A program made the position numbers and the translations under genes. The notes under the pieces were generated by a model. That model saw nothing but the letters and a program-made list of their open reading frames with translations. It ran no database searches and was not told the origin of the DNA. Source: a virus. Taken from it: a stretch of DNA of 45,957 nucleotides. Where the stretch lies: positions 1-45,957 of IMG/VR virus record IMGVR_UViG_3300013100_000004; one strand, written 5' to 3'. How positions within the stretch are numbered: position 1 is the stretch's first letter; each line of letters starts with the position of its first letter. Positions 1 through 45,957 of this stretch are shown piece by piece.

Positions 1-123
1 CAAGAAGGTCGGCATATGGTTTATTCCTGGAGTTGGCTACTGGCATAAGCGCCATTACGTCAACGAGAATGGAATTCTGTTCGGCACGAAGCCCGGCAGC
101 GAGCAGGCCAAGGCCGTCTATGA
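1..123. repeat. Left copy of a 123-bp exact terminal direct repeat
   Basis: Bases 1-123 are identical to 45835-45957. The repeat lies inside one open reading frame that continues correctly across the junction. The ends are therefore either an assembly overlap of a circular or permuted molecule, or a short true terminal redundancy. The unique length is about 45,834 bases. No inverted repeat or packaging motif was seen at the boundary, so an assembly overlap is the simpler explanation. Confidence 0.95.
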
Positions 124-544
124 CGCCTTCAAGGAATACGGATGGCCGATGACGGCGCTTGACCTGGAGGCGGCCACGCGTGGCAAAGTGACTAGACGCT
201 ATGTTATCGGAGCGGTTAAACGGCCATGGCCGGATATCATATCAGCAGGATACGGCCTCTATGTTCCGGCCGGAGCATCGCGCCGCGTGGGCTTTCCGAT
301 GTCAAAGAACATTGCGCAAGCCTTTTTGGAGCTGCAAGAAGACGAGGTTATTGACAGCAAAGACAACACTCGCATGTTTCGCATGTGTGACTTGCTCCAG
401 AATATGGGATATGGCGTAACGCGACACTCCAGCACGACGCGCGACGGCAAGCAGCGACGGACGGCCTACTTCAAACTAAACGACGCAGGCCGCCGAGCGC
501 TCAACAGCATCGCCAGCAACCGGAAACCAGATGACGAATTCTGA
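1..544 (+). CDS. Hypothetical replication-operon protein, C-terminal part (starts at 45482)
   Basis: This is the 3' part of a gene that starts at 45482 and crosses the window ends; joined, it encodes 298 residues. The first whole codon here is at base 2. I do not recognise a family. The C-terminal half is basic and the last five residues are PDDEF, an acidic tip ending in Phe like that of single-stranded DNA-binding proteins. RecT at 7468-8556 has the same ending. The stop overlaps the ATG of the next gene at 531, so the two are translationally coupled. Its place between the sliding clamp and the primase-helicase suggests a DNA-replication or DNA-binding role, which is inference. Confidence 0.85.
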   Translation, partial: KKVGIWFIPGVGYWHKRHYVNENGILFGTKPGSEQAKAVYDAFKEYGWPMTALDLEAATRGKVTRRYVIGAVKRPWPDIISAGYGLYVPAGASRRVGFPMSKNIAQAFLELQEDEVIDSKDNTRMFRMCDLLQNMGYGVTRHSSTTRDGKQRRTAYFKLNDAGRRALNSIASNRKPDDEF

Positions 545-746
545 CCAGCCGAGGAAAGACGCGCGCTTTGGACGGATCAAGTCCACCAACACGCACGTCT
601 TTTTGCATCCTTGCTCGATATGCGGGATTGCAATCGCGCCGTTCGGCGTTAATGTCAGTCTTCGGCAAGGCAATCTTGGCGAATGGTATTGCTCTCAGCA
701 CTTGCCAGAAGAACACCGCCCTACCACACAGCGGAAACCGGAATGA
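531..746 (+). CDS. Small zinc-ribbon-like protein (71 aa)
   Basis: The protein carries C28-x2-C31 and C54-x2-H57, a likely single zinc site, so it is probably a small nucleic-acid or protein-binding zinc ribbon. Its ATG lies within the end of the preceding gene (14-base overlap). Its TGA overlaps the ATG of the primase-helicase by ATGA. That tight packing supports a real gene in the replication operon. The function is unknown. The basic N-terminus (RKDARFGRIK) fits DNA contact but does not prove it. Confidence 0.75.
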   Translation: MTNSDQPRKDARFGRIKSTNTHVFLHPCSICGIAIAPFGVNVSLRQGNLGEWYCSQHLPEEHRPTTQRKPE

Positions 747-3250
747 AATTTGATTTTGACCAGATAAGGCGGGACAATCCGCTTCCAGACGTTGCATCGC
801 AATCCGGCGTTTCGCTGGAGAAAAGCGGCAACGAATTCACCGCATGTTGCCCGTTCCACGGCGAGAACACGCCAAGCTTTTCGATCTACCCCAAAGGCGG
901 AATATGGAAATTCCATTGCTTCGGATGCGGCATTCACGGCGACGTCATTGACTTTGTCCGCGAGCGCTACGGATACGACAACAACGGCGACGCCGCCCGG
1001 TTCCTTACTGGAGAGGATCGCCGCGCGCCGGTATCGACCGTGGAATACAAAGAGGCGCACAATCCATATGACGGCTACGAAGTAGGCAAGCCGCCAGCAG
1101 ACGCGCCGCAGATCGTCGCAGGCGTTCGTTCAAAGCCTATCCTCAATCCCAAGCGCATAAGCGACGTTACCGGCAAGCCAAAGCTCATCACTTACACGCC
1201 GTCAGCCGTCTATCCTTACGTGACGAAGAACGGCGCGCTCTTGGGATACGTCTTGCGCGTGGAGTTTGACGGCCGGAAGATCACGCCCGGCGTATGGTGG
1301 ACCCGCAACGAGCGCACCGGCTTTGAAGGGTGGGCGCACGGAAGCTATCCCGATCCACGGCCGCTTTACGGTCTTGACCAGTTATATGCGAAGCCAGATA
1401 GCCAGGTGCTTTTGGTCGAGGGCGAGAAGTGCAAGGACGCGGCTTGCGTCTACATGGAGGGAAAGCGCGTCGTTCCCGTCACATGGATGGGTGGTGGCAA
1501 GTCGATTGAAAAGACCTACTGGAAATCGCTCGCAGGCCGCAGCGTCATCATATGGCCTGATAATGATGCCGAAGGATACAAGACCACGTTCGGCTTTTCG
1601 CGCCCAGGCGGCGGATGGAAGAAAGGTCTTATCGAACTCCTCTTTAAAGCTGGCGTCTCCAAGATCAAGGTTGTTCGGATCAGACCGGACAGCCGAAAAG
1701 AAGGGTGGGACATCGCCGACGCGCTCTATGAAGACCGCCTTGAATATCGCGAGATCGATTTAATCATCCGCTCCGGCCTGCAAGAATGGACGGAAGAGAA
1801 GTTTCACGCCTGGAAAAACGACCAGATTGAAAAGGAGATGCCTCATGGTGAAAACAGCAGAGATACGCAGCGAACGACGCCAGTACACAACGGAGGAAAT
1901 ACAGTACATCAACGACGCGAAGACAGAGAGCCAGAAACAAAAGCGGATAGCAGAGATGAAGGTGAAAGCGACGGAGAGGGAGAGAGGGAAGTTGCCGAGC
2001 GTCCGACCGGTCGCGGCTACGAGATAGACGAAAACACATGGCGTCAACACCTCATCATGAAAGCAGATGGCGACGGGCTTAAATCCAACTCGCTCCAGAA
2101 TTTCACGCTCATCTTGCAATATGAAAAACGCTTTGCTGGCGTCTACGCCTGGAATGAATTCGCAAAAGAAGTCTATCTGATGAGGCGGCCGCCGTGGGAC
2201 TTGACCGGCGATATGAACAGGTGGCGGCCGCGCACGATCACAGAACCGGACATCACCGCAACAGCTTCATGGATGGAGTATTGCGGCATGTCGCCGAAAG
2301 TCTCCGATATCGGCCGCGTCATTGTGCGCGTTGCGGATCACAACAAATATAATCCAGTCGTTGACGAGATTAAGCGCCTGAAATGGGACGGAACGTCGCG
2401 CGTCAGCAATTGGCTTTCGTACTACCTGGGATCCGACGACACCCACGCCAACCATATGTTCGGTATGCGCTGGCTTATCGGCGCTATCGCCCGCGCGATG
2501 CAGCCAGGATGCAAGATGGACAACATGATTATCCTGGAAGGCCCGCAGGGATTGAAGAAGTCTTCCGCGTTGCGCGCGCTATCGGACGGCCTCACGCCCG
2601 GCGTCTTCACAGACGAAATGTCAGACCCGAATTCCAAGGACGCGGCATTGCAGATGCAAGGCGCATGGATCATTGAGATTTCCGAGCTGGACAGTTTCAA
2701 GCGCGCCGAGATCAGCCAGATTAAGGCATGGCTTGCCCGTCAGAATGACCGTATGCGCCGACCATATGGCAAGGTAGTAGAAGAGTTTCCGCGATCCTGT
2801 ATCTTTGCAGGCACAGTTAACCCGGTCGGCAATAGTGGATATCTCAAAGACCCGACCGGCGGCCGCCGCTTTTGGCCCGTGGCCTGCCATAACATCGACC
2901 TGGACGCGCTAAGGCAGGACGCCCGGCAGCTATGGGCAGAGGCGGCCGAGTTGTACCGCAAGGGCGAAAGATGGTGGCTCGACAAGGAAGAGGAAGAAGT
3001 TGCCTTTGCCGTTCAGAGCGACCGCTACGAGGATGACCCATATGGCGAGCTGATTGACAATTGGCTTGCGACGTCCACGGAAACAACCATGAATGCCGTT
3101 ATGGAAATGCTTGAAATTCCAAAGGAACGCCGCAGCTCGATTGCAGCCCGCCGGATCGAGGCGCATCTTTCGCGCAGAGGATGGGATAAAAAGAAGAGCG
3201 GAGACGGAAAGACTTTTTACGTAAAACCTAAGTCCCAGGTACTTGTTTAA
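743..3250 (+). CDS. Primase-helicase fusion: CHC2 zinc finger, Toprim, VapE-type ATPase
   Basis: An 835-residue protein. Residues 34-72 form a CHC2 primase zinc finger (C36, H39, C59, C62). Residues about 220-280 form a Toprim domain, with E226 in VEGEK and the D273-N-D275 motif. After a hydrophilic linker (about 365-430) comes a virulence-associated-E-like P-loop ATPase: Walker A GPQGLKKSS at 600-608, Walker B WIIEISE at 642-648, and an arginine-finger motif GGRRFW at 706-711. It should prime lagging-strand synthesis and unwind the fork, as the T7 gp4 type does. The chosen start overlaps the upstream stop (ATGA); an upstream in-frame start at 683 is less likely. The linker overlaps a second reading frame (1845-2027). 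It is the last gene of the operon and is followed by a terminator. Confidence 0.93.
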   Translation: MKFDFDQIRRDNPLPDVASQSGVSLEKSGNEFTACCPFHGENTPSFSIYPKGGIWKFHCFGCGIHGDVIDFVRERYGYDNNGDAARFLTGEDRRAPVSTVEYKEAHNPYDGYEVGKPPADAPQIVAGVRSKPILNPKRISDVTGKPKLITYTPSAVYPYVTKNGALLGYVLRVEFDGRKITPGVWWTRNERTGFEGWAHGSYPDPRPLYGLDQLYAKPDSQVLLVEGEKCKDAACVYMEGKRVVPVTWMGGGKSIEKTYWKSLAGRSVIIWPDNDAEGYKTTFGFSRPGGGWKKGLIELLFKAGVSKIKVVRIRPDSRKEGWDIADALYEDRLEYREIDLIIRSGLQEWTEEKFHAWKNDQIEKEMPHGENSRDTQRTTPVHNGGNTVHQRREDREPETKADSRDEGESDGEGEREVAERPTGRGYEIDENTWRQHLIMKADGDGLKSNSLQNFTLILQYEKRFAGVYAWNEFAKEVYLMRRPPWDLTGDMNRWRPRTITEPDITATASWMEYCGMSPKVSDIGRVIVRVADHNKYNPVVDEIKRLKWDGTSRVSNWLSYYLGSDDTHANHMFGMRWLIGAIARAMQPGCKMDNMIILEGPQGLKKSSALRALSDGLTPGVFTDEMSDPNSKDAALQMQGAWIIEISELDSFKRAEISQIKAWLARQNDRMRRPYGKVVEEFPRSCIFAGTVNPVGNSGYLKDPTGGRRFWPVACHNIDLDALRQDARQLWAEAAELYRKGERWWLDKEEEEVAFAVQSDRYEDDPYGELIDNWLATSTETTMNAVMEMLEIPKERRSSIAARRIEAHLSRRGWDKKKSGDGKTFYVKPKSQVLV
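1845..2027 (+). CDS. Candidate overprinted gene inside the primase-helicase linker (60 aa)
   Basis: A +1-frame open reading frame lies wholly inside the primase-helicase gene, over its linker codons 368-428. Its ATG has a strong ribosome site, AGGAG at 1832-1836, eight bases upstream. The protein is basic and predicted helical: it begins MVKTAEIRSERRQYTTEEI and continues with alternating K/R/E heptad-like residues. In the same span the main frame is low-complexity and rich in E, D, R, G and N, which suggests that the extra frame shapes the sequence. It could be a small DNA-binding or regulatory protein. No family is recognised. The alternative is chance. Confidence 0.5.
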   Translation: MVKTAEIRSERRQYTTEEIQYINDAKTESQKQKRIAEMKVKATERERGKLPSVRPVAATR

Positions 3251-3325
3251 TGGTTTTCCCAAGGATATAAAGGGCTTGCATTGGTCGAGTGTGGTAGCTT
3301 GCCGTTGCGGCCCTCCTTGGGTTTG

Positions 3326-3362
3326 AAGCCCGACGCGTCATCCGGTTGCGTCGGGCTTTTTC
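3326..3362 (+). terminator. Rho-independent terminator after the primase-helicase
   Basis: An 11-bp GC-rich stem, AAGCCCGACGC (3326-3336) pairing with GCGTCGGGCTT (3348-3358), has an 11-base loop and is followed by a T tract. It ends the rightward replication operon. The leftward operon ends at 3364 just beyond it, but on that strand there is no T run after the stem, so it is mainly one-directional. Confidence 0.88.
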
Positions 3363-3363
3363 T

Positions 3364-3675
3364 TTACTCACACCAGAAGACGGCAGACTTGGGGAACTGG
3401 TATTTCCGATCATACCCCTTGAAGTATTCAAGGTACTCGTCAACCGTTCGCTCCCCTCGCCGCATGTTGCATAACCCATGAGCGGCAACAATGTTTTCCT
3501 GGTTGTATTTCCCGCCGTCTGCTTTCTTAATCAGATGCTCAGCCGTCGCCAAAAGATTATGGCCGAGCCGGACGCCGTCAATTATCATTGGTTGCCTGCA
3601 ATAGAAACACCGGCCGCTTTGACGCTCAATCGCTAGATCGCGAAGCCGCTTAATAGTGCTGGTTTTCTTGCTCAA
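3364..3675 (-). CDS. HNH endonuclease (103 aa)
   Basis: A small HNH nuclease: a C23-x2-C26 zinc pair, the EH pair at 46-47, N61 in NIVAAH, and C69-N70-x2-R for the second half of the zinc and metal site. It makes metal-dependent cuts in DNA. Phage HNH proteins of this size act in packaging, recombination or as homing enzymes; which applies here is not visible. It is the last gene of the leftward repressor-helicase operon, and its start overlaps the end of the VRR-NUC gene by 26 bases. It lies far from the terminase genes, which argues against a direct packaging role. Confidence 0.85.
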   Translation of the reverse strand: MSKKTSTIKRLRDLAIERQSGRCFYCRQPMIIDGVRLGHNLLATAEHLIKKADGGKYNQENIVAAHGLCNMRRGERTVDEYLEYFKGYDRKYQFPKSAVFWCE

Positions 3676-4003
3676 GAATTATCCTCCTCGCTTGCTCCAC
3701 GGACCGAGCTTCACCCGATAGGCCGTTGCCTTTTACTACCCATCTCCACCACTTCTTTTGCAACTCGGACAGTTCGTCATCGCCAACCTTGGCATCAATG
3801 GAAACGAACTTTCCATCTGATATACGCCAGCCAAGCAGATCGTGGCCGCCGCCTTCGTTCGGACCGACGCCATATCGGACGGTCGATTTCTTGCCGCCCT
3901 TCTTCTTTGCAGGAAATACCGCGACGCCGGTATGATTTTTGAACAAGCAAGCGATATCCGCGCAGCCTATGCGGATCGCCTCGACTAGCTCGCCGTGGTT
4001 CAT
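3650..4003 (-). CDS. VRR-NUC-type PD-(D/E)XK nuclease (117 aa)
   Basis: The order of motifs is that of the small stand-alone phage VRR-NUC nucleases: G..HDLLGW with D55, a beta strand ending D70-A-K72, then SELQKKW with Q82 and a closing helix. These enzymes cut branched or junction DNA and are often coded beside a helicase. Here the gene follows the SF2 helicase with an ATGA overlap at 4000-4003, so the two are probably made together. The second acidic residue is Asp followed by Ala-Lys, still within the D-x-K pattern. About the usual length for the family. Confidence 0.8.
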   Translation of the reverse strand: MNHGELVEAIRIGCADIACLFKNHTGVAVFPAKKKGGKKSTVRYGVGPNEGGGHDLLGWRISDGKFVSIDAKVGDDELSELQKKWWRWVVKGNGLSGEARSVEQARRIILEQENQHY

Positions 4004-5499
4004 GTATGTTTCTCCATCATTAGCTTTGTGTAAAAGTCCATCTGTTGCTTGGACGCATGTTCACGCGCACCGGCACGGCGCTGGCGAGCTGTCCACAACA
4101 TGCCCGCCCATTTCTCCGGGTTCTGGTATCCGCGCCGCCTGCCAATATCAACCAGCTCGTCAATGCTTCCGGCCTGCCACTCCTCCAGCTTCTTCGCGTC
4201 GCGGATTGCCTTGCGGTCTACCTCTTCAAGCTCACCGTCCTTGAACTCTATCTTCCGGCCGCCGCCTCCTCCTGGTCCGCGCTCCGGCGCTTCCATGGTC
4301 GCTCCGCAGTTGGCACAGACAATTGCATTCCGCTTGAGTGCAGCGCCGCAGCCGTCGCACTGGAGAACGGCGGCCGTCGTCTTCTTGTCCGCACCCTTCA
4401 AGCTCCAGGCAACCTCATCATCTGGTAAGCCGTGGTTCTGGAGATGGCCCGCATGATCCAGGATCACGCCCGGCCGATCCTTTGGACGAAGAACGCGGCC
4501 GACCATTTGGCGAGACAGGCCGAGGCTTTGCGTCGGCCGGGCAAGGCCAACGCATTCAATCGTCACGTCCATCTCAGCTTGTGCCGCAAGGTCGAAGCCC
4601 TCGCCGAATAGATCAACGTTCGTCATTCCATCCAGCTCGCCACGCGCCAGCATTTGCGCCGCTTGCTTGCGTTCCCAGGGCGATGACGTGCCATCCAGGT
4701 GGATGAAGCGGAAGCCCTGCGCATTGAAGGCCTGGACGGTCTCCAGGCTGTTTTTGATCGAGGTGCAGAAATAGACAGCTTTGAGACCGCGCGCCTTCTT
4801 GGCGTAATGCTCGACAAGATTTCCGATGACAACGGCCTTGCCCATTTCTTCGTCTGTCTCGCTCTTATCGTATTCGCCCATGCGAATATGAAAAGCCGTC
4901 AGGTCTGGAGAGGATGGAGCGTAATAGATGTAATCTGATAGCGCGCCAATCTCCATGAGCATCGAGACAGAAGGCCCAATAACGATGTCATCAAAGTAAG
5001 CGTCTAGCCCCTTGCCATCCAAGCGCACTGGAGTTGCAGAAAAGCCGATGTGCGTTGACTGGTCCCAGGCTTCCATAATCTTCGCCCAGGTCGATGCGGC
5101 GATGTGGTGGCACTCATCCCATAGGCAAGTATTCGGCGCGTTGACTTTCTTCAATCGGTTGCCGAGCGTTTGCACCATGTTGATGTGAGTGCTGCAATAC
5201 GGATCGTACCAGCGGCCGGACGAAATAAACGAATGATCAATCTTGAGCTTAGCAAAGGTCTTGGAAGTCTGGTCAACGAGAAAGTCTCGATGACAATTGA
5301 ACGCCGTCGTCTTGCCGCGCGACGTGACGCCCATGTTTATAAAACCAGCCATGACCGTCTTTCCGCCGCCGGTCGGGCACTGGATCAGGAGCCGAGGCCC
5401 GCGCTCAATCATCTTGCGCTTGAGCGCTTCCTTGATTTTGCGGAGCTTGTCGCGCGCCTCCTGGATTGTCTCTTCCTGGTAAGGTCGCAACTCCAGCAT
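4000..5499 (-). CDS. SF2 (DEAD/DEAH-type) helicase with C-terminal zinc ribbon (499 aa)
   Basis: A complete superfamily 2 helicase: RPYQ motif at 5-8, Walker A PTGGGKT at 42-48, Walker B DECH at 128-131, motif III FSATP at 153-157, and motif VI QMVGRVLRP at 331-339. A zinc ribbon (C381, C384, C395, C398) and a glycine-rich linker (about 409-415) follow. It resembles phage UvsW/RadD-like helicases that act on branched DNA. The reading frame stays open to 5622, but the start at 5499 overlaps the stop of a tiny upstream gene (TAATG) and begins with the expected N-terminal helicase sequence. It is coupled to the downstream nuclease. Confidence 0.93.
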   Translation of the reverse strand: MLELRPYQEETIQEARDKLRKIKEALKRKMIERGPRLLIQCPTGGGKTVMAGFINMGVTSRGKTTAFNCHRDFLVDQTSKTFAKLKIDHSFISSGRWYDPYCSTHINMVQTLGNRLKKVNAPNTCLWDECHHIAASTWAKIMEAWDQSTHIGFSATPVRLDGKGLDAYFDDIVIGPSVSMLMEIGALSDYIYYAPSSPDLTAFHIRMGEYDKSETDEEMGKAVVIGNLVEHYAKKARGLKAVYFCTSIKNSLETVQAFNAQGFRFIHLDGTSSPWERKQAAQMLARGELDGMTNVDLFGEGFDLAAQAEMDVTIECVGLARPTQSLGLSRQMVGRVLRPKDRPGVILDHAGHLQNHGLPDDEVAWSLKGADKKTTAAVLQCDGCGAALKRNAIVCANCGATMEAPERGPGGGGGRKIEFKDGELEEVDRKAIRDAKKLEEWQAGSIDELVDIGRRRGYQNPEKWAGMLWTARQRRAGAREHASKQQMDFYTKLMMEKHT

Positions 5500-5594
5500 T
5501 ATCGAACAACTCCGATGGTCAAGAAGAGAACGAAGGCGTAAGCCAGGGCGAGCGCCACGAGATGCGCGGCGACAATCAGGACCGCGCGCCTCAT
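5499..5594 (-). CDS. Tiny single-pass membrane peptide (31 aa)
   Basis: A 31-residue frame with two basic residues near the start followed by one long hydrophobic helix (about residues 4-29), ending in Arg. Its ATG overlaps the ASCH gene stop (ATGA) and its TAA overlaps the helicase start (TAATG). That double overlap is strong evidence that it is translated as part of the operon. The function is unknown; it may only couple translation, or it may act in the inner membrane. It is easy to miss because of its size. Confidence 0.68.
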   Translation of the reverse strand: MRRAVLIVAAHLVALALAYAFVLFLTIGVVR

Positions 5595-6031
5595 AGGTTC
5601 TTCCTCCAATCAAAGAAGCCAAGCGCGCCTTTTACCGGGATGAATTCCACCGGCCGCGCATTTCTCAAAATGAAACCGACGTTCGGCTTTCCTTTGCCAC
5701 TGACGCTATTGAAAAACCAATCGCTTTCGCTGGACATTACACAGTCAACTATATCGACAACGCCAATTATCCCGCCAGTTTCATCATCCCATGGAGCGGG
5801 GCCGGTTTCTTTTCCAAAAAAAATTTTATGCAAACCGGTTACTGGATGTACTCTTTCGCTCAAATCCCATGCGCAATCTTTATCGATTTTCTTGCCGGCA
5901 TGGATTGCCACCGGCCCACGATAATTTGTTTTCCAATAACGGTTTTCAATATCCTTTTGACCGTTGACGATAAGCCACGCCCAAGGCTGCATGATAGACA
6001 GCGCCTTTACCGGAATATCTGGATATATCAT
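5591..6031 (-). CDS. ASCH-domain protein (146 aa)
   Basis: The N-terminal half shows the ASCH signature: ALSIMQPWAWLIVNGQKDIE from residue 10, then a basic RGPVAIHAGKK strand at about 38-48. The C-terminal half ends in LGFFDWRKNL. ASCH domains bind RNA or modified nucleobases, and some members are N4-acetylcytidine amidohydrolases. Phage copies are common but mostly uncharacterised. The start overlaps the repressor stop (ATGA). In this operon it could modify or read nucleic acids during early infection, which is inference. Confidence 0.82.
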   Translation of the reverse strand: MIYPDIPVKALSIMQPWAWLIVNGQKDIENRYWKTNYRGPVAIHAGKKIDKDCAWDLSERVHPVTGLHKIFFGKETGPAPWDDETGGIIGVVDIVDCVMSSESDWFFNSVSGKGKPNVGFILRNARPVEFIPVKGALGFFDWRKNL

Positions 6032-6303
6032 ACCACCAGCCCCTCAATAGATTGACCGCAGCACGGGCAGACGGCGGAAGGAAGGCAGTCCATGGCTTCC
6101 GTAAGCATCTCGTCAATTTTCTCAGCGCCGTATTTCTTGCTGATGACGTCCCGCAGATTGTCGAGGATCGGAGCGCGGAAACGAACCGGAAGCTCCCCGT
6201 CAAGATTGTCGTAACGCGTGATGATCGAGCGTGACACGCCGCACATTCTGGCAATCTCTGCCTTGCCGCCGACAATCTCAGCCAGCTTTTCAATCTTGGT
6301 CAT
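6028..6303 (-). CDS. Cro/CI-like helix-turn-helix repressor with C-terminal Cys motif (91 aa)
   Basis: Residues about 12-33 (KAEIARMCGVSRSIITRYDN region) form a helix-turn-helix of the phage Cro/CI type. A short C-terminal extension carries CPCC (C79, C81, C82), possibly a metal-binding or dimerisation tip. There is no peptidase domain, so it is not a LexA/CI-type self-cleaving repressor. An in-frame ATG lies at 6324, but the ATG at 6303 has an AAGGA ribosome site at correct spacing and is preferred. It is the first gene of the leftward operon. Two 17-bp dyads, one covering its own probable -35, lie just upstream, so autoregulation is likely. Confidence 0.85.
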   Translation of the reverse strand: MTKIEKLAEIVGGKAEIARMCGVSRSIITRYDNLDGELPVRFRAPILDNLRDVISKKYGAEKIDEMLTEAMDCLPSAVCPCCGQSIEGLVV

Positions 6304-6316
6304 TCGTTTTTTCCTT

Positions 6317-6333
6317 GTTGACATGCCGTAAAC
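6317..6333. promoter_or_regulatory. Operator dyad A1 (GTTGAC-N5-GTAAAC)
   Basis: A 17-bp imperfect palindrome whose arms extend further, CTTGTT...AACAAG, to give a 23-bp dyad at 6314-6336. It contains a perfect TTGACA at 6318-6323, the probable -35 of the rightward promoter. With site A2 and five sites at 40.2-40.8 kb it defines the consensus GTTKAC-N5-GTNAAC. It also overlaps the weaker upstream ATG of the repressor gene at 6324. Confidence 0.8.
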
Positions 6334-6345
6334 AAGTTGTAAAAG
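6318..6345 (+). promoter_or_regulatory. Probable rightward promoter of the recombination operon
   Basis: TTGACA at 6318-6323, 16-base spacer, TAAAAG at 6340-6345. The -35 is perfect and the -10 is weak (4 of 6). It would start at about 6352, ahead of the membrane-peptide and RecE/RecT genes. The -35 is inside operator A1. Confidence 0.55.
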
Positions 6346-6370
6346 TATCGACGTGTTTACATCGTGTCAA
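6342..6370 (-). promoter_or_regulatory. Probable leftward promoter of the repressor-helicase operon
   Basis: Minus-strand TTGACA at 6370-6365, then TACTTT after 17 bases (or GATACT after 15). Its -10 overlaps the -10 of the rightward promoter, so the two promoters would exclude each other. The -35 is inside operator A2. Confidence 0.5.
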
Positions 6371-6371
6371 C
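6355..6371. promoter_or_regulatory. Operator dyad A2 (GTTTAC-N5-GTCAAC)
   Basis: Second 17-bp dyad, 38 bp centre to centre from A1 and in mirror arrangement. Read on the minus strand it begins with a perfect TTGACA (6365-6370), the probable -35 of the repressor promoter. A dimeric repressor on A1 and A2 would cover both -35 boxes. Confidence 0.8.
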
Positions 6372-6399
6372 ATAAATAAGGAACCGGAGAGCTACCACA

Positions 6400-6555
6400 A
6401 TGAAACAGATTGCAATCGCCGCTCTTGCTTTCGCGCCTTCCATAATCAGCGTACTGGCGGCATTCCATCTTGCCAGCAACGACAAGGATGGATGGGGGTG
6501 GTTTCTTTTCGCGGCGCTAATCTTGGCTGGATCGTACAGCTACAGCAGCAAGTAA
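6400..6555 (+). CDS. Small two-helix membrane protein (51 aa)
   Basis: Two hydrophobic helices (about residues 3-23 and 33-46) are joined by a short polar loop containing SNDKDGWGW. The ribosome site GGAG precedes a CTACCACA leader that is also used for the genes at 6575 and 41156. It is the first gene after the operator pair and so would be made early. The function is unknown; small early phage membrane proteins often act in superinfection exclusion or alter the host envelope, but nothing here proves that. Confidence 0.72.
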   Translation: MKQIAIAALAFAPSIISVLAAFHLASNDKDGWGWFLFAALILAGSYSYSSK

Positions 6556-6574
6556 AACCAAGGAGCTACCACAA

Positions 6575-7438
6575 ATGCCAATCGTACAAGTCACAGATGA
6601 AGAGTACCACAGCGGCGAAGGCGTATCGAAGACGAAGCTTCACAAGCTCATCACGAAGACGCCTTTCCATGCGCAGTTTGGAGCGCGCAAAGAGACGCAA
6701 GCTTTCACCATTGGCAAGGCCGCTCATTGCGCCATCCTGGAGCCAGAAGAACTGGAGCTGCGTTACACCAAAGGGCCGGACGCCCGTCGCAATTCCAACG
6801 AGTGGAAACACGCGGAAGACTTCGCCCGCCATGCCGGAACCACGCTACTAAAGCCGGATGATTACGACACGGCTTTGATGATCCGCGATCTGTCGGCAAC
6901 CGTGCCAGAGCTTGACCTTATGCGTGAAGGCGAGACCATCGTTGAAACGGCAGCCTATCACGTTGACGAAGAGACTGGCGTTCTCGTTAAGACAAAGCCG
7001 GACATCTTCAACGTCAAGCACGGCCTCATTGCCGACATCAAGAATATGGCCGACGCATCTCCGGCGGCCTTCATGAGAGACGTCGGCAAGTTCGGCTATC
7101 ACATGCAAGACGCATTGTATTCCGACGTATGGGAGAAGGGCAGCGGCTACACCGTGAACGGCTTCTTCTTTATCGCATTCGAGAAATCGAACCCGCCATT
7201 GGTTGCGGTCTACGAGCTGACGCCGGAAGCTGTTGCGGAAGGATACGCCATGTATCGCGCAGCCATGGCGAAATATGCCGAGTGTTTGAAGACCGACACA
7301 TGGCCCGGCTATGAAAGCGGCGTCCAGAAGATCGGACTTCGCTATTACGATTACAAGTATACCGAAGCGCCGAAGGGACAGCCGCAGGAGTACCGGGAAG
7401 ACGAGGCCGACCAGGAAGAAGAAGCCAGCGACGAATAA
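6575..7438 (+). CDS. RecE-like exonuclease, PDDEXK superfamily (287 aa)
   Basis: The sequence order fits the phage exodeoxyribonuclease VIII-like family: GKAAH at 47-51, acidic E124, K141-P-D143, then D154-I-K156 in IADIKN as the catalytic D-x-K pair, followed by Q178 in YHMQDALY. It would degrade one strand of double-stranded ends to make single strands for the RecT partner coded 29 bases downstream. The C-terminus is an acidic tail rich in E and D. Length is normal for the short phage RecE domain. Ribosome site AAGGAG with the CTACCACAA leader. Confidence 0.9.
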   Translation: MPIVQVTDEEYHSGEGVSKTKLHKLITKTPFHAQFGARKETQAFTIGKAAHCAILEPEELELRYTKGPDARRNSNEWKHAEDFARHAGTTLLKPDDYDTALMIRDLSATVPELDLMREGETIVETAAYHVDEETGVLVKTKPDIFNVKHGLIADIKNMADASPAAFMRDVGKFGYHMQDALYSDVWEKGSGYTVNGFFFIAFEKSNPPLVAVYELTPEAVAEGYAMYRAAMAKYAECLKTDTWPGYESGVQKIGLRYYDYKYTEAPKGQPQEYREDEADQEEEASDE

Positions 7439-7467
7439 TCGACGCGGCATAATCAAGAGGAAATCAA

Positions 7468-8556
7468 ATGAACCAGCTATCCACCCAGGCCCAGGCCAAA
7501 GAACGCAGCCAGAAGCTTGCCGAATTCCTCGACAACAAGGCCGACGACTTCAAATCGGTCATGGTCATTGAGCCGGGCCGCTTCATGCGCATGGTCAAGA
7601 ACTCCATTCTCCGCGATCCGCAGATTGCCGAGGCAACAACGCAGTCTGTCTTCCTGGAATGCATGAAGGCTGCGGCGGATGGCCTTGTTCTTGACGGCCG
7701 CGAAGCGACGTTGACCCGCTTCAAGACCAACAAGCGCATCAAGAAAGATGGCCGGTGGGTGGACAACTGGCAGACGGAAGTTGCCTATATTCCGATGGTT
7801 GCCGGTATCATGAAGCGCGTTCGCAACTCTGGAGAAATCCAGTCATGGCGCGTTGGCCTCGTCTATCAGAAGGAATACGAGACAGGGAAATTCAATTACG
7901 TCGCCGCGCCGGTCGAAGACATGCGGCACGAACCTATCATCGTCGGGGAGCGCGGCCCCGTCGTCGCTGCTTATTCGGCCGTGCGCCTCAAAGACGGATC
8001 TATCCATTACGAAGTCATGCGCCGCGATGAGCTGGACGCAATCAAGAACCGGACCAAGTCCAAAAAGACCATCACAGAGAACGGCCAGGACAAGACCGTT
8101 ATCACCGGTCCATGGGCGACCGACGAAGAAGAGATGTTCAAGAAGACGGTTATCCGTCGTCACTCCAAGCGATTGCCGGTATCGTCCGAGGTCATGGACG
8201 TGGCGCAGCGTATCGATGCGCTCTATGACCGCGACACTGACAGTTACGTTGTGGATGAAAGCAGCGTTCCGGAACCCAAGCCAGTCGCCTCCAGGCGGTC
8301 ATCCAGCGCGGCCGACCGTCTCCGGCAGGCACAGGCCGAGCGAGACGCCCAGGCGCGCAGAGAGGCCACGGACGTCGATCCTGATGACGTTGGGCAGGAC
8401 CAGGACGAAGACGGCGACCAGGACCAGGGCGAAGAAAGCCACGATCCGGATACCGGCGAAATCCTGGAAGGCGAAATCATCAAGCCTACCGAGGAGAAGA
8501 AGCCCACGGCCAGCAAGAAGAAAGAGCCGGAGATTAATCCGGACGATGAGTTCTAA
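7468..8556 (+). CDS. recT: RecT-family single-strand annealing protein (362 aa)
   Basis: Residues about 30-250 match the RecT annealing domain: ILRDPQIAEATTQSVFLECMKAAADGL near the N-terminus, then YIPMVAGIMKRVRNSG and a conserved KKTVIRRHSKRLP near 235. It coats and anneals single strands made by the upstream exonuclease. After the domain comes a long acidic, low-complexity tail (residues about 275-362) ending EINPDDEF. The PDDEF end is shared with the 298-residue protein of the replication operon and looks like an SSB-type acidic tip, which could dock host replication proteins. That last point is inference. Confidence 0.92.
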   Translation: MNQLSTQAQAKERSQKLAEFLDNKADDFKSVMVIEPGRFMRMVKNSILRDPQIAEATTQSVFLECMKAAADGLVLDGREATLTRFKTNKRIKKDGRWVDNWQTEVAYIPMVAGIMKRVRNSGEIQSWRVGLVYQKEYETGKFNYVAAPVEDMRHEPIIVGERGPVVAAYSAVRLKDGSIHYEVMRRDELDAIKNRTKSKKTITENGQDKTVITGPWATDEEEMFKKTVIRRHSKRLPVSSEVMDVAQRIDALYDRDTDSYVVDESSVPEPKPVASRRSSSAADRLRQAQAERDAQARREATDVDPDDVGQDQDEDGDQDQGEESHDPDTGEILEGEIIKPTEEKKPTASKKKEPEINPDDEF

Positions 8557-8659
8557 TCTGTCCGGTATGGCATAGTGCTGTCAGCCGGGTTGATCGCCGG
8601 ACTTCGAATGTGGGGCAGAACCACGCCGGACACCAAACCTTTAACCGGAGAACGTGACT

Positions 8660-9127
8660 ATGAAAAAAGAAATGACTTTCAGTTGGTGGGCAGGCCGTGA
8701 CGGCGAACACTACATCGTCAATGAGGACAGCCGCGAGGCCGTCATTGCCGCATACATTCGAGACTATGGAGACGAAGAAGGTTTCCATATTGTCGAGGCA
8801 TCTCAGGATGCAAAATTTAGCTATCCAAGCGCGGAAAGCATTTTTGAAATCTTCACCGGCTGCAACGAAGACCTCAGCGGCGAAGACGAATATTTTGCCG
8901 AGAACGTCACCCTTACGCCGGAGCATGACGCAGACCTTGAAAAATCATTCAAGGAAATGTTCTCATCCTGGATGGAGCGTAACGGGATAGAGCCGAACGT
9001 CTACACGTTCACTGCGGAAAGGAATAAGGAATTCATCCCAGGAACCCAACAAGACCCGGACGAAGCTCGCGAAGATCGGGATGAGCGCGAGCGTCTGGAA
9101 AAGGAAAACCCCGATGACGGAACATAA
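8660..9127 (+). CDS. Hypothetical acidic protein (155 aa)
   Basis: I do not recognise a family. The N-terminus (MTFSWWAGRDGEHYIVNEDS) is compact and mixed alpha/beta in look; the C-terminus is strongly charged (DEAREDRDERERLEKE). GGAG at 8647-8650 lies nine bases before the ATG at 8660. An in-frame GTG at 8654 is too close to that site. The last 14 bases overlap the start of the Acb2-like gene. Small acidic proteins next to anti-immunity genes are sometimes inhibitors or DNA mimics, but there is no direct sign of that here. Confidence 0.75.
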   Translation: MKKEMTFSWWAGRDGEHYIVNEDSREAVIAAYIRDYGDEEGFHIVEASQDAKFSYPSAESIFEIFTGCNEDLSGEDEYFAENVTLTPEHDADLEKSFKEMFSSWMERNGIEPNVYTFTAERNKEFIPGTQQDPDEAREDRDERERLEKENPDDGT

Positions 9128-9362
9128 CGGCCTACCAGTGGCAGGATACCGCAAGCAGAGCGAAAAGAACGTTGAGCTTGTGAATAAAGCCAAGGAGATC
9201 GAGGAGCGCGCTTTGCGCCACCTGGACGAACTGCGCAGCGGCGGCAGCGACTTTGACCAGCGTATGGTTTCACTCGCAGTCACCGGCATTCAGGAAGCTT
9301 TCATGTGGGCGAACCGCGCAGTATTTCAGCCGGATCGCGTGAAGCTTCCGGAAGACAAGTAA
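9114..9362 (+). CDS. acb2: Acb2-like anti-CBASS cyclic-nucleotide sponge (82 aa)
   Basis: Length and sequence pattern fit the Acb2/Tad1 helical-hairpin family: an N-terminal GYRKQSE segment, a first helix ELVNKAKEIEERALRHLDEL (residues about 20-39), a short turn with FDQR, and a second helix running through GIQEAFMWANRAVFQP (about 58-73). Known Acb2 proteins form hexamers that bind cyclic di- and trinucleotides and so block CBASS signalling in the cytoplasm. The start at 9114 has AAGGA eight bases upstream and lies inside the previous gene. Recognition is from memory of the family pattern, not from a search. The alternative is another small helical phage protein. Confidence 0.72.
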   Translation: MTEHNGLPVAGYRKQSEKNVELVNKAKEIEERALRHLDELRSGGSDFDQRMVSLAVTGIQEAFMWANRAVFQPDRVKLPEDK

Positions 9363-9464
9363 CACCACGCCGGGAGACGTTCCGCGACCACAGTTCGGCG
9401 TTAAGCTAAAGGCGGATGGCAGTCGGGAAAGACCGGCATCAATCAAACCCCAGGAGAACACACC

Positions 9465-9935
9465 ATGACAAACAGAAAGCCACTCACGGAAACCACGCGC
9501 GTCACGATCAGCATTGACGGCGGCCCTTACACTTCATCAAGGGGCGCGATCATTGCCCAGGTTGTTCAAGCTATTCTTAGCCACGGCTATCTTGCCGCAC
9601 AGGTGACAGAGCTTGACCGCAACGACGAAGCGGCGGCCATCACGCTCGAAAACAAAGACGTCGTTTATGACGACAACGGAATGATCGTCTACGAAAAGGA
9701 AGCCGAGGGCGGCGCAGAAACAGCAGGGCCAGGACCGGCCGTCTCCGACGTCCTGAAAGCCATGGCGCCGGAGCCGGAACCCACCGAAGCGACCGGCGAG
9801 GCCGATGACTGCGATTGCCCGGCCTGCCAAATCCGCCGCATGATCGAGGCCCAACAGGGCAAGCAGGACACGGCCGAGGGCGAGCCTCGCGTTCGCTTCT
9901 ATCTCGCCACCCGCTACGGCCTCTTGCCGTTCTAA
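9465..9935 (+). CDS. Hypothetical protein with Cys cluster (156 aa)
   Basis: No family is recognised. Residues about 10-65 look like a compact alpha/beta domain (TISIDGGPYTSSRGAIIAQV and following). An acidic Pro/Glu-rich linker follows, then a DCDCPAC cluster near residue 117 that may bind metal. It ends in YGLLPF. The ribosome site AGGAGAACACACC precedes the ATG. About 100 bases with no gene separate it from the Acb2-like gene. Confidence 0.72.
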   Translation: MTNRKPLTETTRVTISIDGGPYTSSRGAIIAQVVQAILSHGYLAAQVTELDRNDEAAAITLENKDVVYDDNGMIVYEKEAEGGAETAGPGPAVSDVLKAMAPEPEPTEATGEADDCDCPACQIRRMIEAQQGKQDTAEGEPRVRFYLATRYGLLPF

Positions 9936-10000
9936 CCCTTCCACCCCAAGCCGACAGGCTACCACCTCAAAATCCAACGCCAGCACAAAGGAAAAATTCC

Positions 10001-10426
10001 ATGGCACCTCGCAAGACAGCAACCGCAACTCCAGCTCCAGCAGCGCCCGCCGCCGTCCCGATGACGACGCTTTCCGGCTTTGCCGTCTCGGTTCTGGCCT
10101 TCATCCCGATTGATAAGAAAGACCTGCGCAAACAGGCCGAAATTCCGATGCTCCTCCTGGATATCCAGGAAGGCAAGAAGACAATCGCCGACCTTGCGCC
10201 TCACCTGAAAAATCTGGAATTCCGTCAGCAGCACATCAACAAGCGCTTCACCGCCGAGGAAGCCGCGCAGCTCATGGGAACCGCTCCGGCGTCGCTCGAC
10301 CTGGATGGCGATAAGGACCAGACGCACACGCCGGAGAACACTGACATCGACAGCGACGGCAACCTTGAAGGCGAGCAGGACGGCGGCGTTGACTACGCCG
10401 ACGAAGGCGACAACTCGGAAGATTGA
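10001..10426 (+). CDS. Hypothetical acidic-tailed protein (141 aa)
   Basis: An Ala/Pro-rich start (residues 1-20) is followed by a helical core (about 25-95, with DKKDLRKQAEIPMLLLDIQE and HLKNLEFRQQHINKRFTAEE) and a very acidic tail (95-141) rich in D, E and G. The core is reminiscent of small phage coiled or DNA-associated proteins, but I cannot name it. The ATG at 10001 has an AAAGGA ribosome site; the frame is open further upstream, but those starts overlap the previous gene and lack a site. Confidence 0.75.
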   Translation: MAPRKTATATPAPAAPAAVPMTTLSGFAVSVLAFIPIDKKDLRKQAEIPMLLLDIQEGKKTIADLAPHLKNLEFRQQHINKRFTAEEAAQLMGTAPASLDLDGDKDQTHTPENTDIDSDGNLEGEQDGGVDYADEGDNSED

Positions 10427-10433
10427 TTTCATC

Positions 10434-10616
10434 TTGCAGTCGTGTACTATTGGAAGGCCGGTCAAGGTTGATACCGATATCTTAAACGCCACTATCGAGC
10501 GCGAAGAGGCCGAGCGGCAAGAGGTGACGGAAATAGTTGAAGCCATTGGCGATAACTACGATGAAATCCAAAGCCTTCTGATTTCACACGGTTATATCCA
10601 ACGCGGCGAATTCTAA
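10434..10616 (+). CDS. Small hypothetical protein, non-ATG start (about 60 aa)
   Basis: The C-terminal 45 residues (ILNATIEREEAERQEVTEIV and following, ending HGYIQRGEF) look like a normal helical protein, but there is no ATG in frame after the previous gene. A TTG at 10434 or an ATT at 10422 overlapping the upstream stop are possible starts. Another option is a +1 shift from the preceding gene that would fuse this as an extension. It is the last gene before a strong terminator. Confidence 0.5.
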   Translation: MQSCTIGRPVKVDTDILNATIEREEAERQEVTEIVEAIGDNYDEIQSLLISHGYIQRGEF

Positions 10617-10622
10617 TGGAAA

Positions 10623-10652
10623 GGGCGGCGCTACAAACGCCGCCCTCTTTTT
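10623..10652 (+). terminator. Terminator between the rightward recombination operon and the leftward late operon
   Basis: Perfect 8-bp stem GGGCGGCG / CGCCGCCC (10623-10630, 10638-10645) with a 7-base loop, followed by TCTTTTT on the plus strand. On the minus strand the stem is followed by only CTTTCC, so it may stop leftward transcripts weakly too. Confidence 0.9.
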
Positions 10653-10660
10653 ATTTACCG

Positions 10661-11701
10661 TCAAGCAGCCATGGCCGCAACAACATCATTCTTGTTCGCC
10701 GCAGCAATGGCATCATGAACAACGTCCTTGTAATGAGTGCCATCAGTATAATAAGTAGTGTCGGCCGTGTTACCGTTGGCGATATTTATATAAGAAACTT
10801 TAGCTTCGCTATCGAAAAGGTACGATCTGTTAAAGCCAAGCTTGTCAAAGTTATTGCGCCATAAACCATTAAGCGTGTTTATGCGAGCGTTAAGGGCCGC
10901 ATTCTCACTCCTCTTCGGGTGTGTCTCAAAGGCAATCTTTTGATTGACGCCATGTTCCGCTTTGAACTCCACTAGACGCGGAACAATACGATTTGCCCAC
11001 AAGTCTTCCGGGGAGATGGCGTCATAGGGAAGATCGTTAGTCAGTCGGTAAATAAATAGCGTGTTTCCGATGAGAGAAAGCGTCTTTGTTCTTTGCTGAA
11101 AAGCCAAGTCTTCACGGAAAGGATAGTCTACCTCTTGGCTGTTCGCCGGGTTGGTATTCCCCCATGAACTTCCTCCTAGCGACATGTTGAAGAGGTAATA
11201 ATCCTCGCTCAAACCTTCGGTGTATGTGGTGTCATTCCATTTAAGAGTGTTGCCCGCAATGGAATTGATTAGCTTAGCAATCCATACGCTTCGAGTGTCG
11301 CCGGTAGACGTACCAAGACCAAAACCCAAACTATCTTCGCGGAAGAAAATGGATTTCTTCAATGGGTGCGGCTGACCGATAAGACTTAAACTTCCGCGAA
11401 CCCATCCAATCGGCATTACCGAAACAACAGTTGCCATTTCGTTTGCGCTCAACTCCCCACTAATTGCAGAGTAATGAAGGTCAGGAACACGAACCCATAC
11501 ATTGGTATCCGCAGCAATACCCATTTCAAAAAGATAACGAGTGCCGCCCATGGGGTAGCCGAATTTTTTTGAAAACCATCTATGGGTTAGGTTTGCGGGA
11601 GACACCTCGCGAGCGTCGCCCGACGTGCGGGCTGATCCTCCACCATAAGCGGGCCTAAGAATGCTGTCAGGACGGAACCACTTGCCAGTTTCTGCACCCA
11701 T
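10661..11701 (-). CDS. SGNH-hydrolase-type tail or receptor-binding protein (346 aa)
   Basis: The four SGNH blocks can be read in order: EDSLGFG with Ser124 (the usual GDS is EDS here), block II Gly at 176-177 in NMSLGGSS, Asn222 in LTND, and Asp320/His323 in DGTH. Such domains deacetylate or de-esterify sugars. In phage tails they trim surface polysaccharide during adsorption. The first 100 residues look like a beta-rich particle-binding or carbohydrate-binding part. It is the last gene of the late operon. Its ATG overlaps the upstream stop (TAATG), so it is coupled to the lectin-like gene before it. Confidence 0.72.
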   Translation of the reverse strand: MGAETGKWFRPDSILRPAYGGGSARTSGDAREVSPANLTHRWFSKKFGYPMGGTRYLFEMGIAADTNVWVRVPDLHYSAISGELSANEMATVVSVMPIGWVRGSLSLIGQPHPLKKSIFFREDSLGFGLGTSTGDTRSVWIAKLINSIAGNTLKWNDTTYTEGLSEDYYLFNMSLGGSSWGNTNPANSQEVDYPFREDLAFQQRTKTLSLIGNTLFIYRLTNDLPYDAISPEDLWANRIVPRLVEFKAEHGVNQKIAFETHPKRSENAALNARINTLNGLWRNNFDKLGFNRSYLFDSEAKVSYINIANGNTADTTYYTDGTHYKDVVHDAIAAANKNDVVAAMAA

Positions 11702-12549
11702 TATGCCGCCGCCTTTGCTGTCACGTAAGCGCTAACGCTAGCCTGAATTTCAGGAGTTGGTACGCCGTCATGAAAAATGGTTTGATAGATCGTTCCGTTG
11801 AAGGATTTTCCAAGCGTCGATTGATTGCCGAAAATCCATTGCATGGGATCGGTCGCCGGGAATGCAGACCAAGGCCCGGTTTCCGATCCCGCAACGATTG
11901 CTTGAACAACGCTTCCGATCTTGATGTACATCGTGTCAGTTACGAATTCCCATAGGTACTCGATACCGATTTTGTTGCCAAATGTGATTTGCGATGATGT
12001 GTTGCCGATGGCGTTGACCGTGGCATTATCGGTCGTGTTACCTTTCAACATCAAGTTTCGCGATGAGGTCACATAACATTGACCGCGAGAAGCGGCGGAA
12101 CTGACCGCCCTAGAAATCTCCATCAACCATATGTCTCCGGTCTCCGGCTTAATTACCCCCGCAAAATACCAGCCGTTCCCGCCGTTGGTAACTTTCGGGC
12201 GACGACCAGAACTGAAAGGCGCAAACCCAACATCGTTTGGAGCGCTACCAATGCCCATGACGCGGTTAGTTTGAAGGTTCCCATGCCCCCCGCCGTCTAG
12301 CGTCTTTAAAAATTGCTGCGCTTTGTTTGGCTGGCAAAGGTCTTCCGCGCCGTTTTTTCTTATCCGCTCACGGATAACGGCAAGAGTTGGCGTTCCAAGG
12401 TTGTCAACAAGGTTGTCATTCGCCCCCCAATCATGCCAGAACTGTTTTACTGGATCATAACTAAAAGGGATTATTTCGGCAGACTTGCCCCCGCCCTTCG
12501 CAAGTCTGCCCCCCATTTTTCTCGCTACCGAATAAGCTAGCCCTGCCAT
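11701..12549 (-). CDS. Probable receptor-binding tail protein with LamG/concanavalin-like fold (282 aa)
   Basis: The first 30 residues are glycine-rich (MAGLAYSVARKMGGRLAKGG). The rest is beta-rich with Gly/Asn/Trp spacing, and it ends in a motif typical of jelly-roll lectin domains: a FNGTIYQTIFHDG strand followed by a last helix TPEIQASVSAYVTAKAAA. It should bind host-surface sugars. The open frame extends upstream to 12822, but that part overlaps the next gene; the ATG at 12549 sits one base after that gene's stop. The fold call is from pattern only. Confidence 0.65.
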   Translation of the reverse strand: MAGLAYSVARKMGGRLAKGGGKSAEIIPFSYDPVKQFWHDWGANDNLVDNLGTPTLAVIRERIRKNGAEDLCQPNKAQQFLKTLDGGGHGNLQTNRVMGIGSAPNDVGFAPFSSGRRPKVTNGGNGWYFAGVIKPETGDIWLMEISRAVSSAASRGQCYVTSSRNLMLKGNTTDNATVNAIGNTSSQITFGNKIGIEYLWEFVTDTMYIKIGSVVQAIVAGSETGPWSAFPATDPMQWIFGNQSTLGKSFNGTIYQTIFHDGVPTPEIQASVSAYVTAKAAA

Positions 12550-12550
12550 A

Positions 12551-12844
12551 TTACGCACCCGCTGTTGCAAGAGAAGCGAAGAGCGCGACGCCAGCACCGC
12601 CGGTAACTCGCGCACGAAACTTGCCCGCCGGAAGATCGACCAAGACCGCTTTCGCCGCAGTGAATGCCAGCGTTCCGGCACTATCCTCGATAGCGATCCA
12701 GGTGGCTCCATCCGGACCCATGATGTCCAGGCCAACAGTAGCGCCGCCAAACGTACCGGCAACAGCAAAGCAGTATCGCCCAGGATTTTGAATGTTTGCG
12801 TCAAGGCCAGTGGCACTGGCATTGGAAAGAAGATCGAGCTTCAT
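12551..12844 (-). CDS. Small beta-rich structural protein (97 aa)
   Basis: A small Gly/Ala/Val-rich protein with alternating strands (YCFAVAGTFGGATVGLDI, then GATWIAIEDSAGTLAFTAAK), like small phage tail or decoration proteins with one beta-sandwich. It contains a single Cys. It is first in the cluster of three receptor-binding-region genes, just downstream of the divergent zinc-finger gene, and is followed one base later by the lectin-like gene. A structural role is likely from context. Confidence 0.7.
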   Translation of the reverse strand: MKLDLLSNASATGLDANIQNPGRYCFAVAGTFGGATVGLDIMGPDGATWIAIEDSAGTLAFTAAKAVLVDLPAGKFRARVTGGAGVALFASLATAGA

Positions 12845-12900
12845 AGGAAATCCTCTGGTTGAGTTTGAAGGAAATTACTGTAAGTCATCCATGATTTCAA

Positions 12901-12929
12901 TTGCCATCCACCTGATGATGAATTATAGC
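12901..12929 (+). promoter_or_regulatory. Sigma-70-like promoter for the inserted zinc-finger gene
   Basis: TTGCCA at 12901-12906, exactly 17 bases, then TATAGC at 12924-12929. It reads rightward into the 12976 gene, against the surrounding late operon. This gives the gene independent transcription, as expected for a moron. Confidence 0.7.
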
Positions 12930-12975
12930 AAGTGACTAGACACTTCCCCTCTCTACCACCATGAGGAACCGGACA

Positions 12976-13335
12976 ATGGCACTAACGTACAAGTCACGCG
13001 AATGCAACGAATGCGGCTCTAGCTATCAGCCACGCCGCTGCGATGAATTCTTTTGTTCTACGCCTTGCCGCAAGGCGTTTGACAATCGCGCCATGGTGCG
13101 CGGCCGTGAGCTTTATCACCTCTTCATGGTCATGCGCTATGAGCGCGGCACGGCGAAGCTCTTAGGGATATGGGCCATCATGTGCCGCATGGCGACGGCC
13201 TGGAGGGAGGAGGACAACCTTGAGCGAAGCGGCCGGAAAAGCTGGCAGGCTCCAACAAAGGTTGTCTCAAAGCTTCCTGTTACGATATCGGCCAAAGATG
13301 TCTACAAAGGCAACATGAAAATAGGGCGGTCTTAA
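12976..13335 (+). CDS. Zinc-finger moron protein (119 aa)
   Basis: Cysteines C10, C13, C22, C27 and C31 (patterns CNECG and FCSTPCRKAF) make a treble-clef-like zinc site near the N-terminus. Beyond it is VRGRELYHLF, then a helical basic region. I recall similar small proteins in proteobacterial prophages, without known function. It is the only rightward gene in a 29-kb leftward block, and it has its own promoter and terminator. The ATG at 12961 is in frame, but the ATG at 12976 has AGGA upstream and is preferred. Its product could act on host chromatin or transcription. Confidence 0.75.
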   Translation: MALTYKSRECNECGSSYQPRRCDEFFCSTPCRKAFDNRAMVRGRELYHLFMVMRYERGTAKLLGIWAIMCRMATAWREEDNLERSGRKSWQAPTKVVSKLPVTISAKDVYKGNMKIGRS

Positions 13336-13341
13336 CCGCCC
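13324..13341. terminator. Bidirectional terminator shared by two converging genes
   Basis: Stem GGGCGGT / ACCGCCC (13324-13330, 13335-13341) with a 4-base loop. It overlaps the stop codons of both the rightward zinc-finger gene and the leftward coiled-coil gene. The minus strand has TATTTT after the stem and the plus strand has TGCTTCTTC, so the leftward direction is stronger. Confidence 0.75.
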
Positions 13342-13784
13342 TGCTTCTTCTCGATACGCGAGAGAATTTCTTTCATGACCTGCATATTGCCACTGATTTC
13401 GCCAAGCGTCTTGTTCGTCGCCGTGGCATTCTGTTCTACGGAATTCAAACCTTTTTCCATGGTGGCAAGACGTTGCTCTAGAGTGTCGTCCTTGCGAGCG
13501 CCCTCCTGTTGCCGTTGCTCCAGGACATTTAGGCGAGTGTTAACCGCGCCCTGGACTTCCTTCGTGTCGGCGAGACGGTCCCGATGGTAGCTGTCATGAT
13601 TGGTTTGCCACATAGTGGTGTTGTTGCGGATCGTGACAATATCCGTCTCGACCGTAGTTTTCCAAGAGCCGATATACATCAGCGTCCCGATGAAGCCAAA
13701 GCCGATCATTGCGAAATTGATGAGCGAACCAAACCGCCGGAATGTTTCTTCCACTTGCCGCCCTGCCTGTCCTGCCTGCGTCAT
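13332..13784 (-). CDS. Membrane-anchored coiled-coil protein, candidate inner-membrane spanin (150 aa)
   Basis: One transmembrane helix (about 19-40, with INFAMIGFGFIGTLMYIG) follows a short charged N-terminus. A long coiled coil runs over residues 70-145, with repeated LEQR and MEK steps. This is the shape of an i-spanin (N-in, C-out), and the gene lies right after the lysis genes with a lipoprotein gene nearby. It is isolated between two terminators, at 13827-13849 and 13324-13341, so it may be expressed at a different level. It may instead be a non-lysis envelope protein; no i-spanin family motif is recognised. Confidence 0.68.
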   Translation of the reverse strand: MTQAGQAGRQVEETFRRFGSLINFAMIGFGFIGTLMYIGSWKTTVETDIVTIRNNTTMWQTNHDSYHRDRLADTKEVQGAVNTRLNVLEQRQQEGARKDDTLEQRLATMEKGLNSVEQNATATNKTLGEISGNMQVMKEILSRIEKKQGG

Positions 13785-13826
13785 AACATTACCCTCAGTT
13801 GCGGAAGCTCCGCAATCAACAGAAAA

Positions 13827-13849
13827 GCGGGCCGATAGTTCCGGCCCGC
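13827..13849 (-). terminator. Terminator after the holin-like gene
   Basis: Stem GCGGGCC / GGCCCGC (13827-13833, 13843-13849), 9-base loop, followed on the minus strand by TTTTC. It lies between the 77-residue holin-like gene and the coiled-coil gene, and should reduce read-through of the late operon at that point. Confidence 0.82.
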
Positions 13850-13857
13850 CTTTACAT

Positions 13858-14091
13858 TCATGTACCGGCTGGCTTGTTGGCCGGGAAGGCGTAGACGAAA
13901 GCGCTATTAAAGAGGGCCATCATCCAAGCGGTCATTTCTGCCTGACTGATCGTGCCGAGGATCGTGCAGGCTTCCACGCCGTCAACCAAGTTGCAGGTTG
14001 CGATTGCGGGCCAGTTGGTCGCGATGTAGGCGAGAACGATGGCAACCAAGTTGCCGACGATAGCGCCGATAAGTTTACTGTACTTTCCCAT
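13858..14091 (-). CDS. Holin-like membrane protein (77 aa)
   Basis: Two hydrophobic helices (about 7-25, AIVGNLVAIVLAYIATNW, and 52-70, MTAWMMALFNSAFVYAF), a short N-terminus and a polar middle with two Cys. Size and position beside an endolysin fit a class II holin that opens the inner membrane at lysis. GGAG ribosome site. The alternative is another small phage membrane protein. Confidence 0.68.
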   Translation of the reverse strand: MGKYSKLIGAIVGNLVAIVLAYIATNWPAIATCNLVDGVEACTILGTISQAEMTAWMMALFNSAFVYAFPANKPAGT

Positions 14092-14106
14092 TTCGTTTTA
14101 CTCCTG

Positions 14107-14433
14107 TTATCGCTTCGCGTTCTTGAGCGCAGCGGAGATTGTGAGGGCGAATGAAGAGATACGGAAGAGAACCCCCGTAAGGTTCTGCGTTGGCGTCACG
14201 ACGCAAAGGCCATCCTCCGGCGCAAACAGAGCATCCTCCGCAGAGGCAACGATTGCTTCCGTCTTGTCGCTCAACCTGCCATCAGCTCGCCAGGGCGCAA
14301 GCAAGGCCTGACCGTATTTGGCCGCCTCACATGTGGACTGGATAGCGGCAAGGGTTTTGGCCTCGCCTTCTGGAGTTGACTGGCAAGCGGCCAGGGATAG
14401 GCATGCTACGGACGTAATGAGAATTCTTCGCAT
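14107..14433 (-). CDS. Lipoprotein, candidate outer-membrane or single-molecule spanin (108 aa)
   Basis: A lipoprotein signal peptide ends in the lipobox LAAC, with acylated C17 expected (MRRILITSVACLSLAAC-Q). The mature part is helical. The last 24 residues are fairly hydrophobic (GVLFRISSFALTISAAL), so a single-molecule spanin with both a lipid anchor and a C-terminal membrane helix is possible. Otherwise it is the o-spanin partner of the coiled-coil protein at 13332. It lies between the endolysin and the holin-like gene, which supports a lysis role. Confidence 0.68.
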   Translation of the reverse strand: MRRILITSVACLSLAACQSTPEGEAKTLAAIQSTCEAAKYGQALLAPWRADGRLSDKTEAIVASAEDALFAPEDGLCVVTPTQNLTGVLFRISSFALTISAALKNAKR

Positions 14434-14436
14434 GGG

Positions 14437-15147
14437 TTAAACCTCGTTGGATGATACCGGGCCGGATGCTGTCATTCGTACCTTTTGCGCCTTAAAACTG
14501 GAAAATGTCAAGGGAGCGCGGGCTTCAAGCAAACGCTTCTTCGATATCTTCGCAATGGATACGGAGTTGGATTGGTTTCCGCCGAGAACATAATAATAGA
14601 GATCATCCTCGCCGACGTAAAACCCGACATGGCCGTTTGTGCTTTTCGTCTTGTGGGTCCGCCAGAAGACGAGAACCGTGCCAAAGCCCGGTTCGCTTGC
14701 CTTGCCAAACTTCGTCCAGTTGCGCGCAAGGTATGGGTTTGTCGGCAGTGCTTCGTTCTGCAATGCGAGCGCTATGCAGGTTTCAACGAAGTCGCCGCAC
14801 CATGGAAGCTTCGAAGGATCGCCAAGCGTCTTACCGTCCGATTTCAAGAACTCTCGCAGCTCCTGATTATCACGGCCCTCGATAAGACCCTTCTTGCGTA
14901 GGGCGAGAGCCATCCACGGATAGTGGCTGTATAAGTCTTGCTTAGGCGGCGGGTTTAACCGCGCCTTCGCTTGCAGAAGGGAAACGGTTGCGACATCAGC
15001 CACGCCCGTTTCTGGCAATTTGTGCGCTCTCTGAAAGCCTTTTAAGGCCGTCGTCGTGTTGCGGCCGGGTATGCCGTCAATCGTCCCTGGGTTAAACCCC
15101 AGGGACAACATACGCTCTTGCAGCCATACTGTGAACTTGTCCTTCAT
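14437..15147 (-). CDS. Endolysin: peptidoglycan-binding domain plus Cys-His (NlpC/P60 or CHAP-like) hydrolase (236 aa)
   Basis: Residues about 5-62 form a PG_binding_1-type domain (LQERMLSLGFNPGTIDGIPG and TTALKGFQRAHKL). Residues 105-220 resemble the TIGR02594-type hydrolase: PWCGDF with catalytic C117, GHVGFY with H173, and N191 in LGGNQ. It should cut peptide bonds in the cell wall. There is no signal peptide, so release depends on the holin. The ATG at 15147 has AAGGAC nine bases upstream; an in-frame ATG at 15183 is less likely. It heads the lysis cassette. Confidence 0.85.
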   Translation of the reverse strand: MKDKFTVWLQERMLSLGFNPGTIDGIPGRNTTTALKGFQRAHKLPETGVADVATVSLLQAKARLNPPPKQDLYSHYPWMALALRKKGLIEGRDNQELREFLKSDGKTLGDPSKLPWCGDFVETCIALALQNEALPTNPYLARNWTKFGKASEPGFGTVLVFWRTHKTKSTNGHVGFYVGEDDLYYYVLGGNQSNSVSIAKISKKRLLEARAPLTFSSFKAQKVRMTASGPVSSNEV

Positions 15148-15228
15148 GTTTAATGTCCTTGTTAAACACCCATTACTTTTCAACGCCGATTTGTCCGCTT
15201 TGCTAAATACCGGAATTTCTGTTTTTAA

Positions 15229-16485
15229 TTACTGGCTTTCATAAGTTCCATTGATAATAAGGACATCACCTGACGCGCCTACAAAAGCATTATTGTAATC
15301 GGTGATAAATAGGTTTGCTGTGCCTGTGCCGCCTGTTGAAGCCATAAGCATTTTTGGAGCTGCGCCGCCGCGACCGAACAGGACCGTACCAACAGCAACA
15401 TTTGCGGGAAGAGTTGCGTTAACTGAAGAGCCGCATGTCCCTATCGTCGTCAATGTGATGGCTATCCGCACAAATATGCTTTTGCCGATCCCTTTAAACC
15501 GCCCTGTAGCAGAGGCCGCCGTGGGTGCGCCTGTGCCACACGTAACGGTAGGCGTGTAGGAGGTCCATGCAGGATCTTGCGGGAAGTTGAACGCCCCTGT
15601 TTTGTTGATCTCCATTAATGAGGCGGTATCGGTATCATTCCGCAGCTGTAGAATGCCGAGATTGTTTCGAATGGTAAGCGCGTTGACGCCGTTACCTATC
15701 GTGATATCACCGGGCTGCTGAGAGCCGGCTAGCCCCTTGGTCCCCCTGATATTGAAGAATGTATTCGCGGAGGTTCTGTCTGTGGTAGCGGATAGGACGT
15801 TTTTCCAACCCGTCGCAGCGTCGGCTGGCAAGTAACCGCCAGCTTGAAAAGCCGTGTAGTTTACGCCGTTGAAGCTTTCGACATACGAGCCGTAACCGCC
15901 GCCGCCGCTCATATCCACCGTAGGCGGTAGGTACGGCGCGTAAGAGTGGATCGCGTTAAGAACGCCTCCCGATGGATCGACCATTGCCGCTCGAAGTTCA
16001 TAGCCGAGAGCACCGCCTGTGTCGTCGGCAGTGCCGCTTTTTACTTTAGTTCCCACCCCAAGAAGTGAGGCTGTATCACCTTTCCGCCCCTGAGTGGCTA
16101 TTGAATACAGGCCGAGAAATTCCCCCTCTACAGTTGACGACAGGTAATTATCTTTCATAGCCGAATAGAAGCCAGCCATATCGGCTGTAGCTGGCCCAAA
16201 TACTGTGCTTCCAGAGCCCTTCACTACACTTGCAAACCCGGCAAGGCCGTTACCGGCATGCGCTCCTGGGGTGCTGGCAGTATAGCTTAACGCCCGGTAT
16301 GAACCGAACGTGGTAAGGTCGAGGCCGTCAGGCCCAAGCAAGGTGCCAGTCGTAGCCGTAGGGTGCGTCACCTTTAGAGGGCCACCTACATTCACGCCTC
16401 TATATGAGGGGAGCGGAAGCTGTTGAGCCGAAACCGCGCTGACTGCAACAAGGCCAGAAAGTACCGAAATAAAAAATCTGCGCAT
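15229..16485 (-). CDS. Tail-fibre-like protein with an apparent signal peptide (418 aa)
   Basis: The C-terminal third has the Gly/Thr/Ser-rich beta character of phage fibre tips (YTPTVTCGTG, then GRFKGIGKSIFVRIAITL), and the middle is repetitive and glycine-rich. The N-terminus, MRRFFISVLSGLVAVSAVSA followed by QQ, is a textbook Sec signal peptide, unexpected in a cytoplasmically assembled tail part. The ATG at 16485 has AAGGA at good spacing; an upstream ATG at 16539 overlaps the previous gene. It follows directly after the T7-type fibre N-domain gene (11 bases), so the two may form one fibre. If exported, it could instead alter the host surface. Confidence 0.75.
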   Translation of the reverse strand: MRRFFISVLSGLVAVSAVSAQQLPLPSYRGVNVGGPLKVTHPTATTGTLLGPDGLDLTTFGSYRALSYTASTPGAHAGNGLAGFASVVKGSGSTVFGPATADMAGFYSAMKDNYLSSTVEGEFLGLYSIATQGRKGDTASLLGVGTKVKSGTADDTGGALGYELRAAMVDPSGGVLNAIHSYAPYLPPTVDMSGGGGYGSYVESFNGVNYTAFQAGGYLPADAATGWKNVLSATTDRTSANTFFNIRGTKGLAGSQQPGDITIGNGVNALTIRNNLGILQLRNDTDTASLMEINKTGAFNFPQDPAWTSYTPTVTCGTGAPTAASATGRFKGIGKSIFVRIAITLTTIGTCGSSVNATLPANVAVGTVLFGRGGAAPKMLMASTGGTGTANLFITDYNNAFVGASGDVLIINGTYESQ

Positions 16486-16496
16486 AGGTTTTCCTT

Positions 16497-17144
16497 TTAC
16501 GGTTGTACGCGCGACAATGTGCCGCCGTTTATGTACCATTGGCCTATAGAGAGGCCACTTATATCGCCATCAGGCCTGTCCGGAAGGTCACTTAACACGC
16601 CGATAACACTACCTGGAATATTAGCAATCGCAGCCTCCGCCGCTTCTTGCGCTACAATTGCCGCAGCCGCAGCAGCCTCCGCCGCCTCCTTGGCTTGATG
16701 TATAGAGACCAGCAATTGGGAAACTTCCGGAGCGACATCACCTATAGCCACGATCAAAGCGCGCGATATAGCCTCTTGCAATTGCTGGATTTGCATAGCT
16801 AGTAAGTCAAATGTTCTTTCATGAGTTTCAGGGAAAAATCCGCCCTGGTTGCCTATCCGGTTAGGCTGTGAGTATTCAACCGCGCGGAAAGGAATTATCC
16901 GTTTGCCTGTAGCAATAGGACCGCCAGACGAAGGATAAAGGATATAACCGCCGTTGTCCTGGCCGATATAGATTGGATCGATTGTAAAGCCGGTATCGAC
17001 GTCCTCACCATCCGACCCATCCAGATTTGTGACGCGCAATTTAATTTGATCGTCGGCGTTAATCTTGAAATTGAATTCCCAAAGATTGGAAACGCCGTCA
17101 GTAAGGTAAGGCCCCGATACGGGAGAGTTTGGCGATACAGTCAT
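16497..17144 (-). CDS. T7-type tail fibre N-terminal (adaptor) protein (215 aa)
   Basis: Residues 1-125 follow the Phage_T7_tail pattern: VSGPYLTDGVSNLWEFNFKI, a GG..ILYPSSGGPIATG loop, IPFRAVEYSQPN, and a FFPETHERTFDLLAMQIQQL helix ending in ISRAL. Residues 150-175 are a coiled Ala/Glu helix. This part docks fibres to the tail. The protein is short; unlike T7 gp17, the distal fibre is coded by separate downstream genes. SD AGGGG precedes the ATG. Confidence 0.85.
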   Translation of the reverse strand: MTVSPNSPVSGPYLTDGVSNLWEFNFKINADDQIKLRVTNLDGSDGEDVDTGFTIDPIYIGQDNGGYILYPSSGGPIATGKRIIPFRAVEYSQPNRIGNQGGFFPETHERTFDLLAMQIQQLQEAISRALIVAIGDVAPEVSQLLVSIHQAKEAAEAAAAAAIVAQEAAEAAIANIPGSVIGVLSDLPDRPDGDISGLSIGQWYINGGTLSRVQP

Positions 17145-17154
17145 GGAATTACCC

Positions 17155-20100
17155 CTATTTGGCAGGCCTACTTAACACGATATCTCGCAGTTGGAAATCA
17201 TCCTCTTCGATGGCTTTCCACACGTTGTCCACGGATGTAGCAATCTGGCCAGTCGGAAGATTGAACCATAAGCCAGTGGCGTTGATGACAACCTTTGCCG
17301 CCTTGCGCGGATCGGCCTCGCCCTCGACAATATCACCAATAAGCTCAATCGGCTTGATGACGGTATCCGTCAGTGTCCGTTCCGCCGGAGACAGAGAATA
17401 CCCGAAGCCGGAAGAGAAGTAGTTTGCGAAGTCGCGAGCGATAGGAACGGCCATGACCGGATAAAGAGAAGCTTTCTTGAGTGCCCACTTTTCCCAATCC
17501 TCATCATCACCCGGCCCCTTGCCAACGAGCAATTCCCCCAGGAGCGCCGGGCCGATGGTCATGAATACTTGCCGCGCCAGGAGTTGCGGGAACTCTCTGA
17601 CGTCGCCTTGCTGCACCGCGCGCTTGGCATCACGGCCCCAGGCGCGTTGACGATTGTAGTATGCGGAAAAGTACGAATAGAACATCGTCACAAGTTTGGT
17701 CAGTTCGTTCTTGCGCTGGAGCGCTGACAGGTCTTTTGCTCCGCCGGAGCCTTGCGTGAGGCGAACAACCTTATCCGCGTGGGCAATCGCACCCTCCTTG
17801 TCCGTTGGATACCTGGACAAATGATCGCGGTAAGCGCCCATCCAGGTCGGCACGGTCACGACGCGGTCAAGATACCCGATACCGTAGAAGGCAAACCGGC
17901 GAGCGCGATCCGCCGCCGAGGTAGCCCCTGTAAGCTCACGCAAACGCTCCTTGATATCTCGGTCAAGGGTTTCCGCGCGGAACTTCATTTCTCCGGACAG
18001 GCCGTCCACCTCGCGCCACATGGCGGCCGGATTGCGAACGAAATCCTTGATTGATCCCGCCATATGTTTGACCGGCACCATTTCCGCCGATGACGATAGG
18101 CCGCCAATCTGTGCCAGCATGGTCGAGATACGAAAGCCCATGGCTACCATAGTGGCGCGCGAACGGATCGAGCGGAAGAGCCTATTCACCGCAGCAAGAC
18201 CATCGTTCTGTGACTGGTCACGAGCGATCGATTGCAGCCATGGCATCATCTGTTGATAGATTGCCTTGCCGTAACGCGTCTCAATCTCATTGCGAACCGG
18301 AGCATTCGTTATGAACTTGACCGCGTCCATGATCGCTTCACGGTGCGTCAAATCATGGATAACGCCGTTGATGTGGTTGGCTATGCCATCAAGATCGAAG
18401 AGCATAGGCCGAGCGTACATTTGCGCACGCTCTTTGGTGAAGCCTCGCGGCGTATCCGGTCGGAGGTATGTATTCTCAATGAACAGGTCAGAATTGGCGG
18501 CCGCTCTGTCTTCCACGTCAGCGGCGCGGCGCGGATCGTAGATCGCCGGGTAGTATCCGCCCGACATTTGCTTTCCGCCTGGAGTGACGAACTTGCGAGC
18601 CTCAATCTTTGTAGGCTCTACACCAGCAAGCCTTTTCTGGAGCGCGGCCACGTCCGGCCATAGAGAGTTGATCGTGTCCCACACTTCTTGTACGGCCGCC
18701 CATTCGGCATCATTGAGATTGGAAACAACCCGATCAAGGATTTGCTCATTCCATCCTTCACCGCGAAGCATCTTGTCCAGATTGCTTTCGTTGCCCATGT
18801 TCAGAGCCACGGCCATGATTTCCGAGCGCTTATAGGTTTGCTCCAGGCCTGGGATTGTGATCCGAGCCGACAGCCGATCCTTGTCCAGCTTGTTGAAAAC
18901 CAGCGCGAGCTTTGCGGAATACTTGGCGCGCATCTCGTTTTCAGCCGCTTCCGCCTCAGCGATAGGACGCCAGATGTAGCGGTTGAAAGGTCCATTGATG
19001 TCGCCGCCGTCCATCCAGTCAAAGACTTGCTCCATCTTCAATTGCGTGGCTTCCAGCGATTGCGCGTACTCCAGGCCGAGCGCGATAGGCGTGGGGTTGC
19101 GCGTCTTGCTTTCCTTCTTCTTGTCTTGGGTCGCTTCCAGAGAGGCAAGCAACTCATCGCGCGCGCCCTCGAATTCACGCCGCTCTTTGTTGGCGAGCAG
19201 CTTGTCTTTGAGGCGGCCGAGATGCTCGATATTCTTGACGGCATCGCGAACCGCCATGAGATCGTCAACCGTCATCTCACGGTAAGGCTTGCGGAATGCG
19301 TCACGCCGGAGCGCGTCCGGCACGTCAACGATATCGCCTTGCGCCTCGCGCTCCTGTATCCAGGCCGCGAGACTTGCCCGGCGTTGCGTATCCTTCAAGG
19401 TGACGGACTTGCGCAAATCGAAGCGTTCAAGAATTCCCTCAATCTGGTCGAGGTATTCAGGATCAACGCCGTTCGGCCGCTTCCGACCCGCGAACTTGTT
19501 GAGGTATCGAACGGCTTTTTCCGTATCCTTCTCAGCGTTTGCCGCCTCGACTGACATATAATGGTTGAGGAGCTGGCGTTGCTTTGCCGCGACGGCCGCT
19601 TTCCAGTCCTGCTTTAGAATGGCCCTTTCCGCCTCTTGTGCGGCGCGCATGTTCGCATTCTGATAGAGCTTCGTGCGGATGGCCTCGCGGATCGTCTTGC
19701 CCCGTACGGCTTCTCTTGCCACGCGTTGCGCGTCTTCCTTGCGAACAGATGAAGTGACTAGCCCCTTCCTTAGAAGCACCTCCATTTCTTTCGCAAGCAA
19801 ATCTCCGGTAGCGTCATTGTCCAGAGCGGCCGAAACCTCGCGAGCGCGCGCAACGGCGTCTCCCATCAAATCGCCGAACTGTTGCTTCATGCGAACGTTT
19901 GTCTCTTCGACCACGGCGCGGTTGATCGGCGGAACAGACATCACCCGTTCAAGGAATTCGTGGCCGGATTGGAAGCCGAACAATTCCGCGAAAATGTCCG
20001 GATGATATCCACCCGTCGCCCGGTAAAGAGGTGGGACGCCCTTCGGCATTTTCTGGAGCGCGCCCTCTCCCATGACATCAACGATTGCGTCACGATCCAG

Positions 20101-23100
20101 GTGAATGCGCTCCATGCCTTCCGGCACCATGGAGCTTTCGCCAGTGCGCAAATATTGAATGGCCTGATAAACCGGAAGCTTGCCGTATTCTTCCGACACC
20201 TGTTCGCGGATTGCCTTCTTGGCCTCACGCCATTCCTTCGTTGTCTCGCGCGCCACGTCCTGGAGCATACGAGCGCCCAACTCACGCTTTGCCTTCTCAA
20301 CCGCGCGACCGGCCGTCTCGACATAGTCTTTCCATTGCGCGTCCGTCATGCCCGCTTCTTCGGCACTGGAGAACGCCGGACGGAAATCAGCGCCGGATTG
20401 CGCCATGCGAATTTCATCATCCGTCGCAACAAGGCGGTCCATGACACCACGGATTTTATCGTTGATCGGAGCGTTGATATTCTTCACCGACTGGTAGACG
20501 AAAACCAGCCATGACCGGAAACGCCCGAATATGCTTGCGACTTCGTTAGATGGTGCCTTGCCTTCAAACAGGTAGGCCTCAAAGGATCGAGCGAACTTCT
20601 CATGAGCATCAACGGAAATGTTCGCATCGTCCGTAATTCCGAGAAATTCGCGCGTCGTCTGCCAGTCCTGGGCGAGCTGCGTTTGCGGCCCCATGTCGGC
20701 AATAGGTTCTTTCGACGCCAGATCGCGGAAGACTTCAAGGAAGAAGTGGCCGCTTTCATGAAGGAACGTCGAGGGGTTTGCCGCCTCAAACATATTGATG
20801 ATGGTGCGGCCTTCGGAGAACTGGATAGAACCGCGCTTGACGCCGCCGGTCTCCTCACCTTGCTGCGTTCCTTCCTGGTAAAGCTCGCGGACACCATCAA
20901 CCGCGTTCTGATACAGAGCGCCCGTATCGGGATCGTCGGCAACAATGCGCTCCAGCTCCGCGCGAATTTCATCGTCTGTCATGCGCTTCGGATCGAGGCC
21001 GAGACGGTCAAGCTCATCCGCGAAGTTTACCAGACCGGCCGCACGGTCGGTTGCTTTATCAACCGTTGTCAGCGGCTTGAAACGCTTGTTCCCGCCAGCT
21101 TCTTCCGCGATGGCGTCAAACAAATCGTTGGCGGTCGGCCGTTCCTGGAATTCAGGAAAGTATCCTTCCTCCCATAGTTGACGCGCGGTATCGTCAGCAG
21201 AGAACTGATTATCTCCCGCGCCAGAAAGAAGCGAGCCTTGACCGGTCGAAGACTTGCGAACAATGCCCTTCGGCAAATCCATTGAAGCAAGATCGCCGCC
21301 CGTGTCTTCGATGCCGCCGCGTTCCTTGACGCGATCCAGGAGAGACGCGCCCTTTGCCTTCTCCACCTTCTTCCGCAGGCCATCGACGCCGCCGCGACGC
21401 ATTACCTCCAATGAAAGCGCCAGGCCGTCCACAGGCTTATATTCAGTCTCCCATCCAGGAATGGCGCGCTTGATGTCAAACCCATACCGGCTGTAAATCG
21501 CGTCAGGAGCCTCGCCAGTGCGTTCGCTCATCACCCGGAAGAATGTAGAGTAAAGCTTTGCGTATTGCTCTGCCTGATCCGGCACGATACCCGCATCCAT
21601 GGCCTTAGCCTTAACGTCCTCATGAATGAGAGCGTTAGCGTCCATGTTCATCTTTTCGTAACGCTGCGCATCCTCCTGTTGATCCATGAGGTGTTGAGCG
21701 GCCTCTTGCCAAGCGGCGTTGAAATCATCCGCCTCATTCATGTTCATGCGGTCGGGATCGAGCTTGACCGCGCCGCGCAACGCCTGCCCGATTTCGGTCC
21801 CGGCTATCGAGGAATAATAGACGTCAATCGGAATTTCCATGTCGCGGCCGGTCCTGGACGCTTCATTGTATTCCTCCGTCAAGCCTATCTGTGAGGTATA
21901 AGCTCCAATCTCTTCGCTAGTTTGGAAGAATGTCGAAATGGCCTTTGGATCAACATAAACGGCCTTAACCGGCCCATCCTCAGTAACGGCGCGGATGACT
22001 TCCTTGGTCTTTTCGGGTAGACGTGCATTTAATTCGTTCCCCTGCGCATGTTGGTTGATTGCATCGATAATAACGACGTCTTGCGCGGCACGGCGAGCGC
22101 GCCGAATGTCGGAGCCTAGGCGCGTACCAGAGAGCGCCGGTCCCATGATCGTCATGCTTTGAAGGGTCTGTTCAAACGTCTGCCCGATCCGCTCGCTTAT
22201 CTCGCGGCTGGTCAGCATTTGAAAATCCGTACCCTCTCCGGAAGCGATAGACTTTGCCATTTCACCGGCAAAAATCTGAATGCCCTCTTGCATGACTTCC
22301 GTGCTTACTTCCGTAGCGCCAGACTTGGCGATGTTGCTGGCGAACGTCTTGAGAGCCGCCGCGACGGTAGGGCGCTGTAGAGCGGCCTTGACGCCGTCGC
22401 GCGATAGGTTCCCCGCAATCTTGTCCAGGCCTGGGACAATCTTCGCCATTGCCTCAAAGCCGATAGTCTCCAAGATCGAGCCAATGCCGCCGGACACGAT
22501 AGCCGCACCCTTGGCAACTTCCGGGTCAAGGGGTTTGCCGTTGGTGTCTTTGATGCCTTTAAACTCGTCATAAGCAAGACCAGCCTGCAAGCGGAAGGAC
22601 GCCTGAATGTGACCAGCGGTCGATCCAATGCGGAAGCCGATAGCTGCACCGCCTGGAACGGTAATAAGCTCTTCTGGCAATGCTACCTGTGGACCTAGCT
22701 GGCCCACAACGGCCGCCGTCAGAGAGCCGGCAACCGCGCCCGCCGCACCGCCTTTGAGACCTCCCAGGAGCGTATAACCCATGTTTGGGAGCTGTTGCAG
22801 CGAGCCAACATATCCTTGCTGCATCCACGTATCAGCGCCGAACGTGCGCGGTTCGCGAGCGGCTGAGATTTTGTCGTAGGCCTTGATCTGGTCGCCAGTC
22901 GCCCGGCCCATAAGCTCCTCATATCGAGCGTTGCCAAGGTTCACATCATCAATACCCTGGGAGAACGCGTCGATTGACGCCATGGCGAGCCATGACATGC
23001 CGGAGAACTGGCGAAGCTCATCCACCTTGACCGCGTCGGCATTGTCGTCTTGCGCGTAGAACTTGCCTAGAACTGGATTGTCATCGAAGAACCGGCGAGC

Positions 23101-23385
23101 ATCTTGAACGCCCTTGAATTTTTGCAGACGTTCGCGATTGCGGCCGACAACGTCAACCGGAACGCCAAGCGTATCGCCAAGCGATTTATCTTGGGCATAC
23201 TTCTCCGGATCGGCGCGAGAGGCGCGCATAGCGGAAACATAATTCTGTTCAGCCGTCTTTGATTGTTCTTTCTGAATGAGGTCGTCAAAGATTGGATCAG
23301 GCGTTTCCGGCTTCTCCATCTCCGGCTTGAATGTGCCGCTTTCGACGTCAGAAAGCATACTGTCAAAGAGATTATCACCGGCCAT
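17155..23385 (-). CDS. Giant internal virion / polyvalent ejection protein with HExxH zincin motif (2076 aa)
   Basis: About 230 kDa, the largest gene here and in the place of T7 gp16. Residues about 205-300 are Gly/Ala-rich and hydrophobic, fit for membrane insertion. H876-E-S-G-H880, in the context FLHESGHFFLEVF, is an HExxH zinc-protease motif of the kind seen in phage polyvalent proteins. Long Lys/Glu/Arg-rich helical stretches follow, and the last third includes large-polyvalent-type helical regions. It is probably packed in the capsid and ejected with the DNA, making a channel or acting in the host. The start overlaps the upstream stop (TAATG). Confidence 0.85.
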   Translation of the reverse strand: MAGDNLFDSMLSDVESGTFKPEMEKPETPDPIFDDLIQKEQSKTAEQNYVSAMRASRADPEKYAQDKSLGDTLGVPVDVVGRNRERLQKFKGVQDARRFFDDNPVLGKFYAQDDNADAVKVDELRQFSGMSWLAMASIDAFSQGIDDVNLGNARYEELMGRATGDQIKAYDKISAAREPRTFGADTWMQQGYVGSLQQLPNMGYTLLGGLKGGAAGAVAGSLTAAVVGQLGPQVALPEELITVPGGAAIGFRIGSTAGHIQASFRLQAGLAYDEFKGIKDTNGKPLDPEVAKGAAIVSGGIGSILETIGFEAMAKIVPGLDKIAGNLSRDGVKAALQRPTVAAALKTFASNIAKSGATEVSTEVMQEGIQIFAGEMAKSIASGEGTDFQMLTSREISERIGQTFEQTLQSMTIMGPALSGTRLGSDIRRARRAAQDVVIIDAINQHAQGNELNARLPEKTKEVIRAVTEDGPVKAVYVDPKAISTFFQTSEEIGAYTSQIGLTEEYNEASRTGRDMEIPIDVYYSSIAGTEIGQALRGAVKLDPDRMNMNEADDFNAAWQEAAQHLMDQQEDAQRYEKMNMDANALIHEDVKAKAMDAGIVPDQAEQYAKLYSTFFRVMSERTGEAPDAIYSRYGFDIKRAIPGWETEYKPVDGLALSLEVMRRGGVDGLRKKVEKAKGASLLDRVKERGGIEDTGGDLASMDLPKGIVRKSSTGQGSLLSGAGDNQFSADDTARQLWEEGYFPEFQERPTANDLFDAIAEEAGGNKRFKPLTTVDKATDRAAGLVNFADELDRLGLDPKRMTDDEIRAELERIVADDPDTGALYQNAVDGVRELYQEGTQQGEETGGVKRGSIQFSEGRTIINMFEAANPSTFLHESGHFFLEVFRDLASKEPIADMGPQTQLAQDWQTTREFLGITDDANISVDAHEKFARSFEAYLFEGKAPSNEVASIFGRFRSWLVFVYQSVKNINAPINDKIRGVMDRLVATDDEIRMAQSGADFRPAFSSAEEAGMTDAQWKDYVETAGRAVEKAKRELGARMLQDVARETTKEWREAKKAIREQVSEEYGKLPVYQAIQYLRTGESSMVPEGMERIHLDRDAIVDVMGEGALQKMPKGVPPLYRATGGYHPDIFAELFGFQSGHEFLERVMSVPPINRAVVEETNVRMKQQFGDLMGDAVARAREVSAALDNDATGDLLAKEMEVLLRKGLVTSSVRKEDAQRVAREAVRGKTIREAIRTKLYQNANMRAAQEAERAILKQDWKAAVAAKQRQLLNHYMSVEAANAEKDTEKAVRYLNKFAGRKRPNGVDPEYLDQIEGILERFDLRKSVTLKDTQRRASLAAWIQEREAQGDIVDVPDALRRDAFRKPYREMTVDDLMAVRDAVKNIEHLGRLKDKLLANKERREFEGARDELLASLEATQDKKKESKTRNPTPIALGLEYAQSLEATQLKMEQVFDWMDGGDINGPFNRYIWRPIAEAEAAENEMRAKYSAKLALVFNKLDKDRLSARITIPGLEQTYKRSEIMAVALNMGNESNLDKMLRGEGWNEQILDRVVSNLNDAEWAAVQEVWDTINSLWPDVAALQKRLAGVEPTKIEARKFVTPGGKQMSGGYYPAIYDPRRAADVEDRAAANSDLFIENTYLRPDTPRGFTKERAQMYARPMLFDLDGIANHINGVIHDLTHREAIMDAVKFITNAPVRNEIETRYGKAIYQQMMPWLQSIARDQSQNDGLAAVNRLFRSIRSRATMVAMGFRISTMLAQIGGLSSSAEMVPVKHMAGSIKDFVRNPAAMWREVDGLSGEMKFRAETLDRDIKERLRELTGATSAADRARRFAFYGIGYLDRVVTVPTWMGAYRDHLSRYPTDKEGAIAHADKVVRLTQGSGGAKDLSALQRKNELTKLVTMFYSYFSAYYNRQRAWGRDAKRAVQQGDVREFPQLLARQVFMTIGPALLGELLVGKGPGDDEDWEKWALKKASLYPVMAVPIARDFANYFSSGFGYSLSPAERTLTDTVIKPIELIGDIVEGEADPRKAAKVVINATGLWFNLPTGQIATSVDNVWKAIEEDDFQLRDIVLSRPAK

Positions 23386-26273
23386 TATTTCCCTGCCTTA
23401 GCTCGCTTGATCCACTCGCGATAGAAATTCGCGACCTCATCCGGAGTTGCCGGACGTTTATAAGCCTTAGCTAGACCCTGTCTAATCTTCGCGTCAAGGG
23501 CTGGCGGGGGAGTTGGTGCGCCGCCAAGCTCCACGCGCACCATGTCGTTGTATGTCGCAACGGCCGCCTCTTCACCTGGAGGCGAAGACGTTCCCCAAAT
23601 ATTGCGATAGACAGTACCCACGGCCGCGCGGTTTTCTGGAGCTATGTCGTCAATCTTTTCGGCGACATAGAATGAGCTGCGCTCTTCCGGCGTCAGCTCG
23701 AAAGCGCGCTTTGCCGGATCGCTCGACCAGCTTTTTTCAACGTGTCCCTCAATCATGAGGTCATCGACCATCTTTTGAATTTCAATGCCGGTCGGTTGCT
23801 TTTTGTTTTCCTCGATATGCGCGGCAATTTTTAGATCGAGCGCCTTGTTCAGAGCGCTCAACTTCTTTGCGTCATCTGGCGTCTTGGTCGGCTCCAGACC
23901 CATGATGTTTTGAGCTTCCGTCATGATCTGCGAGCGGTTGCGATCTGTGGCAAGAACGGCCGCGCTGGTATCGGGACGAATGACTTTCGCTTGCTTGTCG
24001 GCAAACGACCTTAGATCGCCACCAGAAAGTTTGTCAGCGAAGTCAATGAGCGAAACGTTCTTGAACTCATCTGGAGACATTTGCGCCAGACGGATATAAG
24101 TCTGAGGATCGCTTTCCGATGGTGCCGCGCCTTTGGCGAACTTGCCTTCAAGCGTCATGAGCTGAGAAACGCCCTCGCTCCCGATCTGCTCTAAAACGGT
24201 CGGATCGGTGTCGCGGACCTTGCCGCCATCCATGATGTTGCGAAGAACCTGTTTTTTCAGGCTATCAACTTGCTCTTTTGACGCGGCCTGTTGCGTCTTC
24301 AAGTCGCTAGTAATCTGGCGTTCCGCTTCCGCCAGCTTGTCCGGATTGTCGCGGTAAATCTCCCGGACATGCGAAAGCGCGCCTTCCAGCGTTGGCATGT
24401 TGCCGACCGTGAAAGGAGCAATTGTTTTCGTGTAAACGTCGGAAGCGTTAACCGTCTGCTGGTTCAACTCGACACGGCCGGAACCATCATCGCCAAAGGC
24501 GTCATTAATCCGACCCTGGATATAAGCCGGATCGTTGCGCGTCGTTTGCCCAGGCTTCACGCGGCTACCCTTGCGAGCTTCCGCCGTCTCGATATGCCAA
24601 GGCTCATGACCCATGGGGAACGTCAGGCCATACTTATCGGCGTTCGCGTGTACCCATTCGCGAACCTCTTGAGGAGCCGAGGCGAAACGAGCGCCATTCC
24701 ATCCAAGATCAGCCGCCTCGCCACCGTTGCCACGGTCTTCATGCTTGGAGTTTCCAGGCCGAGCAACCCACTTACCGGTTTTGTCAGACGCGTTCCAAAG
24801 CTCTTGCTGGCGCTCTTTCGTGCGCGCGCCCGACAGAATATCAAGGCCGGACTTAACGAAGTCAGGCGCATCATTCATCATTGCCGCCAAACGGTCCGAC
24901 ATATCTCCGGACATATTGTCGATGGCTTCCGGCCCGTGCTGCTTTTGCAAGCGCTGCTTTAGAAACGCCTTGCTGTCGCCATCGAAATATTTCTGCGTCG
25001 TGCCATTCGCGGCCGCCTGGATATCAGCCGAAGTATCGCCCTTGATGTCCACGCCACGATAAGCAGTCATGACCTTTTTTACATACGGAAGCGTCTCTTC
25101 CGGCTTTGGCAGCGCGTTATAGTCGCGGCCAGAGTTGAGGAATTTTATCGCGTTTTCAGGACCGGCATTGTAAGCCACAAGAGCGGCCTCAAGGTCTCCG
25201 TTAAATCGCTTGATCTGTGTTCCAAGGTATTTTGTGCCGATACGGATATTGTTGCGGATGCCGTCCGGCGTCTGCCAATAGGCCTCAAGTTGCTTATCAT
25301 CCATCTCCGCAATGTGCTGTAGACCTATCGACCTCGCCACCTCGCGAGCGGTCCCAGGCATAACCTGGGTAACGCCAGCCGCACCGGCAGACGAGACGGC
25401 CGCCGATGGATCAGCCTCGCCACCAGTCTCCGCATTGACCAGTGCGCGCATTACGTCGCCGCCTGGGCCTGCCCCAATTGCTTCATCAACCGTCGTTCTA
25501 ACATCGCGGATCGTGTCAATCTGCCCGATGATCTTTTGAGCCTGGGCGTGGTCGGTCCCGTTGATTTCGCCCTTGTGGCTTTCGTAATAGTCGAGCGCCT
25601 TGCCAGGATCGTCTTGCGCCATGCGCTGTATGACCTGCAAGTTGAGCGCCGAAACGGTTTCCCGTTCCATGTTATCCACGGCCTGTTGAGGCAAGCCGTC
25701 AACATTGGCGCGGACAAGCGTTCGGGCAAGGTCGAATTGCGTCTTGAGCGCGTCCGGGTTGTCATAGCTCTTTATGACGTCGTCTTGAATGCCAGACAGA
25801 GCGGCCGCTTTCGTCGTCGTGCGGACAGCCTGCCTTTGCTTGAATTCATGTTGCGTCACATTGTCGAGCGCGCTTTGCTCGTAAGCGCCCCATACCTTTT
25901 GAAAAGCTCTTTGCTCTTCCTCTGTCTGAAACTGCCCGCCGTAATTCTCGCCGAGCTTCTTGACCTCGTCTCCAACGGCCGTTGACAAGCCGTCTGCATT
26001 TGTGCCGGTCCGCTCCATATAGCCGCCAGGACCATAGAGCTTTGTCCGCATTTCCGACGCCGCTTTATTTGTGGCGTCAGTAACCCGCGCCGCTCTATCC
26101 TTGGCGGCCTCTTGCTCTTCAATCGCCAGCATCTTGCCGCCGGTCTGCTGGATCGCGCCGCCCACTTGCGTCAATGCACGGGCTTGCGCGCCGCCGAAGT
26201 CGTCAGCCGTGACCGATGGCATTCTTTGCGCCTGGGTGCGCTGCGTACCGCCTGGAGCGTAGGTCTCGACCAT
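23385..26273 (-). CDS. Internal virion protein with lytic transglycosylase and M15-type peptidase domains (962 aa)
   Basis: Residues about 272-395 form an SLT lytic transglycosylase: catalytic E282 in ALVNAETGG, then GVTQVMPGTAREVA and ALVAYNAGPENA. Residues 480-565 form an M15 (VanY/DD-peptidase-like) zinc peptidase: SGARTKERQQELW, H511 and AADLGW, then H556-E-P-W-H560. The protein would cut both glycan and peptide bonds during DNA entry. The N- and C-terminal parts are helical with no recognised domain. It replaces T7 gp15 or the gp16 N-terminus by position. TAATG overlaps lie at both ends. Confidence 0.9.
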   Translation of the reverse strand: MVETYAPGGTQRTQAQRMPSVTADDFGGAQARALTQVGGAIQQTGGKMLAIEEQEAAKDRAARVTDATNKAASEMRTKLYGPGGYMERTGTNADGLSTAVGDEVKKLGENYGGQFQTEEEQRAFQKVWGAYEQSALDNVTQHEFKQRQAVRTTTKAAALSGIQDDVIKSYDNPDALKTQFDLARTLVRANVDGLPQQAVDNMERETVSALNLQVIQRMAQDDPGKALDYYESHKGEINGTDHAQAQKIIGQIDTIRDVRTTVDEAIGAGPGGDVMRALVNAETGGEADPSAAVSSAGAAGVTQVMPGTAREVARSIGLQHIAEMDDKQLEAYWQTPDGIRNNIRIGTKYLGTQIKRFNGDLEAALVAYNAGPENAIKFLNSGRDYNALPKPEETLPYVKKVMTAYRGVDIKGDTSADIQAAANGTTQKYFDGDSKAFLKQRLQKQHGPEAIDNMSGDMSDRLAAMMNDAPDFVKSGLDILSGARTKERQQELWNASDKTGKWVARPGNSKHEDRGNGGEAADLGWNGARFASAPQEVREWVHANADKYGLTFPMGHEPWHIETAEARKGSRVKPGQTTRNDPAYIQGRINDAFGDDGSGRVELNQQTVNASDVYTKTIAPFTVGNMPTLEGALSHVREIYRDNPDKLAEAERQITSDLKTQQAASKEQVDSLKKQVLRNIMDGGKVRDTDPTVLEQIGSEGVSQLMTLEGKFAKGAAPSESDPQTYIRLAQMSPDEFKNVSLIDFADKLSGGDLRSFADKQAKVIRPDTSAAVLATDRNRSQIMTEAQNIMGLEPTKTPDDAKKLSALNKALDLKIAAHIEENKKQPTGIEIQKMVDDLMIEGHVEKSWSSDPAKRAFELTPEERSSFYVAEKIDDIAPENRAAVGTVYRNIWGTSSPPGEEAAVATYNDMVRVELGGAPTPPPALDAKIRQGLAKAYKRPATPDEVANFYREWIKRAKAGK

Positions 26274-26764
26274 TATCTTGTCTTTCCTCTATTCTTGTAC
26301 CACTTGTCTGCCAGCGTGCCGACGCCGGATATGGCCGTTCCGAACGCGCCTATTGTCGCCGCGCTTCTTGCGCTCTTTGCCCGCATACCGGCCATGTCAG
26401 CATTGGCGCGGAAACCGGCGGCCTCGCGATCTGCATTATTCTGGATGATAGACGCGTCCAGCTCGCCAAGCGTTGCCGTGTCGGCCATGATGGCAAGAGG
26501 AGAGCCGGAGCCAATGTCCACGTTGGAAGCTGCCAGAACGGCTTGTTGCCGCCCCATGAGCGCCGCAGTCTTGCGCCGCTGCGCATCCTTCTCTTGCGAC
26601 CCACGTTCAAGAGCATCCTCCGCCAAAATGACGTTCTGCTTTTGCGTGTATTCGGCCGCAGCCGCTTCCGCCTTGCCTTGCTGGATTTGCCCCGCCACGC
26701 CGACGCCGGTTCCAATAACCGACGCAATCGCCCCCAGGCTGATAGGATCGAAGCCGATGCACAT
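26273..26764 (-). CDS. Internal virion protein, T7 gp14-like (163 aa)
   Basis: The start MCIGFDPISLGAIASVIGTG followed by an Ala/Gln-rich coiled helix (QQGKAEAAAAEYTQKQ and on) and a late Gly/Ala hydrophobic stretch is typical of the gp14-type ejection protein. In T7 this protein forms the outer-membrane part of the ejection channel. It is followed by the two large ejection proteins, as in T7-like phages. Its stop overlaps the start of the next gene (TAATG). Confidence 0.82.
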   Translation of the reverse strand: MCIGFDPISLGAIASVIGTGVGVAGQIQQGKAEAAAAEYTQKQNVILAEDALERGSQEKDAQRRKTAALMGRQQAVLAASNVDIGSGSPLAIMADTATLGELDASIIQNNADREAAGFRANADMAGMRAKSARSAATIGAFGTAISGVGTLADKWYKNRGKTR

Positions 26765-26766
26765 GG

Positions 26767-27225
26767 TTAAAGCCCCTTGCCAAATCTAACGAACATCGCA
26801 CCAAAGCAACCGTATGGCGCTGGCTCATCCATATCAAAGCCCATCCATTTCAGCCAGCGAAGAGTTTTCGTGTTTTCCGCCAAGGCGTAGTTCTCCAGGA
26901 CAGGAAACGCCCGCGTCACGCCGTCGTAGAAGACGCGGGATTGCTTGGCGTATTTCGTCATGTGATTGTCTGCCTCATCCGTGCCGAGCGCCCAAGGCAT
27001 ACCCACGTCGGAAAGCGTGGTCTTCCTGCACACGCCAAAGGCAAGCGCGGGCTTGTCATCAACTACCGCCGTCCATGAGATGACAGACACGGCGGCCGTC
27101 GTCTTCAAAGCACGAAGAGGAGACAAAGCGGCTAGATAGTAGATTTCTCTACGGTCGGAAGCGCGCATGTTTGCCGCGATATATTCGCCATCCTCCGGCC
27201 GATATCTTCTAATCTCAACCGCCAT
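26767..27225 (-). CDS. T7 gp13-like internal protein with GNAT-like fold (152 aa)
   Basis: The sequence (MAVEIRRYRPEDGEYIAANM at the start, YALAENTKTLRWLKWMGFD near the end) matches the phage Gp13 group, which has an acetyltransferase-like fold. In T7 gp13 is needed for proper virion assembly but is not a proven enzyme. The position between the tail nozzle and the gp14-like gene is exactly that of gene 13. It overlaps the nozzle gene by 11 bases. Confidence 0.8.
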   Translation of the reverse strand: MAVEIRRYRPEDGEYIAANMRASDRREIYYLAALSPLRALKTTAAVSVISWTAVVDDKPALAFGVCRKTTLSDVGMPWALGTDEADNHMTKYAKQSRVFYDGVTRAFPVLENYALAENTKTLRWLKWMGFDMDEPAPYGCFGAMFVRFGKGL

Positions 27226-30028
27226 AGACGTATTCCACTGTCAGGCCCAAGACCGTCATGGGCAATGGGTAGTCCTGAATGAAGTGCATGGGGATGTCTT
27301 GCGCCCAATTGCCCCAATTCTCCACCTCATGAATACCGCTCATCAATTTCGGAGGGGAGTAATAGCCCTCATCATCGCGCGGCATAAGCTCGTAGGCAGT
27401 CTCCTCATTCTGCCCCACTTTGACGCCACGGCATTGCTCAAACCGTGCGTAGATCGGCCCTGTTGCTTTCATCACGCCGTTGTCGTCGGCCTGGGTGTTG
27501 ACGAGGTCAAGCGTCTCGATAAGAGAGCGATAGGCAAGGCCTACATGAATGCGGGCATACTTTCGATCAAAGTCAGGGATAGAGCCGCCAGTGACGACAA
27601 TTGGATTGTCTTGCGGGTTGTCGATATTGAAGCCATCAGCAAGAACGACAACCTCTCTTCCTTCCAAATGATCAAGGCCAGACACGGATTGAATGCAGCG
27701 CCGAACAACGCCCGGCGAGTAGTAGAGGCCGACAAAGTCAGAGCTGTCTAGCGGATCGCCTACCTCCCAATCCTGATCAATGGTTTTGTGCCAGAGCTTG
27801 AATGTGTTGGCGGTCAAGACCGTAATCGTATAGCGGCCATCGATCGAACCTTGAGACTTTTCGTCCAGGTCTTCAAACGAGGTATTGCGAATGTCCACTT
27901 CATCACCAGTAGCCCACCCATGAGCCGGAACCGTGACGACGGTTTCAGCCCCAGGAGTGACGGCCGTTATGGCAAAAGGCTGGTCATACGTTAGAGCGCT
28001 GTCCATGAAGAGCGCGCTTTCCACCTCGATAAAGTCTCTGTCTTCCATGAATTCGATATACTTCTTCCAGATGCCGCCAACGCGGCGCTCCACTACGAAG
28101 TAAGCAACATCACGGCCGTTTTCAGGGACAACGGCCACGTCCAAGAAGTGACCTTTTGTCGAATGCTGGCACCATCCCCACACGTCATGCTCTTTGAGAT
28201 AGGTAAGCGACAGCAAGGAGCCGTCATCCATGACGCACCAAATGACGCCGTAGGGCTTTGCCGCATATGCCCAAGCTTTCACTTTCCGACTAGTAAACAA
28301 GTCCCTCACTAGGAGTGATTTATCAGTCGCAACATAGCCGTCCACTTCAAGGCTGTATTCCATGTCGTAAACAATTTTTGATGTGGTATCCATAAACAGA
28401 ATGTTTTTGCCAATCAGCATTGGGCGAAGCTCTTTCGAGCTTCCGTATCGGCTTTGCGGTTCGGGCAACTGGTTGTCAGGCGTAATAACGTTTCCATCGC
28501 GACCGGTAACCTTCCATTCCCCGGATCGGGTAAAAACTATCAATCCATTTTTGACGGAAAGGATATGGTTGATATCCTGTTTTCTTTCTGCCGCAAGAGT
28601 GAACTCAACACTATCGCTCTCGCGAGATGGCGTGGACCTACTCATGTTTCTATAATTGCCGGACTGCGTCTCATAGATCGTTTGCGGCTTGTTTTTCGTT
28701 GCAGAGAAAACGCGACGTCCCTGGGAAAAACTGACTACACCTGGATAATTTCCATCGCCAACGAATGGATTGTATCCATCTTGCGGCGTCTCTGTGAAGT
28801 CAGGTGCAATGTTGTCATCCTTAAACGTCCGCTCAGATGTGCGGCCTATAGAGCCATATATTCCATTGCGCTCGCGATAGATCACAAATTCCGTCACAGG
28901 TCCATCGTCAACAGTGTCATAAACATAAGCCCTCATGGCAAGATAATTGTCGACGGCGCTGGTATAATTTCCGGTTCCGCCATCGCCGTTGACGGCAAAT
29001 CTTGCTTTATTTAGGAAGCGGTTGCCAACGTCGTAAAAGTCCATTTTTTCAGCAGTGTACGCGGCGACATAGAATTCACCTGTCGCCGGAATAGCATATT
29101 CAACATCAAGCTCCGCGTCAGCCCACCCGCCCCCAGGATGGTTAAAAGCTTGGTTTGCCATAATAGTGAAGCTGTTCCCGCCGTCGCTTCTCATAATCTT
29201 GACGACGAATGATCGCGGCGTTGCCGAGTGAACTCCGATCCTTTTTACCTTCAACAAATTGGGCAGCTTGAAATCGGGGCATATTGTAGTGATGCCGCCA
29301 TAGGTAAGAACGCGCGTCGTCGGAGACGGCGAAGAAGACACGGCGGCCCCTTTGTAGCCCCAAGTTATAGTATTGTAATTTTTGTCATACCCCATAACAT
29401 TGCCGCCAGCGATTGCCGCCTCAGAAGGAAGGCTTTCTTCTCCGTCTTCCGAGATAGCGGCAACTTTGTATTTATAGGCTATCGGAAGCTTGTCTTCACC
29501 ATAGCCCCCGTATCCCGTTGTCGCCGTTGCCGTTATGCCACTAGGAGGAACAACCTTTGTGACGAACGAAACATCGCTAACCCGCCAGTCAGTCGCGGCA
29601 TATCGCGCCAGCTCGCGGACCGGATAATCGGGGTGAACTATGGTCGCTATGTCGTTGGATTGCTCCATATACAATTCATCAATTTTTTCGTGAGGATATG
29701 GCGTTACCACTTCATAAGGAACGCCGCCGCCAGCATCGACATATGCTCCGTGGAATACAGGCCGCACGTTCAAGTCACCCCACACCAGAAGAAACGCGTC
29801 ATCCCCGGCCGCCTCGAATGTCGTGAGCTTCACGTTCTTGCTGCTATCCTTGACCTTGTCAACGAAACGCAATCCTGCCCGGTTAGCCGCTCCGCCGGTC
29901 GCGTATATAAGAACGTTCTCCGCCCGCTTGAGAGACACAGGGACGCGCGCCAAGTCCTTGCGGCCGTAGAGCGCGCGAGAAACGATGCCGCCGTTGAATG
30001 AGGTCTGTGTGGTCCTGGTGTCGCTCAT
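27215..30028 (-). CDS. Tail tubular protein B / nozzle, T7 gp12-like (937 aa)
   Basis: The start QTSFNGGIVSRALYGRKDLARVP and the ENVLIYATGGAANRAGLRFV segment are hallmarks of the phage nozzle family. The remainder is beta-propeller-like with repeated W/Y-rich strands and GV..FSQGRRVFSATKN near the middle. It forms the distal tail tube, to which fibres attach. Longer than T7 gp12 (about 790), as in many podoviruses. The start overlaps the adaptor gene stop by ATGA. Confidence 0.93.
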   Translation of the reverse strand: MSDTRTTQTSFNGGIVSRALYGRKDLARVPVSLKRAENVLIYATGGAANRAGLRFVDKVKDSSKNVKLTTFEAAGDDAFLLVWGDLNVRPVFHGAYVDAGGGVPYEVVTPYPHEKIDELYMEQSNDIATIVHPDYPVRELARYAATDWRVSDVSFVTKVVPPSGITATATTGYGGYGEDKLPIAYKYKVAAISEDGEESLPSEAAIAGGNVMGYDKNYNTITWGYKGAAVSSSPSPTTRVLTYGGITTICPDFKLPNLLKVKRIGVHSATPRSFVVKIMRSDGGNSFTIMANQAFNHPGGGWADAELDVEYAIPATGEFYVAAYTAEKMDFYDVGNRFLNKARFAVNGDGGTGNYTSAVDNYLAMRAYVYDTVDDGPVTEFVIYRERNGIYGSIGRTSERTFKDDNIAPDFTETPQDGYNPFVGDGNYPGVVSFSQGRRVFSATKNKPQTIYETQSGNYRNMSRSTPSRESDSVEFTLAAERKQDINHILSVKNGLIVFTRSGEWKVTGRDGNVITPDNQLPEPQSRYGSSKELRPMLIGKNILFMDTTSKIVYDMEYSLEVDGYVATDKSLLVRDLFTSRKVKAWAYAAKPYGVIWCVMDDGSLLSLTYLKEHDVWGWCQHSTKGHFLDVAVVPENGRDVAYFVVERRVGGIWKKYIEFMEDRDFIEVESALFMDSALTYDQPFAITAVTPGAETVVTVPAHGWATGDEVDIRNTSFEDLDEKSQGSIDGRYTITVLTANTFKLWHKTIDQDWEVGDPLDSSDFVGLYYSPGVVRRCIQSVSGLDHLEGREVVVLADGFNIDNPQDNPIVVTGGSIPDFDRKYARIHVGLAYRSLIETLDLVNTQADDNGVMKATGPIYARFEQCRGVKVGQNEETAYELMPRDDEGYYSPPKLMSGIHEVENWGNWAQDIPMHFIQDYPLPMTVLGLTVEYVYGG

Positions 30029-30618
30029 CTTGCGTCCTGATATCCTGCGGTCTGGTCTGTGTCTGACACCTCTTCGTTCTCGTCATTGGCAGTTGCCAAA
30101 GAGTTTGAGGTGAGCCACATCTTCCAGGCTTCTTGCTGGAGCTTCAAGTTCTTTGTGACCGGCATCGCGATTTTAGAGGCCAGCAACCAAGCCATGGCCT
30201 GGATGAAATCGAAATCAAACGTGGTCGGGTCAATCTTGTCACGGGTATAGATGAATGTGGGTTTCTCCAAACTGCAATGAATGATCTTACCGCTCGCGTC
30301 CGGACGGTCTGTCACTTCGAACGGGATAGGCCGAGCGCCTGGAGCGCGCTGTATTTCGAATACACGCAGAGCATCAGATGGATAGGCGAACACATACGAG
30401 AATGGAGACTTGGCAACGATATCGATCCGAGTTCCTATCCGATACATGGAGGCAAAATTCCAAAGGTTTCCGGACAAAGCCTCAAGCCGCGCCTCATCAT
30501 ATCGAAGCTTGCAAGCGCGCTGCGCCGGTTGCGGGCCATCAAGGGATTGAATGGCTGGCGATCCAAGGTTTGCGAGCGCCATGTTGCAAATGTCAATCTT
30601 CGATATCTGCACGGCCAT
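30025..30618 (-). CDS. Tail tubular protein A / adaptor, T7 gp11-like (197 aa)
   Basis: The start ISKIDICNMALANLGSPAIQ and the CKLRYDEARLEALSGNLWNFA segment are characteristic of the gp11-type adaptor that joins portal to nozzle. Length is normal for the family. TAATG overlap with the capsid staple gene upstream and ATGA overlap with the nozzle gene downstream. Confidence 0.92.
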   Translation of the reverse strand: MAVQISKIDICNMALANLGSPAIQSLDGPQPAQRACKLRYDEARLEALSGNLWNFASMYRIGTRIDIVAKSPFSYVFAYPSDALRVFEIQRAPGARPIPFEVTDRPDASGKIIHCSLEKPTFIYTRDKIDPTTFDFDFIQAMAWLLASKIAMPVTKNLKLQQEAWKMWLTSNSLATANDENEEVSDTDQTAGYQDAR

Positions 30619-30947
30619 TACTCCCCGTAAAGCGTGGTCGAGACGTCCGCTTTTTCATCGCCCTGGGTGATAGCCATCTTGCGGAGCTGGATAGACATAG
30701 AGCGGCGCGTCTTGCCGTTGACGGTGTTTATGCGATCCTCTGTAATGACCGCTTCCGCCATGAGCATGACAGGTTCGCCAGTGTCAAAATCCTTGTCGGT
30801 CAGGCCTAGCTTGCTCATTGTGTCGTCGTCAAGATTGACGGTCAGCCCATAAGGGTAATCGTCCATCTCGTCTATGCTCTCGCCTTTCCACCGATCGCTT
30901 TCCGCTTTCTTGTCTGCTTTGGTGCGCTTTACGTCAATAAGGTCCAT
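30618..30947 (-). CDS. Capsid staple-type protein (109 aa)
   Basis: MDLIDVKRTKADKKAE at the start, then DYPYGLTVNLDDDTMSKLGL and MLMAEAVITEDRI...SIQLRKM, follow the pattern annotated in several phages as capsid staple protein, which bridges capsomers on the outside of the shell. I recall this family by pattern. The ATG at 30947 has GGAGAACCACA upstream; the longer frame to 30980 lacks a good site. A terminator hairpin lies just upstream, separating it from the 190-residue gene. Confidence 0.78.
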   Translation of the reverse strand: MDLIDVKRTKADKKAESDRWKGESIDEMDDYPYGLTVNLDDDTMSKLGLTDKDFDTGEPVMLMAEAVITEDRINTVNGKTRRSMSIQLRKMAITQGDEKADVSTTLYGE

Positions 30948-30963
30948 TGTGGTTCTCCTGATA

Positions 30964-31006
30964 CAAATAAGCCCGCCCACTGCTTTTCATCGCGAAGTGA
31001 GCGGGC
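30964..31006 (-). terminator. Intra-operon terminator upstream of the staple gene
   Basis: Imperfect 11-bp stem GCCCGCCCACT (30971-30981) with AGTGAGCGGGC (30996-31006) and a 14-base loop. On the minus strand it is followed by TTATTTG. It should reduce transcription from the capsid genes into the tail genes. Confidence 0.8.
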
Positions 31007-31031
31007 CTTTCCCCTGGGAGGAGGTGACGGC

Positions 31032-31604
31032 TTATAGTGACGCGGACGCCGGATCAACGTTCGCGTCAAGGTCATCGCCATCGGCCGAGGCCGCGCGGTC
31101 ATCCGCGTATGCGGCTCGCTCTTCCTCATCGGCGATTTCCATCCAGCTCCCAAGACGGCCGGTGTAGTAGAAGCTTTCACCCGGCTCGCGAAGCTTCGAG
31201 CCGAAATAGCCCGTTTCCGTCGCAGTGACCAGAATGTTTTCCACATACTTGCCCGGCTGCTTTTCAGCATTGGGCTTTGCGCCGACGCCGGAAGCGGCGC
31301 GGATAGCGTCGGTATCGGTCGCGGTCTTGGCCTTTGTCGGAGCCAACTTGCCGGGAGCCTTGGCGGCCTTGGCTGCATTGTTGGTCTTGTTCGCCTCTGG
31401 CGTGGCCTTCACGGCAACAGAGCTTTTCGGCCGTTCGCGACGCAAGTCCGGAAGCGCGTCGTCAAGCTGTTCCTGAGTGACGGCCGTGGACTTGGCGAGC
31501 TGCTGAATGCGCTTGAGAGATGGGCGGCCGTCTTCCTGCCAGTCATCGTCACGCGCATGGTCAAGGCCTTTCGCCGCCGCTTTGATTGCTTCTTTCAAGC
31601 TCAT
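31032..31604 (-). CDS. Hypothetical head-region protein (190 aa)
   Basis: The N-terminal 60 residues are helical (MSLKEAIKAAAKGLDHARDD onward). Next comes an Ala/Lys-rich linker (70-125), then a short beta domain with ILVTATETGYFGSKLREPGE (about 130-150) and an acidic tail. The TGYFG..LREPGE strand is common in small phage proteins next to capsid genes. A function such as head completion is possible but not shown. It follows the Bbp16-type gene and precedes a terminator. Confidence 0.72.
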   Translation of the reverse strand: MSLKEAIKAAAKGLDHARDDDWQEDGRPSLKRIQQLAKSTAVTQEQLDDALPDLRRERPKSSVAVKATPEANKTNNAAKAAKAPGKLAPTKAKTATDTDAIRAASGVGAKPNAEKQPGKYVENILVTATETGYFGSKLREPGESFYYTGRLGSWMEIADEEERAAYADDRAASADGDDLDANVDPASASL

Positions 31605-31634
31605 CCTTTTGAACTCCTGTTATGCCAGCGTCAA

Positions 31635-32099
31635 TTAGACGGTTAGCGGGTTGGTTTGGACTTCGGCGACAACGCCCGCCATGATAGCGCCAGCCGTGAA
31701 CGGGCCAGTTGCGACGGTGTAGACGAGGCGGAAATAACGTTCCGTCACACCGCGACCATTGCGGCCCTTCGGCAGATAGTTGACCAAGCCGAGGTTTTCC
31801 CCCGCCTTTAGATCGGCGAGCGCGATAGCGCCCGAATTCCAGACGACGGACGGCGAAGAAAACGCCTCATTGTCATCGGTCTGCATCTCAATGGTGAGCG
31901 TTGCAGCGCCAGCGGCGGCAAAGTCCTGGGTGCACTGGATCAGGAACGGAACCATTGGGCCAATGCCCAGGTTGCGCTTGAGCGGTGCGTTCGCTCCGAA
32001 AACCTTGCCAGTCGGCAGGAGGTCGATAACGTTGGTCGAAGGACCAGTTACCGTAATGGCCTGCTTGTTGGAAAGGAGGAGGGTTTTATCAAAAATCAT
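31635..32099 (-). CDS. Bbp16-type capsid cement protein (154 aa)
   Basis: The start MIFDKTLLLSNKQAITVTG followed by STNVIDLLPTG and the beta-rich remainder match the Bbp16 capsid-stabilising family of BPP-1-type podoviruses. It would bind outside the shell at the three-fold positions. It lies directly after the major capsid gene, past a small hairpin. Ribosome site AAGGA nine bases before ATG. Confidence 0.85.
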   Translation of the reverse strand: MIFDKTLLLSNKQAITVTGPSTNVIDLLPTGKVFGANAPLKRNLGIGPMVPFLIQCTQDFAAAGAATLTIEMQTDDNEAFSSPSVVWNSGAIALADLKAGENLGLVNYLPKGRNGRGVTERYFRLVYTVATGPFTAGAIMAGVVAEVQTNPLTV

Positions 32100-32134
32100 T
32101 TCGATGATCCTTCAAGAAGAGCGGGAAGCGAAGA

Positions 32135-32153
32135 AGCCGCAGCGAATGCGGCT
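32135..32153 (-). terminator. Small hairpin after the major capsid gene, possible attenuator
   Basis: Perfect 7-bp stem AGCCGCA / TGCGGCT with a 5-base loop. On the minus strand it is followed by TCTTCGCTTCCC, which is only mildly T-rich. It may act as a partial terminator or as an mRNA-stability hairpin protecting capsid mRNA. Confidence 0.45.
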
Positions 32154-32158
32154 CCAGC

Positions 32159-33226
32159 TTACGCGACGGTTGGAACGACGGCCTCAGTGTTGAGAAGAGC
32201 GTCCGTTTCGCGGATTGGAATGCCGCGATAAGTAAGCACTTCCTTGCCCTCGATTTCCTTTGGCACGAGGCGAACAAAGTTATCGATGGAGCCGCCGCGC
32301 GAGTTGGTGGACGCCGCGTCCAGCGCTTGCAGGACGTCAGTGTTCATGTAGATCGCAGTGCGGGCGATTGGAACAGAAGGATCGCCGTTCTTGATGTTGT
32401 TGCCGCCGCGCGCGAGCTTGCGGCCGAGCATCTTGTAGTAGCCCTGACGCATGAGGCCGAACACGTCAACAGCGCCGGACAGCATGTCCGAAACGTCGAT
32501 GTTGGCAACGCGGGCATTGTAACGCCAGTCACGAACGGACAGGCCCATATGCCAGCGGAACATTTCTTCCTTGACGTAGTAAGGGCGGCCGTTCTCATCA
32601 AGAACGCGCTGCTCTCCCTTGTCTTCGCGCTTGATGCCCGCCTGTGTTCCTTCCGGATAAATCAGATGGGTGGCGTATTCGGACCACGTCACGAACCAGA
32701 TGGAGGTATTGTCCGCGCCGGTGCCGCCGCCGTTGACGATCTGTTTGCCCGCGCCGCTTCCGCTGATCGCGTTATAGCGAGCGCCCAAGCCCTTGAAGCT
32801 TTCCGGCATGGTCGCAGTGTCCTGGTAGAACATGCCGCTTGCCATGGTCTGGTTCATACTTTCGATGAAGGACATGGCTTCCGAAAGGCGGACGGCGTTC
32901 TGGTTCTTCTTGAACAGTTCAAGAAGACGCGTGTCAACGGTCGAAAGGCCTTCAAGGAAGCCGGTCGTATCTTCGACGGTCTGGCGCTGGCTCTTCGACT
33001 GCATGATACCTTGATAGATCATGCCCCATGCAACGGCAGGCAGGCCGGTGCGGATCGAATGGCGATGCTTCTGACCGCTGTTGCACTCGACTGCAATGGC
33101 ATCGTCAAGGATTGGGTTGTTCTGCGCGAGCAGTTCAGCGACGGAAGCGATTGCCTTGTCGGCATCACTGCCGCCGCTTTTGATCATGTCGATGAGGTTG
33201 ATGAAGGTATTACCGAGCGTTGCCAT
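32159..33226 (-). CDS. Major capsid protein (355 aa)
   Basis: Placed right after the scaffold gene and before the cement protein. The sequence begins MATLGNTFINLIDMIKSGGS, has a helical segment at residues about 90-130, and an E-loop-like middle with GGGTGADNTSIWFVTWSEYA. This matches the major capsid proteins of BPP-1-like podoviruses with the HK97 fold. Its ribosome site (AAGGGG) lies at the edge of a long hairpin (33229-33276), which may tune output. Length is typical for the group. Confidence 0.9.
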   Translation of the reverse strand: MATLGNTFINLIDMIKSGGSDADKAIASVAELLAQNNPILDDAIAVECNSGQKHRHSIRTGLPAVAWGMIYQGIMQSKSQRQTVEDTTGFLEGLSTVDTRLLELFKKNQNAVRLSEAMSFIESMNQTMASGMFYQDTATMPESFKGLGARYNAISGSGAGKQIVNGGGTGADNTSIWFVTWSEYATHLIYPEGTQAGIKREDKGEQRVLDENGRPYYVKEEMFRWHMGLSVRDWRYNARVANIDVSDMLSGAVDVFGLMRQGYYKMLGRKLARGGNNIKNGDPSVPIARTAIYMNTDVLQALDAASTNSRGGSIDNFVRLVPKEIEGKEVLTYRGIPIRETDALLNTEAVVPTVA

Positions 33227-33228
33227 AA

Positions 33229-33276
33229 GTGACTACCCCTTGTTGAAATTCTGCATTTGTGCGCGGTGGTAGTCAC
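33229..33276 (-). promoter_or_regulatory. Hairpin at the ribosome site of the major capsid gene
   Basis: Perfect 9-bp stem GTGACTACC (33229-33237) / GGTAGTCAC (33268-33276) with a 30-base loop. In the leftward mRNA the 3' arm follows directly after the AAGG of the ribosome site and ends two bases before the AUG. The structure may restrain or pace capsid translation. Confidence 0.55.
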
Positions 33277-33292
33277 GCCCGATTGATCCTGC

Positions 33293-34129
33293 TTACTCTG
33301 AACCGTACAAACTTTCAAGCACGGTTGTGTTCGCTGTCTTGCCTTTTCCTGGCAATGTCGCCATTTCGCCCATTGCCTTGCCGATACGGACAAGACCTTT
33401 CACGATTGCGGGATGGTTGCCAAGGCCAGTACGGTCAAAGATCGCGTCGGCTTCCGGCGGGAAGAAAGCATTCTTCGCCTCGCGAGCCTTAGCAATGTTC
33501 TGGTCATATGCCCGGCCGCCAATTTCCTTGTCCGTCTTCAACTCCTCGCCCCAGGTCGCAACCTGTTCCGCGTGGGCTTCCGACTGCTTTGCATAGAGCT
33601 TGACCTGCATGGCCGACAGCTCTTTAACGTCTTCCTTCGACCAGCCGCGCCTGGAGGCGAACTCGCGGAATTCCTTGTCAACGGCCGGATCAAGCTCGAA
33701 GCCTTCCGGTACTTCCACGAATTCATATTCTTCGGCCTTGACCGGAAGTTGCTCTTCCTTCTTGTCCTTGTCGTCGGCCTTGGGCTTGGCCTTGTCATGT
33801 TCAGCCTTGGCGGCCGCGTTCTCTTCGTCCGTCTTATCCGGATCGTTTTCATATTCCTTCCAAGCGGCCTTATCGTCGGGCTTGTCGTCGGCCTGGGTGT
33901 CGTCTGGCTTGGGATCGTTGCCGCTCTTGTCGTCGTTGCCATAGAGCGCGACGTCCGCTCCCTTGTCTTCCGGAGCGTCGGCAGTGCCGCCGGTCAATGC
34001 AGTAGAGCCACCGCCGGACGTATCGTCGCCGCCGCCCTCGCCATCGACAGAGCAAAAGAACATATCATTGGCGGAAGCCAGAGCGGTCGAGCCGAGGAGG
34101 CCAGCCAGGAGGAGAGATTTGATATTCAT
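33293..34129 (-). CDS. Scaffolding protein with signal-peptide-like N-terminus (278 aa)
   Basis: Residues 50-130 are very acidic and Lys-rich low complexity. Residues 150-278 are helical, with EFREFASRRGWSKEDVKELS, then FPPEADAIFDRTGLGNHPAIVKGLVRIGKA and a C-terminal LYGSE. This C-terminal pattern is typical of scaffold proteins of podoviruses. The position before the capsid gene agrees. Oddly, the first 21 residues, MNIKSLLLAGLLGSTALASA, read as a Sec signal peptide. The start at 34129 has a GGAAAACCGGAA ribosome region and ATGA overlap. An internal Met at residue 23 lacks a site. Confidence 0.85.
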   Translation of the reverse strand: MNIKSLLLAGLLGSTALASANDMFFCSVDGEGGGDDTSGGGSTALTGGTADAPEDKGADVALYGNDDKSGNDPKPDDTQADDKPDDKAAWKEYENDPDKTDEENAAAKAEHDKAKPKADDKDKKEEQLPVKAEEYEFVEVPEGFELDPAVDKEFREFASRRGWSKEDVKELSAMQVKLYAKQSEAHAEQVATWGEELKTDKEIGGRAYDQNIAKAREAKNAFFPPEADAIFDRTGLGNHPAIVKGLVRIGKAMGEMATLPGKGKTANTTVLESLYGSE

Positions 34130-34476
34130 TTCCGGTTTTCCTTTATCATCAACAGAACGTTATCGGGCATGATTGCCCAAAGCTTTTCATAAAGCTCTAC
34201 CGCACCGGCATGATTGCCCGCAAGATAGGCAGTGTTGTGCGGCGACGATGGATCATAGGGTACATTCCAATACCCCATGGCGTCTAGCCTATCGTAGAAA
34301 ACGAGACGGCCGCGCCAGTCTGAAAGCATGAAGCGGTAAGCCTCGTCTAGCTCTTGCGCCTTGTCGTTGGCGACAAGCTTCTTCCGCTTCCGTTTCTCTT
34401 TCTCCTGTGGCGGATCAAGATAGGGGAGACCGGCCGAGCGCTCTTGCATATAGCCGTCTTCGTCATCCTCAGTCAT
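34126..34476 (-). CDS. Bbp19-type head protein (116 aa)
   Basis: The C-terminal half, FMLSDWRGRLVFYDRLDAMG, then HNTAYLAGNHAGAVELYEKL and a final MIKEN, matches the small Bbp19 family of BPP-1-like phages. The N-terminal half is basic with EKEKRKRKKL. The function is not established; the gene is always in the head block between portal and scaffold. ATGA overlaps on both sides show coupled translation. Confidence 0.8.
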   Translation of the reverse strand: MTEDDEDGYMQERSAGLPYLDPPQEKEKRKRKKLVANDKAQELDEAYRFMLSDWRGRLVFYDRLDAMGYWNVPYDPSSPHNTAYLAGNHAGAVELYEKLWAIMPDNVLLMIKENRK

Positions 34477-34760
34477 ATGCCCATGGCCCTTTCGATTGCC
34501 TGACGCTTGCAGGCGTCCCAGGCGTTGCCGCAAAGTCCATCCAGCTTGACCGCCTCTATCCTTTCAGGTGATCCGGCCGGATACTTGGAAAAGTGGTTTT
34601 TGCCGAACCTTTGGCGATACAGGCGGAAGAGACGCAACTTTCGCTTCCTAAGCCGTGGCGAAACGCTAAGCCAATGGGTTGAACAAAGGTATTCCGTCCA
34701 CCCCTTGTCGCCTCGGCAAGTCCTTTTGCATCCAGGTACGCAACAGGCTAGTCTCTCCAT
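34473..34760 (-). CDS. Small Cys/basic protein in the head block (95 aa)
   Basis: The N-terminus has C6-C7, C11, C15, C26 and H29 (CCVPGCKRTC, YLCSTHWL), a likely zinc site. The rest is Arg/Lys-rich helix with a later Cys pair. Such proteins occur after portal genes in some podoviruses but have no agreed function. TAATG overlap with the portal gene stop and ATGA overlap with the Bbp19-type gene show it is part of the operon. Confidence 0.72.
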   Translation of the reverse strand: MERLACCVPGCKRTCRGDKGWTEYLCSTHWLSVSPRLRKRKLRLFRLYRQRFGKNHFSKYPAGSPERIEAVKLDGLCGNAWDACKRQAIERAMGI

Positions 34761-36511
34761 TAGAACAACCTCTGTGGGCCGCCGCCAAGAATGTCGGCTA
34801 GTAGGTTGCTATCGCGCCCGCTATCGGCCTCAGAGAGAACCTTTGCAGTTTCCGCGCTTTGCTGCGCAACGGCCGCGTTCTGCATTTGCGCTTGCTGTTG
34901 CTGGCGTTGCTGGCGAAGTTGCGCAACTTGCTCATCACTGCGCACCATGGAGGCAGGGACGCCGACCACGTCCGCATATTCGTCAACGGTCTGATCCATG
35001 TCCCACTTGTCCAGGATTTCAGGATTGCCCGCCGCAAGGTTTCCGAGGAAGCCGGAGAACCGTTCGATAGGACCGGCACCGATTGCGCGCTGTGCCGTGG
35101 CAAGAAGCGAGATGTATTCAACCTCAAGCTCGTATCCGTCCATAGCTTTCGGCGGCGGCGGCAAGACGCGATGCCGGGCCAAGATGCCAAGCGCTCGCTT
35201 GACGTCATGGTTGAGGCCTTCATAGTGAGTACGCTCCAGGACCGGGCCGAGAGCGATAAGCTTTTCCTCGTGGCGCTCTGCAATCTCGGTTGCCGTGATC
35301 TGGCGTCGGTCGCTTTCGAGCGTCGCCAGGAACAGATTGACGAAATAACCGACGTCAATCCTTTGCTCCAGAACGTTCATCTCCATCATTACGGCTTGGA
35401 GCTGCGGTCCCTGGATTTCATAGAGGGGACGGATAGGCATTCCGCCGCCGCCAGCGGCCGTAATGTCAGGATAAAACGAGTTTGCGCCGGGCATATGGTT
35501 GACGGTGAATTTGGCCTTCTTCATCGATGCCGGAGCCTGGGTCGCAGGCGTCGCCATCTTATCGACCATCTGGCCCTTGCGGCGCTCCAGGATTTGCAAG
35601 CTCTTGACCGTGGGTAGGACAAGGCCGCCTGGGCCATCGCCGTAGACATCTCCCGGCTGCAAATCCCAACGTGGCGCGGATATGGGGTTCTCATTCGATC
35701 CGGCCACGCCAAGCACGGCGTTGTCATCCGTATCCGAGACGTCCAAGCAATAGTAAACCTTGGAATACGTCATACCGAGCGGACCGCGCGCGCCGCGAAC
35801 ATAGTGGATATTCGGCTGGTCTACGCCGATGATTGTCCACATCCTGTCATATTCGCCCTTGTCATACGCCGCTCTGATTTCACTCGGAATGTTTCCGGTC
35901 GGGCCGAACTCCTCGATAATGTTGAGCGTGGTTCGCTGCAAATCGCGATACATGGTATCGACCACGCCGCGCTTATCGACGGAAAGATAATACTCGCCTG
36001 GAGGAGACGCGTATCCATTCAGAACGTTGTCAAAGTCTTCATCGAGCAAGACCGGACCTTGACCAAAATCGGCCATGTCCCGATAAGACGATTGCTTGAC
36101 ATGGTAGTAATTCGAAGAGGCAAACACCTCGTAGAGATACAGCTCCACGATGTTAAGCCACATCTTCACCTCTTGGCTTTCGTTCAGATCGCGGTTAGGC
36201 GTCTTGAGCTTGAGCCACGGCCGAGACGGCGACGACACACCCGCGAGCATACCAGCGCCGCACGTCCGGCTTGCGAATGTGCCTTTCTCATTGAGGATAA
36301 CTTTCGAGCGCCGACGCTTGCGGTTGTTGCCTACAAGATACCGGCCCAAACGAAGCTGAATATATTCGGAAATGTCTTTCCATTCTTCGAGATATTCAGT
36401 CCGCTCATTGGAGAGCTGAGACCGGCGAGCCTCAAACTCTTGCCGCTTCGTCACGAAAGGGAGCTTACGCGGCGGTGGCAACGTGAGCTTTGGAGCTTCG
36501 CCTAGTTTCAT
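34760..36511 (-). CDS. Portal (head-to-tail connector) protein, BPP-1 type (583 aa)
   Basis: Opening residues RRSQLSNERTEYLEEWKDIS, then GRYLVGNNRKRRRSKVILNE and a TFASRTCGAGMLAGVSSPSRPW segment, are characteristic of podovirus portal proteins. A Gln-rich helix (about 545-560, RQQRQQQQAQMQ) near the C-terminus fits the crown or barrel. It forms the dodecameric DNA gate and the platform for terminase and adaptor. Length is normal. The start overlaps the stop of a 34-residue gene by TAATG. Confidence 0.93.
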   Translation of the reverse strand: MKLGEAPKLTLPPPRKLPFVTKRQEFEARRSQLSNERTEYLEEWKDISEYIQLRLGRYLVGNNRKRRRSKVILNEKGTFASRTCGAGMLAGVSSPSRPWLKLKTPNRDLNESQEVKMWLNIVELYLYEVFASSNYYHVKQSSYRDMADFGQGPVLLDEDFDNVLNGYASPPGEYYLSVDKRGVVDTMYRDLQRTTLNIIEEFGPTGNIPSEIRAAYDKGEYDRMWTIIGVDQPNIHYVRGARGPLGMTYSKVYYCLDVSDTDDNAVLGVAGSNENPISAPRWDLQPGDVYGDGPGGLVLPTVKSLQILERRKGQMVDKMATPATQAPASMKKAKFTVNHMPGANSFYPDITAAGGGGMPIRPLYEIQGPQLQAVMMEMNVLEQRIDVGYFVNLFLATLESDRRQITATEIAERHEEKLIALGPVLERTHYEGLNHDVKRALGILARHRVLPPPPKAMDGYELEVEYISLLATAQRAIGAGPIERFSGFLGNLAAGNPEILDKWDMDQTVDEYADVVGVPASMVRSDEQVAQLRQQRQQQQAQMQNAAVAQQSAETAKVLSEADSGRDSNLLADILGGGPQRLF

Positions 36512-36615
36512 TAGAATGGCCTCAAAAAGTACCAGATTGCGATAACGGCATAACCTACGCCAAAATACCAGAGCGCGCCACGCGGCGAGCCTAGCCAGTA
36601 TCGAAAGCGTTTCAT
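36511..36615 (-). CDS. Tiny membrane peptide upstream of the portal gene (34 aa)
   Basis: A short basic, aromatic N-terminus (MKRFRYW) precedes one hydrophobic helix rich in Trp, Tyr and Phe (residues about 12-31). The TAA overlaps the portal ATG (TAATG), and the ATG lies one base after the previous gene's stop. That spacing is the main support that it is real. It has no known function; it may serve only to couple portal translation. Confidence 0.65.
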   Translation of the reverse strand: MKRFRYWLGSPRGALWYFGVGYAVIAIWYFLRPF

Positions 36616-36616
36616 A

Positions 36617-36817
36617 TCACTGCCCCAGGAGCGTCTTGCCAGTGGTCGGCACGGTTCCGCCGCCTTGCGTCAGGATTGTGGACGCCGATCCGGCGGCGGC
36701 GCGTAGACGCTTTTGCGCGTCCTGCCCTGCCTTCTGTACGTTCGGGTCTTGCACCTGGGCAGGCTTTTGGATTGCTTGTGGTTCGGGTGCGGCCGGGGTT
36801 GAGCCAAACATGCACAT
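36617..36817 (-). CDS. Small Pro/Gln-rich virion-region protein (66 aa)
   Basis: MCMFGS, then a Pro/Gln-rich linker (TPAAPEPQAIQKPAQVQDPN) and a helical end finishing TTGKTLLGQ. Short proteins with the same start and KTLLGQ-type end occur beside terminase genes in podoviruses; the role is not known. GGAG ribosome site seven bases before the ATG. A competing reading frame on the same strand is Arg-rich and judged spurious. Confidence 0.72.
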   Translation of the reverse strand: MCMFGSTPAAPEPQAIQKPAQVQDPNVQKAGQDAQKRLRAAAGSASTILTQGGGTVPTTGKTLLGQ

Positions 36818-36830
36818 GCTCGCTTCTCCT

Positions 36831-38387
36831 TTACGTGCGTTCGTAATCGACGCCTATCACATCGGCATCCCTTTCGCCAGCCATCTCGCGGCGAGTATCT
36901 TCAACCGTTCGCATGGCAACAGGAACGGCAAACGTCAGAGCAAAGGCGTCCGCACGGTCGGGCGAACCGTCGCCGCCATCCGCGCCGCCTGCCTTCGTCG
37001 CTCGCTTTTTCAATTCTTCCTTGCTTTCAATCTTGACGGCCGTTCCCTTCTTGCCTTGCACCATCGAATATTGGCGCGCGGTAAGCTGTCGCTTGAGGAT
37101 AGGGTCTTTCACCGGCAGGCAGACACCGACTTGCTTCAACCACTTGCGCGCCTCGCCGAGCATGTATGTTGCCATGTCCGCGTATTCAGGCTCAGGAGAC
37201 GTTCCGCCGAAGTTGATTTCGTTCACATTGGGAACGCCCCATCCTCGCAGGATATCGATAACGCCAGCGCCATTGTATCCGACGTCGATGTTGATGGCGT
37301 CGGGCAGGTGATCCATTGCGAGCTTTCGTATCTCGTATGCTATCTGGTCGGTAGGCATCCCACGAAAACGCAGCGGTTCAATGGTCCTAGCATCTCGACC
37401 ACGACGGACATGAATAACCGTTTCGTCATCCCCGTATCTAGCGGTGTCAACGCCGAAGATAACAGGATCGTGGATCGACGGCGCTGGCGAGCGCTCATCA
37501 CTCATTGCCATGGTCACGAGGTTTGTTGGGACGAACTGTCTATCACCAGTCACGGGGAATTCTCCTAGAACGCGGACCTTCACGTAATCGCTGTCAATTC
37601 CGTAGTCTTCAATCCACTGCTTGATAAGCTCTTTATTCGTCATCTTCGCGTCGCGGCTGTCCACCTGGAAAGTCTTGAAGCGGTGGCGCATTTCGTGATG
37701 CGTATCGAAGAAATAGCCTTGTGGCTTTGTCGGGTTGCCAAACAGGAACATCATCGGTTCGCCGTCCGTCAAGCCGCCTTGGGCAGTCTCCAGGATGATG
37801 CGCGCAACTTCCGACGCTTCATCGAACACATAGAACGGCGTCGAGGTCGCAGCGTGGACGCCAGCGAACGCGGCCGGGCGATGCTCATCCCAGGCGACGG
37901 CGTTGGTTCTCCAGGTTTCCGGGTGGAGCTTGTGCGCAAACTTCATAGCGCCACGGCCGGACGTGATCCGGAACCATCGGCGGGTAATCATGAGGTTGGC
38001 CCACTTGACTATTTCGGGCCATGTCGTGGTTTCAAGCTGCGGCACGCTGTTGGCAGTCACGCGGCCACGGCAGTGAGGGCGCGTTGACATGATGAAACCG
38101 ACGATCCAGGCAACAAGGCCGGACTTGCCGACGCCGTGTCCTGATGTGGTCGAGGCCATGAACGGCATGACAGGCGTTCGGCCGTCGAAATCCTTGCGCC
38201 GTATCTCCTCGCCCCACTCGCGCAGAAAGCCTTGCTGCCAGTTATCGGGACCGTCGAAGCCGTCTAACTGATCCTCGCCCCACGGATACGAAAAGCGGAC
38301 CCATTCCAAGGGGTCTTGGGATAGGTCCGCCATTTCAATCGCAAGATGCTTATCGGCTTCCGCGAGACTGTTGTATTTGATCGTCAT
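36831..38387 (-). CDS. terL: Terminase large subunit (518 aa)
   Basis: Walker A SGHGVGKSG (GHGVGKS at 83-89), Walker B FYVFDE at 185-190, and a C-terminal RuvC-like nuclease: FGVDTARYGDDETVI (first Asp near 314), INIDVGYNGAG, and PDRADAF near the end. It pumps DNA into the procapsid and cuts the concatemer. Length is normal. It lies between the small subunit with an unknown gene on one side and the portal block on the other. Confidence 0.95.
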   Translation of the reverse strand: MTIKYNSLAEADKHLAIEMADLSQDPLEWVRFSYPWGEDQLDGFDGPDNWQQGFLREWGEEIRRKDFDGRTPVMPFMASTTSGHGVGKSGLVAWIVGFIMSTRPHCRGRVTANSVPQLETTTWPEIVKWANLMITRRWFRITSGRGAMKFAHKLHPETWRTNAVAWDEHRPAAFAGVHAATSTPFYVFDEASEVARIILETAQGGLTDGEPMMFLFGNPTKPQGYFFDTHHEMRHRFKTFQVDSRDAKMTNKELIKQWIEDYGIDSDYVKVRVLGEFPVTGDRQFVPTNLVTMAMSDERSPAPSIHDPVIFGVDTARYGDDETVIHVRRGRDARTIEPLRFRGMPTDQIAYEIRKLAMDHLPDAINIDVGYNGAGVIDILRGWGVPNVNEINFGGTSPEPEYADMATYMLGEARKWLKQVGVCLPVKDPILKRQLTARQYSMVQGKKGTAVKIESKEELKKRATKAGGADGGDGSPDRADAFALTFAVPVAMRTVEDTRREMAGERDADVIGVDYERT

Positions 38388-38403
38388 CGCGAGCGGCTAG
38401 CCC

Positions 38404-38760
38404 TTAATGCAGCGTCGCGGCAATCGCGGCGTGTGAAGGTTCCTGCATGAGCTGGTGCTTGAGGAAAGCGAGTTGCTTTACCCCGGCCTTGTTCAGCCAG
38501 TCGGCCTTGGCCTGTAACATGTCGTTCTCAATCATGCCCTTGATTGTTGCTTCGATCTGAACGCGCGCCATGTGGTGCATGAGGCGTTGCGTCTGGTCGG
38601 TCTCATGGATCGCGTCCATGATCATCGATCCGACCTTACGGCCGCGAATGTGGTTTGCATCGTTCTCCGTTGGCATATAAACCGGCTCGCCATCCTGGTC
38701 GTATCCAGGCGTTCCGGCTCTTGCGGCTTTCAGTTCCTTGTATCCCTTGGGGTCTTCCAT
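38404..38760 (-). CDS. Hypothetical protein between terminase subunits (118 aa)
   Basis: A helical protein without recognised domain. It begins MEDPKGYKELKAARAGTPGY and has helices around IRGRKVGSMIMDAIHETDQT and RVQIEATIKGMIENDMLQAK. The ATG at 38760 has GGAGAACGAAT upstream and lies inside the end of the small terminase gene. Its position suggests a packaging accessory role, inferred only from place. Confidence 0.75.
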   Translation of the reverse strand: MEDPKGYKELKAARAGTPGYDQDGEPVYMPTENDANHIRGRKVGSMIMDAIHETDQTQRLMHHMARVQIEATIKGMIENDMLQAKADWLNKAGVKQLAFLKHQLMQEPSHAAIAATLH

Positions 38761-38773
38761 ATTCGTTCTCCGG

Positions 38774-39544
38774 TTAATCGGCTTCATCGCCGTTCCAATC
38801 GCCGAGGTGTTCAGTCTCAGCCTGATCGCGGGCGCGGTCATTCGCTTCCGCAATTTCTTCATCCGATAGCGCTTCGTCATCTTCGGCTTGTTCCGCAAGG
38901 CGTCGAGCGCGTTGCTCTTTCTTGCGGCGCGTCATGATGTCGGCAGCGTCGGTAATATCATTCACCTCAACCACGTCTGTAAAGAGCTTGAAGTGTTTGC
39001 CCAGGGCTTCCAGCGCTCCGAGCTTTGGCGCTAGCTTGAGCTTGATGCTCTTGACGCGTTCAGCATCCTCGCCCTTGCCTTCCATGTAGGTGTCAATCGT
39101 CATCTCCTGGACGGCCGCATATTGCTCACGAGATAGGCCGGACAGGTCATAGCCGACCGGCTGGCCGTCTTGCCCGATAACGAGGAAGTCAACCATGTTG
39201 GACATGGCGAGCTTTGCCAGCTCTTCAAGCACGGTCTCTTTCGTCAAAGCCAGCCGGGCTTTGATTTCCTCGCGCATGTGTTTGATGTAATCGCGGATCG
39301 CAGGCACGGCCAGGAGCTTGTTTCCCTGGAGCCGGGCAAGGGCAAGGTTCGGCTTGCTGTCAAAGAAACCGTCAGCGTCTTCACCTTGTCGCGGCCGGAA
39401 TGCTTCTGCCCAGGCGCGCGCAACATCGCCATGCCGCAAGTAGGCCTGGACGAACGACGCTTGTTCAACCGTCCAATCATGGTTCTGCCATGCTGGCGTT
39501 GCCTCTTCGACCGTGTCGAATTCCTGGATTGTCGGGCGAGCCAT
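38774..39544 (-). CDS. terS: Terminase small subunit (256 aa)
   Basis: Residues about 20-110 follow the Terminase_2 pattern: WTVEQASFVQAYLRHGDVAR, AWAEAFRPRQG, then AVPAIRDYIKHMREEIKARL and LTKETVLEELAKLAMSNMVD. The rest is LSREQYAAVQEM and a helix ending in ALGKHFKLFTD, then a charged tail. It recognises the packaging site and loads the large subunit. Longer than the smallest members but within range. Confidence 0.87.
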   Translation of the reverse strand: MARPTIQEFDTVEEATPAWQNHDWTVEQASFVQAYLRHGDVARAWAEAFRPRQGEDADGFFDSKPNLALARLQGNKLLAVPAIRDYIKHMREEIKARLALTKETVLEELAKLAMSNMVDFLVIGQDGQPVGYDLSGLSREQYAAVQEMTIDTYMEGKGEDAERVKSIKLKLAPKLGALEALGKHFKLFTDVVEVNDITDAADIMTRRKKEQRARRLAEQAEDDEALSDEEIAEANDRARDQAETEHLGDWNGDEAD

Positions 39545-39548
39545 TCGA

Positions 39549-39854
39549 TTACCTTACAAGCATGATGACCAGGGCGACGACGATCAAGACGATTGCCCAG
39601 GTGTACGCGGCATATGCCACAAGCGAAATGAAATTCGGGATCGTCCGGGCATATTGCCGAGCATCTTCCGCAATGCAGAAACCGAGCTGCGACACGTAGG
39701 ACAGGAAGGCGGCAAAGACCGCCAGCTTTACGATGGAGTAAATCTCCAGGTAGAAGCCATAAGCCATGAGGCCGACGATACCGATTGCAGCGAATGCGGC
39801 TCCGGCCTGGATCATGGCGGGCAGCATAGTGCTAGGCTGATATGTGGAATTCAT
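39549..39854 (-). CDS. Three-helix membrane protein, first gene of the late operon (101 aa)
   Basis: Three hydrophobic helices (about 14-36, 42-60, 75-100) with a short cytoplasmic-looking loop EDARQYARTIP. GGAG is eight bases before the ATG at 39854; the ATG at 39860 is too close to it. The function is unknown. A second holin or a superinfection protein is possible. It follows a leader of about 280 bases from the probable late promoter. Confidence 0.72.
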   Translation of the reverse strand: MNSTYQPSTMLPAMIQAGAAFAAIGIVGLMAYGFYLEIYSIVKLAVFAAFLSYVSQLGFCIAEDARQYARTIPNFISLVAYAAYTWAIVLIVVALVIMLVR

Positions 39855-40145
39855 TGTCATCTCTCCGGTTGATGTGAGGCATCTCTTATCGCACCGCCGG
39901 AGCTTGGACGCAAGGTCGGCAGGCCTTCATGTGAAGAGGTGTCGGCCCGGCCGTCTAGGCGACTGACCGGGCCATGCTTTGAGTATTCGCCTCGTCATGC
40001 TGATACGAAGCTACTAGCTCAATTCCTTGCGCGTGCAATACCTAAGAGTTGGCTCCGGAATATCCGGCCTCATCGCGCCCTCGAACCAGCAGATATCCGT
40101 TTCTTGCATCCCGATAGGGCGAGGCGGCTTCACTGGTTGACGCGG
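39855..40145 (-). other. Leader region of the late operon, no confident gene
   Basis: No sure gene was seen in this GC-rich stretch. It holds a stem of GGCCCGG (39944-39950) with CCGGGCC (39967-39973) and, on the minus strand, three short frames. The best is 31 residues, beginning MQETDICWFEGAM; the others are 23 and 14 residues, linked by ATGA. None has a strong ribosome site. A plus-strand GTG frame at 39939-40196 is Arg-rich and judged spurious. The region may be an untranslated leader or contain the packaging site near the terminase genes. Confidence 0.4.
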
Positions 40146-40173
40146 ATCATATCAAATATTCTGCCCGCAGCAA
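40146..40173 (-). promoter_or_regulatory. Probable late-operon promoter (extended -10)
   Basis: On the minus strand, TTGCTG (40173-40168), 16 bases, then TGATATGAT with -10 TATGAT (40151-40146) and the extended TG. It would transcribe the leftward structural operon from about 40139. The -35 is weak, so an activator may be needed. Confidence 0.5.
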
Positions 40174-40202
40174 GTCGCGTGTCGGCAACCGTCTAGCCAC
40201 TC

Positions 40203-40219
40203 GTTGACTGACTGTGAAC
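40203..40219. promoter_or_regulatory. Operator dyad A3
   Basis: GTTGAC-TGACT-GTGAAC, the leftmost site of the group in the AT-rich block. It is about 30 bases upstream of the probable late-operon -35 and so could also affect that promoter. Confidence 0.75.
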
Positions 40220-40342
40220 ATATTAGCGTTTACTTAACACCATGTCTCAACACTCCCAATAGGTTTGCAATACCCTTTTGTATGAAAACACTACTACTCT
40301 TTTTATTGTTCAATGATATCAATACCATAGCCCATGTAATAT

Positions 40343-40376
40343 GTTGACTTAATGTGAACTTTTACAGCTTGTGAAC
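40343..40376. promoter_or_regulatory. Tandem operator dyads A4 and A5
   Basis: Two directly adjoining 17-bp sites: GTTGAC-TTAAT-GTGAAC (40343-40359) and TTTTAC-AGCTT-GTGAAC (40360-40376). The second has a T for G in the first base. Back-to-back placement suggests cooperative binding. Confidence 0.75.
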
Positions 40377-40392
40377 GATAATCCATCCATTT

Positions 40393-40409
40393 GTTTACAG
40401 TCTGTGAAC
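40393..40409. promoter_or_regulatory. Operator dyad A6
   Basis: GTTTAC-AGTCT-GTGAAC, 16 bases right of the tandem pair. It shares the GTGAAC right arm with all other sites in this block. Confidence 0.75.
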
Positions 40410-40795
40410 GTAACTAAACTACCCTGTTAGCTTTCGTTCATCAGTTAACCCATTGATTTTATTACCCTTTTAGCAATTCTCATACAAAACGGTATATGCC
40501 TCTACATCAATAAATTGTCTTATAAATTCTCACACGATATCAATTACTTATATTAAATTCATACAGAATGGAGAGGGTATTTCATACAAAACAGTATAGG
40601 AAACTACATAGAGATGTTTTTTTCGATAACTTAGATAACACTAATATATGCCATTTTAAGCTATGCATCTGATATCAATAGACAATCGCCGAAATTCCAA
40701 AAATCACCATTCATACAAAACAGTCATAGTTCCATAATCATATCGATGATGACCGATATACTCACTCGCCGCGCGGTTGTATTCACATCAAGAGT

Positions 40796-40812
40796 GTTGA
40801 CAGCATGTGAAC
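40796..40812. promoter_or_regulatory. Operator dyad A7 overlapping the replication-operon promoter
   Basis: GTTGAC-AGCAT-GTGAAC. It contains the perfect -35 TTGACA of the rightward promoter, so a bound repressor would block transcription of the clamp and primase operon. Confidence 0.8.
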
Positions 40813-40825
40813 ACTTCTATATGAA
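40797..40825 (+). promoter_or_regulatory. Promoter of the rightward replication operon
   Basis: Perfect TTGACA (40797-40802), 17 bases, TATGAA (40820-40825). It starts transcription at about 40832, ahead of the gene at 40886. Operator A7 covers its -35. Confidence 0.72.
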
Positions 40826-40885
40826 GGAATGACAAATCATTCATCAGCCTGCCCGCACGGGAGGCGCAAACGAGGAGAGACGAAG

Positions 40886-41089
40886 ATGGCACAGGAAGTT
40901 TTCGGAACACCGAAACAGCCGCCGCTTGATGGGCATAAATGCTTGGGCGCGAAAATGTGCTTCGAGGTTTCTTGCGAATGCGGATGGGTCTCCTGCCCTC
41001 ACAGCGGAGAGAATTCCCGCGCCGCCGCCTACTCCGAGTGGCGCGACCATGTCCGAATGCATCACCGCATGATTGCTGAAAACGCCTGA
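40886..41089 (+). CDS. Small Cys/His-rich protein (67 aa)
   Basis: The Cys/His pattern (CLGAKMCFEVSCECGWVSCP, then W..H...HH near the end) fits a small zinc-binding protein. It is the first gene of the replication operon, so it is made under operator control. The ATG at 40886 has GGAGAG nearby; an upstream ATG at 40829 has its site too close. The function is unknown. Confidence 0.72.
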   Translation: MAQEVFGTPKQPPLDGHKCLGAKMCFEVSCECGWVSCPHSGENSRAAAYSEWRDHVRMHHRMIAENA

Positions 41090-41155
41090 TCGCCTTCGGC
41101 ATGCAGCACCCGTGGCTGCATATCTAATTCGATCTAAATAACCGGAGCTACCACA

Positions 41156-41599
41156 ATGACCGCACGTATCACCAAAAGCCGCGACCCTATCCTAAAGCAG
41201 CTCCAGGCGGATTATACCGCCGCCCTAGAAGCTTCCGTTTATGCCGTCGAGTGCATTGCCTGGGATAAGGCCGTTGAACGCATCAACAAGGCGCGCAGGG
41301 CTTTGATTGCCCGCGAGGCGCTTTACACGCCACGCCGCGAGCGCAAGGCCGCCAGGAAGGCGAGCCACATGAAGCACATTCTCAACCGTCTTTACAAAGG
41401 GCCGGAGCCGAGGCACCCACTAAGCACCATGTGGTTCGCCCAGGAAATGAACCAAGCGCGCGGATATATCAGGTCGCTCGTAAAAGGTGAGGTGGCCCCC
41501 GTCATGCGTGAGGACTTTATCCGCGAAACAAATCTTTGCCTTTATTGGGCGAGGCAGCACCGCTTGCAAGCCGTCGCTTTCGGCCGTCGCCTGCCATGA
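41156..41599 (+). CDS. Hypothetical basic helical protein (147 aa)
   Basis: Mostly helical and strongly basic, with RRERKAARKASHMKHILNRL in the middle and Trp residues near the end. Not recognised. It has the GGAG-CTACCACA leader also seen before 6400 and 6575. Its stop overlaps the LuxR-type gene start (ATGA). It may bind nucleic acid, judging by charge only. Confidence 0.72.
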   Translation: MTARITKSRDPILKQLQADYTAALEASVYAVECIAWDKAVERINKARRALIAREALYTPRRERKAARKASHMKHILNRLYKGPEPRHPLSTMWFAQEMNQARGYIRSLVKGEVAPVMREDFIRETNLCLYWARQHRLQAVAFGRRLP

Positions 41600-41793
41600 C
41601 CGTGCCAACCCCAAGACAGCTTGAAGTGATAGCGCTTTTGGCAGACGGCAAGAAGCTGCACGAGATCGCTGAAATCTTGGGGATCAGCCGGTACACGGTA
41701 GGCAGGCATGTGACAGACGCTTTCGAACGGACAGGCGCAGCGAATTCATCCGGCCTTGTCGCCATGGCGCTGCGCAATAAATGGATCGAGTAA
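41596..41793 (+). CDS. Mini LuxR/GerE-type helix-turn-helix protein (65 aa)
   Basis: The whole protein is a GerE-type DNA-binding domain: TPRQLEVIALLADGKKLHEI, AEILGISRYTVGRHVTDAFE and a closing helix. There is no receiver or ligand-binding part. It could be the regulator that uses the second repeat family, or an activator for the late promoter; both are inference. The ATG overlaps the previous stop. The longer frame from 41536 is unsupported. Confidence 0.85.
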   Translation: MTVPTPRQLEVIALLADGKKLHEIAEILGISRYTVGRHVTDAFERTGAANSSGLVAMALRNKWIE

Positions 41794-41813
41794 CCATCAA
41801 CAGGAGAACCGCA

Positions 41814-41975
41814 ATGACTACCGTAGTTTCTATCATCCTCTATTTTATCGCGGCGCTTTTAGGCGTCATGATAGGATCGAACATTGAAAAGCAAAACGAC
41901 AAAGAGGCACGTTCCGGGATAGTGATTTTCGTGATCATCTTTATTCTGGCCGTTGCTCTACAGGTGGCAGCATGA
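41814..41975 (+). CDS. Small two-helix membrane protein (53 aa)
   Basis: Two hydrophobic helices (about 3-20, SIILYFIAALLGVMIG, and 35-53, IVIFVIIFILAVALQVA) flank a short charged loop (EKQNDKEARS). AGGAG ribosome site eight bases before the ATG; an in-frame ATG at 41781 lacks one. Stop overlaps the next start by ATGA. The function is unknown. Confidence 0.72.
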   Translation: MTTVVSIILYFIAALLGVMIGSNIEKQNDKEARSGIVIFVIIFILAVALQVAA

Positions 41976-43111
41976 CCGAGAAAAACGAATATTATATCAC
42001 CGGATCGCAGACAGTGACCAACGCCGCAGAGGCCGCGCAACTGGCTGCAAGTAATTTCCCGGCCGTGGCCCGTCACATTGGCGAAGATCGCTGGCACGTC
42101 AGCTTTTTGGCGACCGCTCCAATGCATGAAAATCAGCGGCCGTTCATGGCGACCATCGCAGAGCGCTTGCGCCTGGAAAGCCGCCTTGAGCTGCCTTATC
42201 GCAATTGGCGCGGCGAAACGTCTATGCGCAGGCTCCACCCCATCGGCGTCACGTTCGCGGCTACGGAATGGCACCCGGAACCGCAATGGCTCCTGGAAGC
42301 CTACGACCTGGACAAGAAGGCAGAGCGCACCTTTGCCTTGAAGGACTTCAATCCGCTCAATTTCCCGCAGGATTATGAAGCAATCGGCAAGAAGCTCCTG
42401 GAGATCGGGGCCATGTGCGATGACCAGGAGATTGCGCGCACGGCTTACGACGCAGCGACGGCGTTGGCGTCTCCGGTTCCGACAGCAACAAAGCCACAGC
42501 CAGAAATCGGCATGAAGTCCGCATTGAAGACGCTTCGAGAAAACCAGCGCCAGCTTGACGCCGATGGCTGTGAAGTAGGCGTTTCACGCGAGGCACTTCA
42601 CATGCTGCTAGAGGCGTATGATCGCGGCCGAGAAACAATTTATTTCCAGCTCGACAAAATCAAAGCAATGCGCGACGTTGTGCCATTCCGCTCGACGGAC
42701 GCGGAGCCAGTATTGACCGGAGTGGCGTCGCTCGATATCGGCCCGCTAAAGGAAGCCTGGGAAAAACTCTACGCAGCATCCAAAGACGTTCAGCGTATCT
42801 TGGAAAAGCAGAAAGACGCGCTCCAGGCCGAGAACGACCGCCTCAAAGACCCAGGCGACGGCCGACCATGCACCATGGATGAATTCGTTGCGGCCCTTTA
42901 TGAAGATTGCCGCGATAACATGGAGCGCAACGAGGCAATTGAATTCTGGCTTTATGGCGATTGGGCTGGAGCTTTCAATTATCTCAGCGTGGAGAGCGCG
43001 CAACGCCTCCATGCCAAATCATTGCCCAAGCTCACCCAGGACGAAGAGGAGGAAATTGCCTCCTACGAGCGCCTTCAAAACAAGATCAACGCCAAGGACG
43101 GAAACATATGA
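41972..43111 (+). CDS. Phage protein with WYL-like N-terminal segment (379 aa)
   Basis: Residues about 75-125 contain YRNWRGETSMRRLHPIGVTF and TEWHPEPQWLLEAYDLDK, a pattern common in phage hypothetical proteins and reminiscent of WYL-type beta domains that can bind nucleic acid or nucleotides. Residues 240-300 are a coiled helix (QRILEKQKDALQAENDRLKD). It may be a mosaic of two or three modules. No catalytic motif is seen. ATGA overlaps at both ends place it in the operon. Confidence 0.75.
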   Translation: MTEKNEYYITGSQTVTNAAEAAQLAASNFPAVARHIGEDRWHVSFLATAPMHENQRPFMATIAERLRLESRLELPYRNWRGETSMRRLHPIGVTFAATEWHPEPQWLLEAYDLDKKAERTFALKDFNPLNFPQDYEAIGKKLLEIGAMCDDQEIARTAYDAATALASPVPTATKPQPEIGMKSALKTLRENQRQLDADGCEVGVSREALHMLLEAYDRGRETIYFQLDKIKAMRDVVPFRSTDAEPVLTGVASLDIGPLKEAWEKLYAASKDVQRILEKQKDALQAENDRLKDPGDGRPCTMDEFVAALYEDCRDNMERNEAIEFWLYGDWAGAFNYLSVESAQRLHAKSLPKLTQDEEEEIASYERLQNKINAKDGNI

Positions 43112-43452
43112 GCAAGAAGTTCGCAGATATCCGCGTATCGTTCACGGTTGCCTTTGAGGATGACGAAGGGCTTGAGCTTGAGGCCCAGGCACTAGAGGCC
43201 GCGTGGTCTTTGTCCATCGATCCTCACCGCATGGAAATGGAGGTTGTCGGCCCGGTTCGCGATACAGAAAGCGCGCCGCAGATCGCAGTAGAATATCCCG
43301 CTACTTGGCTTACCGATGAAGAGCTTTTCGCCGAGATAAAGCATCGCCATGGCGAACACTTTGGTAACGATTTGCGGCGTATGATTTCCGAAGTCGGCAA
43401 GGCCATCAAGGCCGAGGTTTCCGCCATCGAAAAGGAGAACAAGGCACCATGA
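43108..43452 (+). CDS. Hypothetical acidic protein (114 aa)
   Basis: A small acidic protein, with VAFEDDEGLELEAQALEAAW and a C-terminal helix EVGKAIKAEVSAIEKEN. No family is recognised. Start and stop overlap the neighbouring genes by ATGA. The longer frame to 42961 is a shadow of the previous gene. Confidence 0.72.
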   Translation: MSKKFADIRVSFTVAFEDDEGLELEAQALEAAWSLSIDPHRMEMEVVGPVRDTESAPQIAVEYPATWLTDEELFAEIKHRHGEHFGNDLRRMISEVGKAIKAEVSAIEKENKAP

Positions 43453-43721
43453 AGACCAGGACCAGGACGCGAGAGTTGCAGCTTGAAGCCAGAGCGAACG
43501 CCGACAAGTTTATTGCCGTTGGCCGATTTCTTGTCATTGGCGTAAACGGTTATTTTCTCCCCACCATGGGAGGCCTGGAGAGCGTAGGTCTTTCCACGCG
43601 CATCAACCTCAATGCCATAGGCTTCAAGGGAGATCGCAACGACCGCAAGCGCGCCCTGGTCGCATCTCGCAACCGCCGCCTCACGTTGCGGAAGAAGTTG
43701 CCACCTGTATATTTGCCGTGA
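43449..43721 (+). CDS. Hypothetical basic protein (90 aa)
   Basis: Highly basic (KTRTRTRELQLEARANADKF; later DRNDRKRALVASRNRRLTLR), with a central Gly/Leu segment (FLVIGVNGYFLPTMGG). Charge suggests DNA or RNA binding. Not recognised. ATGA overlap with the previous gene. Confidence 0.7.
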   Translation: MKTRTRTRELQLEARANADKFIAVGRFLVIGVNGYFLPTMGGLESVGLSTRINLNAIGFKGDRNDRKRALVASRNRRLTLRKKLPPVYLP

Positions 43722-43764
43722 TATCAGACTTTAAACCCACTACCACCCAGGGAGACCAAACCGG

Positions 43765-43971
43765 ATGGATCATCATTCTTTCAGCACCGTGAAGAAAGGC
43801 GCGCAGCTTACGCGCATGACAACGGTTGAGCTTAACGGCACTACGTACAAGTGCCGCCACACTGGAGCGGTCTTTTCGTTTGACGAGAAGGAACGCACAT
43901 TCACCAACGAAATTCATTTCTGGTCGCCGCTCGCTGCCGAGGTGCGCAAGGCAACGGGATGGTTCGAATGA
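43765..43971 (+). CDS. Small hypothetical protein (68 aa)
   Basis: Compact and aromatic: VELNGTTYKCRHTGAVFSFD, then EIHFWSPLAAEV. It looks like a small beta-rich domain with a lone Cys. GGGAG precedes the ATG. An internal ATG at residue 18 is also possible. The stop overlaps the next start (ATGA). Confidence 0.7.
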   Translation: MDHHSFSTVKKGAQLTRMTTVELNGTTYKCRHTGAVFSFDEKERTFTNEIHFWSPLAAEVRKATGWFE

Positions 43972-44132
43972 CCCACATCATCCACCACACGAAGACCCGG
44001 CCGCTTCCTTCGCCGCGCGCCATTCGAACCCTTATCATCATTGGAATGATCGCCTTCACCGCTTGCGCCGTGCTTGCCGCGATCCGCGTAAACGAGGCCG
44101 CCCAGGTGCAGGCCATGGAGGACAGGACATGA
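43968..44132 (+). CDS. Small single-pass membrane protein upstream of the clamp gene (54 aa)
   Basis: A basic His/Lys/Arg-rich N-terminus (MTHIIHHTKTRPLPSPRAIR) is followed by one hydrophobic helix (21-39, TLIIIGMIAFTACAVLAAI) and a short polar tail. ATGA overlaps with both neighbours, including the sliding clamp gene at 44129, show it is in the operon. The function is unknown. Confidence 0.72.
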   Translation: MTHIIHHTKTRPLPSPRAIRTLIIIGMIAFTACAVLAAIRVNEAAQVQAMEDRT

Positions 44133-45280
44133 AAAGCATCGGGAACATCACCGTTAACGGCCGCGACTTTGCCAAGGCAATGAAAGCGGCCATGACCGTA
44201 AACGAATTCAATCCGCGCATTCCTATCCTGCGTTGCGTTCGCCTTTGCATGGTGCGGCCCGGCTTGCGCATCTTCGCGACTGACTTGGATATGGAAATCA
44301 TGGTTCCGCTCGACTTGATCGAGGCCGAGGGGAAATTTGACGTTTGCATTCCTGCAGCACTTCTTGCGAAGATCGCCGCCCAAGCCGGAGCCTCAAGCAT
44401 CGCTATGTTGCACGAGGAGGTTGCCAACGGAAAAGATGACGAAGGAAAGCCGCGTACCAAGCAGCAAATAACCGTCATCGTCGGCGACGAAGAGGCGGAA
44501 TACGTCCTTGACTGCCTGCCTTCAAGCGATTGGCCGGAGATGACGCAACCCGAAAAGCTATCGTCAGCCGGAACATTCACCAACGGCCAGCTATCGGAGA
44601 TTTTCGCCGAAGTCATCAAAACGGTATCGACCGAGGAAACGCGGTATTACCTGAATGGCATTCACTACAAAGGTGGCATGTGCGAAGCGACGGACGGCCA
44701 CCGTCTTCGACGACACGTCTTCGATAAAGCGCCGATGCACGGGCATGACGTCATCATTCCGCGCAAGGCTTGCCGCGTCATCATCGACCAGGGCAAGGAT
44801 GGCGTGACGCTGGAGGTTGACCAGACTGGCAATCGGATGCTTATCAGTTTCAGCAATGGCAACCGCCTGTTCTCCAAGATGATCGACGGCAGCTTTCCAG
44901 ATACGGAACGCGTAATTCCAAAGGAAGGACAATTCACCTTTGACTTTGACGCCGCCCGTTTCCGACTTGCTGTTGAGCGCGTCATTTCCATGTCAAGCGA
45001 GCGCGGCCGGGCTTTGAAGATATTCAACCACGAAGGCAAGGCTTGCGTCAAAGTCTCTAATCCTGATTTCGGATCAGCGACCGCGCAGACCTTTGCGGAA
45101 TGGCCGATTGGCGGAGAAGAGGTCGGCTTTAACGGCCGCTATATCCTGGACTTCATTCCCAAGGGCGGCCGCATTCAGATCAACGGCAGCGGGAGCGGAG
45201 CGCCGTTCCTCATTCGCCACGTCAACGGCGTCGATGACGACAGCGCCAACACGCGCGTTGTCATGCCCATGCGTGTCTAG
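44129..45280 (+). CDS. dnaN: DNA polymerase III beta subunit (sliding clamp), phage-encoded (383 aa)
   Basis: The order of features is that of bacterial beta clamps: an N-terminal domain with NPRIPILRCVRLCMVRPGLR and ATDLDMEI, a middle YYLNGIHY...EATDGHRLRRH region, PRKACRVI, and a C-terminal GGRIQIN, then VDDDSANTRVVMPMRV, close to the usual VMPMR(L/V) end. It would ring DNA and tether a polymerase. It is somewhat longer than host DnaN (about 370). No phage DNA polymerase is coded in this window, so it probably captures host Pol III. An upstream frame to 43826 is a shadow. Confidence 0.92.
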   Translation: MKSIGNITVNGRDFAKAMKAAMTVNEFNPRIPILRCVRLCMVRPGLRIFATDLDMEIMVPLDLIEAEGKFDVCIPAALLAKIAAQAGASSIAMLHEEVANGKDDEGKPRTKQQITVIVGDEEAEYVLDCLPSSDWPEMTQPEKLSSAGTFTNGQLSEIFAEVIKTVSTEETRYYLNGIHYKGGMCEATDGHRLRRHVFDKAPMHGHDVIIPRKACRVIIDQGKDGVTLEVDQTGNRMLISFSNGNRLFSKMIDGSFPDTERVIPKEGQFTFDFDAARFRLAVERVISMSSERGRALKIFNHEGKACVKVSNPDFGSATAQTFAEWPIGGEEVGFNGRYILDFIPKGGRIQINGSGSGAPFLIRHVNGVDDDSANTRVVMPMRV

Positions 45281-45282
45281 CC

Positions 45283-45492
45283 ATGTCCGATACGAACGCA
45301 GGGCGAGGCGGCGTTACCATTGCCGTGAAAGATCACGCCGAGGAGATGGAAGCTTTCGACAAGCTGTCTCCTCGACTGAAACGCGCCCTAAGAAATGCCA
45401 AGCTTCAGTTCTCCGCAAAGGAAGCTGAAATCATCCTTGAAAAAAGATTGATGACAGAAGCGCAAATCATAGAGGCCATCAATGGCGACTGA
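45283..45492 (+). CDS. Small hypothetical protein (69 aa)
   Basis: A helical protein with DKLSPRLKRALRNAKLQFSA at the centre and an EILE-KRLMTEAQIIEAI end. I recall similar short proteins in alphaproteobacterial phages but no function. It begins two bases after the clamp stop and overlaps the next gene by 11 bases. Confidence 0.75.
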   Translation: MSDTNAGRGGVTIAVKDHAEEMEAFDKLSPRLKRALRNAKLQFSAKEAEIILEKRLMTEAQIIEAINGD

Positions 45493-45957
45493 GCAAATCT
45501 TTGACCATCTCGCTTTTACGTTTCGCCAGATGGACGGTAACCAGTGCAGCCTTGAAGAGCTTGCAGAGAAAGCCGACGTCATCCTAAACGACGTCTCACC
45601 GATCGCTCTTGAGAACGCCATGCTCACCCGTGGCGTTCTCATCAGAAACGGCATCGCCTCAGCCTATGAAGGCCATGAATTCAAAACCACCGTCGCGACG
45701 CAATTCCGCAAATTCGTCCAGCGCGCCGCCGAAGTCATTGACCTTGCCGACGCGCCAATAATGCCATCTGATCTAATCGGAATGGTCGGACTTGTGGAAG
45801 GTGCAATTCCGCTTTCCTCTATGTCGCTCCATCTCAAGAAGGTCGGCATATGGTTTATTCCTGGAGTTGGCTACTGGCATAAGCGCCATTACGTCAACGA
45901 GAATGGAATTCTGTTCGGCACGAAGCCCGGCAGCGAGCAGGCCAAGGCCGTCTATGA
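45482..45957 (+). CDS. Hypothetical replication-operon protein, N-terminal part (continues at 1)
   Basis: This is the 5' part of the 298-residue protein whose end lies at 1-544. The N-terminus (MATEQIFDHLAFTFRQMDGN onward) is helical with LEELAEKADV. An all-helical stretch follows to about residue 110, then a Gly/Trp/His segment (GIWFIPGVGYWHKRHYVNE). No family is recognised. Bases from 45835 on repeat the start of the window. It is placed between the clamp-linked small gene and the zinc-ribbon gene. Confidence 0.85.
   Translation, partial: MATEQIFDHLAFTFRQMDGNQCSLEELAEKADVILNDVSPIALENAMLTRGVLIRNGIASAYEGHEFKTTVATQFRKFVQRAAEVIDLADAPIMPSDLIGMVGLVEGAIPLSSMSLHLKKVGIWFIPGVGYWHKRHYVNENGILFGTKPGSEQAKAVY
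45835..45957. repeat. Right copy of the 123-bp exact terminal direct repeat
   Basis: Identical to 1-123, in the same orientation and same reading frame of the split gene. Removing one copy restores a single open gene across the junction. Confidence 0.95.

Follow-up and report, generated by a model that had tools for sequence, protein, structure and literature searches.

The gene at positions 9114-9362 (+) of the window, which is the whole IMG/VR record of 45,957 bases, encodes a protein of 82 amino acids that is clearly a genuine member of the PF24729 / Acb2 family. By analogy with the characterized members of this family, the product is very probably a cyclic-oligonucleotide sponge that acts against CBASS. 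The open reading frame (ORF) begins with an ATG start codon and ends with a TAA stop codon, and its product has the sequence MTEHNGLPVAGYRKQSEKNVELVNKAKEIEERALRHLDELRSGGSDFDQRMVSLAVTGIQEAFMWANRAVFQPDRVKLPEDK, in which the strings EIEERALRHLDEL and IQEAFMWANRAVFQP are both found.

Family membership and predicted structure

The Acb2/Tad1 hairpin domain spans residues 11-72 (9144-9329, +), and all 58 positions (1-58) of PF24729 (Acb2_Tad1_hairpin) are matched there with E=2.9e-18 and 66.2 bits, where the curated cut-off is 27 bits. This strong profile match bears out the Acb2-type identity that an earlier note on this DNA had proposed. The observation is real and lies far above chance: a profile built without the window gives 125 bits for the acb2 frame, while the next frame of the window reaches 6.3 bits and the best of 20 codon-shuffled windows 9.6 bits. 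Searches of the PDB lead to the same family. With the single sequence, T4 Vs.4 ranks first (1.6e-4), and with profiles built from 9 or 77 relatives the matches are T4 Vs.4 (7uq2) at 7e-11 and PaP2 Acb2 (8h2j, 8ixz) at 7e-10 to 7e-11. Over a search length of 86 residues, the PaP2 protein, p26, has the same sequence in PaP2, PaMx33 and PaMx35. Identity to the solved Acb2 members is low, at 21-29% in structural alignments. A search of NCBIfam with the 82 amino acid protein returned no family, and all of its PHROGs matches are labelled 'unknown function'.

An AlphaFold2 model of the monomer, made with a 77-sequence alignment, has a pLDDT of 88.8, consists of two helices (residues 17-42 and 49-70) and contains no strand. 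Acb2 also has a short N-terminal helix, but the corresponding segment is not helical in this model. When the model was compared with the PDB by Foldseek, the best eight matches were all Acb2 (7uq2, 8h2j, 8h2x; probability 1.00, TMq 0.66-0.74), and the first match outside Acb2 was Rop, with E=1.0. The Foldseek E-values are modest for a helical protein of this small size, the best being 1.7e-3, yet the order of the matches is unambiguous and consistent with the sequence searches. Thus, the helical hairpin claimed in the earlier note is indeed that of Acb2 in the predicted monomer. The same note's shortened N-terminus is not recovered, as 11 residues precede the conserved tyrosine versus 10 in PaP2 Acb2, and it is the inter-helix loop that is short. 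Its description of the protein as one of the shorter members needs to be qualified, since most proteins in this group have 80-95 amino acids, making 82 typical, and family members as small as 74-76 amino acids exist.

The start codon is well placed, in that the start methionine of close homologues (MTEH, MADH, MTQH) is that of acb2. A longer in-frame ORF with its start at 9081 was ruled out because the homologues begin at the equivalent of 9114. Values of dN/dS against the window are saturated for many relatives, the sister phage described below included, and we therefore make no claim of selection beyond conservation.

Three residues of the probable ligand site are of particular interest. In the alignment, Tyr12 (codon 9147-9149, +) corresponds to T4 Acb2 Y8 and PaP2 Y11 and is kept in 78 of 79 homologues. 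Lys27 (9192-9194, +), the equivalent of PaP2 Acb2 K26, and Thr57 (9282-9284, +), the equivalent of T4 Acb2 T68, are both found in all 79, and the complete set of invariant residues is G11, N24, K27, E30, T57, F63, M64, N67, R68, F71 and P73. In 2023, Huiting et al. reportedly placed K26 of PaP2 Acb2 in the dinucleotide pocket. Residue R50 aligns with PaP2 R67, which we take to be part of the trinucleotide site. In T4 Acb2, Y8A is binding-deficient and T68M has a lower binding affinity (PMC12657230). The conservation of the Y8, T68 and K26 equivalents argues for the same dinucleotide pocket. However, position 56 is a valine where PaP2, T4 and most relatives carry a lysine or arginine, and therefore ligand preference may differ.

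Gene neighbourhood, phage and probable host

The gene is part of a rightward block that includes a recE-like exonuclease VIII gene (6575-7438, +; phrog_412 5e-74, PF12684 2.5e-28) and recT, encoding a single-strand annealing protein (7468-8556, +; PF03837 1.7e-29, phrog_148 6e-39). Next come an ORF of 155 codons with a weak match to phrog_1672 (8660-9127, +), acb2 and further small ORFs. A terminator-like hairpin marks the end of the block (10622-10646, +) and is composed of a 9-pair stem, 8 of its pairs being GC, followed by CTTTTTATTT. The earlier note had placed acb2 directly after RecE/RecT, which is incorrect for this phage since the 155 amino acid ORF intervenes. This ORF and acb2 have 14 bases in common, which suggests that their translation is coupled. 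That note had also invoked early repressor control. The gene order and a gene divergent to recE for a 98 amino acid HTH-like protein, a possible regulator (6028-6324, -), hint at such control, but the HTH_3 match of this protein (E=0.0096) falls below the cut-off. A search of 6200-10700 revealed no sigma-70-like promoter, a result that speaks neither for nor against early expression.

A sister phage (G399, L043/L133), whose terminase DNA is 80% identical, has the order HTH gene, recE, recT and acb2. The 155 amino acid ORF is absent there, and acb2 lies directly behind recT. The 98 amino acid HTH-like protein has a homologue in this phage that is 47% identical.

Elsewhere, the neighbours of acb2 homologues are different. 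In three cases (L053, L062 and L122, the last being Rhodobacter phage RcapMu) the homologue is located just behind the major capsid gene, or one gene further in RcapMu, so that acb2 occurs in structural as well as early modules. G402, a viral contig of 46 kb whose head protein is homologous, carries two Acb2/Tad1-hairpin genes. One of these (L062/L131, C1:7755-7937) immediately follows the gene for the major capsid protein, and the other (L134, C1:43568-43735) is divergent, lacks the GY motif and is located beside the terminase region. In Rhizobium phage RHph_X2_26 (L147 / MW960037.1 30124-30929), 17 bases separate the homologue from a preceding gene that carries the annotation TIR-domain protein. 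This pairing of a TIR gene with a nucleotide sponge in a phage merits attention.

The window contains podovirus-like genes for a head-tail adaptor, a major head protein, a terminase and a tail tubular protein, and megablast of both of its halves against the phage collection found no near relative. Its other genes include one for a DNA polymerase III beta-clamp-like protein with all three clamp domains (43826-45280, +), as well as genes for a LuxR-type HTH protein (41593-41790), a WYL-domain protein (41972-43111) and an ASCH-domain protein (5591-6031). The host is probably alphaproteobacterial, because close acb2 homologues are carried by Rhizobium and Brevundimonas phages and by one Phyllobacterium genome.

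Within Hyphomicrobiales, the order of Phyllobacterium, PF24729 is found above its cut-off in 20 of 397 sampled genomes and a CBASS-type SMODS nucleotidyltransferase in 38 of the 397, so both sides of the conflict are present in this order. If the hosts are Hyphomicrobiales, the SMODS frequency supports the sponge function. Two named genomes with close acb2 homologues were searched for SMODS without a match, and thus these two provide no case of co-occurrence. A mid-gene frame change interrupts the acb2 homologue of L011 and that of L013, which is on a Martelella mediterranea contig, so that both look broken, whereas intact copies exist elsewhere.

Proposed function and its alternatives

Acb2 forms a hexamer that sequesters cyclic di- and trinucleotides without degrading them. 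Three pockets between protomers accept the dinucleotides, and two sites at the ends of the central channel accept the trinucleotides (PMC12043709). The protein described here, with its extended N-terminal GLPVAGY segment and two predicted antiparallel helices, would likewise assemble into a hexamer, as in solved Acb2. Pockets formed by two protomers, and including Tyr12, Lys27 and Thr57, would then take up cyclic dinucleotides such as 3'3'-cGAMP and leave them intact, and perhaps cyclic trinucleotides are bound at another site within the central channel. Signals sequestered in this way would be unable to activate CBASS effectors, which would allow infection to proceed. For the 82 amino acid protein, we infer the hexamer, ligand binding, ligand range and anti-CBASS activity as well as its early expression.

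The earlier note had extended this role to Thoeris-like immunity, and we do not follow it there. Binding of gcADPR, which relates to Thoeris, is assigned to Tad1 and Tad2 and is not listed for Acb2, and Tad1 protomers carry an N-terminal antiparallel beta-sheet (PMC12043709). Because gcADPR binding belongs to these two proteins and the beta-sheet of Tad1 is missing from the 82 amino acid protein, a Thoeris role is unsupported. We consider it very unlikely that the protein is a sponge of the Tad1 kind, with gcADPR as its main ligand and Thoeris as the defence that it blocks. Tad1 does share the C-terminal hairpin of PF24729, and Tad1 chains appear in the PDB profile searches with E of about 0.006-0.009, matching through the last helix alone. 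In addition, the homologue beside a TIR-domain-annotated gene in a Rhizobium phage could be read in this direction. However, there is no strand in the AlphaFold2 model that would correspond to the N-terminal sheet, the protein has only 82 residues compared with 123-138 for Tad1 chains, and the 50 listed structural matches in the PDB include no Tad1 chain.

There is equally little reason to favour an Acb2-fold protein whose ligand has been changed by the C-terminal tail and the short loop, such that a different nucleotide signal is bound in place of the CBASS cyclic dinucleotides. That nearly all of the 79 relatives have the tail, and PaP2 and T4 do not, might be taken to indicate such a change, as might V56 in place of the usual lysine or arginine. 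Nevertheless, the conserved equivalents of T4 Y8 and T68 and of PaP2 K26 make it a highly improbable outcome. Finally, the location of the gene in the recE-recT block, together with a homologue in Pseudoalteromonas phage B8b that also lies between a YqaJ exonuclease gene and recT, raises the idea that the product is a helical-hairpin accessory protein for recombination and no sponge at all. This is extremely unlikely given a PF24729 score far above the cut-off and the wide gap between the genuine frame and the best shuffled window. Moreover, homologues elsewhere follow capsid genes or have unrelated neighbours, and hence the association with recombination is not constant. A CBASS-directed Acb2 sponge is thus the function that we prefer.

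A tail-bearing branch and comparison with known systems

Relatives of acb2 are found in 160 viral-contig stretches and 172 phage records match, and most of these relatives are annotated as 'hypothetical'. Acb2 homologues have already been described in 239 tailed phages (PMC12043709). It is clear that the known Acb2 family gains a further ordinary member, which adds a well-supported candidate for anti-CBASS function in a podovirus-like phage without a close relative in the phage collection.

Of wider interest is a large Acb2 branch whose members share a conserved C-terminal tail that is seen in neither solved structure. In the window, this tail is RVKLPEDK (residues 75-82; 9336-9359, +), as defined by alignments. 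Its consensus is R-[VI]-x-L-P-E-D following FQP, with R75 conserved in 78 of 79 homologues, L78 in 71 and D81 in 67. The tail is found in four of the six named homologues from alphaproteobacterial phages that were aligned, and is altered in the remaining two, RcapMu and RcWaterboi. It is absent from PaP2, T4, KP15, GAP32, Vibrio D69 and other aligned members from gammaproteobacterial phages. Compared with both solved Acb2 proteins, the branch is distinguished by the GLPVAGY head, a loop that is some 15-19 residues shorter, and the conserved tail. However, members of 74-76 amino acids from gammaproteobacterial phages also have the short loop, and therefore the tail and the head alone are left as candidate features of the branch. 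Perhaps, in this mainly alphaproteobacterial-phage branch, the tail extends into the ligand pocket or caps it and gives a different or broader range of signals, for example gcADPR-type or further nucleotide signals in addition to those of CBASS, although we regard this as unlikely. No biochemistry for the tail-bearing branch was found in the literature consulted, and a single member would show whether the ligand range of Acb2 is uniform.

Several other variants of the family were observed. A short PF24729 clade in genomes of the sampled order (L014, L015, L016, L023 and L036) carries the motif R..NN.MRH.YR.L...EK ... EAVMWAVK, lacks the GY motif and is possibly another sponge branch. In Caulobacter phage Jess A (L121, 4716-5282), the Acb2 hairpin forms the C-terminus of a 188 amino acid protein and may represent a fusion. 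Similarly, the profile of PHROG 717 has 289 positions with the hairpin at the C-terminal end of a longer protein, again a possible fusion.

Among named systems, PaP2/PaMx33 Acb2 (p26; 8H2J, 8IXZ) resembles the 82 amino acid protein in its GY motif, N23 and K26, the two-helix hairpin, and the motif GRW..T.IQ..MM...RA..QPD, with a TMq of up to 0.70. It differs in that its inter-helix loop is about 17-19 residues longer, it ends at QPDSF without the RVKLPEDK tail, and it has K73 in the position of V56. T4 Acb2 (Vs.4; 7UQ2) is the top structural match (TMq 0.74) and shares the conserved Y8 and T68 as well as a nearly identical MWA(C/N)RAVFQP motif, but its loop is longer, and it lacks both the C-terminal tail and any residue aligned with R50. 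Tad1 (7UAV, 8KBE) belongs to the same Pfam hairpin family and its last helix is alignable, whereas its extra N-terminal beta-sheet is absent from the 82 amino acid protein and its ligand is gcADPR. Closer in sequence, with 53-61% identity, are uncharacterized proteins of Rhizobium phages RHph_N1_15, RHph_Y2_11 and RHEph10 and of Phyllobacterium sp. 628. The Rhizobium phage proteins are annotated as hypothetical and their genes have other neighbours. Where aligned, these homologues and that of Phyllobacterium sp. 628 share the GLPVAGY segment and the LPED tail.
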